From positions 1 through 64,000 of the forward strand of contig NZ_FXAY01000001.1 in the NCBI RefSeq assembly GCF_900177685.1: a DNA stretch of 64,000 nucleotides, in the 5' to 3' direction. Source of the stretch: Agreia pratensis. Lineage in GTDB: Bacteria; Actinomycetota; Actinomycetes; Actinomycetales; Microbacteriaceae. Shown piece by piece: positions 1 to 64,000 of this stretch. A program made the position numbers and the translations under genes. The notes beneath the pieces are model-generated. The model made no database searches, was not told the origin of the DNA, and saw only the letters and a list, made by a program, of their open reading frames with translations. Each line of letters opens with the position of its first letter. The stretch's first letter is position 1.

Positions 1-353
1 CATGCGTGTTCCCCGGATGCACCGTCCCATCGGAACAGGCCGACATCGACCACACCGAAGACCACGCCTTCGGCGGCAACACGATTCCCGAGAACTTGGC
101 GCCGCTGAGTCAGGGGCATCACAGGGTGAAGCACCACACGAGGTGGCAGATCACTCAGAACGGAGATGACACCCTGACCGCGACCTCGCCGGCCGGCTAC
201 CGATACACAACCCGCCCGGAAGGCAGGATGCAACCCGCACCGAAACAACTCACCGCCACCGCCACCGCCACCACGACCGCGACCACACCTACACCCGCGA
301 CCGCGACCGCGCCAGTCGTGCCCGGGAAGGAGCTCGCCCACTGCCCCTTCTGA
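1..353 (+). CDS. HNH endonuclease domain, C-terminal fragment of DUF222/13E12-type protein (cut by window start)
   Basis: The reading frame is open from the left edge (codons from base 3) to a TGA at 351-353, so only the last ~117 residues are visible. The visible part begins with a CxxxxC pair (CVFPGC) followed by the HNH core: DIDH, then a glycine-rich turn, N-x2-L, and two closely spaced histidines (GHHRVKHH). This is the C-terminal HNH signature found in actinobacterial DUF222 (13E12 repeat) proteins. After it comes a low-complexity Ala/Thr/Pro tail encoded by short GC-rich repeats (250-315). These proteins are often present in many copies in actinobacteria and their role is unknown; nuclease activity is inferred from the motif. 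The DUF222 half would lie left of the window. Confidence 0.85.
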   Translation, partial: CVFPGCTVPSEQADIDHTEDHAFGGNTIPENLAPLSQGHHRVKHHTRWQITQNGDDTLTATSPAGYRYTTRPEGRMQPAPKQLTATATATTTATTPTPATATAPVVPGKELAHCPF

Positions 354-515
354 ACACCCCCACACAGGACCGCGCCGATCGAGAGCCAGCACCGGGGCCT
401 CTTCGATCACGATGTCGTCTGAGCGCGCGGCGAACGGGCGCTCTCCCGTCGCGCTCTGCCGAGCTACGCCGTGGAACGAGCGTCAGGCGGAAAGACGAGC
501 GTCGCCCGCCCGGAC

Positions 516-929
516 TCAGAACCTGATCGACGAGCGTGTGTACGGTCCGGCTGACACAAGGATGCCGTCGGCTTCGAATTCGGCCACCGCGCTGTCTGTG
601 GCACGAATGACCGCGGAGCCCACGCCGCCGCGAGCTGAGGTGAAGCTGGCTCGCACAGACAACTCGAACTGCTCGTCCACGGAGTCGCGTATATCGCCCG
701 CGGAATCACTCACGGAGACGTAGACGACGCCGACTTTCTCGATGGCGACGCCAACGACGAAGAACTGAAGCAGTGACCCCATCACGAGCTTGGTGCTGCG
801 CCCACCCGACGGCGTCGTCACCCGAAAGCCCTCGAGAACGAGGTAATCGATCACGGTTGCGAGGGCGTCGGAGGGACGCCCCCGCAGCGTGATGCGCCGT
901 TGGGGCCGTCGAGAGTCCGTCGAACTCAC
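516..929 (-). CDS. Hypothetical protein, 137 aa
   Basis: I do not recognise this protein. I start it at the GTG at 927-929 because a purine-rich GGAGAGG lies a few bases upstream; the frame is open further upstream but that part is antisense-like arginine-rich sequence inside the amidohydrolase gene. The protein shows a short Arg-rich N-terminus, then a segment resembling a DNA-binding or beta-sheet domain (starting LRGRPSDALATVIDYLV) and a hydrophobic stretch (LVMGSLLQFFVVGVAI) that could be one membrane or core strand. It begins 13 nt after the amidohydrolase stop, so it is probably the last gene of the paiB-amidohydrolase operon. Moderate confidence that it is expressed. Confidence 0.5.
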   Translation of the reverse strand: MSSTDSRRPQRRITLRGRPSDALATVIDYLVLEGFRVTTPSGGRSTKLVMGSLLQFFVVGVAIEKVGVVYVSVSDSAGDIRDSVDEQFELSVRASFTSARGGVGSAVIRATDSAVAEFEADGILVSAGPYTRSSIRF

Positions 930-942
930 CTCGCCTCTCCGC

Positions 943-2445
943 CTAGAGTTCGTTGTGCGTGAAGCGGCCCGCGAGCAGCGTCGCAGCCACCGGCATCCGG
1001 CGCAGTTCGTCTGTACCGGCCAGAGTCGGGTCGATGTCGAGCACCGCGATGTCCGCGGGGCCACCCGATTCGAGAGCACGGCGTCCGTCTGCCGAGGCGA
1101 CCAGGGCATCTTCGATCGAGATGGCCTGCTCCGGATGCCACGGCGCGCGATCATCGGCCGTGCGCGCGACTGCCGCGGCAATGGTGCGCCAAGGGTCGAG
1201 CGGTGCGACCGGGGCATCCGAACCGAGAGCGAGTTCGGCTCCAGCAGCGAGAAGCGACGCGAGCGCGAACGCCCGACCGGTGCGACCGGGCCAGTATTTA
1301 TCGGCTACGTCGCGGTCATCCATGGCGTGCTCGGGCTGCACACCGGCCGTTACTCCGAGTCGGGCGAAGCGCTCGAAGTCGGCTTCGGCGACGAGTTGGG
1401 CGTGCTCGATGCTTCCGCCCACACCGAGCCGCTCGAACGCGTCGAGGGCGAGTGTGTTGGCATGGTCGCCGATTGCATGAACGGCGGGAACGAGGCCCGC
1501 CTGCGTGGCACGCCGAAGCAAGGGCACCAGCTCCTCGTAGGGGACCGTGAGCAGGCCGCGAGAGTTGTGCTGACCTTCGAGACCCGGATACTCGTCGAAG
1601 CAGTAGGCCGTGCGGGTGTTGAGCGATCCGTCGGTGAGGACCTTGAATGGCCCCACCTCCAACAGGCCATCCGTGCCCGCGATGAGAGCGCCAGAAACAA
1701 GACCAGCCTCGATCGCGCGGTCGAGGTGCTGCGGATAGATGCCGAAACGCACGCGCAGCTCGGTCGCGCCGGCTCGGATGCGCCTTGTCCAATGATCGAC
1801 ATTCCACGACATCTCGAGGTCGACGACTCCGACGACACCTCGTGCGGCGGCGGCCCGCGCAGTGTCGCGCACCCAACCATCGAGTGTCTCGGTCGCGACC
1901 ACTCCGAGGGTGCGTGTGACCGCGAAACAGTCCTCTTCTCGCAGAAGTCCGGTCGGATGCTCTGCCCGTCCGTGCTCCGCCAGCGCCGCGGAATTGAGCC
2001 AGCAGCAGTGAAGGTCAGCGCTCACGAGAATCACGGCTCGCTCACCGGTGACGGCGTCGAGCAGACCGCGGTGCGGAGCATCGGGCCAGAGCCCGTCGCG
2101 GAATCCGTAGCCGACCAACGGCCCGGCATCCGCGTTGTCTGTCACGTCACTGGCGGCGACGCCCTGCCGAAGCCGTTCTGCCACGATGGCCACGGCATCC
2201 GCCGCCGACTCTGCGGCCGAAAGATCGAGACGCCGCGAGACGAGTGCCCACTGAGTGGCGTGCACATGCTTGTCCCACAAACCCGGAATCACGTAGCGGC
2301 CGTCGAGCTCGATGACCTGGGTCGACGCATCGCGCGAGCTGTCGCCCGCCGCAGAGACCGACGAAATCCGCCCGTCAGCGATGTGCACATCAACCCGCGC
2401 TCCCCCGGGCAGCCGGGCTCCGGTCAACAACACCGATTCGGTCAT
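943..2445 (-). CDS. Amidohydrolase family protein (YtcJ-like, amidohydrolase_3)
   Basis: A 500-residue metal-dependent hydrolase of the amidohydrolase superfamily, probably cytoplasmic; the substrate cannot be read from sequence. The N-terminal beta-sandwich is followed by the first metal-binding motif H60-V61-H62 (in DKHVHATQW), later His residues in VHAIGDHA and IEHAQL, and the final Asp in LGSDAPV, the usual order for the amidohydrolase_3 family. The ATG overlaps the stop of the upstream paiB-like gene by four bases (ATGA, 2442-2445), so the two are translationally coupled. YtcJ-like proteins are often annotated as N-substituted formamide deformylases, but that specificity should not be assumed here. 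Confidence 0.88.
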   Translation of the reverse strand: MTESVLLTGARLPGGARVDVHIADGRISSVSAAGDSSRDASTQVIELDGRYVIPGLWDKHVHATQWALVSRRLDLSAAESAADAVAIVAERLRQGVAASDVTDNADAGPLVGYGFRDGLWPDAPHRGLLDAVTGERAVILVSADLHCCWLNSAALAEHGRAEHPTGLLREEDCFAVTRTLGVVATETLDGWVRDTARAAAARGVVGVVDLEMSWNVDHWTRRIRAGATELRVRFGIYPQHLDRAIEAGLVSGALIAGTDGLLEVGPFKVLTDGSLNTRTAYCFDEYPGLEGQHNSRGLLTVPYEELVPLLRRATQAGLVPAVHAIGDHANTLALDAFERLGVGGSIEHAQLVAEADFERFARLGVTAGVQPEHAMDDRDVADKYWPGRTGRAFALASLLAAGAELALGSDAPVAPLDPWRTIAAAVARTADDRAPWHPEQAISIEDALVASADGRRALESGGPADIAVLDIDPTLAGTDELRRMPVAATLLAGRFTHNEL

Positions 2446-3068
2446 TTCTCTCCTCGTACGCGTCGCATCTCGGACGCGAGCGTTTCGCTCGCGTATGGTC
2501 CATCACCCTCGAGCTCGGAGATGATGCGATCAACCGTCGCCTCCGGCTTGTTCTGACTCAGCTTGGTCTTGGCGTCGATGCGCGTCGGCACGAGGCGGAA
2601 GCCCACCGTGCCCGCGCTGATGGCGTCGGCGAATGCCGAGTTCTCGGCCGTTCCGCGCATCAGCCGCGGTTCGTCGACGTGCTTCTCGAAATGTTCGACG
2701 AGTCGGTCGAGTACCCGGAGGTTCTCGGCGGGGTCGAGGATCTCCGGAACTCCCGACAGGTGCGCGGACGTGAAGTTCCACGTGGGTACGGCCGTTTCGG
2801 CGTCGTACCACGACGGAGAGATATAGCCATGAGGGCCCTGCACGATGACCATCACCTCGTGTTGGCCGAGTTCGTGGAGCCGTTCGTCGGGCCGTCCGAG
2901 ATGGCCGACGATGGCGAGCTCATCACGACTGTCGTCGAGGAGCACGGCGTAGTGCGATGCGACGAGCCCTTTCGACGTGTGGCTGACGAGAGTGATCCAG
3001 GGGTTCAACTCGATGAGCCGTCGCAGCTCTGCTTCGTCGCTGAGCACGAAGGCGGGGGTCTTTCTCAT
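2442..3068 (-). CDS. FMN-binding negative transcriptional regulator, PaiB family
   Basis: A 208-residue protein matching the PaiB/FMN-binding_2 family across its length: N-terminal MRKTPAFV, the PWITLVSH segment, the HYAVLLDD strand, and the conserved GPHGYISPSWY and VPTWNF motifs typical of this split-barrel flavin-binding fold. Named after B. subtilis PaiB, which influences sporulation and degradative enzyme expression; most homologues have not been tested as regulators and may be flavin-dependent enzymes. It starts 17 nt after the nei stop and overlaps the amidohydrolase start by 4 nt, suggesting a minus-strand transcript running from rpiB to about 516. No clear ribosome-binding site precedes the ATG. 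Confidence 0.88.
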   Translation of the reverse strand: MRKTPAFVLSDEAELRRLIELNPWITLVSHTSKGLVASHYAVLLDDSRDELAIVGHLGRPDERLHELGQHEVMVIVQGPHGYISPSWYDAETAVPTWNFTSAHLSGVPEILDPAENLRVLDRLVEHFEKHVDEPRLMRGTAENSAFADAISAGTVGFRLVPTRIDAKTKLSQNKPEATVDRIISELEGDGPYASETLASEMRRVRGEK

Positions 3069-3085
3069 GTCATGCCTGTCTCACG

Positions 3086-4072
3086 TCACGCCTGATCTTT
3101 CGGGCACCAGTACAGTTTTCTGCCGCCCATGATCTCGAGCACGATGTTCGTGCCGCAGACACGACACGGCAGCCCGTCTCGCTTGTAGACCCAGTGCCGG
3201 TCGTCGCGCTTCGCAAGCGCCTTTTCGTAGTCGGCCTTGGAGAGCTTATCCATCGTCATCATCTGGCCGGTCTCGACGCCGATGGTGAGGAGCTTCGTCC
3301 AGTCCTTCCAGAGCGCGCGAACCGTGTCCTCCGGAACGAGCTTTCCCGGGGTGTGCGGGTTGAGTCGAGCGCGGAACAGCAGCTCCGCTCGATAGACATT
3401 GCCGATTCCGCTGACGATCGACTGGTCCATGAGCAACAGCCCGATGGGGGTCTGCTTCTTGCGCACAGCGGCGGTAAAACGATCCTCGGCTTCGCGGCGG
3501 GCCTTCGGCGTTGTCTCGAGAAGCGGATCCGGCCCGGCTTTCGCGATCACCACGGCAACCTGGGCCGCATCCAGAACCTCGCACGCGGTCGGGCCTCGGA
3601 GGTCGGCGACCGCGGTGTCGGTCAACAGGCGCACGCGCACGGCTCCCACAGGGGCCGGCGGCCATTCGGTGATCTCCTCGCCGAGCTGTTCCTGCTCGGA
3701 CATGCGCAGTCGCGCTCGCCTCGGCGCGCCGATGCTCGAGATGGAGTCCTCTCCGTCGGCATCGACGATGGTTCCACGCTGATTCGTCTGGCCCATGCGA
3801 CCGTTCGCCGCGGCGATGGTGTCGTCGCGCGAGATATCGCCAGCGAAATCCCAGGCTCCGTAGATGCCCAGATGCACGCGAAGCCAGACCTCACCGTCGA
3901 ACTCGAGGAACATCTGCTTTCCCACAGCCTTCGCATCGGTCATCGTGCGTCCGTCGAGGATCGCTGCGCCCTCGGCGAAGCGGCCCTGCGGAGACCACGA
4001 TTCGATACGGCGACCCACGAAGTTGCGGGCGAACTGACGGGTGATGCGATGTACTGAGTGTCCCTCGGGCAT
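3086..4072 (-). CDS. Fpg/Nei family DNA glycosylase/AP lyase (Nei2-type)
   Basis: A 328-residue base-excision-repair glycosylase. The processed N-terminus Pro2-Glu3 (MPEGHSVHR) supplies the Schiff-base nucleophile and acid, Lys52 lies in the beta-turn GKQ, and the helix-two-turn-helix is seen in SIVSGIGNVYRAELLF. It is longer than typical Nei (~265-290 aa) because of an acidic, Asn/Gln-rich insertion at about residues 80-130. The C-terminal zinc finger has CRVC and then WCPKDQ: the fourth Cys of the C4 finger is Asp here (codon GAT). Family knowledge: removes oxidised pyrimidines from DNA. It follows rpiB by 3 nt and is almost certainly cotranscribed with it. Confidence 0.92.
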   Translation of the reverse strand: MPEGHSVHRITRQFARNFVGRRIESWSPQGRFAEGAAILDGRTMTDAKAVGKQMFLEFDGEVWLRVHLGIYGAWDFAGDISRDDTIAAANGRMGQTNQRGTIVDADGEDSISSIGAPRRARLRMSEQEQLGEEITEWPPAPVGAVRVRLLTDTAVADLRGPTACEVLDAAQVAVVIAKAGPDPLLETTPKARREAEDRFTAAVRKKQTPIGLLLMDQSIVSGIGNVYRAELLFRARLNPHTPGKLVPEDTVRALWKDWTKLLTIGVETGQMMTMDKLSKADYEKALAKRDDRHWVYKRDGLPCRVCGTNIVLEIMGGRKLYWCPKDQA

Positions 4073-4075
4073 GAC

Positions 4076-4567
4076 TCAGGCCGGGTCGACGAGGTGGCCC
4101 GCGATGGCTCCCGTGGCTTCGTACTCTGCGAGCTGGGCGATGCGGCGCACGTGCCTCTCTTCGAGCGAGAAGGGCTCGGCGACGAAGGCGTCGATCAGGC
4201 TCATGGCCTCATCGACGGTGTGCTGGCGAGCACCGATGGAGATGACGTTGGCGTCGTTGTGCTGGCGAGCGAGCACAGCGGTCGAGTGATTCCAGACGAG
4301 GGCCGCGCGCACGCCGGTGACCTTGTTCGCCGCGATCTGCTCGCCGTTGCCCGAGCCACCGAAGACGACGCCCAGAGCCTCGACACCGGCCCGCTGGTCG
4401 CGCACGACTGCCTGTGCCGCGTTGATGCAGAACGACGGGTAGTCGTCGATGGGGTCATAGCTCGTCGGTCCGTGATCGATCACGTCGTGGCCGAGGGATG
4501 CGAGGTGCTCCTGGATGGTCTGGGAGAAATCGAGCCCGGCATGATCCGTGGCGATATGGATGCGCAT
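4076..4567 (-). CDS. rpiB: Ribose-5-phosphate isomerase B
   Basis: A 163-residue RpiB/LacAB-fold enzyme that interconverts ribose 5-phosphate and ribulose 5-phosphate in the pentose phosphate pathway. The N-terminus MRIHIATDHAG is the phosphate/substrate loop. The catalytic loop reads GGSGNGEQIAANK; it lacks the Cys of E. coli RpiB and instead has the Glu found in the M. tuberculosis type, where Glu acts as the base. The ATG is preceded by TAAACT-CATCCC with no Shine-Dalgarno sequence, so the mRNA is probably leaderless. It is the first gene of the minus-strand cluster with nei and diverges from pepN. Confidence 0.95.
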   Translation of the reverse strand: MRIHIATDHAGLDFSQTIQEHLASLGHDVIDHGPTSYDPIDDYPSFCINAAQAVVRDQRAGVEALGVVFGGSGNGEQIAANKVTGVRAALVWNHSTAVLARQHNDANVISIGARQHTVDEAMSLIDAFVAEPFSLEERHVRRIAQLAEYEATGAIAGHLVDPA

Positions 4568-4573
4568 GGGATG

Positions 4574-4579
4574 AGTTTA
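4574..4579 (-). promoter_or_regulatory. -10 element of rpiB, likely leaderless
   Basis: TAAACT on the minus strand ends 6 nt before the rpiB ATG and no Shine-Dalgarno sequence lies between, as in leaderless actinobacterial promoters. No convincing -35 is seen. Confidence 0.45.
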
Positions 4580-4602
4580 CTGAGGGTGGCCGGTCGCGCA
4601 GA

Positions 4603-4608
4603 TAGGCT
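4603..4608 (+). promoter_or_regulatory. Candidate -10 element of pepN
   Basis: TAGGCT, a common actinobacterial -10 form, lies 70 nt before the pepN GTG, giving a leader of about 60 nt that includes the GAAAGAAG ribosome-binding site. No clear -35. Confidence 0.35.
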
Positions 4609-4678
4609 GTTACGGTCACGCGCGGCGGGCCACGAGCCCGCGCGCCCAGAACTCATACGAGTACGAAAGAAGTCACCA

Positions 4679-7228
4679 GTGCCTGGAGAAAACCTCACCC
4701 GCGTCGAAGCGCAGGAGCGCGCCGCCATCATCAGCGTCTCGAGCTACGACGTGGTCCTCGATCTCACCCAGGGAGCGGAGACGTTCCGGTCGACGACGAC
4801 CGTTCGGTTCACGGCCACAGCTGGCGCGTCGACGTTCATCGACGCCATCACCCGCTCGGTGCACTCGGTCACGCTGAACGGGCGATCGCTCGATGTGTCT
4901 GCCGTGAACGACGGTGTGCGCATCCAGCTCGACGATCTGGCCGACGAGAACGTGCTGGTCGTCGATGCCGATGCCGAATACACGAACACGGGCGAGGGCC
5001 TGCACCGCTTCGTCGACCCCGTCGATGGCGAGGTCTACCTCTACAGCCAATTCGAGGTGCCCGACTCGCGCCGTATGTTCGCGGTGTTCGAGCAGCCCGA
5101 TCTGAAGGCCACGTTCGCCTTCACCGTCACCGCGCCCGCCTACTGGCAGATGGTGTCGAACCAGCCGACGCCCGAGCCCGTCGCCGTCGACGGAACCGAC
5201 TCTGCGACCTGGAGCTTCGAACCCACGCCCCGCATCTCGTCGTACATCACGGCCCTCATCGCCGGACCCTACGTGGTCGAGCGCAGCGAGCTCACATCGA
5301 GCGATGGCCGAGTGATACCGCTCGGCGTCTTCTCGCGCGCCTCGCTCTCGCAGTACATGGACGCCGACTACATCTTCGAGAAGACCCGCCAGGGTTTCGA
5401 GTTCTACGAAACGCAGTTCGCTTACCCCTACCCGTTCGACAAGTACGACCAGCTCTTCGTTCCCGAGTTCAACGCGGGCGCGATGGAGAACGCGGGCGCG
5501 GTCACGTTCACCGAGACCTACGTCTTCCGCTCAAAGGTCACCGACGCCGTGCGCGAGCGCCGCGTCGTCACCGTGCTGCACGAGCTCGCCCACATGTGGT
5601 TCGGCGACCTCGTCACGATGCGCTGGTGGAACGACCTGTGGCTGAACGAGTCGTTCGCCGAATACATGTCGACGCTCGCGACGGCCGACGCGACGGAGTG
5701 GACCGAGGCCTGGGCCACGTTCGCCTCGACCGAGAAGAGCTGGGCGTACCGCCAGGATCAGCTGCCCTCGACCCACCCCATCGTGGCGACCATCAACGAC
5801 CTCGAAGACGTGCAGGTCAACTTCGACGGCATCACCTACGCCAAGGGTGCATCGGTGCTCAAGCAGCTCGTGGCCTGGGTCGGCCAGACCGAGTTCATGG
5901 CCGGCGTGGCCCGCTACTTCGACGCGCACGCGTTCGGCAACACCGAGCTCGTCGACCTGCTGACCGAGCTCGAAGCAACGAGCGGCCGAGACCTCGGCGA
6001 GTGGTCGAAGCTGTGGCTCGAGACCGCCGGCGTCAACACGCTGCGACCCGAGATCGCGACCGATGAGAACGGCACGATCACCTCGTTCGCCGTGCTGCAG
6101 ACGGCCATCGCCGAATACCCCACCATTCGCCCTCACCGTCTCGCGATCGGCTTCTACTCGTTCGACGGTGACGCGCTCGTGCGCACCAAGCGCGTCGAGC
6201 TCGATGTCGACGGTGAGCGCACGGAGGTCGGCGAACTCGTCGGCGAGCGCCGCCCCGACCTCGTTCTGCTGAACGACGACGACCTGGCCTACGCCAAGGT
6301 TCGCCTCGACGACGCGTCGCTCGCCGTGGCGGCCGAGAGTCTCGCCGCCGTGACGAGTCCGCTCGCCCGCGCCATCCTGTGGGGATCCGCCTGGGACTCG
6401 ACCCGCGATGCGGAGACACGTGGACGCGACTTCGTGCGCCTGGTGCTGGGGAACGTCGCCACCGAGACCGAGAGCACCACGCTGCGCACGGCCCTGAACC
6501 AGCTCGTGCTCACCAGCACGAGCTACATCGCTCCGGATGCCCGCGGCGAGGTCATCGAGGTCGCAGCCGACGAGCTGTGGGCGCTTGCCCAGGCCGCGGA
6601 GGCGGGCAGTGACGCCCAGTTCCAGTTCGTGCGCTTCTTCGCTGCCCTGGCGTCGACCGAAGAGCAGCTGGCGACCGTCTCCGCGCTGCGCAATGGCGAG
6701 GTTGCACTCGACGGGCTCGAGATCGATACCGATCTGCGTTGGGAACTGCTGATCGCCCTTGTCGCCGGAGGCAAAGCCGGCCAGCCCGAGATCGATCAGG
6801 CTCTCGAGAACGACAACACGGCATCCGGCGCTCAATCGGCCGCCCACGCTGCGGCGGCCATTCCCACGGTCGAAGGCAAGAACGCGGCCTGGTCGTCGCT
6901 CATCGACACCGACGAGGCCCCGAACGCCATCGTGCGCGCCACGGCCCTCGGATTCCAGCGCGCCCACGACACAGCTCTGCTCGAGCCGTTCGTTGCCAAG
7001 TACTTCGATTCCCTGGTCACCATCTGGGAGAACCGGAGCTACGGCATCTCGTCGTCGCTGATCACCGGTCTCTACCCGGCCGCACTTGCGAACCAGCAGT
7101 TGCGTGACGCAACCCAGGCGTGGCTCGATGCGAACGCGGAGCAGCCTCCGGCGCTGCGCCGTCTCGTCGTCGAGAACCTCGCCGGCGTCGATCGGGCCAT
7201 CGCCGCACAAGCACGCGACGCGGACTGA
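4679..7228 (+). CDS. pepN: Aminopeptidase N (M1 family zinc metallopeptidase)
   Basis: An 849-residue cytosolic aminopeptidase that removes N-terminal residues from peptides. The GTG at 4679 is chosen because it follows a purine-rich GAAAGAAG and begins the conserved N-terminus (PGENLTRVEAQ); the open frame upstream is antisense to rpiB. The exopeptidase motif GAMEN is at residues 267-271, the zinc site HELAH at 301-305, and the third zinc ligand Glu324 in WLNESFAEY, giving the exact HExxH-x18-E spacing. The long C-terminal part is the alpha-helical ERAP1-like domain. Length and order match actinobacterial PepN. It stands alone, ending in a strong hairpin at 7229-7262. Confidence 0.97.
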   Translation: MPGENLTRVEAQERAAIISVSSYDVVLDLTQGAETFRSTTTVRFTATAGASTFIDAITRSVHSVTLNGRSLDVSAVNDGVRIQLDDLADENVLVVDADAEYTNTGEGLHRFVDPVDGEVYLYSQFEVPDSRRMFAVFEQPDLKATFAFTVTAPAYWQMVSNQPTPEPVAVDGTDSATWSFEPTPRISSYITALIAGPYVVERSELTSSDGRVIPLGVFSRASLSQYMDADYIFEKTRQGFEFYETQFAYPYPFDKYDQLFVPEFNAGAMENAGAVTFTETYVFRSKVTDAVRERRVVTVLHELAHMWFGDLVTMRWWNDLWLNESFAEYMSTLATADATEWTEAWATFASTEKSWAYRQDQLPSTHPIVATINDLEDVQVNFDGITYAKGASVLKQLVAWVGQTEFMAGVARYFDAHAFGNTELVDLLTELEATSGRDLGEWSKLWLETAGVNTLRPEIATDENGTITSFAVLQTAIAEYPTIRPHRLAIGFYSFDGDALVRTKRVELDVDGERTEVGELVGERRPDLVLLNDDDLAYAKVRLDDASLAVAAESLAAVTSPLARAILWGSAWDSTRDAETRGRDFVRLVLGNVATETESTTLRTALNQLVLTSTSYIAPDARGEVIEVAADELWALAQAAEAGSDAQFQFVRFFAALASTEEQLATVSALRNGEVALDGLEIDTDLRWELLIALVAGGKAGQPEIDQALENDNTASGAQSAAHAAAAIPTVEGKNAAWSSLIDTDEAPNAIVRATALGFQRAHDTALLEPFVAKYFDSLVTIWENRSYGISSSLITGLYPAALANQQLRDATQAWLDANAEQPPALRRLVVENLAGVDRAIAAQARDAD

Positions 7229-7262
7229 GCTGAAGGGCGCCCCGAGCGGGGCGCCCTTCAGC
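7229..7262 (+). terminator. Strong hairpin after pepN
   Basis: A perfect 15-bp stem (left arm 7229-7243, right arm 7248-7262) closes a GAGC loop immediately after the pepN stop. No U-tract follows, as is common for actinobacterial terminators. The symmetric stem could act on either strand but only plus-strand genes flank it. Confidence 0.85.
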
Positions 7263-7282
7263 CGGCACTGATCCGCCCTCGA

Positions 7283-7288
7283 TAGAGT
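7283..7288 (+). promoter_or_regulatory. Candidate -10 element of the mscS-like gene
   Basis: TAGAGT ends 3 nt before the GTG at 7292 and 9 nt before the in-frame ATG at 7298. The spacing fits a transcript starting at or just before the ATG (leaderless), which favours 7298 as the true start. Confidence 0.4.
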
Positions 7289-7291
7289 GAC

Positions 7292-8335
7292 GTGAATATG
7301 GATTGGAACGCATTCTGGGCCGGCTTCGACGCCTTCATGAAGGTGTGGGGCAAGCCCATCAACATCGTGATCATCATCGCGCTCGCTTTCGCGATCCGCG
7401 CGCTCATGATCTTCGTCATCAAACGCGTTGTGCAGCAGGTCGTCTCGGGCGTCAAGAAGAAGCAGAACGTGCAAGACACGCAGGCTCTCATCGCCTCGCC
7501 CTTGGCGGCGGTGCGGGTCGTGCAGCGCACGCGCACCCTCGGAACAGTGCTGACGAACATCGTCAATGTGACCGTGGTCGTGGTGACCTTGATCCTCATC
7601 GTCACCACGATCGATCCGAACATCATCGGCTCGCTCGCGATTCTCACCGCCGCCCTCGGTGCCGGCCTCGGTTTCGGTGCTCAGAACATCGTGAAAGACG
7701 TGCTGAACGGCCTGTTCATGGTGATGGAGGATCAGCTCGGCGTCGGTGACGTCGTCGACCTCGGGCCGGCGACCGGTGTCGTCGAAGCCGTGGGCATCCG
7801 GGTCACCCAGGTGCGCGACGTGAACGGCACCCTCTGGTTCGTGCGAAACGGAGAGATCCTGCGCGTGGGCAATATGTCGCAGGGGTGGGCCCGCGTCATC
7901 ATCGACCTCGCCGTTCCCTACGACACCGACGTCGACGCGGTGCAGCAGAAGATGCTCGAGACCGCCACCGCTCTGGCATCCAACCCCAAGTACCGCAGCC
8001 TCATCATGGAGAAGCCCGAAATCTGGGGCCTGGAGTCGATCTCGGCGGAGGCCCTCGTCATCCGGCTCGTGGTCAAGACCCGCACGTCGTCGAAAGACAC
8101 GGTCGCCAGAGAATTACGGATGCGCCTGAAGCGCGCGCTCGACGAGATGGATGTGCGGCTGCCGGCCCTCAACAGCATCGTGCTCTCGGGCTTCGAGGGC
8201 GCGGCCAGCGTGGCCGGAGCCCGCACTCCGAAGACCAAACCGATTCCCCTCACGACCAGCGTCGATGAGAACACCACCAAGTCCGGAGAGACGGGGACAC
8301 GCCCTCCTCGGGCACCCAGGAAGACGGAGAGCTGA
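7292..8335 (+). CDS. Mechanosensitive ion channel, MscS family
   Basis: A 347-residue membrane channel that releases solutes on hypo-osmotic shock. The N-terminus has a hydrophobic helix (INIVIIIALAFAI), a second (VNVTVVVVTLILIV) and the pore-lining TM3 with the small-residue pattern ALGAGLGFGAQNIVKD. Next come the MscS beta domain (EDQLGVGDVVDLG) and the alpha/beta domain (VPYDTDVDAV). The tail from about residue 300 is Pro/Lys/Thr-rich and probably disordered. The in-frame ATG at 7298 is an equally good start given the nearby -10. The globin start lies 1 nt after the stop, so the two are cotranscribed. Confidence 0.93.
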   Translation: MNMDWNAFWAGFDAFMKVWGKPINIVIIIALAFAIRALMIFVIKRVVQQVVSGVKKKQNVQDTQALIASPLAAVRVVQRTRTLGTVLTNIVNVTVVVVTLILIVTTIDPNIIGSLAILTAALGAGLGFGAQNIVKDVLNGLFMVMEDQLGVGDVVDLGPATGVVEAVGIRVTQVRDVNGTLWFVRNGEILRVGNMSQGWARVIIDLAVPYDTDVDAVQQKMLETATALASNPKYRSLIMEKPEIWGLESISAEALVIRLVVKTRTSSKDTVARELRMRLKRALDEMDVRLPALNSIVLSGFEGAASVAGARTPKTKPIPLTTSVDENTTKSGETGTRPPRAPRKTES

Positions 8336-8336
8336 C

Positions 8337-8780
8337 ATGTCGATTCCCTCGGAGCCGTCGCCCATCACCCTGCGCGTCTCGCAGAACGGCGACTCGGCAC
8401 TCTCTCGCTCGTTCTACGACGAGGTCGGGGGCCGAGCCACGTTCGAGAAGCTCGTGCGCGCGTTCTACGACGGCGTCGCGACAGACCCCGTGCTCGTCGA
8501 GATGTATCCGGAGGAAGACCACGAAGGTGCCATTCAGCGTCTCACCGGCTTTCTCGAGCAGTACTGGGGCGGCCCCGGCACCTACAGCGAAGAACGCGGT
8601 CACCCGAGGCTGCGCATGCGGCATATGCCGTTCAAGGTCAACCCCGACGCTCGCGACCGCTGGCTCACGCACATGCGCGCGGCCGTCGACACTCTTGAGC
8701 TACCCCCGCTGCAGGACGCTACGCTCTGGGGATACCTCGACAGGGCGGCGCACGCCATGGTGAACACCTTCGAGGAGTAG
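8337..8780 (+). CDS. glbO: Group II truncated hemoglobin (TrHbO/GlbO type)
   Basis: A 147-residue heme protein. The start at 8337 is 1 nt after the channel stop. Group II hallmarks are visible: FYDEVGG at helix A/B, FLEQYWGGP with the aromatic CD/E region, then RGHPRLRMRHMPF with the proximal His, and the Trp of the G helix in DRWLTHM. GlbO-type globins bind O2 and are linked to respiration and to peroxide or NO defence in mycobacteria; the physiological role here is not tested. It sits in a tight plus-strand group with mscS and a flavoprotein dehydrogenase. Confidence 0.94.
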   Translation: MSIPSEPSPITLRVSQNGDSALSRSFYDEVGGRATFEKLVRAFYDGVATDPVLVEMYPEEDHEGAIQRLTGFLEQYWGGPGTYSEERGHPRLRMRHMPFKVNPDARDRWLTHMRAAVDTLELPPLQDATLWGYLDRAAHAMVNTFEE

Positions 8781-8826
8781 CCGAGCGGTCATTCGCTGAA
8801 CGCGCAGGAGAGACGAAGGAGTCTTG

Positions 8827-10482
8827 ATGTCATCGAAAAGTACCGGAGCGATCATCGTCGGCGCGGGTCTGGCCGGCCTCGTCGCCGCATCCGAACTCAT
8901 TCGGGCGGGCCGCCGGGTGACGATCGTCGAGCAGGAGCCAGCGGCGTCGCTCGGTGGTCAGGCCTGGTGGTCGTTCGGAGGCCTGTTCCTCGTCGACTCT
9001 CCCGAACAGCGCCGACTCGGCGTGCACGACTCGGCCGAGCTGGCGCGTCAGGACTGGTTCGGCAGCGCCGGCTTCGACCGTGAGGAAGACGCCTGGCCAC
9101 GTCGCTGGGCCGAAGCGTACCTCGACTTCGCCGGCGGGGAGAAGCGCGCCTGGCTGCACGGCCTGGGCGTGCGGTTCTTTCCGGTGGTGGGCTGGGCAGA
9201 GCGCGGTGGCTACACGGCCAACGGTCACGGCAACAGCGTGCCACGCTTTCACATCGTCTGGGGCACGGGCCCCGGTGTACTCGCCCCCTTCGTGCGCATA
9301 CTCGACGAGGGCGTCGCACAGGGCCTTGTCACGGTGCTGCACCGGCACCGCGTCGATGAGCTCGTCACGCGAGACGGCACGGTCGTCGGGGTGCGCGGCG
9401 CGATTCTGGCCGACGACGACGCAGCGCGCGGGGCTTCCAGTTCGCGCGAGGTGGTCGGCGACTTCGAGCTGGAGTCTCAGGCCGTGATCGTGACGAGCGG
9501 CGGTATCGGCGGCAATCACGATCTCGTGCGCAAGAACTGGCCCGCGCGCCTCGGCACTCCCCCGGCCACGATGCTGTCAGGCGTGCCGGCCCACGTCGAC
9601 GGGCGCATGCTCGAGATCTCTGAATCCGCCGGCGCCCGCCTCATCAACGGCGACCGCATGTGGCACTACACCGAGGGAATCACGAACTGGGATCCGGTCT
9701 GGCCGTCACACGGCATCCGGATTCTGCCAGGCCCATCGTCTCTCTGGCTCGACGCGACAGGGCGTCGCCTCCCTGTTCCCCTGTTTCCTGGATTCGACAC
9801 CCTCGGCACTCTCGAGCACCTGCGTACGACCGGATACGACCACAGCTGGTTCGTGCTCACCCAGAAGATCATCGAGAAGGAGTTCGCGCTGTCGGGAAGC
9901 GAGCAGAACCCCGATCTCACCGGCAAGAATCTGCGGCTGCTCGCGAAGCGTGTGGCTCCCGGCGCTCCGGGGCCCGTCGAGGCTTTCAAGCAGAAGGGTG
10001 TCGACTTCGCCGTCGCTTCCACGCTCTCCGAGCTGATCGAATCGATGCAGTCGCTCTCACCGCACGGTGTGCTCGACGGCGATCTCGTCGAGCGAGAAGT
10101 GCTGGCGCGCGACCGTGAGGTCGCGAACGTTTTCACGAAGGATGCGCAGCTCACGGCGATCCGCGGAGCACGGCGTTACCGCGGTGACAAGCTCATCCGC
10201 GTCGCCAGCCCGCATCGCCTGCTCGATGCGAAGGCGGGGCCGCTCATCGCCGTGAAGTTGCACGTTCTCACGCGAAAGAGCCTGGGCGGCATCGAGACGA
10301 ATCTGCTCGGCCAGGCCATGGATGCGCGGGGCCGGGTGATTCCCGGCCTCTACGCGGCGGGCGAGGCGAGTGGGTTCGGCGGCGGGGGTATACACGGCTA
10401 CCGATCGCTCGAGGGAACGTTTCTCGGCGGATGCCTCTTCTCCGGTCGCGAGGCCGGTCGCGCAGTCGCGGCCCAGCTATGA
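8827..10482 (+). CDS. FAD-binding dehydrogenase, KstD/fumarate-reductase-like
   Basis: A 551-residue flavoprotein. I choose the ATG at 8827 over the TTG just before it because AAGGAG lies 5 nt upstream. The N-terminal Rossmann motif (GAIIVGAGLAGLVAA followed by an acidic residue in VEQE) binds the FAD adenine, and the C-terminal FAD motif is visible in GLYAAGEASGFGGGGIHGYRSLEGTFLGG. This architecture is the FAD-binding_2 superfamily that contains 3-ketosteroid delta-1-dehydrogenases and fumarate reductase-like enzymes; the protein aligns best with the conserved uncharacterised dehydrogenase group (COG3573). Substrate unknown. It begins 46 nt after glbO, probably the same transcript. Confidence 0.88.
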   Translation: MSSKSTGAIIVGAGLAGLVAASELIRAGRRVTIVEQEPAASLGGQAWWSFGGLFLVDSPEQRRLGVHDSAELARQDWFGSAGFDREEDAWPRRWAEAYLDFAGGEKRAWLHGLGVRFFPVVGWAERGGYTANGHGNSVPRFHIVWGTGPGVLAPFVRILDEGVAQGLVTVLHRHRVDELVTRDGTVVGVRGAILADDDAARGASSSREVVGDFELESQAVIVTSGGIGGNHDLVRKNWPARLGTPPATMLSGVPAHVDGRMLEISESAGARLINGDRMWHYTEGITNWDPVWPSHGIRILPGPSSLWLDATGRRLPVPLFPGFDTLGTLEHLRTTGYDHSWFVLTQKIIEKEFALSGSEQNPDLTGKNLRLLAKRVAPGAPGPVEAFKQKGVDFAVASTLSELIESMQSLSPHGVLDGDLVEREVLARDREVANVFTKDAQLTAIRGARRYRGDKLIRVASPHRLLDAKAGPLIAVKLHVLTRKSLGGIETNLLGQAMDARGRVIPGLYAAGEASGFGGGGIHGYRSLEGTFLGGCLFSGREAGRAVAAQL

Positions 10483-10486
10483 CGAG

Positions 10487-10520
10487 TGAGACGGTTCAGC
10501 GAATGAGACGGTTCAGCGAA
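10487..10520 (+). repeat. Tandem duplication, 2 x 17 nt
   Basis: The unit TGAGACGGTTCAGCGAA occurs at 10487-10503 and again, identical, at 10504-10520, followed by the first four bases of a third copy. It lies between two convergent genes and the second copy contains the stop codon of the minus-strand gene. Confidence 0.95.
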
Positions 10521-11169
10521 TGAGGACGTGGCCGCGTCTGGTCGACACGCGGGTCCAAGAGCCAGACACGAGGATGCGTGCTGGCTCGTCGGTGCGCAGG
10601 AAGCCCAGGCTGTCGGCGGCGAGACCTACGCCCGCGGGAATCGGCGGCACGACATCCGGAATCGCCCGACCCCAGACTTCTGCACGCACCTTGTGCACCA
10701 GCTGCTCGCCCGCGTCTTTCGGCAGCGCCGCAGCGACCTCGGCCACGCCGCTGCGGGCAGCGGCCTCGAGTACCGGTGCGGCGACCTCTCCAGCTGCTGT
10801 CCATCCGCCGCGGGGCGGCGAGATGCCGACCCACGCCGGCGACGACTCGGGTGGCGGGATGAGCACTCCGATAGGGCCATCGTCGAGATTCACGGTGACC
10901 GAGAGCAGGGCCAGCCGATCGAGCAGTTGTCGCGCAGAGACGACGACGTCGAACGAGGCGCTCTCCGCCAGCGCGAAAGTGCGGAGTCCGAGCACCGTGG
11001 GCGCGTTGTCGAGAAGGCCGCGCGGGTGCAGCACGGGCGCATACACGGCGAGCACGCCCGATCCCCCGATGAGTCGCACCCCGCCCTGGTCGAGGCGAGC
11101 CGATCGACCGAGGAACACTTTGAGGTCGCCGAGCGAGGGCGAATCGACAAGGGCGAATGACTGAACCAT
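10513..11169 (-). CDS. Conserved hypothetical protein, 218 aa
   Basis: I do not recognise a characterised family. The protein is predicted soluble, with no signal peptide or membrane helix, and alternates short hydrophobic strands with Gly/Pro turns (for example GGSGVLAVYAPVL and DDGPIGVLIPPPESSP), suggesting a beta-rich fold; a helical segment rich in Ala/Glu follows (AAGEVAAPVLEAAARSGVAEVAAAL). The composition and third-position GC match the neighbours, which supports a real gene. It diverges from the thioesterase gene tesB and converges on the flavoprotein gene. No clear Shine-Dalgarno sequence precedes the ATG. Confidence 0.7.
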   Translation of the reverse strand: MVQSFALVDSPSLGDLKVFLGRSARLDQGGVRLIGGSGVLAVYAPVLHPRGLLDNAPTVLGLRTFALAESASFDVVVSARQLLDRLALLSVTVNLDDGPIGVLIPPPESSPAWVGISPPRGGWTAAGEVAAPVLEAAARSGVAEVAAALPKDAGEQLVHKVRAEVWGRAIPDVVPPIPAGVGLAADSLGFLRTDEPARILVSGSWTRVSTRRGHVLIR

Positions 11170-11216
11170 CTCGCTGTCTAAACTACTTCACTGGGAACGC
11201 CAATATGGGAGGCAGC

Positions 11217-12113
11217 ATGACCGAGAAGATCCGTGCTAGGCCGTTGGAAGGACTCCTCGCAGCGCTGGACCTGACCGATACGGGCGCGCGCACGAACGAG
11301 GACATCTTCACAGGCCCCTCGCAGTGGATGCCGCAGGGTCGCGTCTTCGGTGGACAGGTGCTCGCGCAGTCGATCACCGCCGCGATGCGCACGGTCGACG
11401 AGAACAGGATCGTGCACTCGATGCACGGGTACTTCTTGAGGCCCGGCAACATCGACAAGCCCATCACCTTCGCGGTGGATCGTATCCACGACGGGCGCTC
11501 GTTCGCCACGCGACGCACTCAGGCCTATCAGGACGGAACTCCGATTCTGTCTCTCATCGCCTCATTCCAGACGGAGGACGACGGCCTCGACCACCAGATC
11601 GACATGCCCGCGGGAATCCCGCAGCCCGAAGAGATCCCGAGCACGGCCGAGCGGCTGGAGGGAATCGATCACCCCGTGGCCCGATTCTGGGCGACCGAAC
11701 GGCCCTTCGACATGCGCCACGTCGATTCGCCGATCTACCTCGCGGTCGAGGGGCAGCCCGTCGGGCACCAAGCTGTGTGGATGAAGGCTCTCGGCACCTT
11801 GCCCGACGACCCCAATCTGCATCGCGCGGCGCTGGCCTATGCGAGCGACTACACGATCCTCGAACCGATCTATCGCCGGCACGGCATCGCGTGGGTGACG
11901 CCGGGGCTGAAGACGGCCAGCCTCGACCACGCCATGTGGTGGCATCGGTTCGGCAGGGTCGACGAATGGATGCTCTACGTTCAGGAATCGCCGAGCGGCC
12001 ACGGAGGCCGCGGGTTGTCTCTGGGGCGCATCTACTCGCGTGACGGAGTGCTACTCGCGAGTGTGGCCCAGGAGGGCATGGTGCGGGTTCCGCCTAGCGA
12101 GCACGTTTCGTGA
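11217..12113 (+). CDS. tesB: Acyl-CoA thioesterase II
   Basis: A 298-residue double-hotdog thioesterase that hydrolyses medium/long-chain acyl-CoA to fatty acid and CoA. I start at the ATG at 11217 because GGGAGG lies 4 nt upstream; the longer frame beginning at 11157 has no ribosome-binding site. Conserved TesB features are RVFGGQVLAQS and the HSMHGYFLRPG strand in the first hotdog, and LAYASDYTIL (active-site Asp) and SLDHAMWWHR in the second. A TAAACT hexamer at 11179-11184 may be its -10. Its last 20 nt overlap tail-to-tail with the thioesterase on the opposite strand. Confidence 0.94.
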   Translation: MTEKIRARPLEGLLAALDLTDTGARTNEDIFTGPSQWMPQGRVFGGQVLAQSITAAMRTVDENRIVHSMHGYFLRPGNIDKPITFAVDRIHDGRSFATRRTQAYQDGTPILSLIASFQTEDDGLDHQIDMPAGIPQPEEIPSTAERLEGIDHPVARFWATERPFDMRHVDSPIYLAVEGQPVGHQAVWMKALGTLPDDPNLHRAALAYASDYTILEPIYRRHGIAWVTPGLKTASLDHAMWWHRFGRVDEWMLYVQESPSGHGGRGLSLGRIYSRDGVLLASVAQEGMVRVPPSEHVS

Positions 12114-12579
12114 ACTCGACCGGCGCATCGAGGTAGGGCTCCCAGGCCGCTCGCTCGATGTCGTTGATGCGCCGCGGGCGCTGGGTCGTGGCGTCGACCA
12201 GGACGATCGTCGTCGTGGCCCGGGTGAACAGCACATCCGGTTCGACGCCGACGGGACTGCGGACCTCATAGCAGACCTCGAGACTCGCCCCGCCCAGCCG
12301 ACCGAGCCAGAGCTGGATGTCGACGGGCTGTCTCAGATAGGGCACCGGCGCGAGGTACTCGATCTCCTGACGGGCGATCAGCGTGAGCGTCTCCGAGCCG
12401 GGACGCCCGTCGAGCACCGCCGTGGACGCTCCAACGGCGGACTCGACCGCTCCCGGGTCCGGGGTCCAGAACGCCTCGATGCGCGCCTCTTCGAGGAGGC
12501 GCAGCATCTCGGCGTTGTTGACGTGCCCGTAGGCGTCGAGATCAGACCAGCGCAGGCGGATGGGAACGTGCAGGCGCAT
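12094..12579 (-). CDS. Acyl-CoA thioesterase, single hotdog (4HBT/YbgC-like)
   Basis: A 161-residue hotdog-fold thioesterase. The diagnostic N-terminal motif RWSDLDAYGHVNNAEMLRLLEEAR carries the Asp and the GHVNN turn of the 4-hydroxybenzoyl-CoA thioesterase/YbgC group, which hydrolyse acyl- or aryl-CoA esters. The substrate cannot be predicted. It starts 12 nt after the ettA stop and is therefore likely expressed from the ettA promoter. Convergent with tesB, sharing 20 nt at the 3' ends; the proximity of two thioesterases is probably coincidental, as they are on opposite strands. Confidence 0.9.
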   Translation of the reverse strand: MRLHVPIRLRWSDLDAYGHVNNAEMLRLLEEARIEAFWTPDPGAVESAVGASTAVLDGRPGSETLTLIARQEIEYLAPVPYLRQPVDIQLWLGRLGGASLEVCYEVRSPVGVEPDVLFTRATTTIVLVDATTQRPRRINDIERAAWEPYLDAPVEFTKRAR

Positions 12580-12591
12580 TGCGGCCTCGAC

Positions 12592-14274
12592 TCAGTCGCG
12601 GGTGAGCTTGCGGTAGGCCGAACGGTTCGGCTTCGCCGCATCCGGGCCCAGTCGCTCGATCTTGTTCTGCTCGTAGGACTCGAAGTTTCCCTCGAACCAG
12701 TGCCAGTTCGACGGCGCCTCTTCGGTGCCCTCGTAGGCGAGGATGTGCGTGGCGATGCGGTCGAGGAACCACCGGTCGTGTGTGATGACCACGGCGCATC
12801 CGGGGAACTCGAGGAGAGCGTTCTCGAGGCTGGACAGCGTCTCGACGTCGAGGTCGTTCGTCGGTTCGTCGAGCAGCAGCAGGTTGCCGCCCTGCTTGAG
12901 AGTGAGCGCCAGGTTCAGGCGGTTGCGCTCACCGCCCGAGAGCACGCCGGCCTTCTTCTGCTGGTCGGGACCCTTGAACCCGAACTGCGAGACGTAACCG
13001 CGCGACGGGATCTCGGTCTTGCCGACCTGGATGTAGTCCTGTCCGTCTGACACGACCTCCCACAGAGTTTTCTGCGGGTCGATGCCGCCTCTGTCTTGGT
13101 CGACATAGGAGATGTCGACAGTCTCGCCGATCTTGAGGTTTCCGGAGTCGAGGGGCTCGATTCCGGTGATGGTCTTGAAGAGGGTGGACTTGCCGACGCC
13201 GTTCGGGCCGATGACGCCGACGATGCCGTTGCGCGGAAGGGTGAAGCTGAGGCCGTCGATCAGCACGCGATCGCCGAAGCCCTTCTTGAGGTCCTTCGCG
13301 TCGATGACCTGCGAACCCAGTCGCGGCCCGACGGGAATGACCAGCTCTTCGAAGTCGAGTTTGCGCGTCTTCTCAGCCTCGGCCGCCATCTCCTCGTAGC
13401 GGGCGAGGCGGGCCTTCGACTTGACCTGGCGGCCCTTGGCGTTCGAGCGCACCCACTCGAGTTCGCTCGAGAGCCTCTTGGCGAGCTTGGCGTCTTTCTT
13501 GCCCTGAACCTGCAGACGCTCCTGCTTCTTCTCGAGGTAGGTCGAGTAGTTGCCCTCGTAGGGGTAGAGCTTGCCGCGGTCGACCTCGGCGATCCACTCG
13601 GCCACGTGGTCGAGGAAGTACCTGTCGTGAGTGACGGCGAGCACGGCGCCGGGGTACTTGGCGAGATGCTGCTCGAGCCAGAGAACACTCTCGGCGTCTA
13701 GGTGGTTGGTGGGCTCGTCGAGGAGGAGGAGGTCGGGCTTCTGAAGCAGCAGTTTGGTGAGCGCCACGCGACGCTTTTCACCACCGGACAGGTTGGCAAC
13801 GCTGTAGTCGCCCGGCGGAGTGCGGAGCGCATCCATCGCCTGCTCGAGCTGGGAGTCGAGATCCCACGCATCGGCGGCGTCGATCTCCTCCTGCAAGGTT
13901 CCCATCTCGGCGAGAAGCGCGTCGAAGTCCGCGTCCGGCTCAGCCATCGCGAGGCCGATCTCATTGAAGCGGTCGACCTTCTGCTTGATCGGGCCGACGC
14001 CTTCCTGCACGTTCTCGAGCACGGTCTTCGACTCGTCGAGCTCAGGCTCCTGCATAAGGATTCCGACGCTGAAGCCGGGAGTCAGCCGAGCTTCGCCGTT
14101 CGACGGCGTGTCGAGTCCGGCCATGATCTTGAGAATCGTGGATTTACCGGCTCCGTTAGGGCCGACGACACCGATCTTCGCCCCCGGAAGGAACGCCATA
14201 GTGACGTCGTCGAGGATGAGCTTGTCTCCCACGGCCTTGCGGGCGCGGACCATCGAGTAGATATATTCGGCCAT
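12592..14274 (-). CDS. ettA: Energy-dependent translational throttle protein EttA (ABC-F ATPase)
   Basis: A 560-residue ABC-F protein with two ATPase domains and no membrane segment. It binds the ribosomal E site and gates the first elongation step according to ATP/ADP. Visible are two Walker A motifs (GPNGAGKSTIL near residue 40 and GPNGVGKSTLF near 360), signatures NLSGGEKRRVAL and LSGGERNRLNLAL, and Walker B motifs LLLLDEPTNHLD and LLLLDEPTNDLD. The inter-domain linker is lysine/arginine-rich. The starting MAEYIYSM and the length fit EttA rather than resistance-type ABC-F proteins. The promoter appears leaderless (TAGACT, 6 nt, ATG). Confidence 0.96.
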   Translation of the reverse strand: MAEYIYSMVRARKAVGDKLILDDVTMAFLPGAKIGVVGPNGAGKSTILKIMAGLDTPSNGEARLTPGFSVGILMQEPELDESKTVLENVQEGVGPIKQKVDRFNEIGLAMAEPDADFDALLAEMGTLQEEIDAADAWDLDSQLEQAMDALRTPPGDYSVANLSGGEKRRVALTKLLLQKPDLLLLDEPTNHLDAESVLWLEQHLAKYPGAVLAVTHDRYFLDHVAEWIAEVDRGKLYPYEGNYSTYLEKKQERLQVQGKKDAKLAKRLSSELEWVRSNAKGRQVKSKARLARYEEMAAEAEKTRKLDFEELVIPVGPRLGSQVIDAKDLKKGFGDRVLIDGLSFTLPRNGIVGVIGPNGVGKSTLFKTITGIEPLDSGNLKIGETVDISYVDQDRGGIDPQKTLWEVVSDGQDYIQVGKTEIPSRGYVSQFGFKGPDQQKKAGVLSGGERNRLNLALTLKQGGNLLLLDEPTNDLDVETLSSLENALLEFPGCAVVITHDRWFLDRIATHILAYEGTEEAPSNWHWFEGNFESYEQNKIERLGPDAAKPNRSAYRKLTRD

Positions 14275-14280
14275 TCGACC

Positions 14281-14286
14281 AGTCTA
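14281..14286 (-). promoter_or_regulatory. -10 element of ettA, likely leaderless
   Basis: TAGACT on the minus strand, 6 nt (14275-14280) before the ATG; no Shine-Dalgarno sequence fits in the gap. Confidence 0.5.
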
Positions 14287-14313
14287 TGGGCTCTTCGCCC
14301 CGTCTTCCTCGGC

Positions 14314-14832
14314 TCAGAAGTCGATGGGGCGCGTCTGGCCGACGAAGCACTTGCCGGTCGCGAGCGGCGCCGCGATGATGCTCGTGTATCCACCGACCGT
14401 GCCCCACTGTCCGATCAGACATGCATCGGCGGCGTGTACGGAGAATTGCACCGAATCGGCCTTGACGCCCACGGTGGTGACGTCGGGCGTCAACTCCATG
14501 GACTCGACGGCGAAACCGCCGGCTCGGAGGGAGTTGATGAACGCGGGGCCGTCGGGCTGACCGCCCGCTGTCGTGATGGCCTGGTTGTTGAGGTAGTCGA
14601 AGAACGGCTTGTTCTCGGCAGCGGTTCCGTTCGGAACGAGGGCGGGTGGCGGCGCGTCGGATGGCGTCGGCGTTGGCGTCTCGGACGCGGTCGGGGCGGC
14701 CGACGTCGCGGTGGGCTCGGGCTCGGCGACGCAGCCGGTCAGGACGAGCGCCAACGCTGCAGCCGCCACGACTCCTGCCAGTATTGCTCGACGTCGTCGT
14801 GTGCCAGTGCCGTCAGTCGCCGTGCGCGTCAC
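14314..14832 (-). CDS. Lipoprotein, DUF6993-like, 172 aa
   Basis: A secreted lipoprotein of unknown function. The N-terminus has a twin-arginine-like basic run (TRRRRAILAG), a hydrophobic core of Ala/Leu/Val and a lipobox LTGC with Cys34 as the lipidated residue. A Thr/Pro/Ser-rich linker (about 35-65) precedes a compact domain with two cysteines (ADACLIGQWG and TGKCFVGQTRPIDF) that could form a disulfide. The GTG at 14832 is preceded by AGAGGG. Similar short proteins ending in a CxVGQTRPIDF-like motif occur in Microbacteriaceae; the DUF assignment is from memory and should be confirmed. Transcribed alone, between ettA and ssb. Confidence 0.82.
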   Translation of the reverse strand: MTRTATDGTGTRRRRAILAGVVAAAALALVLTGCVAEPEPTATSAAPTASETPTPTPSDAPPPALVPNGTAAENKPFFDYLNNQAITTAGGQPDGPAFINSLRAGGFAVESMELTPDVTTVGVKADSVQFSVHAADACLIGQWGTVGGYTSIIAAPLATGKCFVGQTRPIDF

Positions 14833-14861
14833 GTTGCCCTCTTTCGCTGTGTCCCCCGTAT

Positions 14862-14886
14862 GCCCTCACCGATTCTAGGTGAGGGC
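14862..14886 (-). terminator. Hairpin downstream of ssb
   Basis: A perfect 9-bp stem (14862-14870 with 14878-14886) around a 7-nt loop lies 50 nt beyond the ssb stop and before the lipoprotein gene on the same strand. No U-tract follows. Confidence 0.5.
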
Positions 14887-14935
14887 CTCGGGGGCGCCGC
14901 AACGGCTCGGCGGATTCACCGGTTCATGGCGTCGG

Positions 14936-15493
14936 TCAGAAAGGCACCTTCTCCGTGTCCGACATGTCTTCGCTCTCCGCTTCGGTCGGCTCGTCGGTCT
15001 CACGCGGCAGGCCGGTTGCGGTGACCGGCGTAGACCAGACGTCGTTGGCTGACTGGTCATGCGACGGAGCGAGCAGTGGATCGAGTTCCGGAAGTTCGTC
15101 GCCGGTGGGAGCGCCCTGCTGCTCGGCCGGAACAGCCGCCTTGAGCCGAGTGAAGTGAGATACCCCGAAGGCCAGATCGTGACCGATGGAATCGATGTCG
15201 ACTTCGACCGCCGTGCCGCGCTTGTCCCCGCTGGTCCAATTGCGCACCCGCAGACGACCCGTGAGAACGACATGGTTGCCGATCTCGAGCGAATTGGCCA
15301 CGTTGTTCGCCATCCACCGGTAGGCGTTGACCGTGTACCAGTTGGTCTCGCCCTCGACCCAGGTCGAGGTCGCTCGGTCGAATCGTCGCTGGCTCGAAGC
15401 GAGACGGAAATTGGCGACCGTCAGGCCCGTGCTGGTTCGAACGTTCTCGGGTTTGGTTGCTACGACGCCTGCGAGCGTCACGATGTCTGTCAC
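14936..15493 (-). CDS. ssb: Single-stranded DNA-binding protein
   Basis: A 185-residue SSB. The OB fold covers roughly residues 1-115 (MTDIVTLAGVVATKPE through DIDSIGHDLAFGVSHF), followed by a flexible Pro/Glu/Asp-rich tail ending in the protein-docking tip DTEKVPF. The GTG at 15491-15493 has GGAGA 5 nt upstream. It is not next to rpsF/rpsR, where the main actinobacterial ssb normally sits, and its OB core is divergent, so this is probably a second paralogue. It nonetheless keeps the acidic tip that recruits repair and replication partners. Transcribed alone with its own terminator-like hairpin. Confidence 0.9.
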   Translation of the reverse strand: MTDIVTLAGVVATKPENVRTSTGLTVANFRLASSQRRFDRATSTWVEGETNWYTVNAYRWMANNVANSLEIGNHVVLTGRLRVRNWTSGDKRGTAVEVDIDSIGHDLAFGVSHFTRLKAAVPAEQQGAPTGDELPELDPLLAPSHDQSANDVWSTPVTATGLPRETDEPTEAESEDMSDTEKVPF

Positions 15494-15714
15494 GTCATTC
15501 TCCTTACGAATCGGTCAATTGGCCGACGCGAGAGCGGCACTCGTGCCAGTTGATTCCGTTCTCGCGCCGGTTGCACCAGAATCGCCGCCTCACTCGCCAC
15601 ATGGGGCCGGCATCCGCGATCTGTGCACAGCTCCGCGCGACCCCGCGCAGAGGAGGAGAAGCCGCATCTGTCTGCCGCGCTCGTGCGATCGCGCTCGTGC
15701 AATACGGTTGTCGC

Positions 15715-16722
15715 GTGATCTATAGAGCCGATGACAGCCGATACGAGTCGATGCAGTACAACAGAACCGGGCGGAGCGGACTCACACTCCCCGCCCTCTC
15801 CTTGGGCCTCTGGCACAACTTCGGAGACACGAAGCCTCTGCAGTCGCAGCGTGACATCGTGCGTCGCGCCTTCGATCGCGGAGTCACACATTTCGATCTC
15901 GCCAACAACTACGGGCCGCCCTACGGTTCGGCCGAGGCCAACTTCGGACGCATCCTCGCCGACGACTTCGGCACCTACCGCGACGAATTGGTCATCTCAT
16001 CGAAGGCCGGCTACGACATGTGGCCCGGGCCATACGGCGACTTCGGGTCACGCAAGTACCTGCTCTCGTCACTCGATCAGAGCCTCGGGCGACTTGGGCT
16101 CGACTACGTCGACATCTTCTACCACCACCGCCCAGACCCTGAAACGCCGATCGAAGAGACGGCGTCCGCGCTCGCCAGCGCGGTGTCCCAGGGCAAGGCT
16201 CTGTACGTCGGAGTCTCGAACTACGGACCCGACGACACTCGACGCATGCACGCAGCGCTCGCCGAGCACCGTGTCCCCCTCCTCATTCATCAGCCGCGAT
16301 ACTCGATGTTCGACAGGCACATCGAGAATGAAGGACTTCTCCCGGTCCTCGACGAGCTCGGTGTCGGCGGCATCGTCTTCTCGCCCCTGGCGCAAGGTCT
16401 GCTGACCGACCGCTATCTCACCGGCACTGTTCCGGACGGGTCGCGTGCCGCAACCAGCAGGTTCCTGCCCGAGTCGCGGATCGACGAGGGCTATCTTTCG
16501 CGGGCGCGTGCTCTCGACGCCATCGCCAAGGACAGGGGGCAGACGCTGGCCCAGCTTGCGCTCACCTGGGTGCTTCGCCAGCCGCAGGTGACCAGCGCCA
16601 TCATCGGCGCATCCAGCGTCGAACAGCTCGATCAGAATCTCGATGCCCTGCAGGCGGAGCCCCTCACCGTGGCAGAGCTCTCGCTGATCGAGCCCCACGC
16701 GGTGCACGGCACCGGCCTCTGA
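15715..16722 (+). CDS. Aldo/keto reductase, YghZ (L-glyceraldehyde 3-phosphate reductase)-like
   Basis: A 335-residue NADPH-dependent aldo/keto reductase. I begin at the GTG at 15715 because the residues ADDSRYESMQY line up with the known E. coli YghZ N-terminus, whereas the ATG at 15751 would drop the first segment; the ribosome-binding site is weak for either. Catalytic features are FDLANNYGPP (Asp and Tyr), SSKAGYD (Lys) and the His of FYHHRPD. The motif LPALSLGLWHNFG and the C-terminal SAIIGASSVEQLDQNL (NADP binding) also match YghZ, which reduces L-glyceraldehyde 3-phosphate and methylglyoxal. The 220 nt upstream, towards ssb, contain nothing else I can support. Confidence 0.9.
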   Translation: MIYRADDSRYESMQYNRTGRSGLTLPALSLGLWHNFGDTKPLQSQRDIVRRAFDRGVTHFDLANNYGPPYGSAEANFGRILADDFGTYRDELVISSKAGYDMWPGPYGDFGSRKYLLSSLDQSLGRLGLDYVDIFYHHRPDPETPIEETASALASAVSQGKALYVGVSNYGPDDTRRMHAALAEHRVPLLIHQPRYSMFDRHIENEGLLPVLDELGVGGIVFSPLAQGLLTDRYLTGTVPDGSRAATSRFLPESRIDEGYLSRARALDAIAKDRGQTLAQLALTWVLRQPQVTSAIIGASSVEQLDQNLDALQAEPLTVAELSLIEPHAVHGTGL

Positions 16723-16796
16723 TACCACTGTCGGTGGCTGCTCCTAACCTTTCTTCATCACCATCAAGCCGGGCCGGCGCGAAGACAGGAGTTGCA

Positions 16797-17018
16797 ATGA
16801 CCATCACATCCACAACCTCCGCCGCATCGTTCATCGCCCTGCGTCCGGGCTTCTGGCGCGTCGTTCACCCCGCCGGGCATGTGCTGGGCTACATCGAAGA
16901 GGCACGGTCGGTCGGGGCGCACCATTTCGCCGCCCGCCGCCTCGTGTCGAATACGACACGACTCGTCGAGATCGGTGACTTCGCGTCGTTCGACAGCGCA
17001 AGAGCGTGCTTCGCATAA
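16797..17018 (+). CDS. Small conserved hypothetical protein, 73 aa
   Basis: The ATG at 16797 follows a good AGGAG, which supports translation. The 73-residue product has no signal peptide or membrane helix. It contains a compact pattern: GFWRVVHPAGHVLGYIE, then HHFAARRL and VEIGDFASFDSARACF, resembling small beta-alpha proteins that occur in Microbacteriaceae. Function not recognised. It stands alone between the reductase and the membrane protein gene and has its own ribosome-binding site. Confidence 0.72.
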   Translation: MTITSTTSAASFIALRPGFWRVVHPAGHVLGYIEEARSVGAHHFAARRLVSNTTRLVEIGDFASFDSARACFA

Positions 17019-17081
17019 TCGGTCCATCACGAATCGATCTCTCCTCGGCTAGTCGCGCCGTCATGCCGACAAGCGACGACG

Positions 17082-17087
17082 TAGTCT
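17082..17087 (+). promoter_or_regulatory. -10 element, likely leaderless
   Basis: TAGTCT lies 7 nt before the ATG at 17095, with no Shine-Dalgarno sequence between them. Confidence 0.45.
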
Positions 17088-17094
17088 TCGGCTC

Positions 17095-17898
17095 ATGGAA
17101 TGGTGGAACGACTTCGCAGATTGGTTCTTTTCGAGCAACGGACGCTTCGTCGTGTCCGGGATCGTGCTCCCCGCAGCAGCGATCATCGTGGCCGCGATCC
17201 TCGGCGCATGGATCGCGAGTGGCTCGATCAAGCGACTTCTGGCCAAGCACGATCGCGAGCTCAAGGTGGCCGCGATCGCATCTCTGATCGACGCCGCTCA
17301 GCAGGCGTCGGTGTGGAACTCGCTGACGCCGCAGGAGCAGATCATGTCCGACCGCGCCGTGGGTCAGGCTGACATCCAGATCCGTCTGCTTCCGATCAAG
17401 GGCGCCGCAGTTGCGGCAGACTGGGCCGCGCACTCGCTCGCCGACATGCGCCGCAACTCAGCAACCTTCGGCTACCAGGTCGAGCCCGCGGTCATCGAAT
17501 TCCGCGACCGTCTCATCGAGTGGCAGGAACGACCGGGCCGCAGCCGCAAGACCTTCCAGTCAGAGCTCGACCGATGGAGTGTCGAAGACGAGGATGCCGA
17601 GAAGCACCTCGCCAGACAGCAAGAGGCATGGGTCGCCCAACAACATCACGAGCAGCACAGCCGCCCGGAGATCGAGGCGACGACCGTCATCACGCCCACC
17701 ACGCCTCAGACGCCGTCGACAACCGCCACCGCATCGTCGCCTGCCGAGACGCCCGAACAGCGGGCGGCTCGCGAAGAGACCAAGCGCGTCCTCGAGAACG
17801 TGAACGCTGTCGAACGCCACCGTGAGTCATCCGTCGGAGGCGAGACCCCGCCTCCGATCAACGCGTTCCCGCCGCGTCGCGCATCCGACAACGACTGA
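17095..17898 (+). CDS. Hypothetical membrane-anchored protein, 267 aa
   Basis: Not recognised. One hydrophobic helix lies at about residues 18-42 (FVVSGIVLPAAAIIVAAILGAWIA), with the preceding Trp/Phe-rich N-terminus likely at the membrane face. The central region (45-170) is helical and charged, with heptad-like patterns suggesting coiled coil (KRLLAKHDRELKVAAIASLIDAAQQA; ERPGRSRKTFQSELDRW). The last ~90 residues are Thr/Pro/Glu-rich and probably disordered. No enzymatic motif is seen. Orientation would place the helical part in the cytoplasm if the N-terminus is outside. Leaderless promoter; convergent with the redox operon, whose stop is 22 nt away. Confidence 0.72.
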   Translation: MEWWNDFADWFFSSNGRFVVSGIVLPAAAIIVAAILGAWIASGSIKRLLAKHDRELKVAAIASLIDAAQQASVWNSLTPQEQIMSDRAVGQADIQIRLLPIKGAAVAADWAAHSLADMRRNSATFGYQVEPAVIEFRDRLIEWQERPGRSRKTFQSELDRWSVEDEDAEKHLARQQEAWVAQQHHEQHSRPEIEATTVITPTTPQTPSTTATASSPAETPEQRAAREETKRVLENVNAVERHRESSVGGETPPPINAFPPRRASDND

Positions 17899-17919
17899 CG
17901 CTGTCGCGCACGACTCCGA

Positions 17920-19425
17920 TCAGTAACCCGAGAAGGCGTCGGTGACGACTCGGCGCACCCGTAGGCGCTTGAGCTCTGAGCGGGCCGCTCCCACCAGGCG
18001 CGGAGGCCCTGACACGAAGGCCGTCCTCTGCCGAACGTCAGGAACATGCCGCTCGATGATGTCACCCGTCAGACGACCCGAGCCGGCGTAGCTCCACCCC
18101 TCGGGCAGGTGCTCCGGCGCTGAGGGGGCAAGAAGCACGACACGGATTCCCATCTTCTTCAACTCGTCGGCGTAGGCGAACTCTTCCTGGCCTCGGATGG
18201 CGTAGACGAGAACCAGGTCGCGTTGAGCACCCGCGGTCGCGTCGTGCTGGAGCTGGCTGATGAAGGGCGTGATCCCGATTCCTCCCGCGACGAGCAGCAC
18301 AGGCCGCTTCGTGTCCGACGGGAGCAAGAAGTCTCCGGCGACGAGGTTCGCCCGCACCGTCTGCGACGGCTTCAGCGAGGCGAGAGCCCGCTTGAAGCTC
18401 GAGGTCGATTCGCCCATGCGCACACCGAAGCGCACCTCGTGAGGGTTGCTGGGCGCCGACGCAATGCTGAAGACGCGCCGGGTTCCAGACGAGTCGGCAC
18501 CGGAATGAGGGATCGACAGTTCCATGTACTGCCCCGCCCGGAACGAGACGGGGTGCTTCGTCTGGAAGACGAACTCCGTCATCGATGGCGTCAGAGCGAC
18601 CGAACGCTCGAACGAGAGCGACAGACCACGACGCTGACCCACGAGGAATGCCAGGAGGTTGCCCACGACGAGAGCGAGTTCCGGGCTTCCGTGCAGCGGA
18701 CCGGCCGAGAAGGGGATCGAGAAGAGCAACGCCACGATGGCGGCGAGCGCGATTCGCTGCCAGAGGCGCGGCGGCAGGGTGAGCGGCTCGCTCAGCATAA
18801 AGCCGGCGAGGAAGATCAAAGGCGTGGATCCGAGCGCATAGACGAGCGCATCGGGCACCGTGAGTCCGAACGACGATTGCACGATGGTGACGACGACCGT
18901 GGCGAGCACGATGAACGTGAGCCCCATGGGCAGCTGGCGGGTTCGGTAGAGCACGAGCAGCGCACCGACGGCGACGACGGGCAGCAGCACCGGTGTGCCG
19001 ACCCACCAGACGGATGCGTTGAGTCCGGTGAGCGTGATGATCACGGCGCCGACCGCGGCCGGGTTGAAGATGTGGCGACGCCTCCAGGCGAGCACGTATT
19101 TCGAGGCGACTGCTATGGCGGAGACGAGGGCGATCGACAACAGGTCGTTGCCGTCGGTTGTCGGAAAGAACAGGAAGAACAGCAGGAGCGCGGTGATGAT
19201 CGATGACTCCGTGTGCGGTCTCACACGGAAGAGCAGGGCCATGACCCGGTTGGCCACCACGCAGGAGACCAGCACGGTGGCCAGCGTGGCGAGCAGTGCG
19301 AGGGGCGGAAACCCGAGCACGCCCACAAGACTCTCGACGATCGCCACGACAGCGATCGCCGCCAGCACGAGGCTGACGAGCCGGTACATCTGAAGCTTGC
19401 CCAGCAGGGCATCAAGTCGAGCCAT
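17920..19425 (-). CDS. RnfD/NqrB-like membrane domain fused to ferredoxin:NAD(P)H reductase domain
   Basis: A 501-residue fusion. Residues ~1-250 form a polytopic membrane region with about eight to nine hydrophobic helices similar to RnfD/NqrB subunits, including the conserved loop HIFNPAAVGAVI. Residues ~265-501 are a ferredoxin-NADP reductase module: FAD-binding RVFSIASAP, the NAD(P)H phosphate-binding LLVAGGIGITPFISQL and the C-terminal FVSGPPRLV. The ATG overlaps the apbE stop (TGATG), so translation is coupled. Inferred role: move electrons from NAD(P)H through FAD and membrane flavin to the extracytoplasmic FMN protein encoded two genes upstream. There is no Fe-S motif. Confidence 0.88.
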   Translation of the reverse strand: MARLDALLGKLQMYRLVSLVLAAIAVVAIVESLVGVLGFPPLALLATLATVLVSCVVANRVMALLFRVRPHTESSIITALLLFFLFFPTTDGNDLLSIALVSAIAVASKYVLAWRRRHIFNPAAVGAVIITLTGLNASVWWVGTPVLLPVVAVGALLVLYRTRQLPMGLTFIVLATVVVTIVQSSFGLTVPDALVYALGSTPLIFLAGFMLSEPLTLPPRLWQRIALAAIVALLFSIPFSAGPLHGSPELALVVGNLLAFLVGQRRGLSLSFERSVALTPSMTEFVFQTKHPVSFRAGQYMELSIPHSGADSSGTRRVFSIASAPSNPHEVRFGVRMGESTSSFKRALASLKPSQTVRANLVAGDFLLPSDTKRPVLLVAGGIGITPFISQLQHDATAGAQRDLVLVYAIRGQEEFAYADELKKMGIRVVLLAPSAPEHLPEGWSYAGSGRLTGDIIERHVPDVRQRTAFVSGPPRLVGAARSELKRLRVRRVVTDAFSGY

Positions 19426-20285
19426 CAGGAGAAGACCTCTCCCCGCAGTGTGCGGGATCGTTCGGCGATGCCGGAGGAGTGCATGCGCACCCAATCGAAT
19501 TCGAAATGCTCGGCGAGCCGCGCGGGCTGCACGAAGAACAGGGCGGTGGCAAGCCCATCCGCCAGAAGGCCGGTGGGCGCGATGGCCCAGGTCGCAATGA
19601 TGTCGGAGGTCGGCGAGCCAGTGCGTCCGTCGAGAATGTGATGCAACCCCGCCCCCCACACCCGGCGATTCGATCCGGATGCGCAGAGCGACTCGTTCTC
19701 GATCGTCACGACCCCGATCGCCTTGCTGGGGTCGAACGGATGCTCGAGCCCGACCCGTAGGGGCTCTCCCCTGGTCACCAGATCGCCACTGGCGTCGATG
19801 ACGAAGTCGGTGATGCCCGACTCCCTGAGGACCTCGGCCACAAGGTCGACGAGATAGCCCTTCCCAGCCGCACCGACGTCGATGACGGTCGGTTCCGTCG
19901 TCGTGACGGTGGCGCCGTTCCGGCTTACCGCCTCCGCCCATTTGGTCGGCACGACTCGGCCAGCCTGAGCGGTGAGGCTGTAGCGACTGTCGTAGCCGAG
20001 GTGCTCGAGGGAGCGGCCCACCAGCGGTGTGACCGCTCCCCCGCTGATCTCGTCGAGCCTGTCGTAGAGATCGAAGAGATCGATCGAATCGGCAGGAAAT
20101 TCAACCGATCCGGGCTCTCGTGCGAGAGATGACACCAAGGAGTCGGATCGGAATCGGGAGTACGCGCGATCGAACTCCTCTACCCGGCCTCGCACTCGCT
20201 CGGCGACCGCCTCGGGGAGGTCGCCGTCGGTGTCGATCTGCCAGGTCGTTCCGATACCGGTGAAACGGAGACTAGACGCCGGCAT
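19425..20285 (-). CDS. apbE: FAD:protein FMN transferase ApbE
   Basis: A 286-residue ApbE. This Mg-dependent enzyme transfers FMN from FAD onto a Ser/Thr of target proteins such as RnfG/NqrC-type domains, on the outer face of the membrane. Seen are GTTWQID near the N-terminus, the ISGGAVTPLVG segment, VIDVGAAGKGYLVD (Mg/FAD loop), ASGDLVTRG, and the C-terminal LADGLATALFF. It carries no evident signal peptide, unlike many Gram-negative ApbE proteins. The ATG at 20283-20285 lies 11 nt inside the 3' end of the FMN-binding gene (14-nt overlap), and the stop overlaps the next start, so the three genes form one tightly coupled operon. Confidence 0.93.
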   Translation of the reverse strand: MPASSLRFTGIGTTWQIDTDGDLPEAVAERVRGRVEEFDRAYSRFRSDSLVSSLAREPGSVEFPADSIDLFDLYDRLDEISGGAVTPLVGRSLEHLGYDSRYSLTAQAGRVVPTKWAEAVSRNGATVTTTEPTVIDVGAAGKGYLVDLVAEVLRESGITDFVIDASGDLVTRGEPLRVGLEHPFDPSKAIGVVTIENESLCASGSNRRVWGAGLHHILDGRTGSPTSDIIATWAIAPTGLLADGLATALFFVQPARLAEHFEFDWVRMHSSGIAERSRTLRGEVFS

Positions 20286-20745
20286 CGGCCTTGATCTTGT
20301 CGACGGCATCGTTGAAGCCACCGCTGGTCAGCGACGAACCGGCCACCTTCGAGACTTTGAGGTCGTTGAGGCTCTTGCCCACGACCTCGGCGGCGATGCC
20401 ATCGGCGAACTCGCCCTGGTACTTCTTGCCGTTGGGGTTTGTCGATTCGGGAGTGACCGTGACGGCCGTGACCTTGTCTCCGGCGAGTGTCAGCGAGACG
20501 CCGACGGTCTCTTTTCCGCCGGGAGAGGTGTATTCGCCTTCAGCTTTGTACTCTCCGTCCTTGTAGGCGGACGATCCGGCGGGGGCGGAGGTGGAGGGCG
20601 CGGCGTCGCTGGTGCTCTCGAGAGACGCACCGGGAGTGCTGCCGGAGTCAGATGATCCTGCTCCGGTGGAGCAGCCGGTGACGACTCCGAGAAGCGAGAG
20701 GCCGGCGAGGGCGGTGACGGCAGTTTTCTGGTGGCGGGTGATCAT
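20272..20745 (-). CDS. FMN-binding domain lipoprotein
   Basis: A 157-residue exported lipoprotein. The ATG at 20743-20745 has GGAGAG 4 nt upstream. A signal peptide with the lipobox VVTGC puts Cys25 as the lipid anchor. A Ser/Thr/Gly-rich spacer (26-60) leads to an FMN-binding domain (about 62-157) with DGEYKAEGEYTSPGG, the KYQGEFADGIAAEVVGK helix and the flavinylation-site-like SSLTS, Thr140 being the likely acceptor modified by ApbE. Role inferred: extracytoplasmic covalently flavinylated electron carrier. First gene of the apbE/RnfD-FNR operon; an inverted repeat sits just upstream. Confidence 0.93.
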   Translation of the reverse strand: MITRHQKTAVTALAGLSLLGVVTGCSTGAGSSDSGSTPGASLESTSDAAPSTSAPAGSSAYKDGEYKAEGEYTSPGGKETVGVSLTLAGDKVTAVTVTPESTNPNGKKYQGEFADGIAAEVVGKSLNDLKVSKVAGSSLTSGGFNDAVDKIKADAGV

Positions 20746-20767
20746 GGTTCTCTCCATCAGTCGGGAT

Positions 20768-20789
20768 GCGTACTGGCAAGTTAGTACGC
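20768..20789. promoter_or_regulatory. Inverted repeat upstream of flavin operon, candidate operator
   Basis: GCGTACT (20768-20774) and AGTACGC (20783-20789) are perfect inverted 7-mers separated by 8 nt, 23 nt upstream of the FMN-lipoprotein start codon. The dyad has typical repressor-operator geometry; the binding protein is unknown. Confidence 0.45.
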
Positions 20790-20910
20790 CTACGACCATA
20801 GGGGCGTCACTGCTGCAAGTACTTGGGAGGAACTGTGGAAACACTGAGAATAGTTGAAGCGACAACTAATGAGGGCTTCTCATTGTCATTCGACACGAAC
20901 CGTAGTGCAG

Positions 20911-20983
20911 TGCCCCCGGTAGGAATCGAACCTACGACCAAGAGATTAGAAGGCTCTTGCTCTATCCACTGAGCTACGGAGGC
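20911..20983 (-). tRNA. tRNA-Arg (anticodon TCT)
   Basis: A 73-nt cloverleaf read on the minus strand from 20983. Acceptor stem GCCTCCG/CGGGGGC contains one G-U pair, the D arm is GCTC-GAGC, the anticodon loop CTTCTAA reads AGA codons, and the T arm contains GGTTCGATTCC. The base pair next to the anticodon loop (31-39) is a C-U mismatch; the remaining stem pairs well. CCA is not encoded. Confidence 0.96.
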
Positions 20984-21023
20984 GTTCGCCCCGCTTACCG
21001 CGAGGCGCTTCTACGATAGCGCG

Positions 21024-21251
21024 TCAGAGAGAAACGAGCGCGATGACCGCCACCACGAGCGACACTGCGGCGAGAAGCAACGAGACGCCGATGAGCACGG
21101 CGTGCACGATGAGGAACGTCGTGGCCTTGCCCGACGTGTCTCGCGCCCGCGGGTCTTTGCTGACGCGCTTGTAGAAGCGCGGCCAGATGAGAGCGTTCCA
21201 GAGCGCGTTGACGAGAAGGAGTATTGCGAGCGTGATGATCATCGCGTCCAT
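21024..21251 (-). CDS. Small membrane protein, SCO4848-like, 75 aa
   Basis: A 75-residue protein with two hydrophobic helices ([19 protein letters not shown] near the N-terminus and [27 protein letters not shown] at the C-terminus) and a basic loop between them ([20 protein letters not shown]). The loop motif and two-helix layout resemble the SCO4848 family of small actinobacterial membrane proteins, whose function is unknown. The ATG at 21249-21251 is preceded by GTAGG; the next in-frame ATG at 21240-21242 is also possible. It diverges from orn. Confidence 0.78.
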
Positions 21252-21272
21252 CCTACGATTCATGCGCACGGA

Positions 21273-21278
21273 TAGGAT
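21273..21278 (+). promoter_or_regulatory. -10 element of orn, likely leaderless
   Basis: TAGGAT followed by 7 nt and the orn ATG. TAGGA could also serve weakly as a ribosome-binding site, so leaderless initiation is likely but not proven. Confidence 0.45.
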
Positions 21279-21285
21279 TACGCAC

Positions 21286-21906
21286 ATGGCTTCACTCACG
21301 GATCGTCTCGTCTGGATCGACTGCGAAATGACGGGACTCGACCTCAGCGTCGACGAACTCGTCGAGGTCGCAGTGGTCATCACCGACTTCGACCTCAACA
21401 TCCTCGACCCCGGCTTCGCCGTCGTGATCAAGCCCGACGACTCCGCAATGCAGAACATGAACGACTTCGTGCGCAACATGCACGCGTCCAGCGGACTCGA
21501 TCAGGAGATCCCTCACGGAGTGAGCCTGGCCGAGGCCGAATTCCAGGTACTCGAGTACATTCTCAAGTTCGTGCCCACCGGACAGCAGGCGCCTCTCGCG
21601 GGAAACACGATCGGTACCGACCGCGCATTCCTGGCGAAGTACATGCCGCGCGTCGACGGCCACTTGCACTACCGCAGCGTCGACGTGTCGAGCATCAAAG
21701 AGCTCGTGCACCGCTGGTTCCCCCGGGTGTACTACAACGCACCCAAGAAAGACGGCGGACACCGCGCCCTCGCAGACATTCTCGAATCCATCAGAGAACT
21801 CGGTTACTACCGCAAGGGCGCCTTTGTGGCGGAGCCCGGCCCGGCCACAGACGACCTGAAAGAACTGTCTTCCACGATTGTGCGCGAGTTCGCCGCCGGT
21901 CTGTAG
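21286..21906 (+). CDS. orn: Oligoribonuclease
   Basis: A 206-residue DEDDh 3'-5' exoribonuclease that finishes RNA decay by degrading di- to pentanucleotides and pGpG. The first catalytic pair is in [11 protein letters not shown] (Asp12, Glu14), the middle Asp follows in [10 protein letters not shown], and the last motif is [11 protein letters not shown] (His and Asp). The ATG at 21286 begins the conserved [15 protein letters not shown]; the longer open frame upstream overlaps the divergent gene and is not coding. orn is next to tRNA-His in many actinobacteria, as seen here, with a short palindrome (21928-21944) between them. Confidence 0.96.
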
Positions 21907-21955
21907 TAGAGTTTTCTTCGGTCGCATCGATGAGTACTTCATCGGGTGGCACATG

Positions 21956-22031
21956 GTGGATATAGCTCAGTTGGTAGAGCGCTGGCTTGTGGAGCCGGAT
22001 GTCGCGGGTTCGAGCCCCGTTATTCACCCCA
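21956..22031 (+). tRNA. tRNA-His (anticodon GTG)
   Basis: Cloverleaf with acceptor GTGGATA/TATTCAC, D arm GCTC-GAGC, anticodon loop TTGTGGA and T arm GCGGG-TTCGAGC-CCCGT. The extra G-1 typical of tRNA-His is encoded at 21955 opposite the discriminator C at 22028, and CCA is encoded at 22029-22031, unlike the tRNA-Arg in this window. A strong terminator follows 6 nt later. Confidence 0.97.
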
Positions 22032-22037
22032 CGTGAA

Positions 22038-22077
22038 AAAGGCCCGGGTCGCATTCGACCCGGGCCTTTCTTCTTTA
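22038..22077 (+). terminator. Rho-independent terminator of tRNA-His
   Basis: A perfect 14-bp stem (22038-22051 with 22056-22069) around a CATT loop is followed by the T-rich run CTTCTTT. It is the clearest intrinsic terminator in the window. Confidence 0.95.
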
Positions 22078-22111
22078 ACTGAGGTTCCCGATCCGAAACG
22101 GAGGGCGCGAG

Positions 22112-22462
22112 GTGCACGACATCGATGCAGAGCAGTTCGAGGCGCTCGTCGTCGCTGAACTCGATCTGTTGCCCGACGACATGATCGACGGTCTCGACAA
22201 CGTGGTCTTCGTCGTCGAAGACAGGCCGGAGGACGGATCGCTCGATCTGCTGGGCCTCTACGACGGTGTGGCGCTCACGGAGCGCGGGCAGTACGGCTTC
22301 GGAGAGATGCCCGATCGCATCGTGCTCTATCGCGAGCCGCTGCTCGAACTCGTCGAGGACATCGACGAGCTGAAGGATCAGATCCACGTGACCCTGGTAC
22401 ACGAGATCGCTCACTTCTACGGAATCGACGACGCCAGACTTCACGAACTCGGCTGGGGCTGA
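22112..22462 (+). CDS. Metallopeptidase family protein (zincin_1/DUF1025)
   Basis: A 116-residue acidic protein with the zinc motif HEIAHFYGIDD near its C-terminus; the HExxH-x-x-x-x-D arrangement places the third ligand at Asp/His close behind, as in the small zincin_1 (COG3824) family. The N-terminal part DIDAEQFEALVVAELDLLPDD and the sequence RIVLYREPLLE also match this family. No substrate is known and activity is inferred only from the motif. The GTG at 22112 follows GGAGGG at a slightly long spacing. Monocistronic, between tRNA-His and the PBP-like gene. Confidence 0.88.
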   Translation: MHDIDAEQFEALVVAELDLLPDDMIDGLDNVVFVVEDRPEDGSLDLLGLYDGVALTERGQYGFGEMPDRIVLYREPLLELVEDIDELKDQIHVTLVHEIAHFYGIDDARLHELGWG

Positions 22463-22485
22463 CCGGCTATCCAGCCCCACGCGGT

Positions 22486-22491
22486 TAGCCT
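22486..22491 (+). promoter_or_regulatory. -10 element of the PBP-like gene, likely leaderless
   Basis: TAGCCT lies 6 nt before the ATG at 22498 and no Shine-Dalgarno sequence intervenes. Confidence 0.45.
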
Positions 22492-22497
22492 TGGCCA

Positions 22498-23748
22498 ATG
22501 GCCAGGTCAACCGCATCACGTATCAATCGGGCACTCGGCGTCGCGCTCGGAGCCGTTCTGATTCTCGCCATCGGCCTCTACGGTCCAGCCACCCTCGTGG
22601 GCCCGCTTCCGAGCACGAAAGCCGTGATCGACGACGCCTCGGACATCGTTCCGACACTCGGCGCTCCGACGGTCTCCCCGAACGGCGCGAGCGCAATCGC
22701 GACCGCAGATGGAACGATCCTCGCGTCTGGTGGCGACACAGCGCCCGTTCCCCTGGGAGGCGTGACGAAGGTGATCACCGCGCTCGTGGTGCTCGATGCG
22801 AAGCCGATCGAAGCGGGCAAGCCCGGCCCATCGATCGTGGTCACGGCGGAGGACTACGCGGGCTACGTGAAGTACATCTCGGAGTCGGCTCGGTCGATCT
22901 CGTTGATCGCCGGCGAGACGTGGAGCGAACAGCAATATTTGCAGTCGATGCTGCTCGGGTCGAGCAACACCCACGCCGATGCACTGGCACGATGGGCCTT
23001 CGGCTCGGTAGACGCCTATGTCGTCGCCGCCAACGCGTGGCTGACGAAGAACGGGTACGCGGGCACGACCGTGGTCGACGCGACCGGACTTGCCGAGGGA
23101 TCGCAGGGCACGGCATCCGAACTCGCGGCTCTCTCGGCACGTGCGTTCGCCGACCCTGTTCTCGCCGACATCATGAGCCACGACAGCGTCGTGGTGGCGG
23201 GCAATCGCAAGGTCGACAACGTGGCCGCCTACCGAGCCGGCGAGGGCATCACCGGTCTGTCACGCAGCTTCACGGATTCGGCAGGTCTGTGCTTCCTGTT
23301 CCGCCTCACGGTCGGCACCGGTGACAACGCCGTTCCGCTCTACGGCGCGTTTCTGCGCGAGCCCGATTACGAAACACTGGATGGCGACCTCTCGACGCTC
23401 ATCTCGACCGCGGCCGCAACACTCACGAAGACCGTGCTGGTCTCGGAGGGCGACCGGGTGGTGACGTACACGACGCCGTGGGGCGACGAGGCTCATGGCG
23501 TCGCGGTCGCGACCAAGTCGCAGTTGGCCTGGTTGACTGCCCCGGTGGCCAAGACGGTGACCGTCGAGCCCGTGACGACCGGCGCCAAGGGCACACGAGT
23601 TGGTCAGGTGACGTTCACTACGCCCACGGGAGACGTCACCGTACTGCTCGAGCTCGATCGACGAATCGCCGATCCGGGGCCGGTCTGGCGCATGACGCAT
23701 CCGGCGCCCGTGATCGACGCGTTCATCGAATCTCGAACGGATCAGTAG
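22498..23748 (+). CDS. D-Ala-D-Ala carboxypeptidase-fold protein, probable pseudoenzyme
   Basis: A 416-residue exported protein with one N-terminal membrane helix or signal (residues ~12-32) and the overall layout of a DacA-type penicillin-binding protein. Around residues 88-91, where SxxK is expected, the sequence is G-V-T-K, so the nucleophilic Ser is Gly88 while Lys91 stays. SxN is kept as S155-S156-N157. Where KTG is expected the sequence is S255-R256-S257 in the context SFTDSAGLCF. With two of three catalytic motifs lost, peptidase activity is unlikely. The C-terminal ~100 residues resemble a PBP5-like beta domain. Role: perhaps cell-wall binding or scaffolding (inferred). Confidence 0.8.
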   Translation: MARSTASRINRALGVALGAVLILAIGLYGPATLVGPLPSTKAVIDDASDIVPTLGAPTVSPNGASAIATADGTILASGGDTAPVPLGGVTKVITALVVLDAKPIEAGKPGPSIVVTAEDYAGYVKYISESARSISLIAGETWSEQQYLQSMLLGSSNTHADALARWAFGSVDAYVVAANAWLTKNGYAGTTVVDATGLAEGSQGTASELAALSARAFADPVLADIMSHDSVVVAGNRKVDNVAAYRAGEGITGLSRSFTDSAGLCFLFRLTVGTGDNAVPLYGAFLREPDYETLDGDLSTLISTAAATLTKTVLVSEGDRVVTYTTPWGDEAHGVAVATKSQLAWLTAPVAKTVTVEPVTTGAKGTRVGQVTFTTPTGDVTVLLELDRRIADPGPVWRMTHPAPVIDAFIESRTDQ

Positions 23749-23759
23749 GCGTTCGCCTA
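23746..23759. terminator. Short palindrome spanning two convergent stop codons
   Basis: TAGGC-GTTC-GCCTA: the first TAG is the stop of the plus-strand gene and the complementary end is the TAG of the minus-strand gene. The 5-bp stem is weak, so terminator function is only possible. Confidence 0.35.
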
Positions 23760-24011
23760 GTGGTCGTCGCCGATGTCGCCCGTTCGCACGGTCGGGTCGG
23801 AGTCTGCTGCGTCGAAGGAGTACTTGACGGTCAGGTGTCCGTCGACCTCTTCGGTGTCTCCCGCCTGGTACCAGAACGTCGACTCGAGGCCTCCGACGGC
23901 GCCGAGTGCGGGAAAGCGACTGTCGAACTGGCCGTCGATGAATGCGCGGTCTTCGGTCTGGCCTTCGAGGGGGCCGTCGAGGTATAGGGCTGTGTAGGTT
24001 TTCTCAGTCAT
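23757..24011 (-). CDS. Small conserved hypothetical protein, 84 aa
   Basis: An acidic 84-residue protein without signal or membrane segments. The ATG is preceded directly by GGAGAA, and TACGGT upstream of that could be a -10. Sequence features are a short beta-rich start (KTYTALYLDGPLEGQTEDR) that recurs in proteins of related actinobacteria, a W/Y-containing centre (STFWYQAGD) and an Asp-rich tail (TGDIGDDH). No known domain recognised. It is convergent with the PBP-like gene, and its stop codon lies inside the shared palindrome. Confidence 0.68.
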   Translation of the reverse strand: MTEKTYTALYLDGPLEGQTEDRAFIDGQFDSRFPALGAVGGLESTFWYQAGDTEEVDGHLTVKYSFDAADSDPTVRTGDIGDDH

Positions 24012-24050
24012 TTCTCCACCGTAAACCGTCAGCCTGCATTCAGCGCTCAG

Positions 24051-24551
24051 TTACGCCCCGTCGAGCGTGAGGTCGGCCAACGCGGAGGGATGCTCACGCT
24101 CGACGAACTCCTCCCACTGCCGCTGCCATCTGTCCCAGTGCGGAGCGTACGTCTCGCCGTCCCGATCCAGTGCCCGCTGCTTGCGCACGTCGTCTGGGGC
24201 ATCCAGCCAGATGCGCACGTCGGCGAGAGCCGCATTCTCATGGGTGAGCACGCCGCATCCCTCGATGAGCAGTGGTCGCTGCGGGTCGACGTCGTGCCAT
24301 TCTGCCGGCGCATCGGCGTTCCAGTCGAACCGCTGCCACCGTGCCGGCTCGCCCGCAGCGAGCGGTTCGAGAACGAAGCGGTGCACATGCTCGCCGGCCG
24401 CGCGCAGACCTCCCCATCCCGGATAGATGTCATCGAGCCGCACGAGCTGCGGCACGGCCCCTCCTGGCCACCCGCCCACGATGCGATCAGCGAGCGTACT
24501 TTTGCCCGCGCCGCTCGGACCGTCGAGCAGGATGATGTTTCGAGAGCTCAT
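24051..24551 (-). CDS. P-loop kinase (uridine kinase-like), last gene of thiamine transporter operon
   Basis: A 166-residue P-loop NTPase. Walker A is GPSGAGKST at residues ~11-19, an Asp-Asp pair follows in VRLDDIYPGWGG as in uridine/pantothenate kinase-like enzymes, and LLIEGCGVL resembles the Walker B strand. The substrate cannot be read from sequence. The ATG overlaps the stop of the EcfT gene as TGATG, so it is translationally coupled to an operon controlled by a TPP riboswitch. This points to a role around thiamine or its HMP/thiazole precursors, but a general nucleoside-kinase-like role is possible. Confidence 0.82.
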   Translation of the reverse strand: MSSRNIILLDGPSGAGKSTLADRIVGGWPGGAVPQLVRLDDIYPGWGGLRAAGEHVHRFVLEPLAAGEPARWQRFDWNADAPAEWHDVDPQRPLLIEGCGVLTHENAALADVRIWLDAPDDVRKQRALDRDGETYAPHWDRWQRQWEEFVEREHPSALADLTLDGA

Positions 24552-25330
24552 CAGACGATGAAGTTCCACGTTCCGAACGCCACCGCAACGACGACCGATG
24601 CCGCGGCGATCACGGCGCCGATGCCGATGAGCAGAACTTCGCGCCACCCGACGAGCGATTCACGGGCCCAGGTTCGCTTCGTGTCTCCCCCGAACCCGCG
24701 TGCCTCCATCGCCGTTGCGAGTTTGCTGCCGCGCCTGATGGAGAGCACGAGAAGAGCGAAGGCCTGAGACACAACGCGCCGGATGCGCCCTCGGTCGCCT
24801 ACACCTCGGGCTCGTCGGGCGAGTTCAAGCGAGCGCCAGTCATCGAGAAACAGCCCCACCAGGCGCAGACCAGCCAGCGCTCCGAGCACGAAACGGCTCG
24901 GCAGATGCCAGACCTGAGCGAGTCCATCAGCGAGGTCGGTGGGGTCGATCGTCACGAAGAGAACGATCGCGGGCAGCCCGATGGCGAGTACCCGAAGCGC
25001 GGTGGCGATGGCGAGCGAGATCGATCCGTCTGTCACATGGACGAGGCCGAACTCAAAATGGCTCTGCCCCGATGACTGTCCGTAGAGGAGCGTGGTGAAT
25101 CCGGCTGTGGGGGCGGCGATCCAGATGGGGATCGTGCGAAGAAAGAACTGCCGAGCCGACAGCCCGGCCCAGGCGAACAGAACGCTCTCGAGCACGAGCG
25201 CGGTGGCCGCGGAGAGCCAGTCGATCGTGAGAATGAGTGCGAAGCTCAAAAGAAAGGCCGTCGCGAGCTTCGCCACGGGGTTGATCCGGTAGATCGCCTG
25301 AGCGCCTTTTGTGGGAGTCAGAATACTCAC
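24551..25330 (-). CDS. ECF transporter transmembrane protein EcfT (thiamine/HMP, YkoC-like)
   Basis: A 259-residue membrane coupling subunit of an energy-coupling-factor transporter. The start GTG at 25328-25330 overlaps the ATPase stop (GTGA). Hydrophobic helices lie at about residues 20-75 and 100-150. The conserved cytoplasmic coupling motifs are RRARGVGDRG and KLATAMEARGFGG (Ala-Arg-Gly and Met-Glu-Ala-Arg-Gly), which contact the ATPases. With the YkoE-type S component and fused ATPase it forms the ykoEDC layout for thiamine or hydroxymethylpyrimidine uptake. Confidence 0.9.
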   Translation of the reverse strand: MSILTPTKGAQAIYRINPVAKLATAFLLSFALILTIDWLSAATALVLESVLFAWAGLSARQFFLRTIPIWIAAPTAGFTTLLYGQSSGQSHFEFGLVHVTDGSISLAIATALRVLAIGLPAIVLFVTIDPTDLADGLAQVWHLPSRFVLGALAGLRLVGLFLDDWRSLELARRARGVGDRGRIRRVVSQAFALLVLSIRRGSKLATAMEARGFGGDTKRTWARESLVGWREVLLIGIGAVIAAASVVVAVAFGTWNFIV

Positions 25331-26781
25331 GACAGCCTGATCTCGTCGTCGGCGAGGGCAGCCACGAAGTCGGCGTCGTGCGTCACAGCCAGAATCGATT
25401 GGCCTTCGTCGAGCAGACCCGCCAGCAACGAGACGAGTTCGCTCCACGTGCGCGAGTCCTGACCGAAGGTCGGCTCGTCGAGCACGAGAAGCTTGGGCCT
25501 CGTGGCGAGCACGGTGGCCACCGAGAGTCTGCGCTTCTCCCCGCCCGACAGGGTGAACGGATTCGCGAGAGCCAGGTGGTCGAGCCTCAAACGCTCGAGC
25601 AGCCCGTCGACGCGCGTGCTGATCTCCTGGGCGCTCAGCTCAAGCGCCCGAGGACCCACGGCCAGCTCGTCGCGCACGGTCGCGGCCAGAAACTGGTGCT
25701 CGGGATCTTGGAAGACCGTGCCGATGCGAGTGAGCAGGTCTTTCGATCTCCAATCGATCGGCGAGGTCGACTTCAGCTGGCCGGTCAGAGCCTGCGTGGC
25801 AGACACGACGCCCTCCGCGGGCCGCAGGAGGCCGGCCAGAGTCAGCGCGAGCGTCGACTTGCCTGCGCCGTTGGGTCCGACGATCGCCGTGGCCCTGCCC
25901 TCGTCGAGTGCGACGTCGATTCCGGTGGCGATGCGCGTACCGCGCACGCGCGCGATCCCGAGCCCCGTGGCATCCATGAGTCGTGTGCCAGACCCGGCGA
26001 CTCGCCGTTGGGCGATGGGAGGCGGAAACTCGGGGATCCACACGCCGGATGCGCTCAGCTCGGCGCCCCGGGCGCGCAGCACGGAGTCGGGATCGCCATC
26101 CGCCATCACGCCTCCGCCGGGAGCGAGCACCACGACCCGGTCGACGATGTCACGCCACACTTCCACGCGGTGCTCGATCACGATCAGGGTGGCACCCGTT
26201 GTGCGAGCCACTCGTGCAACGGCGTCACGGACCTCCGCCACTCCGTCGGGGTCGAGATTGGCCGTGGGCTCGTCGAGCAGAATTAGTCCCGGTCGCATTG
26301 CCAGCACTCCCGCGAGCGCAAGCCGCTGCTTCTGGCCGCCCGAGAGTGCGGAGGTCGGATGCTCGAGGGGCAGATCGAGCCCGACGGCCTCGAGAGCCTC
26401 CGCGACACGACGCCAGATCTCGTCGCGGGGTACGCCCAGGTTTTCGCATCCGAACGCCACGTCGTCACCCACTCGGGCGAGAATCACCTGGGAATCCGGA
26501 TCTTGCAGCACGAGCCCCGCGACGCCGCGCGCGCTCGTAGCATCCTGCCCGGCCACACGCAGCTCGCCTCGCTGCTCGCCCTCGTCGTCGCCTCCGATGA
26601 CCCCGGCGAGAGCGTGCATCAGGGTGCTCTTGCCCGCGCCCGACGCACCGAGGAGCAGCACTCGCTGGCCCGGCTCGATGTCGAGGTCGAGGCCGTCGAC
26701 GGCCCATGCCCTGCGCGACGCGTGCCGCCAGCCCCAGCCGCGCGCCGAAACAGCGGCCGGCGGCTGGCGGTCGTGCGTCAC
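25327..26781 (-). CDS. ECF transporter ATPase, two ABC domains fused (YkoD-like)
   Basis: A 484-residue protein with two complete ABC ATPase domains in one chain. Domain 1 (about 20-250) has GASGAGKST, signature ALSGGQKQRLALA and Walker B LILLDEPTANLD; domain 2 (about 275-484) has GPNGAGKST, TLSGGEKRRLSVA and LLVLDEPTFGQD, the final acidic being Gln-Asp rather than Glu-Asp-Asp style. The start GTG at 26779-26781 follows GGAAGA. The frame is open far upstream, but that part overlaps the S-component gene. The fused arrangement matches B. subtilis YkoD. It powers vitamin uptake together with the flanking EcfT and S proteins. Confidence 0.94.
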   Translation of the reverse strand: MTHDRQPPAAVSARGWGWRHASRRAWAVDGLDLDIEPGQRVLLLGASGAGKSTLMHALAGVIGGDDEGEQRGELRVAGQDATSARGVAGLVLQDPDSQVILARVGDDVAFGCENLGVPRDEIWRRVAEALEAVGLDLPLEHPTSALSGGQKQRLALAGVLAMRPGLILLDEPTANLDPDGVAEVRDAVARVARTTGATLIVIEHRVEVWRDIVDRVVVLAPGGGVMADGDPDSVLRARGAELSASGVWIPEFPPPIAQRRVAGSGTRLMDATGLGIARVRGTRIATGIDVALDEGRATAIVGPNGAGKSTLALTLAGLLRPAEGVVSATQALTGQLKSTSPIDWRSKDLLTRIGTVFQDPEHQFLAATVRDELAVGPRALELSAQEISTRVDGLLERLRLDHLALANPFTLSGGEKRRLSVATVLATRPKLLVLDEPTFGQDSRTWSELVSLLAGLLDEGQSILAVTHDADFVAALADDEIRLS

Positions 26782-26804
26782 CGTCGTGATCTTCCGGATG
26801 CCCG

Positions 26805-27446
26805 TCAGACCCGGGCCGTGACGGCCCGTCCCGAGGCGAATCGGGAGAGGGCTCCCGTCTTGGCCAGACCTCGCAGGGCGAGCCACGAGAGCACACCGGC
26901 CAGGAGCGCCCCGGAGATGACCGACGACACGGTGTAGACGATCGCGAACTGCGGCGTGGAGCCCGGGTACCAATTGATCAGGTCGTTCACCGCGAGAGCG
27001 ACACCCGCGCCCATTCCGGCGAGGATCGCGACGTAGGCGCGGTAGTTGGCATACAGGAACAGGGCGAAGACGATCTCGGCGCCGAGGCCCTGTACCAGAC
27101 CGGAGAGCAGCGTCAGCGGGCCCCACTGAGTTCCGATCAAGGCCGAGACCGCGGCCGCGACGATCTCGGTGAACAGCGCCGCTCCCGGCTTGCGGATGAT
27201 CAGCCCGCCGAGCACTCCAGCGAAGAGCCAGCCTCCGCCGACGAGGGCCTGCAGCCCGGGAAGGAGCGGAGTCAACGGAGCGGAGAGCGGCGTGTACGCC
27301 TGGTCCCACATCCAGAAGACGATGCCGGCGGCCACGCCGATGACGCTGGCCACCACGATGTCGACGACGCGCCAGCGGAAGCGTGCGCCTCGACTGGATG
27401 CCGTGGAGGTCGGAGTAGGAGAGGTTGTTTCGGTTGTCGCGCGCAC
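26805..27446 (-). CDS. ECF transporter S component, YkoE family (thiamine/HMP)
   Basis: A 213-residue membrane protein, the substrate-binding subunit. Six hydrophobic helices are seen between residues ~28 and 195. Features typical of YkoE are WDQAYTPL after the first helix, GGWLFAGVLGGLIIRKPGAAL, and the WGPLTLLSGLVQGLGAEIVFALF helix pair. The GTG start at 27444-27446 has AAAGGG at a rather long spacing, consistent with translation control by the TPP riboswitch just upstream. It is the first gene of the operon. Confidence 0.93.
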   Translation of the reverse strand: MRATTETTSPTPTSTASSRGARFRWRVVDIVVASVIGVAAGIVFWMWDQAYTPLSAPLTPLLPGLQALVGGGWLFAGVLGGLIIRKPGAALFTEIVAAAVSALIGTQWGPLTLLSGLVQGLGAEIVFALFLYANYRAYVAILAGMGAGVALAVNDLINWYPGSTPQFAIVYTVSSVISGALLAGVLSWLALRGLAKTGALSRFASGRAVTARV

Positions 27447-27524
27447 TTGAAATCGTGCCCTTTCGTCGATAGCGAATATCAGGGCACGGGTGGAGTCGCC
27501 GCAGCTGTACTGCGAACGACACCG

Positions 27525-27622
27525 TGAGATGTCCTCCCTGCGCTGGCATGATCCAGATCAGGTTCGACGGTCGAAGGTTGGAGAACCTTCCTCTCAGCCC
27601 GGCTCACCGGACTCCCGTGTTG
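27525..27622 (-). promoter_or_regulatory. TPP riboswitch (THI element)
   Basis: Read on the minus strand, the element opens with ACACGGGAGTCCGGTGAGCC and contains the invariant GCTGAGAGG loop, a variable P3 stem-loop (AAGGTTCTCCAACCTT), the second conserved block CGAACCTGATCTGGATCATG and CCAGCGCAGGGAGG. These are the pyrimidine- and pyrophosphate-sensing cores of the TPP aptamer. It lies 79 nt upstream of the YkoE start. There is no clear downstream terminator hairpin, so regulation is probably at translation initiation, as in many actinobacteria. Confidence 0.97.
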
Positions 27623-27628
27623 CGAATC

Positions 27629-27655
27629 AGTATAGAGCGATCTCTACTTCTTCAA
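27629..27655 (-). promoter_or_regulatory. Promoter of the thiamine operon
   Basis: On the minus strand TTGAAG (27650-27655) and TATACT (27629-27634) are spaced 15 nt and place the transcript start at about 27622, the first bases of the riboswitch. The -35 overlaps the end of the gerW gene. Confidence 0.6.
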
Positions 27656-27976
27656 CGCGCGGATGATCCGAGCGAGCGCCTTGCCGCTCACCCACACCGC
27701 GGGAATGGACACCGCGAGCAGAGAGATGAGGTTCGGTTCGAACGCGACGCGGCCGTTCTCCTGCGTGACATAGGCGCCCACCGGAATGGCAGCGCCTCCC
27801 CCGCCTCCGCCGGCGATGCCCGATGTCGTCTCATCTGAACCGCTGCCTCCGAAGCCGAACCAGGTGATGGCGACGGGAACGAGAGTCTGGCCCTCGATTT
27901 CCACGGGATCGCCGTAGACGGCCCCCACTCCGAAGGATCGAGCGGTCTCTGCAAGCTTCACGGCGATGTTTGTCAT
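27644..27976 (-). CDS. GerW/YtfJ family protein
   Basis: A 110-residue protein of the GerW (sporulation protein YtfJ) family. Typical features are GAVYGDPVEIEGQTLVPVA, the Gly-rich loop GIAGGGGGGAAIPVGAYV and a C-terminal hydrophobic segment (NLISLLAVSIPAVWVSGKALARII) that may be a membrane anchor. Although named for spore germination in Bacillus, the family is common in non-sporulating actinobacteria, where the role is unknown. The promoter is leaderless-type (TAGCGT, 6 nt, ATG). Its 3' end carries the -35 of the downstream thiamine operon. Confidence 0.85.
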   Translation of the reverse strand: MTNIAVKLAETARSFGVGAVYGDPVEIEGQTLVPVAITWFGFGGSGSDETTSGIAGGGGGGAAIPVGAYVTQENGRVAFEPNLISLLAVSIPAVWVSGKALARIIRALKK

Positions 27977-27982
27977 GGGGTC

Positions 27983-27988
27983 ACGCTA
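27983..27988 (-). promoter_or_regulatory. -10 element of gerW-like gene, likely leaderless
   Basis: TAGCGT on the minus strand, 6 nt before the ATG; no Shine-Dalgarno sequence. Confidence 0.5.
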
Positions 27989-28040
27989 CCCGGCCCACAT
28001 CTGTGCCGCCAGGGCCTCTGGGGTGTGACACTCTGGGGGT

Positions 28041-28970
28041 GTGGACCTACGTATCTTCACAGAACCGCAGCAGGGCGCGAGCTACGACGACCTTCTGACC
28101 ATCGCAACAGCCACCGAGAGGCTCGGCTTCGACGCCTTCTTCCGATCCGACCATTACCTTCGCATGGGCGACGACCCGTTCGAGGGCTTGCCCGGACCGA
28201 CGGATGCATGGACATCGCTGGCCGGACTCGCCCGCGAGACGTCGCGCATCAAGCTCGGGACTTTGGTCTCGAGCGTCACCTACCGGCACCCCGGCATCCT
28301 GGCCATCCAGGTCGCGCAGGTCGATGCCATGTCGGGGGGACGTGTCGAGCTCGGCCTCGGTACCGGCTGGTTCGAGAGAGAGCACCTCGCCTACGGCATC
28401 CCTTTTCCGGCCAAGCGCTTCGGAATGCTCGAGGAACAGCTCGAGATCATCACCGGGTTGTGGGGAACGCCGCTCGGCGAGACGTACTCGTTCGACGGTG
28501 AGCACTACACGCTTGTAGAGTCCCCGGCTCTGCCGAAGCCGGTGCAGCATCCGTTCCCCGTCATCGTCGGCGGCTCGGGGCCCACCCGTACGCCGAAGAT
28601 CGCAGCCCGGTTCGCCACGGAATTCAACGTTCCTTTCGCCGAGTTCGCCGATATCCCTGTTCGCTTTCGCGCCGTGCGCGAGGCATGCGAGACGATCGGC
28701 CGAGAGCCGTCGGAGTTGGTCTACTCGGCCGCCCTCGTCGCTGCCGTCGGATCGAACCCGGCCGAGTTCGAACGCAGAGCGACGGCCATCGGCCGCGAGC
28801 CTGCCGAACTCCGTGAACATGGTCTCGCCGGGTCCCCGGCCGAGGTCGTCGACCGCATCGGCGCCCTCCGCGAAGACGGCGTCGAACGCCTCTACCTTCA
28901 GATTCTCGACATCCACGACCTCGATCACCTCGAACTCATCGCGGCCGAGGTCATGTCCCAGCTCGACTGA
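28041..28970 (+). CDS. LLM class (luciferase-like) F420-dependent oxidoreductase
   Basis: A 309-residue TIM-barrel flavin/F420 enzyme. Family features seen are DAFFRSDHYLRMG, the TLVSSVTYRHPGILA strand, GGRVELGLGTGWFEREH, and the phosphate-binding HPFPVIVGGSGP. The GTG at 28041 starts the conserved DLRIFTEPQQGA. The TIGR03560/Rv-type group to which this resembles is annotated F420-dependent, but cofactor and substrate are not demonstrated. It ends 56 nt before glgX/treX; the glgX gene has its own AGGAG, so whether they share a transcript is uncertain. Confidence 0.88.
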   Translation: MDLRIFTEPQQGASYDDLLTIATATERLGFDAFFRSDHYLRMGDDPFEGLPGPTDAWTSLAGLARETSRIKLGTLVSSVTYRHPGILAIQVAQVDAMSGGRVELGLGTGWFEREHLAYGIPFPAKRFGMLEEQLEIITGLWGTPLGETYSFDGEHYTLVESPALPKPVQHPFPVIVGGSGPTRTPKIAARFATEFNVPFAEFADIPVRFRAVREACETIGREPSELVYSAALVAAVGSNPAEFERRATAIGREPAELREHGLAGSPAEVVDRIGALREDGVERLYLQILDIHDLDHLELIAAEVMSQLD

Positions 28971-29026
28971 GCTTTCCCGCCCAGGCACTTCTGCTCGACC
29001 CGAATCACGACTCACAGGAGACTTTT

Positions 29027-31228
29027 ATGGAAAGCTGGCCCGGATCGGCCTACCCGCTCGGCGCGACCTTCGACGGAAGCGGCACGAACTTCGCGATCTT
29101 CAGCGAAGCTGCGGAGCGCGTCGTGCTCTGCCTCTTCGGCGAGAAAGGCGCGGAGACCCGCGTCGAACTCACCGAGGTCGACGCCTACGTCTGGCACTGC
29201 TATCTGCCACAGGTGCAGCCCGGCCAGCGCTACGGCTACCGCGTCTACGGTCCATATGACCCGGAGAACGGCTGCCGGTTCAACCCGAACAAGCTGCTGC
29301 TCGACCCCTATGCCAAGGCGACGAGCGGAACAATCGACTGGGATCAGTCGCTCTTCTCCTACAACTTCGGCGACCCCGACTCGCGCAACGATGACGATTC
29401 GGCCAAGCACATGATGACGGGCGTCGTCATCAACCCGTTCTTCGACTGGTCGGGCGACCGTATTCTCGACATTCCCTACAACGAGACCGTCATCTATGAA
29501 GCCCACGTCAAGGGCCTCACCCAGCTGAACCCCGAGGTGCCGCGCGAGCAGCGCGGCACCTACGCGGGTGTCGCGCATCCGGCCGTCATCGAGCACCTCA
29601 AGAAGCTCGGGGTCACGGCGATCGAGCTGATGCCGGTGCACCAGTTCGTTCAAGACAGCACGCTGCTCGAGAAGGGCCTGTCGAACTACTGGGGCTACAA
29701 CACCATCGGCTTCTTCGCGCCGCAGTCGAGCTACTCCTCGGCGGGCGAGCGAGGCCAGCAGGTGCAAGAGTTCAAGGGCATGGTCAAGTCGCTGCACGCG
29801 GCTGGCATCGAAGTGATCCTCGATGTGGTCTACAACCACACCGCCGAGGGAAACCATCTCGGCCCCACCATCTCGTTCCGAGGCATCGACAACGCCGCGT
29901 ACTACCGACTCATGGACGATGACAAGCGGTACTACATGGATTACACGGGCACCGGCAACACGCTGAACGTGCGCCACCCGCACTCCCTGCAGCTCATCAT
30001 GGACTCGCTGCGCTACTGGGCGACCGAGATGCACGTGGATGGTTTCCGCTTCGACCTCGCCTCGGCGCTGGCCCGCGAGTTCTACGATGTCGACAAGCTG
30101 TCGACCTTCTTCGAGCTCGTGCAGCAGGACCCGGTGATCTCGCAGGTCAAGCTCATCGCGGAGCCCTGGGACGTCGGGCCCGGCGGTTACCAGGTCGGCA
30201 ACTTCCCCGCCCAGTGGACCGAGTGGAACGGAAAGTACCGTGACACGGTGCGCGACTTCTGGCGCGGCGAGCCGGCGAGCCTCGGCGAATTCGCTTCGCG
30301 CTTCACGGGCTCTGCGGATCTCTACGAGCACTCGGGGCGCCGACCCGTCGCATCCATCAATTTCGTCACCGCCCACGACGGCTTCACCATTCGCGATCTC
30401 GTGTCGTACAACGAGAAGCACAACGAGGCCAACGGCGAGAACAACAACGACGGCGAATCGCACAACCGTTCCTGGAACTCCGGAGTCGAGGGGCCAACGA
30501 ACGACCCGGTGATCCTCGAGTTGCGCGCACGCCAGCAGCGCAACTTTCTAGCCACGCTTCTGCTGTCGCAGGGTGTGCCCATGCTGCTGCACGGTGACGA
30601 GATCGGCCGCACACAGCAGGGCAACAACAACACCTATGCCCAGGACTCGGAGATCAGCTGGATCCACTGGGACCACGCCGATGTGCCGCTGAACGAGTTC
30701 ACCGCGGCCGTCTCACGACTGCGCAAGGAACACCCCACCTTCCGTCGCAGCCGCTTCTTCGACGGCCGGCCGGTCAGGCGCGGCAAGGGCGAGCCGCTGC
30801 CCGACATCGTCTGGCTCAACTCGGATGCTCGTGAGATGGAGCCCGAGGAGTGGGACGCCCCGCTCAGCCGCTCAGTGGGCGTCTTCCTCAACGGGCAGGG
30901 CATCCGCGGGCGCGATCAGCGCGGTCAGCGCATCACCGACGTGAACTTCCTTGTCTATTTCAACGCCGAACCGCAAGACGTTGACTTCGTTCTTCCTCCG
31001 GGCGAATACTCGCAGTCGTGGGACGTGGTGATCGACTCGGCCGGCCAGGCCGCAGACGGACCGCTTCGCAGCGCGAACGAGAAGGTCAGAGTGCTGGCGA
31101 AGTCGCTCGTCGTGCTCCGCGCCCACCAAGAAGCGGTGACCGAGGCTGACCACTCGGTAGCCGCATCCCTCACCGCAATGACCGGCACCATCGAGACCAT
31201 CCCCCTGACCAAGCCGTCCAACGGCTAG
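29027..31228 (+). CDS. treX: Glycogen debranching enzyme GlgX/TreX
   Basis: A 733-residue GH13_11 enzyme that hydrolyses alpha-1,6 branches to release linear maltooligosaccharides. The N-terminal CBM48 (about 5-110, [18 protein letters not shown]) precedes the catalytic barrel: nucleophile Asp in [10 protein letters not shown], acid Glu in [14 protein letters not shown] and transition-state Asp in [26 protein letters not shown] upstream supports the ATG at 29027. treY begins 9 nt after it and treZ overlaps treY, so the three form a complete treXYZ operon. A second debranching enzyme is encoded at 57820. Confidence 0.95.
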
Positions 31229-31237
31229 CGAGGACCC

Positions 31238-33586
31238 ATGCGCGAACCGCTCTCCACCTACCGACTCCAGATCTCGTCGTCGTTCACCCTCGACGCCGCG
31301 GCGGAGCTGATCGACTATCTCGCCGACCTCGGTGCCGACTGGGTCTACCTGTCGCCGATTCTCGAGGCAGAGCCGGGCAGCAACCACGGCTACGACGTGA
31401 TCGATCACAGTCGGGTCGATCCTGAGCGCGGCGGGCCGGATGCCCTCGAGAGACTCTCCGAGGCGGCGCACTCTCGTGGGATCGGTGTGCTGGTCGACAT
31501 CGTGCCCAATCACGTGGGCGTGGCGACGGCCCCGCTCAGCGTGTGGTGGTGGGAGTTGCTGACGCACGGACGCGACTCGCGCCATGCCGAGGCGTTCGAC
31601 GTGGATTGGGAGTTCGGCCACGGAAAGGTGCGCCTGCCCGTGCTCGGCGACGATTCGCTCGACGCGCTCGAGCTCGCCACGGGGCCCGACGGAAAGCTCG
31701 AATTGCACTACTACGAAAACCGATTCCCGGTGGCTCCGGGCACGGCTGACGACGGCGCCGACGCGATCACCGTGCACTCGCGCCAGCACTACGAACTCAT
31801 GAACTGGCGTCGCGCCGATGCCGAGCTGAACTACCGACGCTTCTTCGCCGTGACGACGCTGGCCGGAGTCAAGGTCGAGATTCCCTGGGTGTTCCAGGAG
31901 TCGCACAAGGAGATCGGACGCTGGTTCGCTGATGGGCTCGCCGACGGTCTGCGGGTCGATCATCCCGACGGACTCGCAGACCCCGAGGACTACCTTGAGC
32001 ATCTCGCGGAGCTCACCGGCGGCGCCTACGTGCTCGTCGAGAAGATTCTCGAAGGTGGCGAGCGGCTGCCCGGCACCTGGAAGACGGCCGGCACGACCGG
32101 TTACGACTCGCTCGGCGACATCGACAGGGTGCTGGTGGATGCCTCGGGCGAGCCGTTCCTGAACGTCGCGCTGGGTCTCGGCGACGACGAGAGCGCCCAC
32201 GACAACTGGATCGCGTTGATCCACGACACCAAACGCGCCATCGCCGACGGCATCCTGCGCTCAGAGGTTCTGCGGATTCAGCGCGATCTCGACCGCCAAG
32301 ACGCGCTGACCGACTCGAGCTGGCGCGGCTCCCCGGCGATCGCGGATGCCATCGCCGAGCTGCTCACCTGCTTCCCCGTCTACCGCTCGTACCTCCCCTC
32401 GGGCGCAGAAAAGCTCGAGGAGGCGCACCGTGCCGCCCTCGCCGCTCGACCCGACCTCGCCGTAGAACTCGATATCGTCACCGCGGCGCTGTCGCATCCG
32501 AGCAACGCCGCCGCCATTCGTTTTCAGCAGACGTCGGGCATGGTCATGGCCAAAGGCGTCGAGGACACCGCGTTCTATCGCTGGAACAGGCTGGTGTCAC
32601 TCAACGAGGTCGGTGGCGAGCCGGCCGAGTTCGCGATCGATGCCGCCGAATTCCACGCACGCCAGTGGCAGCGCATGGCGTCGTTCCCCCGCACCATGAC
32701 GACGCTCTCGACGCACGATACGAAGCGAGGCGAAGACGTGCGCGCCCGCATCGACGTGCTGAGCGAGCTGCCGCACACCTGGCTCGAGACGCTCGCAGGG
32801 CTTCGCGAATCCGCTCCGATCGGCGACGAGACCTTCGATTCGCTGCTCTGGCAGACCGCGATCGGAGCGTGGCCGATCGAGCGCGATCGCCTGCACGCCT
32901 ACGCCGAGAAAGCGTCTCGCGAAGCCGGCGCATCCACGACCTGGAACGCCCCCGACGAGCGCTTCGAAGAGGCGCTGCATGCCGCAGTCGACGCCGCGTA
33001 CGACGACCCGCGCACCCACGAACTCGTGGAGTCGCTGGCCACGCGCATCCGGCCCGCGGGCTGGTCGAACTCGCTCGCCGCGAAGCTGATTCAGCTCACC
33101 ATGGTGGGTGTGCCCGATGTCTACCAGGGCACCGAGCTGTGGGACAACTCCCTCGTCGACCCCGACAATCGTCGCCCCGTCGACTTCGACGAACGCCGTC
33201 GGCTGCTCGAGATCCTCGACACGGGCGAGCTCCCGACCGTCGACGAGACGGGCGCCGCAAAGCTGCTCGTCACGTCGCGCGCGCTGCGGCTTCGGCACGA
33301 GCATCCCGAGATGTTCACGGGTTACACCCCCGTCGAGGCGCACGGCGACGCGGCCAGCCATGTGATCGCCTTCGATAGGGGTGGCGCGGTCACGATCGCG
33401 ACCCGCCTTCCGTGGTCACTCGCCCAGGCCGAGGGTTGGGGCTCGACCCAGATCACGATCGACCGCGACAGCATCGACGTTCTCACCGGACGCCGGGTCG
33501 AGGCAGGCCCGGTGGCCGTGTCAGAGCTGCTCGCCGACCTTCCCGTCGCTCTCCTTGCCGCCGTCCGAGAGGATCCTTCAGAATGA
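31238..33586 (+). CDS. treY: Maltooligosyltrehalose synthase
   Basis: A 782-residue GH13_26 enzyme that turns the reducing end of maltooligosaccharides into an alpha,alpha-1,1 (trehalosyl) bond. Seen are the N-terminal [32 protein letters not shown], the nucleophile region [13 protein letters not shown], the Glu in [15 protein letters not shown] and the [14 protein letters not shown] motif unique to TreY. TreY lies between treX (9-nt gap) and treZ (ATGA overlap at 33583-33586). Translation of treZ is therefore coupled to TreY. Confidence 0.96.
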
Positions 33587-35346
33587 CCGTCCGCACACGT
33601 TTCGACGTATGGGCGCCACATGCCCAGCGCATGCGCCTCGTCGTCGCCGGCAAGACCGTCGAGATGACCCGTGAAGACGGCGACTGGTGGAGCGCCGGTC
33701 CGTCGGTACCCGAGGGAGAGGCCGACTACGGCTACCTGATCGACGATGCGAACGGAAACACGGTGGGGCCTCTCCCCGATCCGCGTTCGCGGCGCCAGCC
33801 GGACGGGGTGCACGGACTCTCGCGCACGGTCGATGACGCGGCGTACGTCTGGAACGACGACGACTGGGCGGGCAGGCAGCTCGCGGGCGGATCGATCTAC
33901 GAGTTGCACATCGGCACGTTCACGCCCGAGGGCACTCTCGACTCGGCGATCGATCGTCTCGATCACCTCGTATCGCTGGGCATCGACTTCGTCGAGGTCA
34001 TGCCCGTGAACGCCTTCAACGGTACGCACAACTGGGGCTACGACGGTGTGCTCTGGTTCGCGGTGCAAGAGACCTACGGCGGGCCGGATGCCTACCGTCG
34101 GTTCGTCGACGCGTGTCACCTTCGCGGCCTGGCCGTCATTCAGGACGTGGTCTACAACCACCTGGGGCCCAGTGGCAACTACCTCGGGGTCTACGGTCCC
34201 TATGAGCATGAGGCCGCCGGAACGACCTGGGGCAAGGCGATCAACCTCGACGGCCACGGATCGACCGAGGTGCGCCGCTTCATTCTCGACAACGCCCGCA
34301 TGTGGTTCGAGGAGTATCACGTCGATGGTCTGCGCCTCGACGCGGTGCACGCTCTGCACGACGAGAGTTCGCGTCACCTGCTGAGCGAACTCGCGGCAGA
34401 GACCGATGCCTGGTCGGCGTTCGTCGGCCGGCCGCTCAGCCTCATCGCGGAGTCCGACCTCAACGATCCGGTCATGTTCACCGCGCGCGACCAGAACGGC
34501 TACGGCCTCGCAGGCCAATGGAGCGACGACTTCCACCACGCCGTGCACGTCGCCCTCACGCGCGAGACGTCGGGCTATTACGCCGACTTCGAGCCGCTCG
34601 GCGCCTTGGCCAAGGCACTGACGTCGGGTTTCTTCCACGACGGAACCTGGTCGAGCTTCCGAGGCCGACACCACGGCAAGCGCATCGACACGGCCAACGT
34701 GCTCACGTGGCGCCTGGTCGTGGCCAATCAGAACCACGATCAGATCGGCAACAGGGCGATCGGCGATCGACTCACCGCATCGCTCGACGAAGGCCAACTC
34801 GCCATAGCGGCCGCGCTGACGCTTCTCGGCCCGTATACCCCCATGCTGTTCATGGGCGAGGAGTGGGGCGCGTCCACCCCGTTCCAGTTCTTCACCTCCC
34901 ATCCCGAGCCCGAGCTGGGCAAGGCAACAGCAGAAGGCCGTATCGCCGAGTTCGAACGCATGGGCTGGGACGAGTCGGTCGTTCCGAACCCGCAAGACTC
35001 CTCGACGTTCACCAACTCGAAGCTCGACTGGTCAGAACCTGCCGACGAGACATCGGCGCACGCACGATTGCTGGCCTTCTACACGGCGCTCACAACGCTG
35101 CGCCGCACGGTGCCGGCCTTCACCGATCCGCGCTGGCCCCATCTCTCGGTGGAGTTCTCCGAGGAGGACCACTGGCTCGAACTGACGCGCGGCGACGTGC
35201 GAGTGCTGATCAACTTCTCGGGCGAGCCGATGGATGCCCCGAGTGGCCTGCGCTCGTCGAGCGACGTCCTCCTTGAGTCGAGCCCGCGTGGTGACTCGCC
35301 CGCGGTCGCCGGACACTCGGTGACGGTGTACCGCCCGCGCGCCTGA
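33583..35346 (+). CDS. treZ: Maltooligosyltrehalose trehalohydrolase
   Basis: A 587-residue GH13_10 enzyme that cleaves trehalose from maltooligosyltrehalose, the last TreXYZ step. The start is the ATG at 33583, inside the TGA of treY (ATGA); the open frame extends upstream but that part is antisense-like sequence within treY. Domains are an N-terminal immunoglobulin-like segment (1-95) and the barrel with [16 protein letters not shown], nucleophile [10 protein letters not shown], acid LIAESDLND and NHDQIGNRA. It ends 4 nt before the convergent dinB stop. Confidence 0.96.
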
Positions 35347-35350
35347 TGAA

Positions 35351-36580
35351 CTACTCCGGGGCGCCCGGGTTCTTCTTGCGCATGAGCGAAGCGGGGCCGA
35401 CTGCCCCTGAGCCGAAGCGCGCCGAGAGCTTGTCGATGGTGCGCTCGGCGTCGCGCCATCCGTCTGTCTGAGATTCGGCCTCATCGACCCAGAGCGACGG
35501 CTGGTGCACCACAGAGCCCGATTCGGCGAGCTGCTCCACCCGAACGCCGATGAGACGCACCCGCTGGTCGTCTCGTAGGTCGAGCGCATCGAAGATGGCC
35601 TTGGCCTCATCGTAGATCTGCTTGCCGAGGTCGCTGGGCTCTGCGAGCGTGCGCGAGCGCGTGATGGTGGTGAAGTCGCTGAATCTGAGTTTGAGCGCGA
35701 CGGTGCGGCCCTCGAGGCCTGCCCTACGCAGCCGAACGGCTACCTGATTCGCCTGCTTGAGCAGTTCTCGGTGAAGAACTCGCCGATCGGAGACGTCGAA
35801 CTCGAAGGTGTTCTCGTGACCGATGCTCTTTTCTTGGCGCTCGAGAACGATGCCCCGCGGATCGATGCCGAGCGCCAGGGCGTGGAGTTTCTGACCGGAT
35901 GCTTCGCCCACGGCTCGGATAAGGGCGGGCAGCGGCATCTCGGCTAGTTCTCGCACGGTCTTGATGCCGATGCGCGCCAATGCCGCTTCGGTGCTCGCAC
36001 CCACACCCCACAGCGCCTTAATAGGGAGAGGGTGCAAGAAGTTCAGAATCTCGGACTCGGGAACGATCAGCATGCCGTCGGGCTTTGCCCGCTGGGACGC
36101 CATCTTGGCGACGAACTTGGTCGACGATGCGCCGACCGAGCAGGTGAGGCCGGTCTCTGCGAAGACCCGCGCACGAACCTGGGCTCCGATGGTGCTCGGA
36201 CTGCCCAGCAGCCGCCGGGCACCCGATACGTCGAGAAAAGCCTCGTCGATGCTGAGCGGCTCGACCAGCGGGGTGACGTCTCGGAAGATGCGCATCACCT
36301 CGGCCGAGTAGTGCTGGTACAGCTTGTGGTGCGGCGGCAGGACGTGCGCTTTCGGCGCGAGCCTCATGGCCACTGAGACCGGCATCGCGGAGTGCACCCC
36401 GAGCTTGCGCGCCTCGTAGGTGGCGCTGGTGACTACGCCGCGACCGCCGGCGTGGCCGATGATGACCGGTTGACCGCGCAGCTCGGGGTGGTCGAGGAGC
36501 TCGACCGAGGCGAAGAAGGCGTCCATGTCGATGTGCAGCATGGTGGCGGTCGAGTCGTCTACCACCCCACTCGTCGTCAT
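35351..36580 (-). CDS. dinB: DNA polymerase IV (Y family)
   Basis: A 409-residue translesion polymerase. Catalytic acids are in LHIDMDAFFASVELL (Asp and following Phe steric gate region) and SIDEAFLDV; the palm, fingers and thumb (GVGASTEAALARIGIKTVRELAEMP, HhH) are all present, followed by the little-finger domain (about 250-350). No canonical clamp-binding peptide is obvious in the C-terminal tail. The start ATG overlaps the stop of the DUF1697 gene (ATGA at 36577-36580). It converges with treZ. No LexA box is visible in front of the two-gene unit. Confidence 0.95.
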   Translation of the reverse strand: MTTSGVVDDSTATMLHIDMDAFFASVELLDHPELRGQPVIIGHAGGRGVVTSATYEARKLGVHSAMPVSVAMRLAPKAHVLPPHHKLYQHYSAEVMRIFRDVTPLVEPLSIDEAFLDVSGARRLLGSPSTIGAQVRARVFAETGLTCSVGASSTKFVAKMASQRAKPDGMLIVPESEILNFLHPLPIKALWGVGASTEAALARIGIKTVRELAEMPLPALIRAVGEASGQKLHALALGIDPRGIVLERQEKSIGHENTFEFDVSDRRVLHRELLKQANQVAVRLRRAGLEGRTVALKLRFSDFTTITRSRTLAEPSDLGKQIYDEAKAIFDALDLRDDQRVRLIGVRVEQLAESGSVVHQPSLWVDEAESQTDGWRDAERTIDKLSARFGSGAVGPASLMRKKNPGAPE

Positions 36581-37128
36581 CCTTCGAGTCTAGGCAGCAC
36601 CAGTGACACGAGCTTGTTCGCCGTATTCGCGTTGCGCACTGTCGCCGCCGGCCCGAACTGCTTCCAGAACGCGGCCGGGATAGCCGACTTCGAGACACCG
36701 TGTGGGCACCAGGCATACACGGCCCGGGACCCCACTCTGACGATCTCGGGAAGCAGCGCCGTGGCATCCGGAACCGTGACGCCCGACGAGGCCGGGCCGG
36801 GAAGGAACGCGATCACCAGCCGCGACAGATTGTCGGACTCGCCGACGAGAGGATTCTCTTCGACCACGTTCACGAACTCGCGCCCCTCGATCACGACGAA
36901 TGGAGCGGAGACCCCGGTGGTGTCGGAGAAACGGCTCTCCAGAGCTGCGATATCGCGAGGCGAGAGCTTCGCGTCGGACTCGAAGACGGCGTTACCGCTG
37001 CGCAGATGAGTCTTCACGTCGGTGAAGCCGCTCTCCTCGAGCACACGCTGAAAGTCGGGCATCGCCACGAGAGTGCTCGTTCCCACGTTGATGCCTCGCA
37101 CCAGCGCCACATAGGTCGTCACCGTCAT
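36577..37128 (-). CDS. DUF1697 family protein
   Basis: A 183-residue protein of the DUF1697 family, function unknown. It begins with the characteristic TYVALVRGINVGTSTLVAMPDF (LRGINVGG-like motif) and contains SGNAVFES and the central FLPGPASS. I start it at the ATG at 37126-37128, preceded by AGGACAG; an in-frame GTG or ATG further upstream lacks this. It is translationally coupled to dinB by a 4-nt overlap and diverges from the aldo/keto reductase. The DUF1697-dinB pairing is suggestive of DNA repair but not evidence of it. Confidence 0.88.
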   Translation of the reverse strand: MTVTTYVALVRGINVGTSTLVAMPDFQRVLEESGFTDVKTHLRSGNAVFESDAKLSPRDIAALESRFSDTTGVSAPFVVIEGREFVNVVEENPLVGESDNLSRLVIAFLPGPASSGVTVPDATALLPEIVRVGSRAVYAWCPHGVSKSAIPAAFWKQFGPAATVRNANTANKLVSLVLPRLEG

Positions 37129-37186
37129 CTGTCCTGTCGTCCGGAGGGCTCCCACGCTACCCCCAGCCGGCATCCAGCACGAGGAG

Positions 37187-37192
37187 TACCGT
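37187..37192 (+). promoter_or_regulatory. -10 element of aldo/keto reductase gene, likely leaderless
   Basis: TACCGT, 7 nt before the ATG at 37200, with no Shine-Dalgarno sequence. Confidence 0.4.
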
Positions 37193-37199
37193 TGACACC

Positions 37200-38204
37200 A
37201 TGGAATTCAGGTACCTCGGCAAGTCCGGGCTCAAAGTCTCGGAAATCACGTACGGCAATTGGCTCACCCACGGATCGCAGGTCGAGAACGACATCGCTGC
37301 ACAGTGTGTGGAGGCGGCATTGACCGCCGGCATCACGACCTTCGACACCGCAGACGCCTACGCGAACACGGCGGCGGAAAAGGTTCTTGGCAAGGCGCTG
37401 AAGCACCAGCGCCGCGAATCACTCGAGATCTTCACCAAGGTCTACTGGCCCACCGGCCCTAAAGGCCCGAACGATGTCGGACTCTCGCGCAAGCACATCA
37501 TGGAGTCGATCGACGGATCGCTGCGCCGACTGAAGACCGACTACGTCGATCTCTACCAGGCTCACCGCTACGACGTCGAGACCCCGCTCGAGGAGACGAT
37601 GCAGGCGTTCGCCGACATCGTGCGCCAGGGAAAAGCGCTCTACATCGGCGTGAGCGAGTGGAACGCGGAGCAGATTCGCGCGGGCCACGCACTGTCGAAG
37701 GAGCTCGGCTTCCAGCTCATCTCGAACCAGCCGCAGTACTCGATGCTGTGGCGCGTCATCGAAGACCAGGTCGTGCCGACCTCGGCCGAGCTGGGTCTGT
37801 CGCAGATCGTGTGGTCTCCTGTCGCACAGGGCGTGCTCACCGGCAAGTACAAGCCGGGCGCTGAGCTTCCGCCGGGAAGCCGCGCCACCGACGAGAAGGG
37901 CGGTGCCGACATGGTCAAGCGCTTCCTGAACGACGAGGTGCTGACCCGGGTGCAGCTGCTTCAGCCGATCGCCCACGACCTCGGCCTCACCATGGCTCAG
38001 CTCGCCATCGCGTGGGTTCTGCAGAACCCGAACGTCGCCTCGGCTCTGATGGGCGCCTCGCGACCCGAGCAGGTGGAGTCGAACGTCAAGGCCGCCGGGG
38101 TGACTCTCGACGAGGGCATCCTCGCCCGCATCGACGAGGCGCTGGGTTCAGTCGTCGTGCGCGACGCCAAGCACACCGTCTCTCCCGAGACACGTCCCGT
38201 CTGA
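37200..38204 (+). CDS. Aldo/keto reductase (Kv-beta/YdjG-like)
   Basis: A 334-residue NADPH-dependent reductase in the Kv-beta-like AKR branch. The catalytic tetrad is visible as FDTADAYANT (Asp and Tyr), FTKVYW (Lys) and QAHRYD (His). NADP-binding loop SALMGASRPEQVESNV lies at the C-terminus. The start of the protein, MEFRYLGKSGLKVSEITYGNW, is the usual family N-terminus. It is only 30% or so like the YghZ-type reductase at 15715 by eye, so the two are not recent duplicates. Substrate unknown. Convergent with the MpaB-type gene, 6 nt away. Confidence 0.92.
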   Translation: MEFRYLGKSGLKVSEITYGNWLTHGSQVENDIAAQCVEAALTAGITTFDTADAYANTAAEKVLGKALKHQRRESLEIFTKVYWPTGPKGPNDVGLSRKHIMESIDGSLRRLKTDYVDLYQAHRYDVETPLEETMQAFADIVRQGKALYIGVSEWNAEQIRAGHALSKELGFQLISNQPQYSMLWRVIEDQVVPTSAELGLSQIVWSPVAQGVLTGKYKPGAELPPGSRATDEKGGADMVKRFLNDEVLTRVQLLQPIAHDLGLTMAQLAIAWVLQNPNVASALMGASRPEQVESNVKAAGVTLDEGILARIDEALGSVVVRDAKHTVSPETRPV

Positions 38205-38210
38205 TCGACG

Positions 38211-39140
38211 TCATCGCGGGGCGATGGCCGGCCCGTCGATGCCTAGCCGGGCGAGCCTGCGGCGTGCCGCAAGCTCGCTCGGCGGATCTTTCTCGAGCGT
38301 TCCCGCGATGAGCCGAAGGGTCAGTCGCGTGAACGCCGTCACGGGCAACCGGATGGGCCCGAGCGACGGGATGCGCAGCCGCAACATGCCGCGATAAGGC
38401 TCGGGGATGGATGCGACGGCTCCCGCGAAGAGAAGGGCGTAGCCCGGCATCAGTGACCGGCCCAGCGGCGGTCGGCGAATGAACGACACCGCGTCGGCCA
38501 CGCGGTCGTTGTAGACGAGCTGTCCTCGATCGAGATACTCGCGCAACTGCGCCGAGAGTTCCGTCTCGGATCGCGGAGGATTCGGCACGCCCATCAGCTC
38601 ACCGGCCTTCGCCCACTCGCGGACATAGGCGTCGGGGCCACCCGGTATCGGCTTTCCATAGAGTTTGGCCGTCGCGAGAAACGAATCCGTGAACGCGAGG
38701 TGCACCCAGCTGAGCAGCTCGGGGTCGTTCGCCGCGTAGGGGCGCTCGACGCCGCGCGCGTCGAGGTAGCTGCCCACGACACGCTCGTGCATCGCCAAAA
38801 CCCAGTTCGATGTACCGATCGCCGTGCGGGTGTCGCCGTAGCTCACCGTGAAGATCCAGCGGATCGTGCCCGCCAATCGTCCGAGCGGATCCTCCTTGTA
38901 GCGGGAGTGATCGTGCACTCCGGCCATTGCTCCGGGATGCAACGCCTGGATGAGCAGCGCGCGGACGCCCGCCACGATGGTCGACATTCCCCCGTGCACG
39001 CTCCACGTCGCGGAGCCCGGCGCGAAGAACCCGCCGTCGGCGCCCTCATCGAGCCGCACCGACCATTCCGGCGGTTCGCTGCTGGAGCCGCTCAGAACGA
39101 GGCGGATGCGATCGCGCAGGCCGGCAGGTACGAGGTTCAC
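38211..39140 (-). CDS. Oxygenase MpaB family protein (DUF2236)
   Basis: A 309-residue protein of the MpaB/DUF2236 family, a heme-dependent group related to latex-clearing protein and the fungal compactin/mycophenolate oxygenase MpaB. Family motifs seen are GMSTIVAGVRALLIQALHPGAMAGVHDHSRYKEDP (His-Pro-Gly) and RLAGTIRWIFTVSYGDTRTAI, with the acidic W-V-H motif LSWVHLAFTDSF. The reaction is unknown for bacterial members. The likely GTG start (39138-39140) follows GGGGGA, which could be a ribosome-binding site. Monocistronic, beside the PKS operon. Confidence 0.87.
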   Translation of the reverse strand: MNLVPAGLRDRIRLVLSGSSSEPPEWSVRLDEGADGGFFAPGSATWSVHGGMSTIVAGVRALLIQALHPGAMAGVHDHSRYKEDPLGRLAGTIRWIFTVSYGDTRTAIGTSNWVLAMHERVVGSYLDARGVERPYAANDPELLSWVHLAFTDSFLATAKLYGKPIPGGPDAYVREWAKAGELMGVPNPPRSETELSAQLREYLDRGQLVYNDRVADAVSFIRRPPLGRSLMPGYALLFAGAVASIPEPYRGMLRLRIPSLGPIRLPVTAFTRLTLRLIAGTLEKDPPSELAARRRLARLGIDGPAIAPR

Positions 39141-39216
39141 TCCCCCAGTCTGCGCGCGACAGCCTGTGGCTCGCCCGGCATTGACGACAGGCCTCGGTGC
39201 GCCTACGCCTCGTCGC

Positions 39217-40263
39217 CTACCGGGCGAGGCGCTCCACCGCTGCGCCGAAGAGCGACGGCATCGCCCGCGCCGCCGGTACGATGAGCGGTCGGAGCGGAGA
39301 CTGCGCCGCGGCGAGCAGGCCCGAGGTGATCACGCGAAAATCCCGGCTGACCCGAGACCAGTCCCGATCGTAGGCCGCAGCCTGCCGCACGCCTCTGCCG
39401 CCGATCGCCTCGACGGCGGCACGAGCGTGAGCGAGCCCGACCCGGATGCCTTCCCCTGTCAGCGCGTCGACGTAGCCCGAGGCATCTCCAAGGAGCAGCA
39501 CTCGGCCTGCGCTGCGGGCCGAGCTGCGTTGCCGCAGAGGTCCGGCACCGCGCAGCCCCTCTACGGCATCGGCTTGTCGAAGCCGCGCGCGCAGCTCAGG
39601 AACGCGCGTCAGCACCTCGTCGAAATCAGTGCGCGGCGGACCGAGAACAGCGACGCCGACGAGGCCCCCGTCCAGAGGCGTGACATAGGCCTCGGCATCC
39701 GCAGCCCAGTGCACCTCGACCAGGTCGGTCCACGGCGCGATCACATAGTGCTTGCGCAGACCGAAGCGGCGGCGATCGACGCGTGCGATCGGCGGCCGCT
39801 CGAGCCCCACCAGTCTTCTCACCGTCGAATGCAACCCGTCGCACGCGAAGAGCCACGACGCACGCACGTCGCCGACCGTCACGCCGTCGGGATGCTGCAC
39901 CACGTCGGAGACTCGGGCATCCACCCGCTGAACACCCAGCTGGTCGGCGCGCGCCGCGAGAGCATCGTGCAGCGCCGTGCGTCGCACACCGAGGCCCGAT
40001 CCTCCAGCGAAGCGGTGCTCGGCGGATCGGGTGGCATCCGTGTAGCGGAACCCCGCGATCGGAGCGCCCGGTGGATGAACGCCGAGTCGCGCGAGGGCGT
40101 CGACGGCTCCCGGCATCAGCCCTTCTCCGCAGGCCTTGTCGATGGGAAAGGACCGCGGCTCTATGACGACGACCGACCATCCGGCGAGCCGAGCCTCGAT
40201 CGCTGCGGCAAGACCGATGGGCCCCGCCCCCACGACGGCGACATCGACATCGACCGCGGTCAT
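39217..40263 (-). CDS. FAD-dependent oxidoreductase (geranylgeranyl reductase/SrsC-like)
   Basis: A 348-residue flavoprotein monooxygenase-fold enzyme. The FAD motif VGAGPIGLAAAIEARLAG begins at residue ~10, ACGEGLMPGAVDALARLG follows, and the second FAD motif LLLGDASGYVDALTGEGIRVGL lies near residue 290. The start ATG at 40261-40263 overlaps the stop of the methyltransferase gene (ATGA). As the last gene of the type III PKS operon it corresponds to the position of SrsC, the flavoprotein hydroxylase of the S. griseus phenolic-lipid pathway. It could equally be a reductase of an isoprenoid chain, given its family. Confidence 0.88.
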   Translation of the reverse strand: MTAVDVDVAVVGAGPIGLAAAIEARLAGWSVVVIEPRSFPIDKACGEGLMPGAVDALARLGVHPPGAPIAGFRYTDATRSAEHRFAGGSGLGVRRTALHDALAARADQLGVQRVDARVSDVVQHPDGVTVGDVRASWLFACDGLHSTVRRLVGLERPPIARVDRRRFGLRKHYVIAPWTDLVEVHWAADAEAYVTPLDGGLVGVAVLGPPRTDFDEVLTRVPELRARLRQADAVEGLRGAGPLRQRSSARSAGRVLLLGDASGYVDALTGEGIRVGLAHARAAVEAIGGRGVRQAAAYDRDWSRVSRDFRVITSGLLAAAQSPLRPLIVPAARAMPSLFGAAVERLAR

Positions 40264-40808
40264 CGCGGCGCGACGGGATTCTCGCCGAGAGCCGCCTCGA
40301 GCGCACGCTCCTCGACCGGGATGCGGAACCGGAACAGCAGCACCGCGTTGAGCACCGTGAAGGCGACGGCGGTCACCCAGTTCGTATGCACAAGGGGCAG
40401 GGCGATGCCCTCGGCGATCACGACGATGTAGTTGGGATGGCGGAGCCACCGGTACGGTCCGCTCAACACGAGCGGCAGACCGGGAACCACGATCACCCGG
40501 GTGTTCCAGCGACGACCCAACGAAGCGATGCACCACCAGCGCAGAGCCTGACTCGCCAGCGCGATCACCAGCATGGGCCAGCCCAGCCACGGGATGAACG
40601 GCCTGTCTGCGAGGAGCGTTTCGACAAGACAGGCCAGCAGCAAACCCGTGTGCAGGGCGACCATCGGTCCGAAGTGGCGTCGGCCGAACTCCATGCCGCC
40701 GCGCGCGAATGCCCACGCCGCGTTGCGCGTGGAGACGACCAGCTCGACGACGCGCTCGCCACCGGTGAGCAGGATGAGAATCACGTAGAGCAGCACCGAC
40801 AGCGTCAT
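40260..40808 (-). CDS. Isoprenylcysteine carboxyl methyltransferase-family protein (SrsB-like)
   Basis: A 182-residue integral membrane methyltransferase with four or five hydrophobic helices (residues ~5-25, 50-65, 75-95, 140-165). The SAM-binding motif of this family is visible as GPYRWLRHPNY, and an extended start STRNAAWAF occurs near the N-terminus. It is translationally coupled on both sides, overlapping the PKS stop by 4 nt and the flavoprotein start by 4 nt. In the S. griseus srsABC locus the matching gene methylates the phenolic product; here the substrate is inferred to be the type III PKS product. Confidence 0.88.
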   Translation of the reverse strand: MTLSVLLYVILILLTGGERVVELVVSTRNAAWAFARGGMEFGRRHFGPMVALHTGLLLACLVETLLADRPFIPWLGWPMLVIALASQALRWWCIASLGRRWNTRVIVVPGLPLVLSGPYRWLRHPNYIVVIAEGIALPLVHTNWVTAVAFTVLNAVLLFRFRIPVEERALEAALGENPVAPR

Positions 40809-41884
40809 TCAGGATCTCCAGACCATCGAAGCAGAACGAGTTCGGCAGAGACTCCCGGGCCGAGCGCGAAGAGGGCGCACAGTTCGCCCCCGCTCGGCGG
40901 GGCGTCTCGGATGCTGTCGGCCAGCACATGCAGCACCGAGGCCGACGATAGATTGCCGACCCGAGCCAACGAACGCCAGCTGGCGTCGAGAGACCCCGGC
41001 GGCAGATTCAGAGCGTCGCTGAACGCGTCGAGCACGCGCGGGCCACCCGGATGCGCGATCCAGCGTGCGATATCGCCCACCGTCGACCCGTGGTCGGCGA
41101 GGAACCGGGTCATGTCCGATCCGAAGTGCTCGTCGACCACATCGGCGACACCGGCGGTCAGCACGATCCTGAACCCCGTCTCTCCGGGGTTGAAGCCGAG
41201 CACATGACGAGTGTCGGGGTACAGGGCGCTGCGCGCGGCGACGACGTCGAATCCGTGATCTGCTCGGTCGGCCGCGCGCTCCGCCCCCACCATGACGACG
41301 GCTGCCGCGCCGTCGCCGAAGAGTCCCGAGGCGACCAGATTTGCCGTCGAGTCGTCGCCACGCTGCACGGTAAGAGAACACAGCTCGACCGAGACCAGAA
41401 CCGCCACGCCACTCGGATGGCCGAGAAGATAATCGTCGAGCCGGGCGATACCGGCCGCTCCCGCTACGCATCCGAGCCCGAACATCGGCACCCGCTTCAC
41501 GTCGGGCCTGAGACCGAGCCGCGGAACGAGAAGAGCGTCGATCGAGGGAGCCGAGACGCCGGTGACCGAGGTGAAGAGAACGAAGTCGACCTCGTCGGCG
41601 GCGATTCCTGCTTGCACCAGAGCCGCTGCGAGAGCCTCTTCGGCGAGATCGGTCGCAGCCTCGATGAAGATGCCGTTCGTGGTCGTGAAGCTCTGACCGT
41701 CGAGGTAGCGCTCGATGGGCTGCACCAGATGACGTCGCTCGACCCGGCTTCCCTCGTGCATACGCCGCAGAAGAGCCTGCTTCGAGGCATCCTGGGTGAT
41801 CATCGGGGCGATGGTCGCAGTGATCTCGGTCTGGGCATACGAATTCGGGGGAAGTGCGGCGGATACCCCGACGATTCTCGACAC
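40805..41884 (-). CDS. Type III polyketide synthase
   Basis: A 359-residue homodimeric chalcone/stilbene-synthase-like enzyme that elongates an acyl-CoA starter with malonyl-CoA and cyclises the product. The Cys-His-Asn triad is Cys139 (in FGLGCVAGAAG), His278 (in WIAHPGGP) and Asn311 (in RVGNLSSASV). The sequence resembles bacterial alkylresorcinol/alkylpyrone synthases (SrsA, ArsB) more than plant-type chalcone synthases. GTG start, leaderless promoter. It heads a three-gene operon with a methyltransferase and a flavoprotein, and diverges from an acyl-CoA ligase that could supply fatty starters. Confidence 0.94.
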   Translation of the reverse strand: MSRIVGVSAALPPNSYAQTEITATIAPMITQDASKQALLRRMHEGSRVERRHLVQPIERYLDGQSFTTTNGIFIEAATDLAEEALAAALVQAGIAADEVDFVLFTSVTGVSAPSIDALLVPRLGLRPDVKRVPMFGLGCVAGAAGIARLDDYLLGHPSGVAVLVSVELCSLTVQRGDDSTANLVASGLFGDGAAAVVMVGAERAADRADHGFDVVAARSALYPDTRHVLGFNPGETGFRIVLTAGVADVVDEHFGSDMTRFLADHGSTVGDIARWIAHPGGPRVLDAFSDALNLPPGSLDASWRSLARVGNLSSASVLHVLADSIRDAPPSGGELCALFALGPGVSAELVLLRWSGDPE

Positions 41885-41890
41885 GATCGC

Positions 41891-41896
41891 ACGCTA
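41891..41896 (-). promoter_or_regulatory. -10 element of the type III PKS operon, likely leaderless
   Basis: TAGCGT on the minus strand, 6 nt (41885-41890) before the GTG start codon; no Shine-Dalgarno sequence. Confidence 0.45.
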
Positions 41897-41982
41897 GCAC
41901 GGCGGGAGCACCGCCATCGATGCCCATCGAATGTCGATTCGGCTACGCCATAATGGCTCCACGACGACGCGAAGGGCACCGA

Positions 41983-43674
41983 ATGACCATCGAGACCGAC
42001 CGGCCCTGGATTTCTCAGTATGCAGATGGCGTACCTGCGACGATCGAGCTGCCGAGCGGCTCGCTCGTCGACATGTTCGACGACTCCGTGCGTGCGTTCA
42101 GGTCGAATGTCGCCCTCGACTTCTTCGGCTCGACGACGACATATGCAGAACTGGGCATGCTCGTCGCACGCGCGGCGGAGGGGCTGCGGCGCGCGGGGGT
42201 CGGACACGGCGATCGGGTCGCTCTCGTGCTGCCGAACTGTCCGCAGCACGTCATCGCGTTCTACGCAGTGCTTCGGCTGGGCGCGATCGTCGTGGAACAC
42301 AATCCGCTCTACACCGACCGCGAGATGCGGCACCAGTTCGAAGATCACGGCGCGAAGGTCGCGATCGTGTGGGACAAGGTGGGCGAGCGCATCCATGCGA
42401 TGCCTGCCGATGTGGCGTTCGACACCGTCATCGCGGTCGATGTGACGCGCGCCATGCCGCTCTCCAAGCGACTCGCGCTGCGCCTGCCTGTGCCGAAAGC
42501 GCGGGAGGCGCGTAAGGCGCTCACCGCCGACTCAAAGCACAGCACACCGTGGGAGAAGCTCGTAAACCACCGGCCGATCCGGCGTTCCGTGCCTCGACCA
42601 TCGGTCGACGATCTCGCCGTGATCCAGTACACCAGTGGAACGACCGGAACTCCGAAAGGCGCGAAACTCACGCACCTCAACCTGTATGCCAACGCCTTGC
42701 AGGGCCGGGCGTGGGTGCCCGGCATGGTGGCGGGCAAAGAGGTCATCTACGCGGTGCTGCCCATGTTCCACGCATACGGGCTCACACTCTGCCTCACCTT
42801 CGCCATGAACAGCGGCGCACGACTCGTGTTGCTGCCCAAGTTCGATGTCGACCTCGTTCTCGATGCGGCCAAGTCGCATCCGCCCACTTTCCTTCCCGCG
42901 GTGCCGCCGATCTACGAGCGGCTCGCACGGGGTGCCGAGAAGCGCAAAGTCGATCTCACAGGCATCCGGTTCGCGATCTCGGGGGCCATGAATCTGCCCG
43001 TCTCCACGGTCGAATTGTGGGAGAAGGCGACGGGCGGGTACCTGGTCGAGGGCTACGGCCTCACCGAGACCTCCCCCGTGGCGCTCGGCAACCCCATCGG
43101 TCCGAGCCGCAGGCCGGGCACCGTCGGCGTTCCTTTTCCCAGCACGGAGATCCGCGTGGTCGACCCCGACGACACCTCCGTCGACCGTGCTGCGGGCGAC
43201 GAGGGCGAACTGCTGATCCGAGGACCCCAGGTGTTCCAGGGCTATTGGCAGAAGCCCGACGAGACCGATGCGGTGCTGCTCGAGGGCGGCTGGTTTCGCA
43301 CCGGTGACATCTGCACGCGGGATGCCGATGGCTTCGTCACGATCGTCGACCGGATCAAAGAGCTCATCATCACGGGCGGCTTCAATGTCGCCCCTTCGGA
43401 GGTCGAAGACGCGCTCAGGCAGCACCCCGGAGTGGCGGACGTGGCTGTCGTCGGTATGCCCAGCGGGGGTGGCGGAGAGGACGTCGTGGCCGCGGTGGTG
43501 CTGTCCTCCAAAGCCGACTTCGACGAGAAGGAGTTCCGCGACTGGTGCCGCAACCAGCTCACCGCCTACAAGGTGCCGAAGAGGATCGTGGTCATCGACG
43601 AGCTTCCCACGTCGCTGATCGGCAAGGTTCTGCGCCGGGCGGTCAGAGAGCAGCTGCTGGCCGATCGGGCCTGA
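41983..43674 (+). CDS. Long-chain-fatty-acid--CoA ligase (FadD-like)
   Basis: A 563-residue acyl-AMP-forming ligase that activates a fatty acid to acyl-CoA. The ATG at 41983 follows GAAGGG. Adenylation motifs are YTSGTTGTPKGAKLTH (P-loop, near residue 210), EGYGLTETSP, and GGWFRTGDI with the hinge Asp, and the catalytic Lys in IGKVLRRAVRE. It diverges from the type III PKS gene with 98 nt between starts, so it may load the PKS or simply be a housekeeping ligase. Convergent with the GNAT gene. Confidence 0.93.
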   Translation: MTIETDRPWISQYADGVPATIELPSGSLVDMFDDSVRAFRSNVALDFFGSTTTYAELGMLVARAAEGLRRAGVGHGDRVALVLPNCPQHVIAFYAVLRLGAIVVEHNPLYTDREMRHQFEDHGAKVAIVWDKVGERIHAMPADVAFDTVIAVDVTRAMPLSKRLALRLPVPKAREARKALTADSKHSTPWEKLVNHRPIRRSVPRPSVDDLAVIQYTSGTTGTPKGAKLTHLNLYANALQGRAWVPGMVAGKEVIYAVLPMFHAYGLTLCLTFAMNSGARLVLLPKFDVDLVLDAAKSHPPTFLPAVPPIYERLARGAEKRKVDLTGIRFAISGAMNLPVSTVELWEKATGGYLVEGYGLTETSPVALGNPIGPSRRPGTVGVPFPSTEIRVVDPDDTSVDRAAGDEGELLIRGPQVFQGYWQKPDETDAVLLEGGWFRTGDICTRDADGFVTIVDRIKELIITGGFNVAPSEVEDALRQHPGVADVAVVGMPSGGGGEDVVAAVVLSSKADFDEKEFRDWCRNQLTAYKVPKRIVVIDELPTSLIGKVLRRAVREQLLADRA

Positions 43675-43682
43675 CCGAGAGC

Positions 43683-44213
43683 TTAGGAGGCCTCGGGCAG
43701 AGATGATGCGAGGACGACGGGTGCAGACAGCAGGGCCACCTTCACCGCTCCGCCCTTGGTGAACTGCTCCCCCAATTGCACGAAACCGAGTCGGTCGTGG
43801 AATGCGAGAGATCCAGGGTTCGGCGGGTCGAGGTTCACCTCGCACGTCACCTCGGTGAGGCCGGCGAGCTCGGCTTCGGCGAAGACCCGCTCGTAGAGGA
43901 TCTGCCCGAGCCCGCGTCCGCGCATGCCCTGGTGCACCACGATGCGGTCGACGTAGAGAAAGTCGCCGCCGCGTTCTTCGAACCAGCGATAGTTCTCGCT
44001 GTCGTAATCGTTGCCGGCCGTGAGTGTGATGACGAGTCCCAGAGGCTCTCGCGGTGACTCGTCGTCGACGACCATGACGGCCGAGTGGGCCATCGACACG
44101 AGATCGAGCAGCTCTGCCTCGTCGAGCAGATTGACCGCAGGGATCGCCCCGTTGTTCATCGCCAGAAGCGGAGTCAGATCGGTGGCGTCGATATCTCTGG
44201 TCGTCAAGGTCAC
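43683..44213 (-). CDS. GNAT family N-acetyltransferase
   Basis: A 176-residue acetyl-CoA-dependent acyltransferase. The acetyl-CoA pyrophosphate loop is RGRGLGQILYE (R/Q-x-x-G-x-G/A), and the beta-bulge strand LYVDRIVVHQGMRG precedes it; AFHDRLGFVQLGEQ matches the terminal motif. The acceptor cannot be predicted. The start GTG at 44211-44213 has a TAGGCT hexamer 6 nt upstream and no ribosome-binding site, so it is leaderless. A helix-rich N-terminus (residues 1-45) precedes the fold. Confidence 0.9.
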   Translation of the reverse strand: MTLTTRDIDATDLTPLLAMNNGAIPAVNLLDEAELLDLVSMAHSAVMVVDDESPREPLGLVITLTAGNDYDSENYRWFEERGGDFLYVDRIVVHQGMRGRGLGQILYERVFAEAELAGLTEVTCEVNLDPPNPGSLAFHDRLGFVQLGEQFTKGGAVKVALLSAPVVLASSLPEAS

Positions 44214-44219
44214 CCCGAG

Positions 44220-44225
44220 AGCCTA
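44220..44225 (-). promoter_or_regulatory. -10 element of GNAT gene, likely leaderless
   Basis: TAGGCT on the minus strand, 6 nt before the GTG start codon. Confidence 0.5.
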
Positions 44226-44309
44226 TCCGCACCGGCTCGGCGGAATGCGCACCGCCATGATGGACTTATACCCAGAACTATGACGAGCACTGCCGACAGG
44301 AGCCCCATC

Positions 44310-44882
44310 GTGACCATCGACTGGCTGACACTGCAGAACACTGCGCACGCCGAGTTCGCCGCTCGACTCTCGGCGGTGAGCGACTGGAATGCGCCCACGC
44401 CCGACAGCGACTGGAACACGCGCCAGCTCGTCACCCATGTCATCGAGGAGCAGCAGTGGGTGCCGCTGCTGCTCGAAGGGCGCAGCCTGCGACAGGCGCG
44501 ATCGCTCAAGCGACCGTTGTCGAGCGACCTCGCTGCCGAATGGGACAGGTATTCGAAGGCGGCCACCGACGCCTGGCAGTCGGCGGCACCGGATGCGCAG
44601 GTGCAGCTCTCGTACGACACCGTGACGGTCACCGAGTACCTGCGCGAGCAGGTCTCCGATGTCACGATCCACACCTGGGATCTGGCGCGTGCGACCCGCT
44701 CGGCGGAGACCATCGACGAAGAGCTGATCGCCGCTGTCTGGACCGTCTTCGAACCGCAGAAAGAGACGCTCGAGGCGTCAGGTCTCTTCAGCTCCCCGGT
44801 TCCCGTTCCCGAGCACGCATCGCTGCAGTCGAAGCTGCTCGCTCTGACGGGACGCGACGACAGGCTTCCGCTCTCCGCGTAG
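44310..44882 (+). CDS. TIGR03086/maleylpyruvate isomerase N-terminal-type protein
   Basis: A 190-residue protein related to the DinB-like/mycothiol-dependent maleylpyruvate isomerase N-terminal group (TIGR03086). I choose the GTG at 44310 because AGGAG lies 7 nt upstream; an ATG at 44280 in the same frame lacks a ribosome-binding site. Family features are DWNTRQLVTHVIEEQQW (the metal-ligand His) and DVTIHTWDLARA (second His/Asp). Members bind metal through three His and may use mycothiol as cofactor; the substrate is unknown. The C-terminal PLQ-like end fits the family. Monocistronic. Confidence 0.85.
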   Translation: MTIDWLTLQNTAHAEFAARLSAVSDWNAPTPDSDWNTRQLVTHVIEEQQWVPLLLEGRSLRQARSLKRPLSSDLAAEWDRYSKAATDAWQSAAPDAQVQLSYDTVTVTEYLREQVSDVTIHTWDLARATRSAETIDEELIAAVWTVFEPQKETLEASGLFSSPVPVPEHASLQSKLLALTGRDDRLPLSA

Positions 44883-44893
44883 CCGCAGAAGTA

Positions 44894-44913
44894 TGCACGT
44901 TCATGAATGCGCA
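44894..44913. promoter_or_regulatory. 20-bp imperfect palindrome upstream of SDR gene
   Basis: TGCACGTTCATGAATGCGCA reads nearly the same on both strands; two positions in each arm differ. It is centred on TTCATGAA, 56 nt upstream of the SDR start, and could be an operator. Confidence 0.35.
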
Positions 44914-44968
44914 ATAACCTGTGATCTAGGCGGCGAACCCGAGAACCCGCCGCGCACCGAGGAGCCTC

Positions 44969-45898
44969 ATGTCGACCGCAGCAGCGCTGTCCATTCCCGA
45001 TCAGCACGGCAAACGTGTGATCATCACCGGCGCCAACAGCGGTCTCGGACTCGAGGCAGCACGCCGCATGGCGGCAGCCGGTGCTCACGTGGTGATGGCT
45101 GCGCGAACGGCAGAGAAGAACACTGACGCCGCCGAGACGATTCAGAAGGCTGTTCCGAACGCCTCGCTCCAACTCGAGAGCCTCGACCTCGCCTCGCTGG
45201 CGAGTGTGGAGGCGTTCGCCGACCGGATGATCGCCGAAAAAGCGCCCACCGACATCCTGATCAACAACGCGGGAGTCATGGCGGTGCCCACGAGGCACAC
45301 GACAGATGATGGTTTCGAGCTGCAGTTCGGCACGAACCATCTCGGTCACTTCGCCCTCACCGCACGTCTGCTCCCGACGCTGACAGCCGCTGAGGCGCCC
45401 CGCGTCGTCACCCTGTCGAGCGTGATGCACTGGATCGGTCGGATACGATTCGGCGACCTCAACGCCGAGAAGAAGTACAACGCGTGGCTCGCCTACGGCC
45501 AGTCGAAGCTGGCGAACCTGCTCTTCGCCCACGAGTTGCAGCGCCGCAGCGACGCAGCCGGATGGGGTCTGCTGAGCGCCGCGGCGCATCCGGGTTCGAG
45601 CCGCACGAATCTGCAGAGCGCGGGCCCTCAGCTGGGTCGCGACAAGCCGGCCAACGCGTTCATCGAGCGCTTCATGCAGTCACCCGGGCTGTCGCAGAGT
45701 GCCGAGCAGGGCGCGGAGCCCGAGCTGTTCGCCGCGACCTGGGCGAGCGTCTCAGGCGGCGACTACGTAGGGCCGACCGGGGCATTCGGTCTCACGGGCC
45801 CTCCCGGCCGCGCGAAGCAGAGCCGACGAGCCCTTGATCAGAGGGTGGCCATGCGACTGTGGACCGCGTCAGAAGACCTGACGGGCATCGACTTCTAG
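44969..45898 (+). CDS. Short-chain dehydrogenase/reductase
   Basis: A 309-residue SDR resembling WW-domain oxidoreductase/retinol-dehydrogenase-like members. The cofactor motif [16 protein letters not shown] starts near residue 20; the central NNAGVM and the catalytic YGQSKLANL (Tyr-x3-Lys) with a preceding Ser in LSSVMHW are intact. Preference for NADP is likely because of the basic AART after beta2, but not certain. Substrate unknown. It converges with gatB. A near-palindrome upstream may be its operator. Confidence 0.93.
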
Positions 45899-45913
45899 CC
45901 CGTAGGCGCCCCG

Positions 45914-47431
45914 CTACTCCGGAAGAGCGGTCGCCCGCTCCAACACGAGTTCGCGCACGCGGGCGGCGTCGGCCTGACCCTTCATCGCCTTCATGACCGC
46001 CCCGATCACGGCGCCGGCGGCCTGCACCTTGCCGTCGCGGATCTTGGCCAGCACGTCGGGCTGGCTCTGCAGGGCTTCGTCGATGGCGGCGATCAGCGCC
46101 CCGTCGTCTGACACGACGGCGAGGCCACGTGCATCCACGACCTGCTGCGGGGTGCCCTCGCCGGCGATGACGCCCTCGAGAACCTGCCGTGCGAGGCGGT
46201 CGGTGAGCGTGCCGTCGTCGACGAGCGCCACGAGCTGAGCGACCTGAAGCGGTGTGACGAGCGTCGTCGCGTCGACACCCTGCGCGTTGGCCGTCCGGGC
46301 GATCTCGCCGGTCCACCACTTGCGCGCAGCTGCGGGCGAGGCACCGGCCGCCACGGTGTCGATAACTTCGTTGACCAGGCCGGAGTTGGTCAGGTCTTGG
46401 AACTCGAGGTCGGTGAAGTTCCACTCGGCCTTGAGACGGCGGCGACGGATCGCGGGAGCCTCGGGCAGAGCGGCACGCAGTTCCTCGATGAGCTCGTCCG
46501 AGGGAACGACGGGCAGCAGATCGGGCTCGGGGAAGTAGCGGTAGTCATCGGCGTCGGACTTGGGGCGGCCCGCGGAGGTCTCCCCCGTGTCTTCGTGCCA
46601 GTGCCGGGTCTCCTGCGTGATGGTTCCGCCCTCGTCGAGGATGGCGGCCTGGCGCTGGATCTCGTAGCGGATCGCGCGCTCGACGCTGCGCAGCGAGTTG
46701 ACGTTCTTCGTCTCGGTGCGGGTTCCGAGCGGCGCGGGGGGCTCGCCCTCGGGTGTGCGGCGGCGCAGCGAGATGTTCGCGTCGCAGCGCAGGTTTCCGC
46801 GCTCCATGCGCGCCTCAGAGATGCCGAGACCGACGACGATGTCGCGGATCGTCGACACATAGGCCTTGGCCAGCTCGGGGGCGTCGGCTTCGGCGCCGTA
46901 GATGATGTCTGTGACGATCTCGACGAGCGGCACACCGGCGCGGTTGTAGTCGACAAGCGAGTATTCGGCGCCCTGGATGCGACCGGTCGCGCCGCCCACG
47001 TGGGTGAGCTTTCCGGCGTCTTCTTCCATGTGTGCGCGCTCGATCGGCACGGTGAACATGCGGCCGTTCGGGAGCTCGACCTCGACCGAGCCCGCGAAGG
47101 CGATGGGCTCGTCGCTCTGCGAGATCTGGTAGTTCTTGGCCAGGTCAGGGTAGAAGTAGTTCTTTCGAGCGAATCGACTCGTGGGCGCGATGGAGCAGCC
47201 GAGGGCCAGACCCAGGCTGATGGCGTAGCGCACCGCCTGGCCGTTGACCACGGGGAGCGAACCCGGCAGGCCGAGGTCGACCGGTGTGATGTTGGTGTTG
47301 GGCTCGCCGCCGAAGTAGTTCGGGGCGTCTGAGAACATCTTCGTCTTGGTGCTGAGTTCGATGTGCACCTCGAAGCCGAGAACCGGCTCGAAGAGTTCGA
47401 GCGCGCGGTCGTAGTCCATCAATTTCGCCAT
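45914..47431 (-). CDS. gatB: Asp-tRNA(Asn)/Glu-tRNA(Gln) amidotransferase subunit B
   Basis: A 505-residue kinase subunit of GatCAB, which phosphorylates and amidates misacylated Glu-tRNA(Gln). It shows [21 protein letters not shown], the kinase-cradle [10 protein letters not shown] and [14 protein letters not shown], and ends in the YqeY-like tail domain ([20 protein letters not shown]). The ATG overlaps the gatA stop (TGATG at 47429-47433). The gatC-gatA-gatB order and the overlaps define a tight operon; ligA lies upstream, separated from gatC by a palindromic repeat. Confidence 0.98.
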
Positions 47432-48966
47432 CAGACGGCTCCCTCATCGGTCGCGTTCATTTCACTGGAGGACAGGTCCGGTGCCTGGCTCAGAAGCGTG
47501 TGACCCCACTTCTCTTCGAGCAGTGCCTCGAGCGCCGCAGCGACGCCGTAGAGTCGGGCGTCTTCGCGCGCCGGCGCCAAGAACTGGATGCCGACAGGCA
47601 GTCCGTCTTCCGCGGCCAGGCCGGCGGGCACCGAGATTCCGGGGATACCGGCGAGGTTCGCGGGGATGGTCGCGATGTCGTTCAGATACATCGACAGCGG
47701 GTCGCCGGTCTTCTCGCCGAGTTTGAACGCCGTGGTGGGCGCCGTAGGCGATACGAGCACGTCGGCGTTGGCGAAGGCTGCGGCGAAGTCGCGCTGCACC
47801 AGCGTGCGCACCTTCTGGGCGCTGCCGTAGTAGGCGTCGTAGTAGCCAGCCGAGAGGGCGTACGTGCCGAGAATGATGCGACGCTTCGTCTCTGCTCCGA
47901 AGCCCTGTTCACGGGTGGCGCTCATCACGTCTTCGACCGTTCCGCCGCCCTTCGGATTGACCCGCAGGCCGAAGCGCACGGAGTCGAACTTGGCGAGGTT
48001 GCTGGAGGCCTCGGCGGGCATGATCAGGTAGTACGCGGCGATCGCGTGCTCGACGCTGGGAAGCTCGACCTCGGTGATGATCGCGCCCGCGCCCTCGAGA
48101 AGAGCCAGCGCTTCGCGGAAGCGCTCCATGACACCGGGCTGGAAACCATCGCCCTGGAGCTCTTTGATGACGCCGATGCGCAGACCCGCAACGTCGGCAT
48201 TGCGCACGGCCTCGGCGAACGAGGGCCACACGTCGGTGAGTGACGTGGAGTCGCGCGGGTCGTGGCCGCCGATCACATCGTGCAGCAGGGCCGAGTCGAG
48301 AACAGTGCGCGAGACCGGGCCGATCTGGTCGAGGCTGGAGGCGAGCGCGATGGCTCCGTAGCGGCTGACCCCGCCGTAAGTGGGCTTGAGGCCGACCGTG
48401 CCCGTGACATGCGCGGGCTGGCGGATGGAGCCGCCCGTGTCGCTGCCCAGGGCGAAGGGCGCTTCGAAGGCGGCGACCGCGGCCGCGGAGCCACCGCCGG
48501 AGCCTCCGGGGATGCGCTCGAGATCCCATGGGTTGTGCGTGGGGCCGTAGGCGGAGTGCTCGGTCGACGATCCCATCGCGAACTCGTCCATGTTGGTCTT
48601 GCCAAGCGAGACGAGGCCGGCGGCCCGCAGCTTGGTCATGACCGTGGCGTCGTAGGGCGGAACCCAGCCCTCGAGGATCTTGGAGCCGCTGGTGGTGGGC
48701 ATGCCCTTGGTGACGATGACGTCTTTGATGGCGATGGGCACGCCGGCCAGCGGGTGCAGCTGCTCGCCCGCTGCGCGGCGACGGTCGATGTCGGCGGCCT
48801 CCGCGAGGGCGCTGTCGGATGCGACGTGCAGGAACGCATGCACCGCGCCCTCGACCGCGGCGATGCGGTCGAGATGAGCCTGGGTGGCCTCGACCGAGGA
48901 GATGTCGCCGGCGGCGAGCTTGGTGGCGAGGGCGTCGGCTGTGAGCCTGGTGAGATCGTTCGTCAT
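47431..48966 (-). CDS. gatA: Asp-tRNA(Asn)/Glu-tRNA(Gln) amidotransferase subunit A
   Basis: A 511-residue amidase subunit of GatCAB. The Ser-cisSer-Lys triad is visible: Lys in [12 protein letters not shown], cis-Ser in [13 protein letters not shown], and nucleophile Ser in [12 protein letters not shown]. It hydrolyses glutamine (or asparagine) to supply ammonia to GatB. The ATG overlaps the gatC stop (TAATG at 48964-48968), and its stop overlaps the gatB start. The C-terminal tail is Ser/Glu-rich. Confidence 0.98.
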
Positions 48967-49265
48967 TACTGCTCCTCCCCCAGGATCGCGGTGACGCGGA
49001 AACGCGAGCCGTCGTGGTCGGGTGCCCCTGCCAGCGCCTCTTCGGCGGTGAGAGTCTGCCCCACGACGTCGTCGCGGAAGACGTTCTGCAGCGGAATCGG
49101 GTGGCTCGTCGCCGGCACGTCGGGAGTCGCGACCTCGGTGACCGTGGCCACGTGGTCCATGATCGACCCGAGTTCGCTGGTGAGCGACACGATCTCTTCG
49201 GGCGTCAACGCGATGCGGGCGAGGTTGGCGAGGTGAGTGACCTGCTCCTGCGTGATTTCGGACAT
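48966..49265 (-). CDS. gatC: Asp-tRNA(Asn)/Glu-tRNA(Gln) amidotransferase subunit C
   Basis: A 99-residue scaffold subunit that wraps around GatA and GatB. Seen are [19 protein letters not shown] and the DVLREDVV-like DVFRDD... region ([13 protein letters not shown]). The ATG at 49263-49265 starts MSEITQEQV; an upstream ATG that would add six residues is less likely. Its TAA overlaps the gatA ATG. First gene of the gatCAB operon; the palindromic repeat at 49331-49433 separates it from ligA. Confidence 0.96.
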
Positions 49266-49330
49266 GCTGCTCCGTGTCTTCATTCGGGGGGAGTTCGGAC
49301 GAACCCACCGATTCTACCGGAGGAGGTCGC

Positions 49331-49430
49331 GGTGATCTCGATACGTCGGCTCGCTGAGCGAGCCGACTACTCGATCAGCGCAGCACTGCCGCGCTGGTCG
49401 AGTAGGCCGCCCGCGGCCGTATCGAGACCA

Positions 49431-49433
<3 letters not shown>
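49331..49433. repeat. Nested palindromic (REP-like) element between ligA and gatC
   Basis: Two imperfect palindromes face each other. The left (49331-49380) holds CTCGATACG, a hairpin of GTCGGCTCGCTGAGCGAGCC type, and CTACTCGATCAGCG; the right (49391-49433) is the inverse, CGCTGGTCGAGTAG, a GCCGC-GCGGC hairpin and GTATCGAGACC. The right arm runs to the ligA stop codon (49431-49433). The arrangement resembles REP-type elements with a conserved CTCGATACG...CTACTCGA core. Only this copy was found by eye in the window. Confidence 0.85.
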
Positions 49434-52921
<3,488 letters not shown>

Positions 52922-52927
52922 GCAACG

Positions 52928-52933
52928 AGCTTA
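52928..52933 (-). promoter_or_regulatory. -10 element of mnmA, likely leaderless
   Basis: TAAGCT on the minus strand, 6 nt before the GTG start codon, no Shine-Dalgarno sequence. Confidence 0.5.
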
Positions 52934-52967
52934 CGTGAGGGGTACGACAGCGGGGCCGGGGTGGTGC

Positions 52968-53351
52968 TTACTCGGCCGGTGTCGTAGCCGCGGCGTCAGC
53001 CTCGGCCTGGGCCTTCATCGCGGCCTCGACGTCGAGCGCCTTGAGCTGAGCGACGAGGTCGGCCAGTGCGGGCGCAGGAAGCGACCCGGCCTGACGAAAC
53101 ACGGGAACGCCGTTCTTGAATGCCATGAGCGTCGGGATCGAGGTGATCTGCGCGGCGGCTGCGAGCTGCTGCTGGTCTTCGGTGTCGATCTTGCCGTAGA
53201 CGACATCGGCGTTGTCGTCGCTGGACTTCTCGAAGACGGGGGCGAACTGCTTACAGGGTCCGCACCAGTCGGCCCAGAAGTCGAGAAGAACGATCTCGTT
53301 CTCGGTGATGGTCTTGTCGAGGGAATCGGCGGTGACGGTAACGGTAGGCAA
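52968..53351 (-). CDS. trxA: Thioredoxin
   Basis: A 127-residue thioredoxin starting at TTG (53349-53351): AGGAGG lies 7 nt upstream and nothing comparable precedes the upstream in-frame ATG, which would add 21 residues. The WCGPCKQ redox motif sits near residue 31, LDFWADWCGPC precedes it, and cis-Pro follows in SIPTLMAF. The C-terminus has a 20-residue Ala/Glu-rich tail not found in compact thioredoxins. Standard dithiol-disulfide reductant of the cytoplasm. Separated from katA by a hairpin terminator. Confidence 0.94.
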   Translation of the reverse strand: MPTVTVTADSLDKTITENEIVLLDFWADWCGPCKQFAPVFEKSSDDNADVVYGKIDTEDQQQLAAAAQITSIPTLMAFKNGVPVFRQAGSLPAPALADLVAQLKALDVEAAMKAQAEADAAATTPAE

Positions 53352-53445
53352 AACGGGCCTCCTCGTGAAGCGTGTCGGTTGATGGTCGTGCGGTTCGCGA
53401 AACGCTACCCGCACGACCCGTACAACGAAACGGGGTTGCGCTTCA

Positions 53446-53477
53446 TTCCCCGGCCCGCCTCTGGGCGGGCCGGGGAA
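53446..53477 (-). terminator. Hairpin after catalase gene
   Basis: A perfect 14-bp GC-rich stem (53446-53459 with 53464-53477) closes a TCTG loop just downstream of the katA stop on the minus strand. No long U-tract follows. Confidence 0.8.
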
Positions 53478-53483
53478 CGTGCA

Positions 53484-54983
53484 CTACGAGCGGATGCCGA
53501 CCGTCTCGGGATCTTCGTTCGAGCCCGGCGCGCTCGGCTCCAGCGCCGCGGCGACCCGCGCACCGAGCGTCGCGTCGACGTTCGTCCAGTACTGCAGTAC
53601 CCGAACGAGCAGCTCGGGGTCGGTCACCTTCGAGACGTGACCGGCGATGTTTCCGACGAGGCGATCGCGCTGTGCGTCATCCATAACGTCGCGAACGAGG
53701 GTGCCGGCCTGACCGAAGTCATCATCGTCTGCATGCAGCGTCGCCGCCGCACGCACCATTTCTCCGTCGGACTCCCACCCGGCCTCAGCACCCGCACGGG
53801 CAGGGTCTGCGTGGGGGCCACCGTGCGAGTTCGGCGCGTAGACGGGGGTCTCCTCCGAGTTGAAGCCGTGGCGCATCGCGCCATCCTTCGAGTAGGAGTT
53901 GACCGGAGCGGTAGCCGCGTTCACCGGCAGCTGCGCATGGTTGGTTCCCACACGGTAGCGGTGCGCGTCGGCGTAGCTGAAGATGCGAGCAAGCAGCATC
54001 TTGTCGGGGCTGGCGGCGATTCCGGGAACGAAGTTCGACGGGGCGAACGTGGCCTGCTCGATCTGCGCGAAGTAGTTCTCCGGGTTGCGGGTCAGCGTCA
54101 TGGTGCCGACCTCGTGCAGCGGATAGTCCTCGTGCGGCCAGACCTTCGTGAGGTCGAACGGGTTGAAGCGGTAGGTCGCCGCGTCTGCATAGGGCATGAT
54201 CTGCACGCTCAGGGTCCAGCTCGGGTAGTCGCCGCGCTTGATGGCCTCGGAGAGGTCGCGGATGTGGAAGTCGGCGTCTTCTCCGGCGATACGGTCGGCG
54301 TCGGTCTGGCTCAGGATCTCGATGCCCTGATGGGTCTTGAAGTGGTACTTGACCCAGAAGCGCTCGCCCTGTGCGTTGATCCACTGGTAGGTGTGCGAGC
54401 CGAAGCCGTCCATGTTGCGCCATGAGGCGGGCAGACCGCGGTCGCCCATGAGCCAGGTCACCTGGTGCGCCGTCTCGGGAGACAGGGTCCAGAAGTCCCA
54501 CTGCATGTTGTGATCGCGCAGGTGGGTGCCGGGCAGGCGCTTCTGCGAGTGGATGAAGTCGGGGAACTTGATGCCGTCGCGAATGAAGAACACGGGGGTG
54601 TTGTTTCCGACGAGGTCGTAGTTGCCCTCATCGGTGTAGAACTTCAGCGCGAAACCGCGCGGGTCGCGCCATGTGTCGGGGCTCCCCTGCTCGCCGGCCA
54701 CGGTCGAGAACCGGGCAAGCATGTCGACGGATGCGCCGGGCTGGAAGAGGCTGGCGCGTGTGTAGGCGCTCACATCGTGGGTGGTGACGAACGTTCCGAA
54801 CGCGCCGCCGCCCTTCGCGTGCACGATGCGCTCCGGCACCTTCTCGCGGTTGAACTGGGCCAGCTTCTCGACCAGGTAGTGGTCGTGGAGTGTGATGGGA
54901 CCGTCGGCTCCGACGGTCTGCGAGTGCTCGTCGCTGACGACGGGCGCACCCGATTCGGTCGTGGTGAAAGCATCGGTGGACAT
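53484..54983 (-). CDS. katA: Catalase (monofunctional heme)
   Basis: A 499-residue clade-type small-subunit heme catalase that dismutates hydrogen peroxide. Catalytic His55 is in [12 protein letters not shown], the distal Asn lies in VGNNTPVFF, and the heme-ligating Tyr is in [14 protein letters not shown]. Other matches are [20 protein letters not shown] and [20 protein letters not shown]. The ATG at 54981-54983 is preceded by AAGGAGAACC. It follows the Fur/PerR-type repressor gene by 53 nt in the same direction, so both probably share a transcript with repressor first. Confidence 0.96.
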
Positions 54984-55036
54984 GGTTCTCCTTTGTAGAG
55001 GATCGGTCGACAGGACGAGAATACGGTCTGGCACTG

Positions 55037-55471
55037 TTAGCCAGTCTGGCAATTTGGACAGAGACCCCAGAAGTTCACTTCGGCGCTCTGTACCTGAAAG
55101 CCCGACGCCGACGACGGAACGAGGCACGGGCTGTGCCCGACCGCGCAGTCGACGTCTTCGACAGCTCCGCAGGCGGAACAGACGATGTGGTGGTGGTTGT
55201 CGTCGACGCGCCGCTCGTACAGGGCCGGCGAATGAGCCGGTTCGATGCGCCGCAGAAGACCCGCCTGAGAAAATGCCGCCAGAACTCCGTGCACGGCCTG
55301 CACGCTGGTTCCAGGCAACGAGGTTCGTATCGATTGGAAGATCCGCTCCGCATCGATGTGCGGCTCGCGTTCGATCACGTCGAGCACCGCCACGCGCGGT
55401 TCGGTCACCTTGAGGCCAACCGAGCGGATGCTGTCGGCCAGGGCCGCGGCATCCGTCACGTCTGTCGTCAT
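55037..55471 (-). CDS. Fur-family repressor, PerR/FurA/CatR type
   Basis: A 144-residue metal-sensing regulator. The winged helix covers residues ~20-90 ([34 protein letters not shown]). The metal region shows [10 protein letters not shown] (Cys-x2-Cys zinc half with the regulatory His) and the second pair CPNC near the C-terminus. Its gene precedes the catalase gene, the layout of peroxide-sensing FurA/CatR pairs. A 17-bp palindrome overlaps its promoter. Family knowledge: released from DNA by peroxide oxidation; here that is inferred from context. Confidence 0.92.
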
Positions 55472-55477
55472 GCACCC

Positions 55478-55506
55478 ACCCTAGTCGTATTTTGAATGAC
55501 TCAAAA
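55478..55506 (-). promoter_or_regulatory. Promoter and operator of the Fur/PerR-type gene
   Basis: A perfect palindrome TTTTGA-N5-TCAAAA (55490-55506) overlaps a -35-like TTTTGA (minus strand, 55501-55506), 17 nt from the -10 TAGGGT (55478-55483). The -10 is 6 nt before the ATG, so the transcript is probably leaderless and the palindrome blocks the promoter. Likely autoregulatory site of the repressor. Confidence 0.7.
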
Positions 55507-55568
55507 CATGAGGATTCGTGCGGCGACGAAACTCCGGGCGCGGCGGCTGCTCTACCTGAGTATTTCCC

Positions 55569-55588
55569 CAGTCTGCTGCGGCAGACTG
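55569..55588. promoter_or_regulatory. Palindrome immediately upstream of EEP-family gene
   Basis: CAGTCTGC (55569-55576) and GCAGACTG (55581-55588) form a perfect 8-bp inverted repeat around TGCG, 7 nt before the ATG of the EEP-family gene. It may be an operator, an mRNA hairpin at the ribosome-binding region, or both. Confidence 0.5.
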
Positions 55589-55595
55589 AAGCACG

Positions 55596-56573
55596 ATGTC
55601 TCTTCTTCATGAGACGCCCCGTGCGTCCACGTCTGCGACGCATCGACCATCTGCCGGTCGACGCGCCCTCAACGCCGTCGTCGTGGCCGCATCCCTCGTG
55701 CTCGCCGCCGTCATCGTGCTGCACAATCTCGTGCCCGATGTGGGAGGCCTCGGCCTCGTGATCGACTCCGCTGCTCCCTGGCTCGGGCTCGGCATTCCGA
55801 TCCTCTTCGTTCTCGCCGCCTTCGCTCGTCGCGGTCGTCCGTGGGTGGCAGCTCTCGTGCCTCTCGTGGCCTGGGTGCTGATGTTCGGCGCCTCGATCGT
55901 TCCGCTGAAGTGGACCGCGCCTCCCGCGAGTGCGTCGACGCTCACGGTCGCGAGTCAGAATGTCGAAGCGAGTTCAGGCACGGGTGCCGCGTCGGCCACC
56001 GATCTCGTCGCAACCGGGGCCGAGGTGGTCGCCATTCAGGAGATGGACGACGCGTCGCGCGCAGAGATCTCCTCGGTCCTCGATGGAGCCTACGAGTACT
56101 CCTACCAGGTGGGCACGGTCGGTCTCTGGAGCAGTTATCCGATTCTGAACGCGCAGCCTTGGGATCTGGGGCTGGGGTGGCAGCGGGCGCTCGCAGCCGA
56201 TCTCGAGACGCCAGACGGTCTCGTGAGCATCTATGTGATCCATGCGGCGTCGGCCCGCCTGGGCGATCACGGCGATCGCGACGAGATGCTCAAGAATCTC
56301 TCCGATGTGCTTCCGAACGACGAGAACGATCGCGTCATCGCGGTCGGCGACTTCAACGCCGCCTCCACAGACAGGGCGTTCAAGCCGATCCTGTCGCAGC
56401 TGTCGGAGCCGAATCAGAGCGACGGTCTCTTCGGGTTCACCTGGCCGTCCTCGCCCTTCGCTGTCACGCGACTCGACCATTTTCTGCAGCGCGGCATGGA
56501 TGTCACGAGCAACACCGTCATCCCGGCTGGCGGCAGCGACCACCTGGCGATCGTGGCCACGGTCAACCTCTAG
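55596..56573 (+). CDS. Membrane-anchored endonuclease/exonuclease/phosphatase (EEP) family protein
   Basis: A 325-residue protein. Three hydrophobic helices lie in the first ~110 residues ([49 protein letters not shown]). The EEP domain (about 118-325) shows [20 protein letters not shown] (metal Glu), VGDFNAAS (Asp-Asn) and the final [10 protein letters not shown] (Asp-His). These catalytic residues are complete, so phosphodiesterase or phosphatase activity is plausible; the domain probably faces outward. The target is unknown. It converges with the cysteine desulfurase and overlaps it by 4 nt. Confidence 0.9.
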
Positions 56574-57766
56574 CGTGCGTGTCCCAGCGGCACGACGCGG
56601 TCGCTGAGCCCGGCCTTCGACGCCTGCGCGAAGGCTCCCGGAAGCGCAGTGACGAGCGCATCGACGTCGGCAGCGGTCGTTCCGTGCCCGAGCGTGATGC
56701 GCAGCGCTCCCCTCGCATCGGCCTCGCTCAGGCCCATGGCCGTGAGCACGTGCGACGCCTCGGGAACGCCCGCCTGACAGGCTGATCCCGTCGACACGGA
56801 GAGTCCGGCCACGTCGAGCACGAAGAGAAGCGAGTCTCCCTCGCAGCCGGGGAAGGTGAAGTGGGCGTTGCCCGGGAGCCGGCCCGCGGCATCCGGATCG
56901 CCCTGCAGCACGGCCTCGGGCACGGCCCGCCGCACGTTCTCGACGAGCCGGTCACGAAGAACCCGAAGCTCGGCCGCGTGGGCGTCGACCTCAGCGGATG
57001 CGCGGAGCGCGGCGACGCCGAACGAGACAGCGCCGGCGACGTCCTGTGTTCCGCTGCGGCCGCGCTGCTGACTGCCACCGTGGAACAGGGGCACCACCTC
57101 GGCGGAGCGAGACAGCAGAAGCGCGCCCACCCCGACCGGGCCACCGATCTTGTGTGCCGAGATACTCATCGCAGCGGCGCCCGAGGCGTGGAAATCGAGT
57201 GGCAGATATCCGAATGCGGAGATGGCGTCGACGTGCGTCGGAATTCCGAACTCCGCCGCGATCGCTGTGAGCTCAGCCACCGGCTGAATCGTACCGACCT
57301 CGTTGTTCGCCCAGAGAACGGAGACGAGGGCGATGCTTTCGGGATCGCGTTCGATCGCCTCACGCAGCGTGTTCGGGTGCAGCCGGCCGAGCGAATCGAT
57401 CGGCAGCCACTCGAGCTCGGCCCCGTCATGGCTCTCGAGCCACTCGACGGCATCGATCGTCGCGTGGTGCTCGCCGCCGGGAACGAGGATGCGACGCCGC
57501 GGCTTTTCTTCTTGCCTCTTCCAGAACAGACCCTTGATTCCGAGGTTCACGGCCTCCGTGCCACCCGATGTGAACACGACCTCGACCGAATCGGCCGAGA
57601 CGCTGCCGGCGACATTCTCGCGGGCTTCTTCGAGCATCCGCTTGGCCTGCTGCCCCTGGCTGTGGATCGACGCGGGGTTGCCGACGACGCCGAGCGCCTC
57701 GATGTATGCGTCCCTCGCATCGGGAAGCATCGGCGTGGTGGCCGCATGGTCGAGGTAGACGGGCAC
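56570..57766 (-). CDS. Cysteine desulfurase (IscS/NifS-like)
   Basis: A 398-residue PLP enzyme that releases sulfur from cysteine as an enzyme-bound persulfide. The start MPVYLDHAATTP is the family N-terminus; FTSGGTEAVNL contacts PLP, the PLP-binding Lys is in ISAHKIGGPVGVG, and the catalytic Cys lies in VSTGSACQAG. It is probably the sulfur donor for MnmA. GTG start with GAAAGGG upstream. The gene overlaps the EEP gene tail-to-tail by 4 nt and diverges from glgX. Confidence 0.94.
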   Translation of the reverse strand: MPVYLDHAATTPMLPDARDAYIEALGVVGNPASIHSQGQQAKRMLEEARENVAGSVSADSVEVVFTSGGTEAVNLGIKGLFWKRQEEKPRRRILVPGGEHHATIDAVEWLESHDGAELEWLPIDSLGRLHPNTLREAIERDPESIALVSVLWANNEVGTIQPVAELTAIAAEFGIPTHVDAISAFGYLPLDFHASGAAAMSISAHKIGGPVGVGALLLSRSAEVVPLFHGGSQQRGRSGTQDVAGAVSFGVAALRASAEVDAHAAELRVLRDRLVENVRRAVPEAVLQGDPDAAGRLPGNAHFTFPGCEGDSLLFVLDVAGLSVSTGSACQAGVPEASHVLTAMGLSEADARGALRITLGHGTTAADVDALVTALPGAFAQASKAGLSDRVVPLGHAR

Positions 57767-57806
57767 GACGACCCTTTCCGTGATCTGTTCGAAACGTATG
57801 AATCAC

Positions 57807-57812
57807 TACTCT
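57807..57812 (+). promoter_or_regulatory. -10 element of second glgX gene, likely leaderless
   Basis: TACTCT, 7 nt before the ATG at 57820; no Shine-Dalgarno sequence. Confidence 0.4.
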
Positions 57813-57819
57813 AAGACGC

Positions 57820-59868
57820 ATGACTGCCGCCGATCCCCTCGCCAACATGGGCGTTCGCCGCACCGCCCACGGAGGCGAGATCCGCGTCTGGTCGGAGCAT
57901 GCCGAAAAGGTCGAGCTCTGCCTGTTCGACGACAAGGACGCGAACTGGATCTACAAGACCGTCGAGCTGGCGCGAGATCGACACGGCGTATGGTTCGGCC
58001 GCACGAGGGAACTCGTCCCGGGTCGCCGCTACAACCTCCGCGTCTACGGGCCTCAGGGGCCGATGCACCGCTTCGACCCCTCGCGGCTTCTCCTCGACCC
58101 CTATGGCAAGGGTATCCAGCGGCTGAGTTCGGGATCGCAGCGCTCAGTCGTCGTCGATGGGTCGTTCGATTGGGCCGGAGTCACGAAACCCAACACGCCG
58201 CTCGACCACACGGTCATCTACGAGGCACATCTCAAAGGGCTCTCCGAGCTCAACCCGCGTATCCCCGAGGAGCTGCGGGGAACCTACGCCGGCCTCGCGC
58301 ACGAGACGACGATCGGGTATCTGAAGAATCTCGGGGTCACGGCTGTGCAGCTGCTACCCGTGCAGTCGTTCGTCTCGGAGCAGCGGCTCATCAAGCAGGG
58401 TCTGCGCAATTACTGGGGATACAACACGCTTGGATTCTTCAGCCCTCACGCGCTGTACGCCTCGAAGGCCGCCCAGGCGCAGGGTCCTGGGGCGAATCTG
58501 CGCGAGTTCAAGGGCATGGTCAAGCTTCTGCACGAAGCCGGCATCGAGGTTCTGCTCGATGTCGTCTACAACCACACGGCTGAGGAGGGCCCCGAGGGTC
58601 CGACGACGAGCTTCCGCGGTATCGACAACGCGGGCTACTACCGGCAGACGTCCAGCGGCACCTACATCGACGTGACCGGATGCGGCAACAGCATCAACAC
58701 CGCCACTCCGGCGGTCTCACGCATGATCCTCGACTCCCTGCGGTTCTGGGCGAATGAGGTGCAGGTCGACGGGTTCCGATTCGATCTCGCCGCCACCCTG
58801 GGGCGCAACGCCGACCACTACTACGACCCGCAGCATCCACTTCTCACCCAGATCGTCTCCGATCCGCTTCTCCAGAACGTCAAGATGATCGCTGAGCCGT
58901 GGGATGTCGGCATGGGCGGATGGCAGACCGGCAATTTTCCCGATGGCTGGTCGGAGTGGAACGACCGCTACCGCGACCGGATGCGCAAGTTCTGGCTGCG
59001 TGACATCCGATCGATCCGCGAGCATGGAGACCCGGGTGACGGGGTGGGCATGCTCGCGACACGCCTCGCGGGATCGTCGAACACGTTCGCGCAGCACCGT
59101 GGTCCTCTGTCGTCGATCAACTTCGTCACGGCGCATGACGGCTTTACGATGGCCGACCTCACCGCATACGACTCGAAGCACAACGTGGGCAACGGCGAGT
59201 CCAATCGCGACGGCACCGACAACAACATGTCGTTCAACCACGGCGTCGAGGGCCCCACATCGTCGCGGCCGATCGAGGCGTCGCGCCGCCAGGCGATGCG
59301 CAATCTGATGGGCACTCTGCTGCTATCGGCCGGTGTTCCTCTCATCACTGCCGGCGACGAATTCGGTCGCAGCCAGAAGGGCAACAACAACGCCTACTGC
59401 CACGACAGCGAACTCACCTGGTTGAGCTGGGACAGGCGGCGCTGGCAGAAAGACCACTGGAAGACGACGCAGCACCTCTTGAAGCTGAGGCGTGAGAACC
59501 CTGCGCTGCGCCCGGTCAGATTCGGTATCTTCGGCGAGACCACCCCGAGCGCCAGCCAGATGGATTGGTACGACGTGCACGGCTCGTCGATGTCGGTCTA
59601 CGACTGGAACTCGGCCGAGAATCGCACTCTGCAGTACATGGCGGCGTCGACGCCCGAGCACGAGGAGTTCAACCGCATCCTCCTGGTGATCCACGGCGTC
59701 GAGGCTCCGGTCACGGTGACCCTGCCCGTGCATCTGGGCGTGACGTCATACACCGAGCTGTGGGATTCGGGCAACGACTCCCCGAACCCGGAAGAGGGGC
59801 CGACCTACGAGCCGGGCACCGTCATCGAGATGGCGCCGTCGTCGCTGCGGCTGTTCCGCGCGAACTGA
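57820..59868 (+). CDS. glgX: Glycogen debranching enzyme GlgX (second copy)
   Basis: A 682-residue GH13_11 enzyme. CBM48 (about 8-100, RTAHGGEIRVWSEHAEKVELCLFDD) precedes a barrel with nucleophile GFRFDLAATL, acid [14 protein letters not shown] and TAHDGFTMADLTAYDSKHN. It is clearly homologous to TreX at 29027 but ~50 residues shorter and divergent, so it is an old paralogue or a different origin. The gene stands alone near glgP and glgE, which suggests glycogen recycling rather than trehalose synthesis. It ends before a palindromic repeat. Confidence 0.94.
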   Translation: MTAADPLANMGVRRTAHGGEIRVWSEHAEKVELCLFDDKDANWIYKTVELARDRHGVWFGRTRELVPGRRYNLRVYGPQGPMHRFDPSRLLLDPYGKGIQRLSSGSQRSVVVDGSFDWAGVTKPNTPLDHTVIYEAHLKGLSELNPRIPEELRGTYAGLAHETTIGYLKNLGVTAVQLLPVQSFVSEQRLIKQGLRNYWGYNTLGFFSPHALYASKAAQAQGPGANLREFKGMVKLLHEAGIEVLLDVVYNHTAEEGPEGPTTSFRGIDNAGYYRQTSSGTYIDVTGCGNSINTATPAVSRMILDSLRFWANEVQVDGFRFDLAATLGRNADHYYDPQHPLLTQIVSDPLLQNVKMIAEPWDVGMGGWQTGNFPDGWSEWNDRYRDRMRKFWLRDIRSIREHGDPGDGVGMLATRLAGSSNTFAQHRGPLSSINFVTAHDGFTMADLTAYDSKHNVGNGESNRDGTDNNMSFNHGVEGPTSSRPIEASRRQAMRNLMGTLLLSAGVPLITAGDEFGRSQKGNNNAYCHDSELTWLSWDRRRWQKDHWKTTQHLLKLRRENPALRPVRFGIFGETTPSASQMDWYDVHGSSMSVYDWNSAENRTLQYMAASTPEHEEFNRILLVIHGVEAPVTVTLPVHLGVTSYTELWDSGNDSPNPEEGPTYEPGTVIEMAPSSLRLFRAN

Positions 59869-59910
59869 CTGCTGAAACACGCCTCCACTAATTCCCCGCC
59901 CTCCCGTGCG

Positions 59911-59990
59911 CGGATGAGGAACCATCCTCGACGCGCCGCGTGCACCCGACGAGCACGTTCGGCGGGTCGTAGGAATTTCCTCATCGGCGA
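59911..59990. repeat. Palindromic repeat, copy A (3' side of AbiEi/DUF559 gene)
   Basis: CGGATGAGGAA at the left end and TTTCCTCATCGGCG at the right end face inward as imperfect inverted repeats around a GC-rich core. The core shares GAGCA, TCGGCG and GTCG blocks with copy C. The right end runs into the last codons of the AbiEi/DUF559 gene, whose stop is at 59981. Confidence 0.75.
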
Positions 59991-60919
59991 AAGGGCGGAA
60001 GGGGTGAAAGCCCCGCGCGAACTGCTCGTTCTCGTCGCAGAACGATGATGATCGTCGAAAGAACCGTCGCCCAGTCGAACAAAACCATCGCATAGGTGAA
60101 ATGCAGCACGCGGTAGCCGAGGGCATTCAAGAATGCGTCGCGCTTCCGGTCAGCAACAAATACCTCGTGCCCTGAGTGGAACTCCGAGCCGTCAACCTCG
60201 ACGACGATGACCCCGTCGATCACGAAATCGACCCGCAGCCCCTCAGCCACGACAACCTGAACCTCGAAGGGCAGGCCCGCGGCGAGAAACCCCAACCGTG
60301 CAGCCGATTCGACTCCGCTCTCCGCTCGACCGTCCACCAGATCGATGATCGAGCGGTGGACAGCAGGAACCGACCCACGCAACTCTCCCAAGTCGCGGTC
60401 TGACAGCATGCCGCGGTGCAATGCGGAGTCGAGCGTCGCGACGACGCCTCGACGGGACTGGCACGAAACCAGATGCCGGAGATAGGCAACTCGCGAAAGC
60501 TCGTACCCTCCAGAGGTCGACCACGCCTGATCATCCCAATGGAGAACAACATCGTCACGTTCATCGTGTGCCCGATAACGCGTCTCGTCCGTCCTGCTTC
60601 GAAAGGCGGACCCGTTGCCCCTCACACACACATGGAGTTTCTCCTCGTCGAGCACCCACAGCCCATCGACTACAGCGGCCGAGACGCAGGTGAGAACCCC
60701 GCCCACCCGCACGGCCTCGATTACCCGACGGTCGACATCCGGAAGGCAATACCAGCCGACTCGTGGCCGGATCAGCATGCCGAGCTGCACCATGCGGGCG
60801 ATAGACATGCCGGAGACGCCACACCGCTCGAGATCTCGGCGCCGTGCGACACCGCCGTGTGTCAGAAGAAATCCGTATGCATCGCCGTTCATGCCGGCCA
60901 GCATTCCCTGAAGAGGCAT
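59981..60919 (-). CDS. AbiEi-like N-terminal domain with DUF559 (VSR-like nuclease-fold) C-terminus
   Basis: Up to 312 residues. The N-terminal half (GFLLTHGGVARRRDLERCGVSGMSIARMV) is an AbiEi-like winged-helix domain with a short repeat. The C-terminal ~115 residues hold the DUF559/VSR-like PD-(D/E)xK core: VDFVIDGVIVVEVDGSEFHSG, then the RKRDAFLNALGYRVLHFTY helix-strand. Three in-frame starts are possible (60919, 60904, 60892); none has a clear ribosome-binding site and the first lies inside a repeat. Such proteins are commonly solitary and multi-copy in actinobacteria. Nuclease activity and TA function are inferred, and no partner toxin is adjacent. Confidence 0.82.
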   Translation of the reverse strand: MPLQGMLAGMNGDAYGFLLTHGGVARRRDLERCGVSGMSIARMVQLGMLIRPRVGWYCLPDVDRRVIEAVRVGGVLTCVSAAVVDGLWVLDEEKLHVCVRGNGSAFRSRTDETRYRAHDERDDVVLHWDDQAWSTSGGYELSRVAYLRHLVSCQSRRGVVATLDSALHRGMLSDRDLGELRGSVPAVHRSIIDLVDGRAESGVESAARLGFLAAGLPFEVQVVVAEGLRVDFVIDGVIVVEVDGSEFHSGHEVFVADRKRDAFLNALGYRVLHFTYAMVLFDWATVLSTIIIVLRRERAVRAGLSPLPPFRR

Positions 60920-60950
60920 GACTCGGCGGGCGGATCACCTCATCGGCAAC
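60919..60950. repeat. Partial palindromic repeat, copy B
   Basis: CATGACTCGGCG, then GGATCA and CCTCATCGGC, match the right half of copy C. It overlaps the first possible start codon of the AbiEi/DUF559 gene, so the gene may have gained its start or promoter from the repeat. Confidence 0.55.
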
Positions 60951-61001
60951 GAAAACGGAACACTAAGGCCCTGGGGAGGACAGGTTCCCGCGAAGAGGCG
61001 A

Positions 61002-61091
61002 CCCCTCGCGGATGAGGAAAAACGCGTGACACTCCGCTCTGAAGCGAGCATGACTCGGCGCGTCGGCAGCGTTTCCTCATCCGCGAAGGGG
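61002..61091. repeat. Palindromic repeat, copy C (90 nt)
   Basis: Arms CCCCTCGCGGATGAGGAAA (61002-61020) and TTTCCTCATCCGCGAAGGGG (61072-61091) are near-perfect inverted repeats flanking ~50 nt that contains GAGCATGACTCGGCG. It is the longest and best preserved of the three related copies and lies between the AbiEi/DUF559 gene and glgP. Confidence 0.85.
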
Positions 61092-61120
61092 TGTGCGGAA
61101 GGTGGCCGAGTGTGTGTGTG

Positions 61121-63688
61121 TCAGTGGGCGGTCGCGATGAGGCCTAACTCGGCCGGCGACGCCAGGTGGGCGTGCTTCGGCACCACGCGCACCGTGTAGC
61201 CGAACGCGCCGGCTCTCGACAGGGCCAGGGTTCCCTCGAAGAGCACCACTCCGGCGCTGTCTGCAGCTGACGCGGTCGACGGCGACAGAGCGAACGTGGC
61301 CACGTCGCGCAGCTCGTCGCCCGTTCCGGCTTGACCGTAGACGACCTCGACCGACACATCTGCGGGGCTGATGCCATCGAGCTGCACCTGGGCACGGAGG
61401 TGCAGTGAGTCACCCACCTGCGGAGTGTCGTCGAGGCCGCCGGACTCGACGTGCACGACCTGCACGGCGGGCCAGTGCGCCGTCATACGCTCCTTGAACG
61501 CCGACAGTTCGCGCGCCGCCTCGTGGTCTCTCGCCGACATGATCCGCTCGGCTGAGGCCGCCTTCGTATAGAGGCGCTCGGTGTACTCGCGCACCATGCG
61601 CTCGGCCGAGAGTCTGGGCGAGAGGGTCGAGAGCGTGTGCCGCACCGATGCCATCCACCGCTCAGGGATTCCATCGGCGTTGCGGTCGTAGAACCTGGTC
61701 GCCACCTGGTGCTCGAGCAGATCGTAGAGGGCACCCGCTTCGATGGCGTCCCGCTCCTCCGGGGTACTCGCGCCGTCGGCGGTGGGAATAGCCCAGCCGT
61801 TCTCGCCGTCGTAGTACTCGTTCCACCAGCCGTCGAGGATCGACAGGTTGAGTCCGCCGTTGAGCGCAGCCTTCATGCCGGATGTTCCGCACGCCTCGAG
61901 CGGGCGCAGCGGGTTGTTGAGCCACACGTCGGTGCCGGGGTAGAGCAGCTGAGCCATGCCGATGTCGTAGTTCGGAAGGAACACGATGCGGTGGCGCACC
62001 TCGGGGTCGGAGGCGAATTGCACGAGACGCTGAATAAGACGCTTGCCCTCTTCGTCGGCCGGATGCGATTTGCCCGCGATCACCAGCTGGATGGGGCGCT
62101 GCGGGTTGAGCAGGATCGACTTCAGCCGCGCGGGGTCGTGCAGCATCAGGGTGAGGCGCTTATATGTCGGTACCCGGCGCGCGAAACCGATGGTGAGCAC
62201 CGCCGGGTCGAGCAGCGTCTGGTACCAGGCCGGCGGGATCGAACCCGGGTTCTGCAGGGAGAAGGCCTCTGTCACGCGGCGACGGGCGTCGTGCACGAGT
62301 TGGCGGCGCATGTCGCCGCGCACGGCCCACAGGTCGCTGTCGCTGACGTCCGAGCTGTTCCAGTCGGCATTCGTGGTGTCGGAGGTGCCGAGCTTCGAGC
62401 TCGCCAGCTCCTGCAGCAGTGGGTCGGTCCACGTCGCGGCGTGCACACCGTTGGTCACCGAGGTGATGGGAACGTCATCGACGTCGAAGCCCTTCCAGAG
62501 TCCCTGGAACATGCCGCGGCTCACGGCACCGTGCAGCTCGGAGACCCCATTCGCCCGCTGTGCGAGGCGCAGGCCCATGACGGCCATGTTGAAGACGTCT
62601 GGCGAGCCGCCCTCGTAGTCCTCGGCTCCCAGATGCAGGATGTCGTCGACCTCGAGGCCGGGCAGCAGGTCGCCGCCGAAATACCGCTCGACCAGCGAGC
62701 GTTCGAAGCGGTCGATACCCGCAGGAACAGGGGTGTGGGTGGTGAAGACCGTGCCCGCGCGCACCACCTGCAGCGCGGCATCGAAGGTGAGGCCGTCTCC
62801 GATGAGGCGGGAGATGCGCTCGAGGCCCTGGAATCCGGCGTGACCCTCGTTGGCGTGGAAGACCTCGGGCTCCGGCACATCACGCAGTTCCGCAGCGAGC
62901 TTGAGCGCCCGCACTCCCCCGATACCGAGAAGCAGTTCCTGCAGCAGGCGGTGCTCGCCCCCTCCGCCGTACAGACGGTCGGTGATGCCGCGCAGATCTT
63001 CTGCGTTCTCGGGGATGTCGGTGTCGAGCAGCAGAAGCCTTATGCGACCCACCTGCGCCTGCCAGACCCGGGCGAAGAGTGCACGGCCATCGGGAAGAGC
63101 CAGGGCGATGTGGGCAGCGGAGCCGTCGGCGAGGCGCAGAACGGTGAGCGGAAGCCCGTCGGGGTCGAGCACCGGGTAGCTTTCTTGCTGCCAGCCATCG
63201 CGAGAGATGGCCTGGCTGAAGTAGCCGGCGCGATAGAAGAGGCCGACGCCGGTGAGGGGCAGGCCGAGGTCGCTCGCCGCCTTCAGGTGGTCGCCGGCGA
63301 GAATACCGAGACCTCCCGAGTACTGGGGAAGGGCGGCGGCGATGCCGAACTCAGCCGAGAAGTAGGCGATACCCGTGGGCTTCTCACCCTCGAGCTGCTG
63401 ATACCAGCGCGGCTCGGCAAGATAGCGGTTGAGGTCGTCTCGAAGACTGTTCGCCCACGCGACGAATCCCTCGTCGTGCGACAGCTCGTCGAGACGCTCC
63501 GGGCTGACCGCGCCGAGCAGCGCGATCGGGTCGCCTCCGGTCAGCTGCCAGTCATCCGGCGAGATGCGCGCGAAGAGCGCCCGGGTGGGCTCGTGCCACG
63601 ACCAACGAAGATTGGATGCCAGTTCACCGACTGCTCGCAGACGCTCCGGCAGCACGGATCGAACGGTGAATCTTCTGATCGCCTTCAC
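61121..63688 (-). CDS. glgP: Alpha-glucan phosphorylase, GlgP (DUF3417-type)
   Basis: An 855-residue GT35 enzyme releasing glucose 1-phosphate from alpha-glucans. An N-terminal DUF3417 domain (residues ~1-105) precedes the GT35 core, which shows YSGGLGILAGDHLKAASDLG, FHANEGHAGFQGLERI, TTHTPVPAG, the PLP-Lys region GTSGMKAALNGGLNLSILDGWW and VIAGKSHPADEEGKRLIQ. I use the GTG at 63686-63688: GGAGAA is 7 nt upstream, and sequence beyond it in the frame is non-coding in style. The C-terminal ~100 residues are an additional beta domain. Diverges from glgE. Confidence 0.95.
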   Translation of the reverse strand: MKAIRRFTVRSVLPERLRAVGELASNLRWSWHEPTRALFARISPDDWQLTGGDPIALLGAVSPERLDELSHDEGFVAWANSLRDDLNRYLAEPRWYQQLEGEKPTGIAYFSAEFGIAAALPQYSGGLGILAGDHLKAASDLGLPLTGVGLFYRAGYFSQAISRDGWQQESYPVLDPDGLPLTVLRLADGSAAHIALALPDGRALFARVWQAQVGRIRLLLLDTDIPENAEDLRGITDRLYGGGGEHRLLQELLLGIGGVRALKLAAELRDVPEPEVFHANEGHAGFQGLERISRLIGDGLTFDAALQVVRAGTVFTTHTPVPAGIDRFERSLVERYFGGDLLPGLEVDDILHLGAEDYEGGSPDVFNMAVMGLRLAQRANGVSELHGAVSRGMFQGLWKGFDVDDVPITSVTNGVHAATWTDPLLQELASSKLGTSDTTNADWNSSDVSDSDLWAVRGDMRRQLVHDARRRVTEAFSLQNPGSIPPAWYQTLLDPAVLTIGFARRVPTYKRLTLMLHDPARLKSILLNPQRPIQLVIAGKSHPADEEGKRLIQRLVQFASDPEVRHRIVFLPNYDIGMAQLLYPGTDVWLNNPLRPLEACGTSGMKAALNGGLNLSILDGWWNEYYDGENGWAIPTADGASTPEERDAIEAGALYDLLEHQVATRFYDRNADGIPERWMASVRHTLSTLSPRLSAERMVREYTERLYTKAASAERIMSARDHEAARELSAFKERMTAHWPAVQVVHVESGGLDDTPQVGDSLHLRAQVQLDGISPADVSVEVVYGQAGTGDELRDVATFALSPSTASAADSAGVVLFEGTLALSRAGAFGYTVRVVPKHAHLASPAELGLIATAH

Positions 63689-63803
63689 GAAAAATTCTCC
63701 ATATCGGCGCGCCACCACCACTCGTCTCGCACCCCGCGGTGGACACCGTGGGCCAGGCGCTGCCCAGCCTAGGACAGCGGCGCACAGGCCGCATAAACGA
63801 CCG

Positions 63804-63838
63804 GGAACCGTTTCCATAATCCCCCGCGAACGTTTCGC
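63804..63838. promoter_or_regulatory. Two dyads between glgP and glgE, candidate operators
   Basis: GGAACCGTTTCC (63804-63815, ten of twelve positions symmetrical) and GCGAA-CGT-TTCGC (63826-63838, perfect arms) lie upstream of the glgE start, the second just before the glgE -10. Such LacI/MalR-style CG-centred dyads fit regulation of glucan genes, but the binding protein is unknown. Confidence 0.4.
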
Positions 63839-63847
63839 CTTTCTTGG

Positions 63848-63853
63848 TACGGT
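63848..63853 (+). promoter_or_regulatory. -10 element of glgE, likely leaderless
   Basis: TACGGT, 6 nt before the GTG at 63860; no Shine-Dalgarno sequence. Confidence 0.45.
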
Positions 63854-63859
63854 CGAACC

Positions 63860-64000
63860 GTGGCAAAGACGCAAGCACCCAAGCAGCCGACCCTCTCCGA
63901 CTCCGGACTCGGGCGCATCCCGATCCTCGACATCTTCCCCAGCGTTCCCGGCCAACGATGGCTTCCCAAGGCCTTCGCCGGCGAGGTCGTGCCCTTCGGC
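63860..64000 (+). CDS. glgE: Alpha-1,4-glucan:maltose-1-phosphate maltosyltransferase GlgE, N-terminal part (cut by window end)
   Basis: 47 codons are visible before the window ends. The text GLGRIPILDIFPSVP followed by a Trp/Lys stretch and FAGEVVPFG matches the N-terminal GlgE start, a GH13_3 enzyme that extends alpha-1,4-glucan with maltose from maltose 1-phosphate. GTG start, leaderless promoter. It diverges from glgP over 171 nt. The identification rests only on the short N-terminal motif and its genomic neighbours, so confidence is moderate; the catalytic domain lies outside the window. Confidence 0.72.
   Translation, partial: MAKTQAPKQPTLSDSGLGRIPILDIFPSVPGQRWLPKAFAGEVVPFG

Follow-up and report, generated by a model that had tools for sequence, protein, structure and literature searches.

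The three genes examined here, which overlap on the minus strand of Agreia pratensis and encode in order an FMN-binding lipoprotein, ApbE and an RnfD-like protein fused to an FNR-type reductase, belong by their sequences, as a divergent member, to the Nqr/Rnf-like flavinylation systems described before (Meheust et al. 2021, PMC8238504; preprint PMC10979944, also PMC11334425, mSystems 2024), so their architecture is already known. We consider it likely that the operon encodes a minimal one-way conduit of this class, leading from NAD(P)H to an extracytoplasmic flavin, in which ApbE would flavinylate the pre-lipoprotein, probably before export. The window analysed comprises positions 1 to 64,000 of contig NZ_FXAY01000001.1, and its relevant features are the following.

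17920-19425, minus strand: membrane-FNR fusion protein, 501 aa, open reading frame
17920-18603, minus strand: cytosolic FAD/NAD(P)H reductase domain (FNR-type), motifs RRVFS and GGIGITP
18640-19425, minus strand: NqrB/RnfD-like membrane domain, about 10 predicted TM helices, motifs HIFNPA and GFMLSEPLT
18994-18996, minus strand: Thr144 in outer loop 5-6, the residue closest in position to the flavinylated Thr of RnfD
19425-20285, minus strand: ApbE (FAD:protein FMN transferase), 286 aa
20272-20745, minus strand: FMN_bind-type lipoprotein, 157 aa
20323-20343, minus strand: flavinylation-like motif A135-G-S-S138-L-T140-S, predicted acceptor Ser138 (codon 20334-20332)
20671-20745, minus strand: signal peptide ending at lipobox Cys25, without twin arginine, read from the sequence without SignalP
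20768-20789, no strand assigned: 7-bp palindrome
20851-20868, minus strand: dyad TAGTTG-N6-CAACTA, probable operator
20910-20983, minus strand: tRNA-Arg(tct), directly upstream and outside the system

Gene order and the membrane-reductase fusion

The overlapping three-gene operon was present as described in the sequence-only reading: the 3' end of the lipoprotein gene contains the ATG of apbE, giving an overlap of 14 nt, and the start of the fusion gene overlaps the end of apbE in TGATG. The same order was then sought in relatives. The lipoprotein gene was immediately upstream in all 22 other loci fetched, apbE was kept between the lipoprotein and fusion genes in 21 of them, and the ApbE-fusion spacing was -1 or -4 nt in 14 of the 20 measurable loci. 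The adjacency is therefore more than chance, and the objection that the domains might never be adjacent in other genomes can be put aside. A search with the fusion protein gave matches in 262 of 296 genomes, mostly to reductase domains alone; with no more than 5 candidates scored per genome, at least 19 were full length, that is, included the membrane part. One locus (L043, genome G016) appeared to encode an ApbE-membrane protein fusion, which was rejected, as the single frame is an artefact: the fusion gene has a frameshift at about residue 40. This locus entered the fusion alignment from residue 41 only and its ApbE was excluded from the ApbE alignment; its lipoprotein was kept in the lipoprotein alignment, and the leader test included its ApbE.

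The protein starting in TGATG does join an RnfD-like membrane domain to an FAD/NAD(P)H reductase, as had been proposed. The membrane domain could be aligned to RnfD with hhalign (prob 91.9, E 7.1e-7, 236 columns), and its Lys and Arg residues are confined to the inside loops, the helix borders having been set by eye. The C-terminal reductase matched PF00175 with 39.4 bits against a cut-off of 22. The model PF03116, at E<=1, did not match the window fusion and matched 3 of 23 homologues (best E 1.2e-6). Sequence relatives in the PDB were found for the reductase part and none for the membrane part, and the structure model of the fusion was unusable (pLDDT <50). Of the earlier suggestion of a membrane flavin of the RnfD/NqrB type, the homology to RnfD stands and the covalent site does not: the loop bearing the flavinylation site is missing from the fusion in the alignment to RnfD, and [ST]GA[ST] was absent from the membrane part of all 23 homologues. 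Thr144 was discarded as a covalent FMN site, its column not being conserved (T in 17, N in 3, S in 2 and A in 1 of the 23).

According to PMC8238504, a cluster is assigned to the Nqr/Rnf-like class by a PF02424 and/or PF04205 gene (E 0.001), a signal peptide or lipidation site in one target gene, and an N-terminal PF03116 membrane domain with a C-terminal PF00175 NAD-binding domain; there and in PMC10979944 the class has the same two subunits, a one-way model and a lost NqrB/RnfD flavinylation site. The Agreia cluster holds ApbE (E 2.6e-42) and FMN_bind (E 6.4e-4, though under the Pfam cut-off and absent from the whole-genome matches), a lipoprotein leader with Cys25 recognised from sequence and hydrophobicity, and the C-terminal PF00175 domain. 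It shares with the class an FMN_bind protein, ApbE, an NqrB/RnfD-like domain fused to PF00175 and the loss of the membrane flavin site, and differs in a membrane domain that PF03116 does not recognise and in the motif AGSS instead of SGAT. The described class, for which the evidence presented in the cited text consists of genomes and models, would in this way be extended to a branch mostly missed by its defining Pfam model.

With RNF and Na+-NQR the operon has in common the homologous membrane domain (RnfD/NqrB) and an FMN_bind-type partner (RnfG/NqrC); unlike them, it has the reductase fused on and a membrane subunit without the covalent-flavin Thr loop, in a genome without the PF02508 subunit. 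The claim that Rnf/Nqr partner subunits are missing was borne out for PF02508 (RnfA/E, NqrD/E), which, like PF03116 (RnfD/NqrB), the other Rnf/Nqr family searched for, had no match in the genome (3.58 Mb, 99.88% complete). In the MsrQ-like flavinylation systems of Actinobacteria, as described in PMC8238504, the membrane protein often carries a fused NAD-binding domain and ApbE is encoded close by, but the membrane domain is of the Ferric_reduct (haem) type, which the Agreia operon does not have. Membrane domains of this type were seen beside other ApbEs of Microbacteriaceae.

ApbE, the lipoprotein and its putative acceptor motif

The lipoprotein carries a leader with the lipobox Cys25, in agreement with its earlier description as secreted. 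The operon ApbE, the sole PF02424 match in the genome, has no leader that could be found, and a hydrophobic-leader test detected no signal peptide on operon-type ApbE in any of 39 loci, whereas nearly the same rule, in an HMM-based scan of loci drawn from the whole phylum, detected a leader in 26 of the 30 ApbE loci with the best scores. Since ApbE shows no signal peptide, its flavinylation of a secreted lipoprotein presents a topology problem: enzyme and target appear to lie on opposite sides of the membrane, and a substrate that leaves the cell by Sec does not fit easily with an ApbE in the cytosol. The flavin may be attached before export. For the Microbacteriaceae we propose, tentatively and as one possibility, that the cytosolic operon-encoded ApbE flavinylates the nascent pre-lipoprotein at a specialised A-G-S-S motif near the C-terminus, Sec export and lipidation following. 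If so, covalent attachment of the flavin would precede export and FAD would not have to leave the cytosol, and the same logic would apply to other leaderless ApbEs of the family and to possible membrane substrates with a C-terminal SGS tail. Transport of a folded, already flavinylated lipoprotein by Tat was rejected, as a twin Arg occurs in 1 of 20 leaders (L045), with no evident Tat context.

The same conduit could be served by an ApbE that crosses the membrane with no recognisable signal peptide, or piggyback, and modifies the folded lipoprotein once both are outside, in the manner of the classical systems. FAD is abundant in the cytosol, which speaks against this, as do the absence of a hydrophobic leader and the position of the in-frame region upstream of apbE, which in 21 loci overlaps the lipoprotein gene or closely follows it. 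Export of ApbE therefore seems unlikely to us, even though, according to the review PMC12052999, the majority of bacterial ApbEs appear to be secreted, and ApbE expressed in the cytosol could not stand in for the periplasmic enzyme when growth was tested in an early study. The cytosolic Klebsiella ApbE described in that review resembles the Agreia enzyme in having no signal peptide, but its substrate is a soluble cytosolic enzyme, fumarate reductase, and not a lipoprotein.

The FMN_bind assignment of the lipoprotein is marginal. The score of 20.8 bits is below the curated cut-off of 22, the protein was not among the matches listed in the whole-genome PF04205 search, and NCBIfam had no family for it; of its 20 aligned homologues, 14 matched FMN_bind at E<=1 (best 6.8e-6). 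Profile comparison with RnfG was weak (prob 9.4, E 0.0035), and no PDB sequence relatives were found at E<=1. The predicted model was partial (mean pLDDT 62.3) and its fold had no significant match in the PDB, the best hits being IscU-like and RnfG of Azotobacter standing at rank 9 (E 0.14).

A flavinylation-like motif around Thr140 had been noted earlier. The motif was confirmed: G-S-S-L-T is unchanged in all 20 lipoproteins that were aligned and in all 14 further loci where the lipoprotein gene was found. Thr140 as the acceptor was given up, as the alignment places it two residues beyond the acceptor position; it is Ser138 that stands opposite the acceptor residue in E. coli RsxG (TGAT) and in a homologue carrying the canonical SGAT, and that is most likely the FMN acceptor, judging from the alignment. 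The canonical D-x-x-[S/T]-G-A-[S/T] is not matched: the lipoprotein has S-K-V-A-G-S-S, keeping the Gly and the final Ser and lacking the usual Asp, first Ser/Thr and Ala. Such deviations, the marginal FMN_bind recognition and the preference of ApbE for Thr (PMC12052999) would all fit a lipoprotein that is not covalently flavinylated, with FMN bound non-covalently or ApbE modifying another protein and AGSS left as a relic. Given the invariance of G-S-S-L-T and the presence of ApbE, the only one of the genome, in 21 of 22 loci, we regard this as improbable. Covalent FMN corresponds to a mass shift of about +438 Da.

The operon without apbE (L050, genome G023) has an operon-type ApbE standing alone elsewhere in that genome. 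Against the profile of operon ApbEs this copy scored 351.8 bits, while the remaining 29 of the best-scoring Microbacteriaceae ApbE loci reached 61-114. A homologous locus with the canonical motif (L181) likewise has a leaderless ApbE. Beside other Microbacteriaceae ApbEs, the operon-type profile found FMN_bind partners in 0 of 30 loci, and a canonical-motif search gave no clear case.

Proposed route of electrons

In the conduit that we favour, the cytosolic FNR-type domain would oxidise NAD(P)H with FAD, and electrons would cross the membrane via a non-covalent flavin in the 10-helix NqrB/RnfD-like domain. Outside, FMN on the lipid-anchored FMN_bind protein would take them up and hand them on. 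Their acceptor, which has no gene in the vicinity, may be ferric iron, a quinone outside the cell or a reductase of the envelope. The FMN would be attached by ApbE, most likely at Ser138. Because ApbE shows no export signal, this step probably takes place in the cytosol, on pre-lipoprotein that has just been synthesised and has yet to pass through Sec; translational coupling of the genes would favour such timing. A minimal conduit from NAD(P)H to an extracytoplasmic flavoprotein was proposed from the sequence earlier; it is still the best reading and agrees with the published class, without the covalent flavin site in the membrane, without Thr140, and with flavinylation of the secreted lipoprotein by ApbE no longer taken unqualified. 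As the membrane appears to separate the enzyme from its substrate, where and when extracytosolic flavins are attached becomes a testable question.

In Nqr, the return leg of electrons is carried by NqrB. Inward flow in Agreia, with the fusion as a quinone- or iron-directed reductase fed by the lipoprotein, e.g. from an extracellular donor being oxidised, has a parallel in Nqr, where electrons from NADH reach the flavin of NqrC on the outside before they are passed to quinone at the cytosolic face (PMC10979944), but is very improbable given the fused FNR-type NAD(P)H domain and the absence of a linked donor enzyme among the 15 largest groups of flanking genes, which gave no functional hint (one spanned 5 of 18 loci, the others 2 or 3).

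DNA upstream of the operon

A consensus scan of 17700-21100 found no sigma-70-like promoter and two terminator-like sites, neither of them after the operon. The perfect 7-bp inverted repeat at 20768-20789, to which attention had been drawn earlier, is present but not conserved, being intact in 3 of 7 Agreia (the window, L032 and L033), and its role as an operator is unsupported; the same 301 bases hold two imperfect inverted repeats of 9-10 nt. The tRNA-Arg gene is absent upstream of the operon in L036, as judged by alignment. The dyad at 20851-20868 was missed in the sequence-only reading. A related site, on contig C8 (L118), has a gene for a MarR-like protein beside it. The dyad itself is intact in all 7 Agreia, its arms being kept where the spacer changes; it has 2 exact copies in the genome and is a probable operator.

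Operon architecture and its conservation

Judged by its architecture, the operon is a well-conserved member of the described class of Nqr/Rnf-like flavinylation systems, and two of its features, a non-canonical acceptor motif and an ApbE without a leader, are set apart as worth testing. The overlapping codons pointed out in the sequence-only reading were confirmed at both gene junctions by reading them in the sequence:

20745-20272, minus strand: lipoprotein, 157 aa
20285-19425, minus strand: ApbE, 286 aa, with 14 nt in common with the lipoprotein gene
19425-17920, minus strand: fusion, 501 aa, its ATG having one base in common with the ApbE stop (TGATG)
upstream of the operon: tRNA-Arg

The Pfam matches to ApbE (145.6 bits) and, in the fusion, to NAD_binding_1 (39.4 bits) were clear; no RnfD match was obtained for the fusion, and its sequence relatives in the PDB reach the reductase part only. 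The FMN_bind match of the lipoprotein was marginal (20.8 bits against a cut-off of 22). No NCBIfam family was found for it, PDB sequences contained no relative at E<=1, and a PF04205 search of the whole 3.58 Mb genome did not return it.

Fusion homologues with the membrane part were found in 23 of the 60 genomes searched, namely the window's own genome, 6 of the 7 others of the genus, 14 further genomes of the family and 2 from the rest of the order. A frameshift in one of the family genomes, G016, leaves the fusion there from residue 41 on only. The close relatives with names are Agreia species (loci L031-L035, each counted once). A class-wide draw gave the fusion with its membrane part in at least 19 of 296 genomes, of which the own genome and two others had already been counted. 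The remaining matches in both searches were mostly to the reductase domain alone.

Gene order in the relatives was a check set beforehand, and it held: the lipoprotein gene lies directly upstream in all 22 other loci, with apbE in between in 21. The exception, L050, belongs to a genome (G023) that carries an operon-type ApbE alone and away from this operon (L110, C2:1038526-1039269), which scored 351.8 bits with the operon ApbE profile, against 61-114 for the other 29 best-scoring Microbacteriaceae loci. In 16 additional class-level loci apbE was present in all and the lipoprotein in 14, none being found within the 1.5 kb flank at L124 and L126. Of the 20 loci in which the distance between apbE and the fusion gene could be measured, 14 show -1 or -4 nt. 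Between the lipoprotein gene and apbE the window has -14, a value shared by 5 of the other 6 Agreia loci and by two more loci; across the 20 loci with a placed ApbE start the extremes are -41 and +70 (L050 and L043, whose start is doubtful, were left out). Among flanking genes of 18 loci, one of the 15 largest groups occurred in 5 loci and the others in 2 or 3, so the terminal acceptor cannot be read from the context.

An apparent joining of apbE to the fusion at L043 was rejected, as a frameshift near fusion residue 40 explains the single frame; this genome (G016) is 86% complete and 5% contaminated. L134 (G580 C16:33643-35139), included in the class-wide count of at least 19, is a low-scoring homologue covering query residues 10-500 with one internal TAA, probably a decaying or mis-sequenced fusion copy. 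Further distant RnfD-like ORFs of the phylum (L182-L187) matched the fusion profile in the membrane part only.

Candidate flavin sites of the membrane subunit and the lipoprotein

When a profile of the 23 fusion homologues was compared with E. coli RsxD aligned to 14 RnfD proteins from the phylum, the two matched over 236 columns (probability 91.9, E 7.1e-7), taking in HIFNPA and GFMLSEPLT/GAFFMATD. PF03116 was matched at E<=1 in only 3 of the 23 (best 1.2e-6), so the published criterion for the class, PF03116 plus PF00175 (PMC8238504), would overlook the window protein. Positive charges of the membrane part fall in inside loops only, with helix borders drawn by eye, which is consistent with ten helices and both termini in the cytosol; the AlphaFold model was of too low quality for checking this layout. 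The fusion has no counterpart of the RnfD stretch, SQATPL in RsxD, in which the Thr is flavinylated. Thr144, which lies closest, is a Thr in 17 of the 23 homologues and is replaced by Asn in three, Ser in two and Ala in one; [ST]GA[ST] occurs in the membrane part of none. The Nqr/Rnf-like class resembles the window fusion here, the RnfD flavin site being likewise lost according to a 2024 preprint (PMC10979944).

In the lipoprotein, G136-S-S-L-T140 is unchanged in all 20 aligned homologues; the same motif was read in three near-identical Agreia copies outside the alignment (L032, L033, L035) and in the lipoproteins of 14 further class-level loci. The proteins were also aligned to RsxG (TGAT) and to L181 (DTVSGATNTS), a locus with the same gene order and a canonical motif on an AT-richer contig (38% GC) of a distant genome of the phylum, of uncertain provenance. 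This placed Ser138 at the acceptor position, and Thr140, earlier proposed as the flavinylation residue, two residues past it. Of the canonical D-x-x-[S/T]-G-A-[S/T], as given in PMC12052999, only the Gly and the final Ser/Thr are retained. Comparison with an RnfG profile was weak (prob 9.4), and a PDB fold search with a partial model gave no significant match, Azotobacter RnfG ranking ninth. The putative FMN_bind assignment is based mainly on marginal Pfam scores, the motif and the operon.

ApbE without a leader

A leader was scored when a 12-residue hydrophobic window with a mean of at least 1.9 followed any plausible start. None was found in the 39 ApbEs of operon-bearing loci (the window, 21 relatives, 16 class-level loci and L181, L050 having no apbE), the top value being 1.53. 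By the same rule 25 of 38 partner FMN_bind proteins had a leader; of the other 13, nine lay at 1.82-1.88 and four, some with doubtful starts, at 1.53, 1.49, 1.30 and -0.51, so the sensitivity of the rule is incomplete. As controls, a nearly identical rule gave leaders in 26 of the top 30 ApbE loci by score from a phylum-wide draw and in none of the top 30 from Microbacteriaceae. A twin arginine occurred in 1 of 20 lipoprotein leaders. Since they have no leader, the operon ApbEs are predicted to be cytosolic, whereas the presumed substrate would be exported. The ApbE of L181 is also leaderless, so absence of a leader may be common in the Nqr/Rnf-like class. No account of a leaderless ApbE with an exported substrate in Actinobacteria was found in the open-licence literature searched, judged by titles, opening lines of abstracts and selected passages, nor any open-licence paper covering both flavinylation and Microbacteriaceae.

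At other Microbacteriaceae apbE loci (L085-L114), most leaderless ApbEs are preceded by a small protein, single-pass membrane by eye, with a long linker rich in Ser/Thr/Gly/Pro/Ala and an extreme C-terminus like a shortened flavinylation motif (TSSGS, ATTSGS, NTGAS and similar); these upstream ORFs were selected for low complexity. Among the 29 loci that have an ORF upstream, 22 matched a loose tail pattern, which was set after viewing the tails and without a chance control. The small proteins are possible ApbE substrates lacking FMN_bind. Five regions were fetched, and both of the two scanned with Pfam had a Ferric_reduct-NAD_binding-Fer2 (MsrQ-like) protein nearby.

Upstream repeats

The palindrome at 20768-20789 noted in the sequence-only reading is present upstream in the window and intact in only 3 of 7 Agreia. 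A second dyad, TAGTTG-N6-CAACTA (20851-20868), is intact in all 7, including L036, where the spacer differs and the tRNA is not ahead of the operon; it was not found in the 350 bases upstream of the other 16 loci. The dyad is likely an operator; the identity of its regulator would be a guess. A consensus scan found no sigma-70-like promoter. In exact form the dyad occurs twice in the genome. When one mismatch was allowed, each strand gave 4 sites and a reversed control pattern gave 3, so such sites carry little meaning. Besides the copy upstream of the operon, the exact form is found where a predicted lipoprotein gene begins (L115); one of the sites with a mismatch (L118) immediately precedes a gene that reads, by eye, as a MarR-family regulator.
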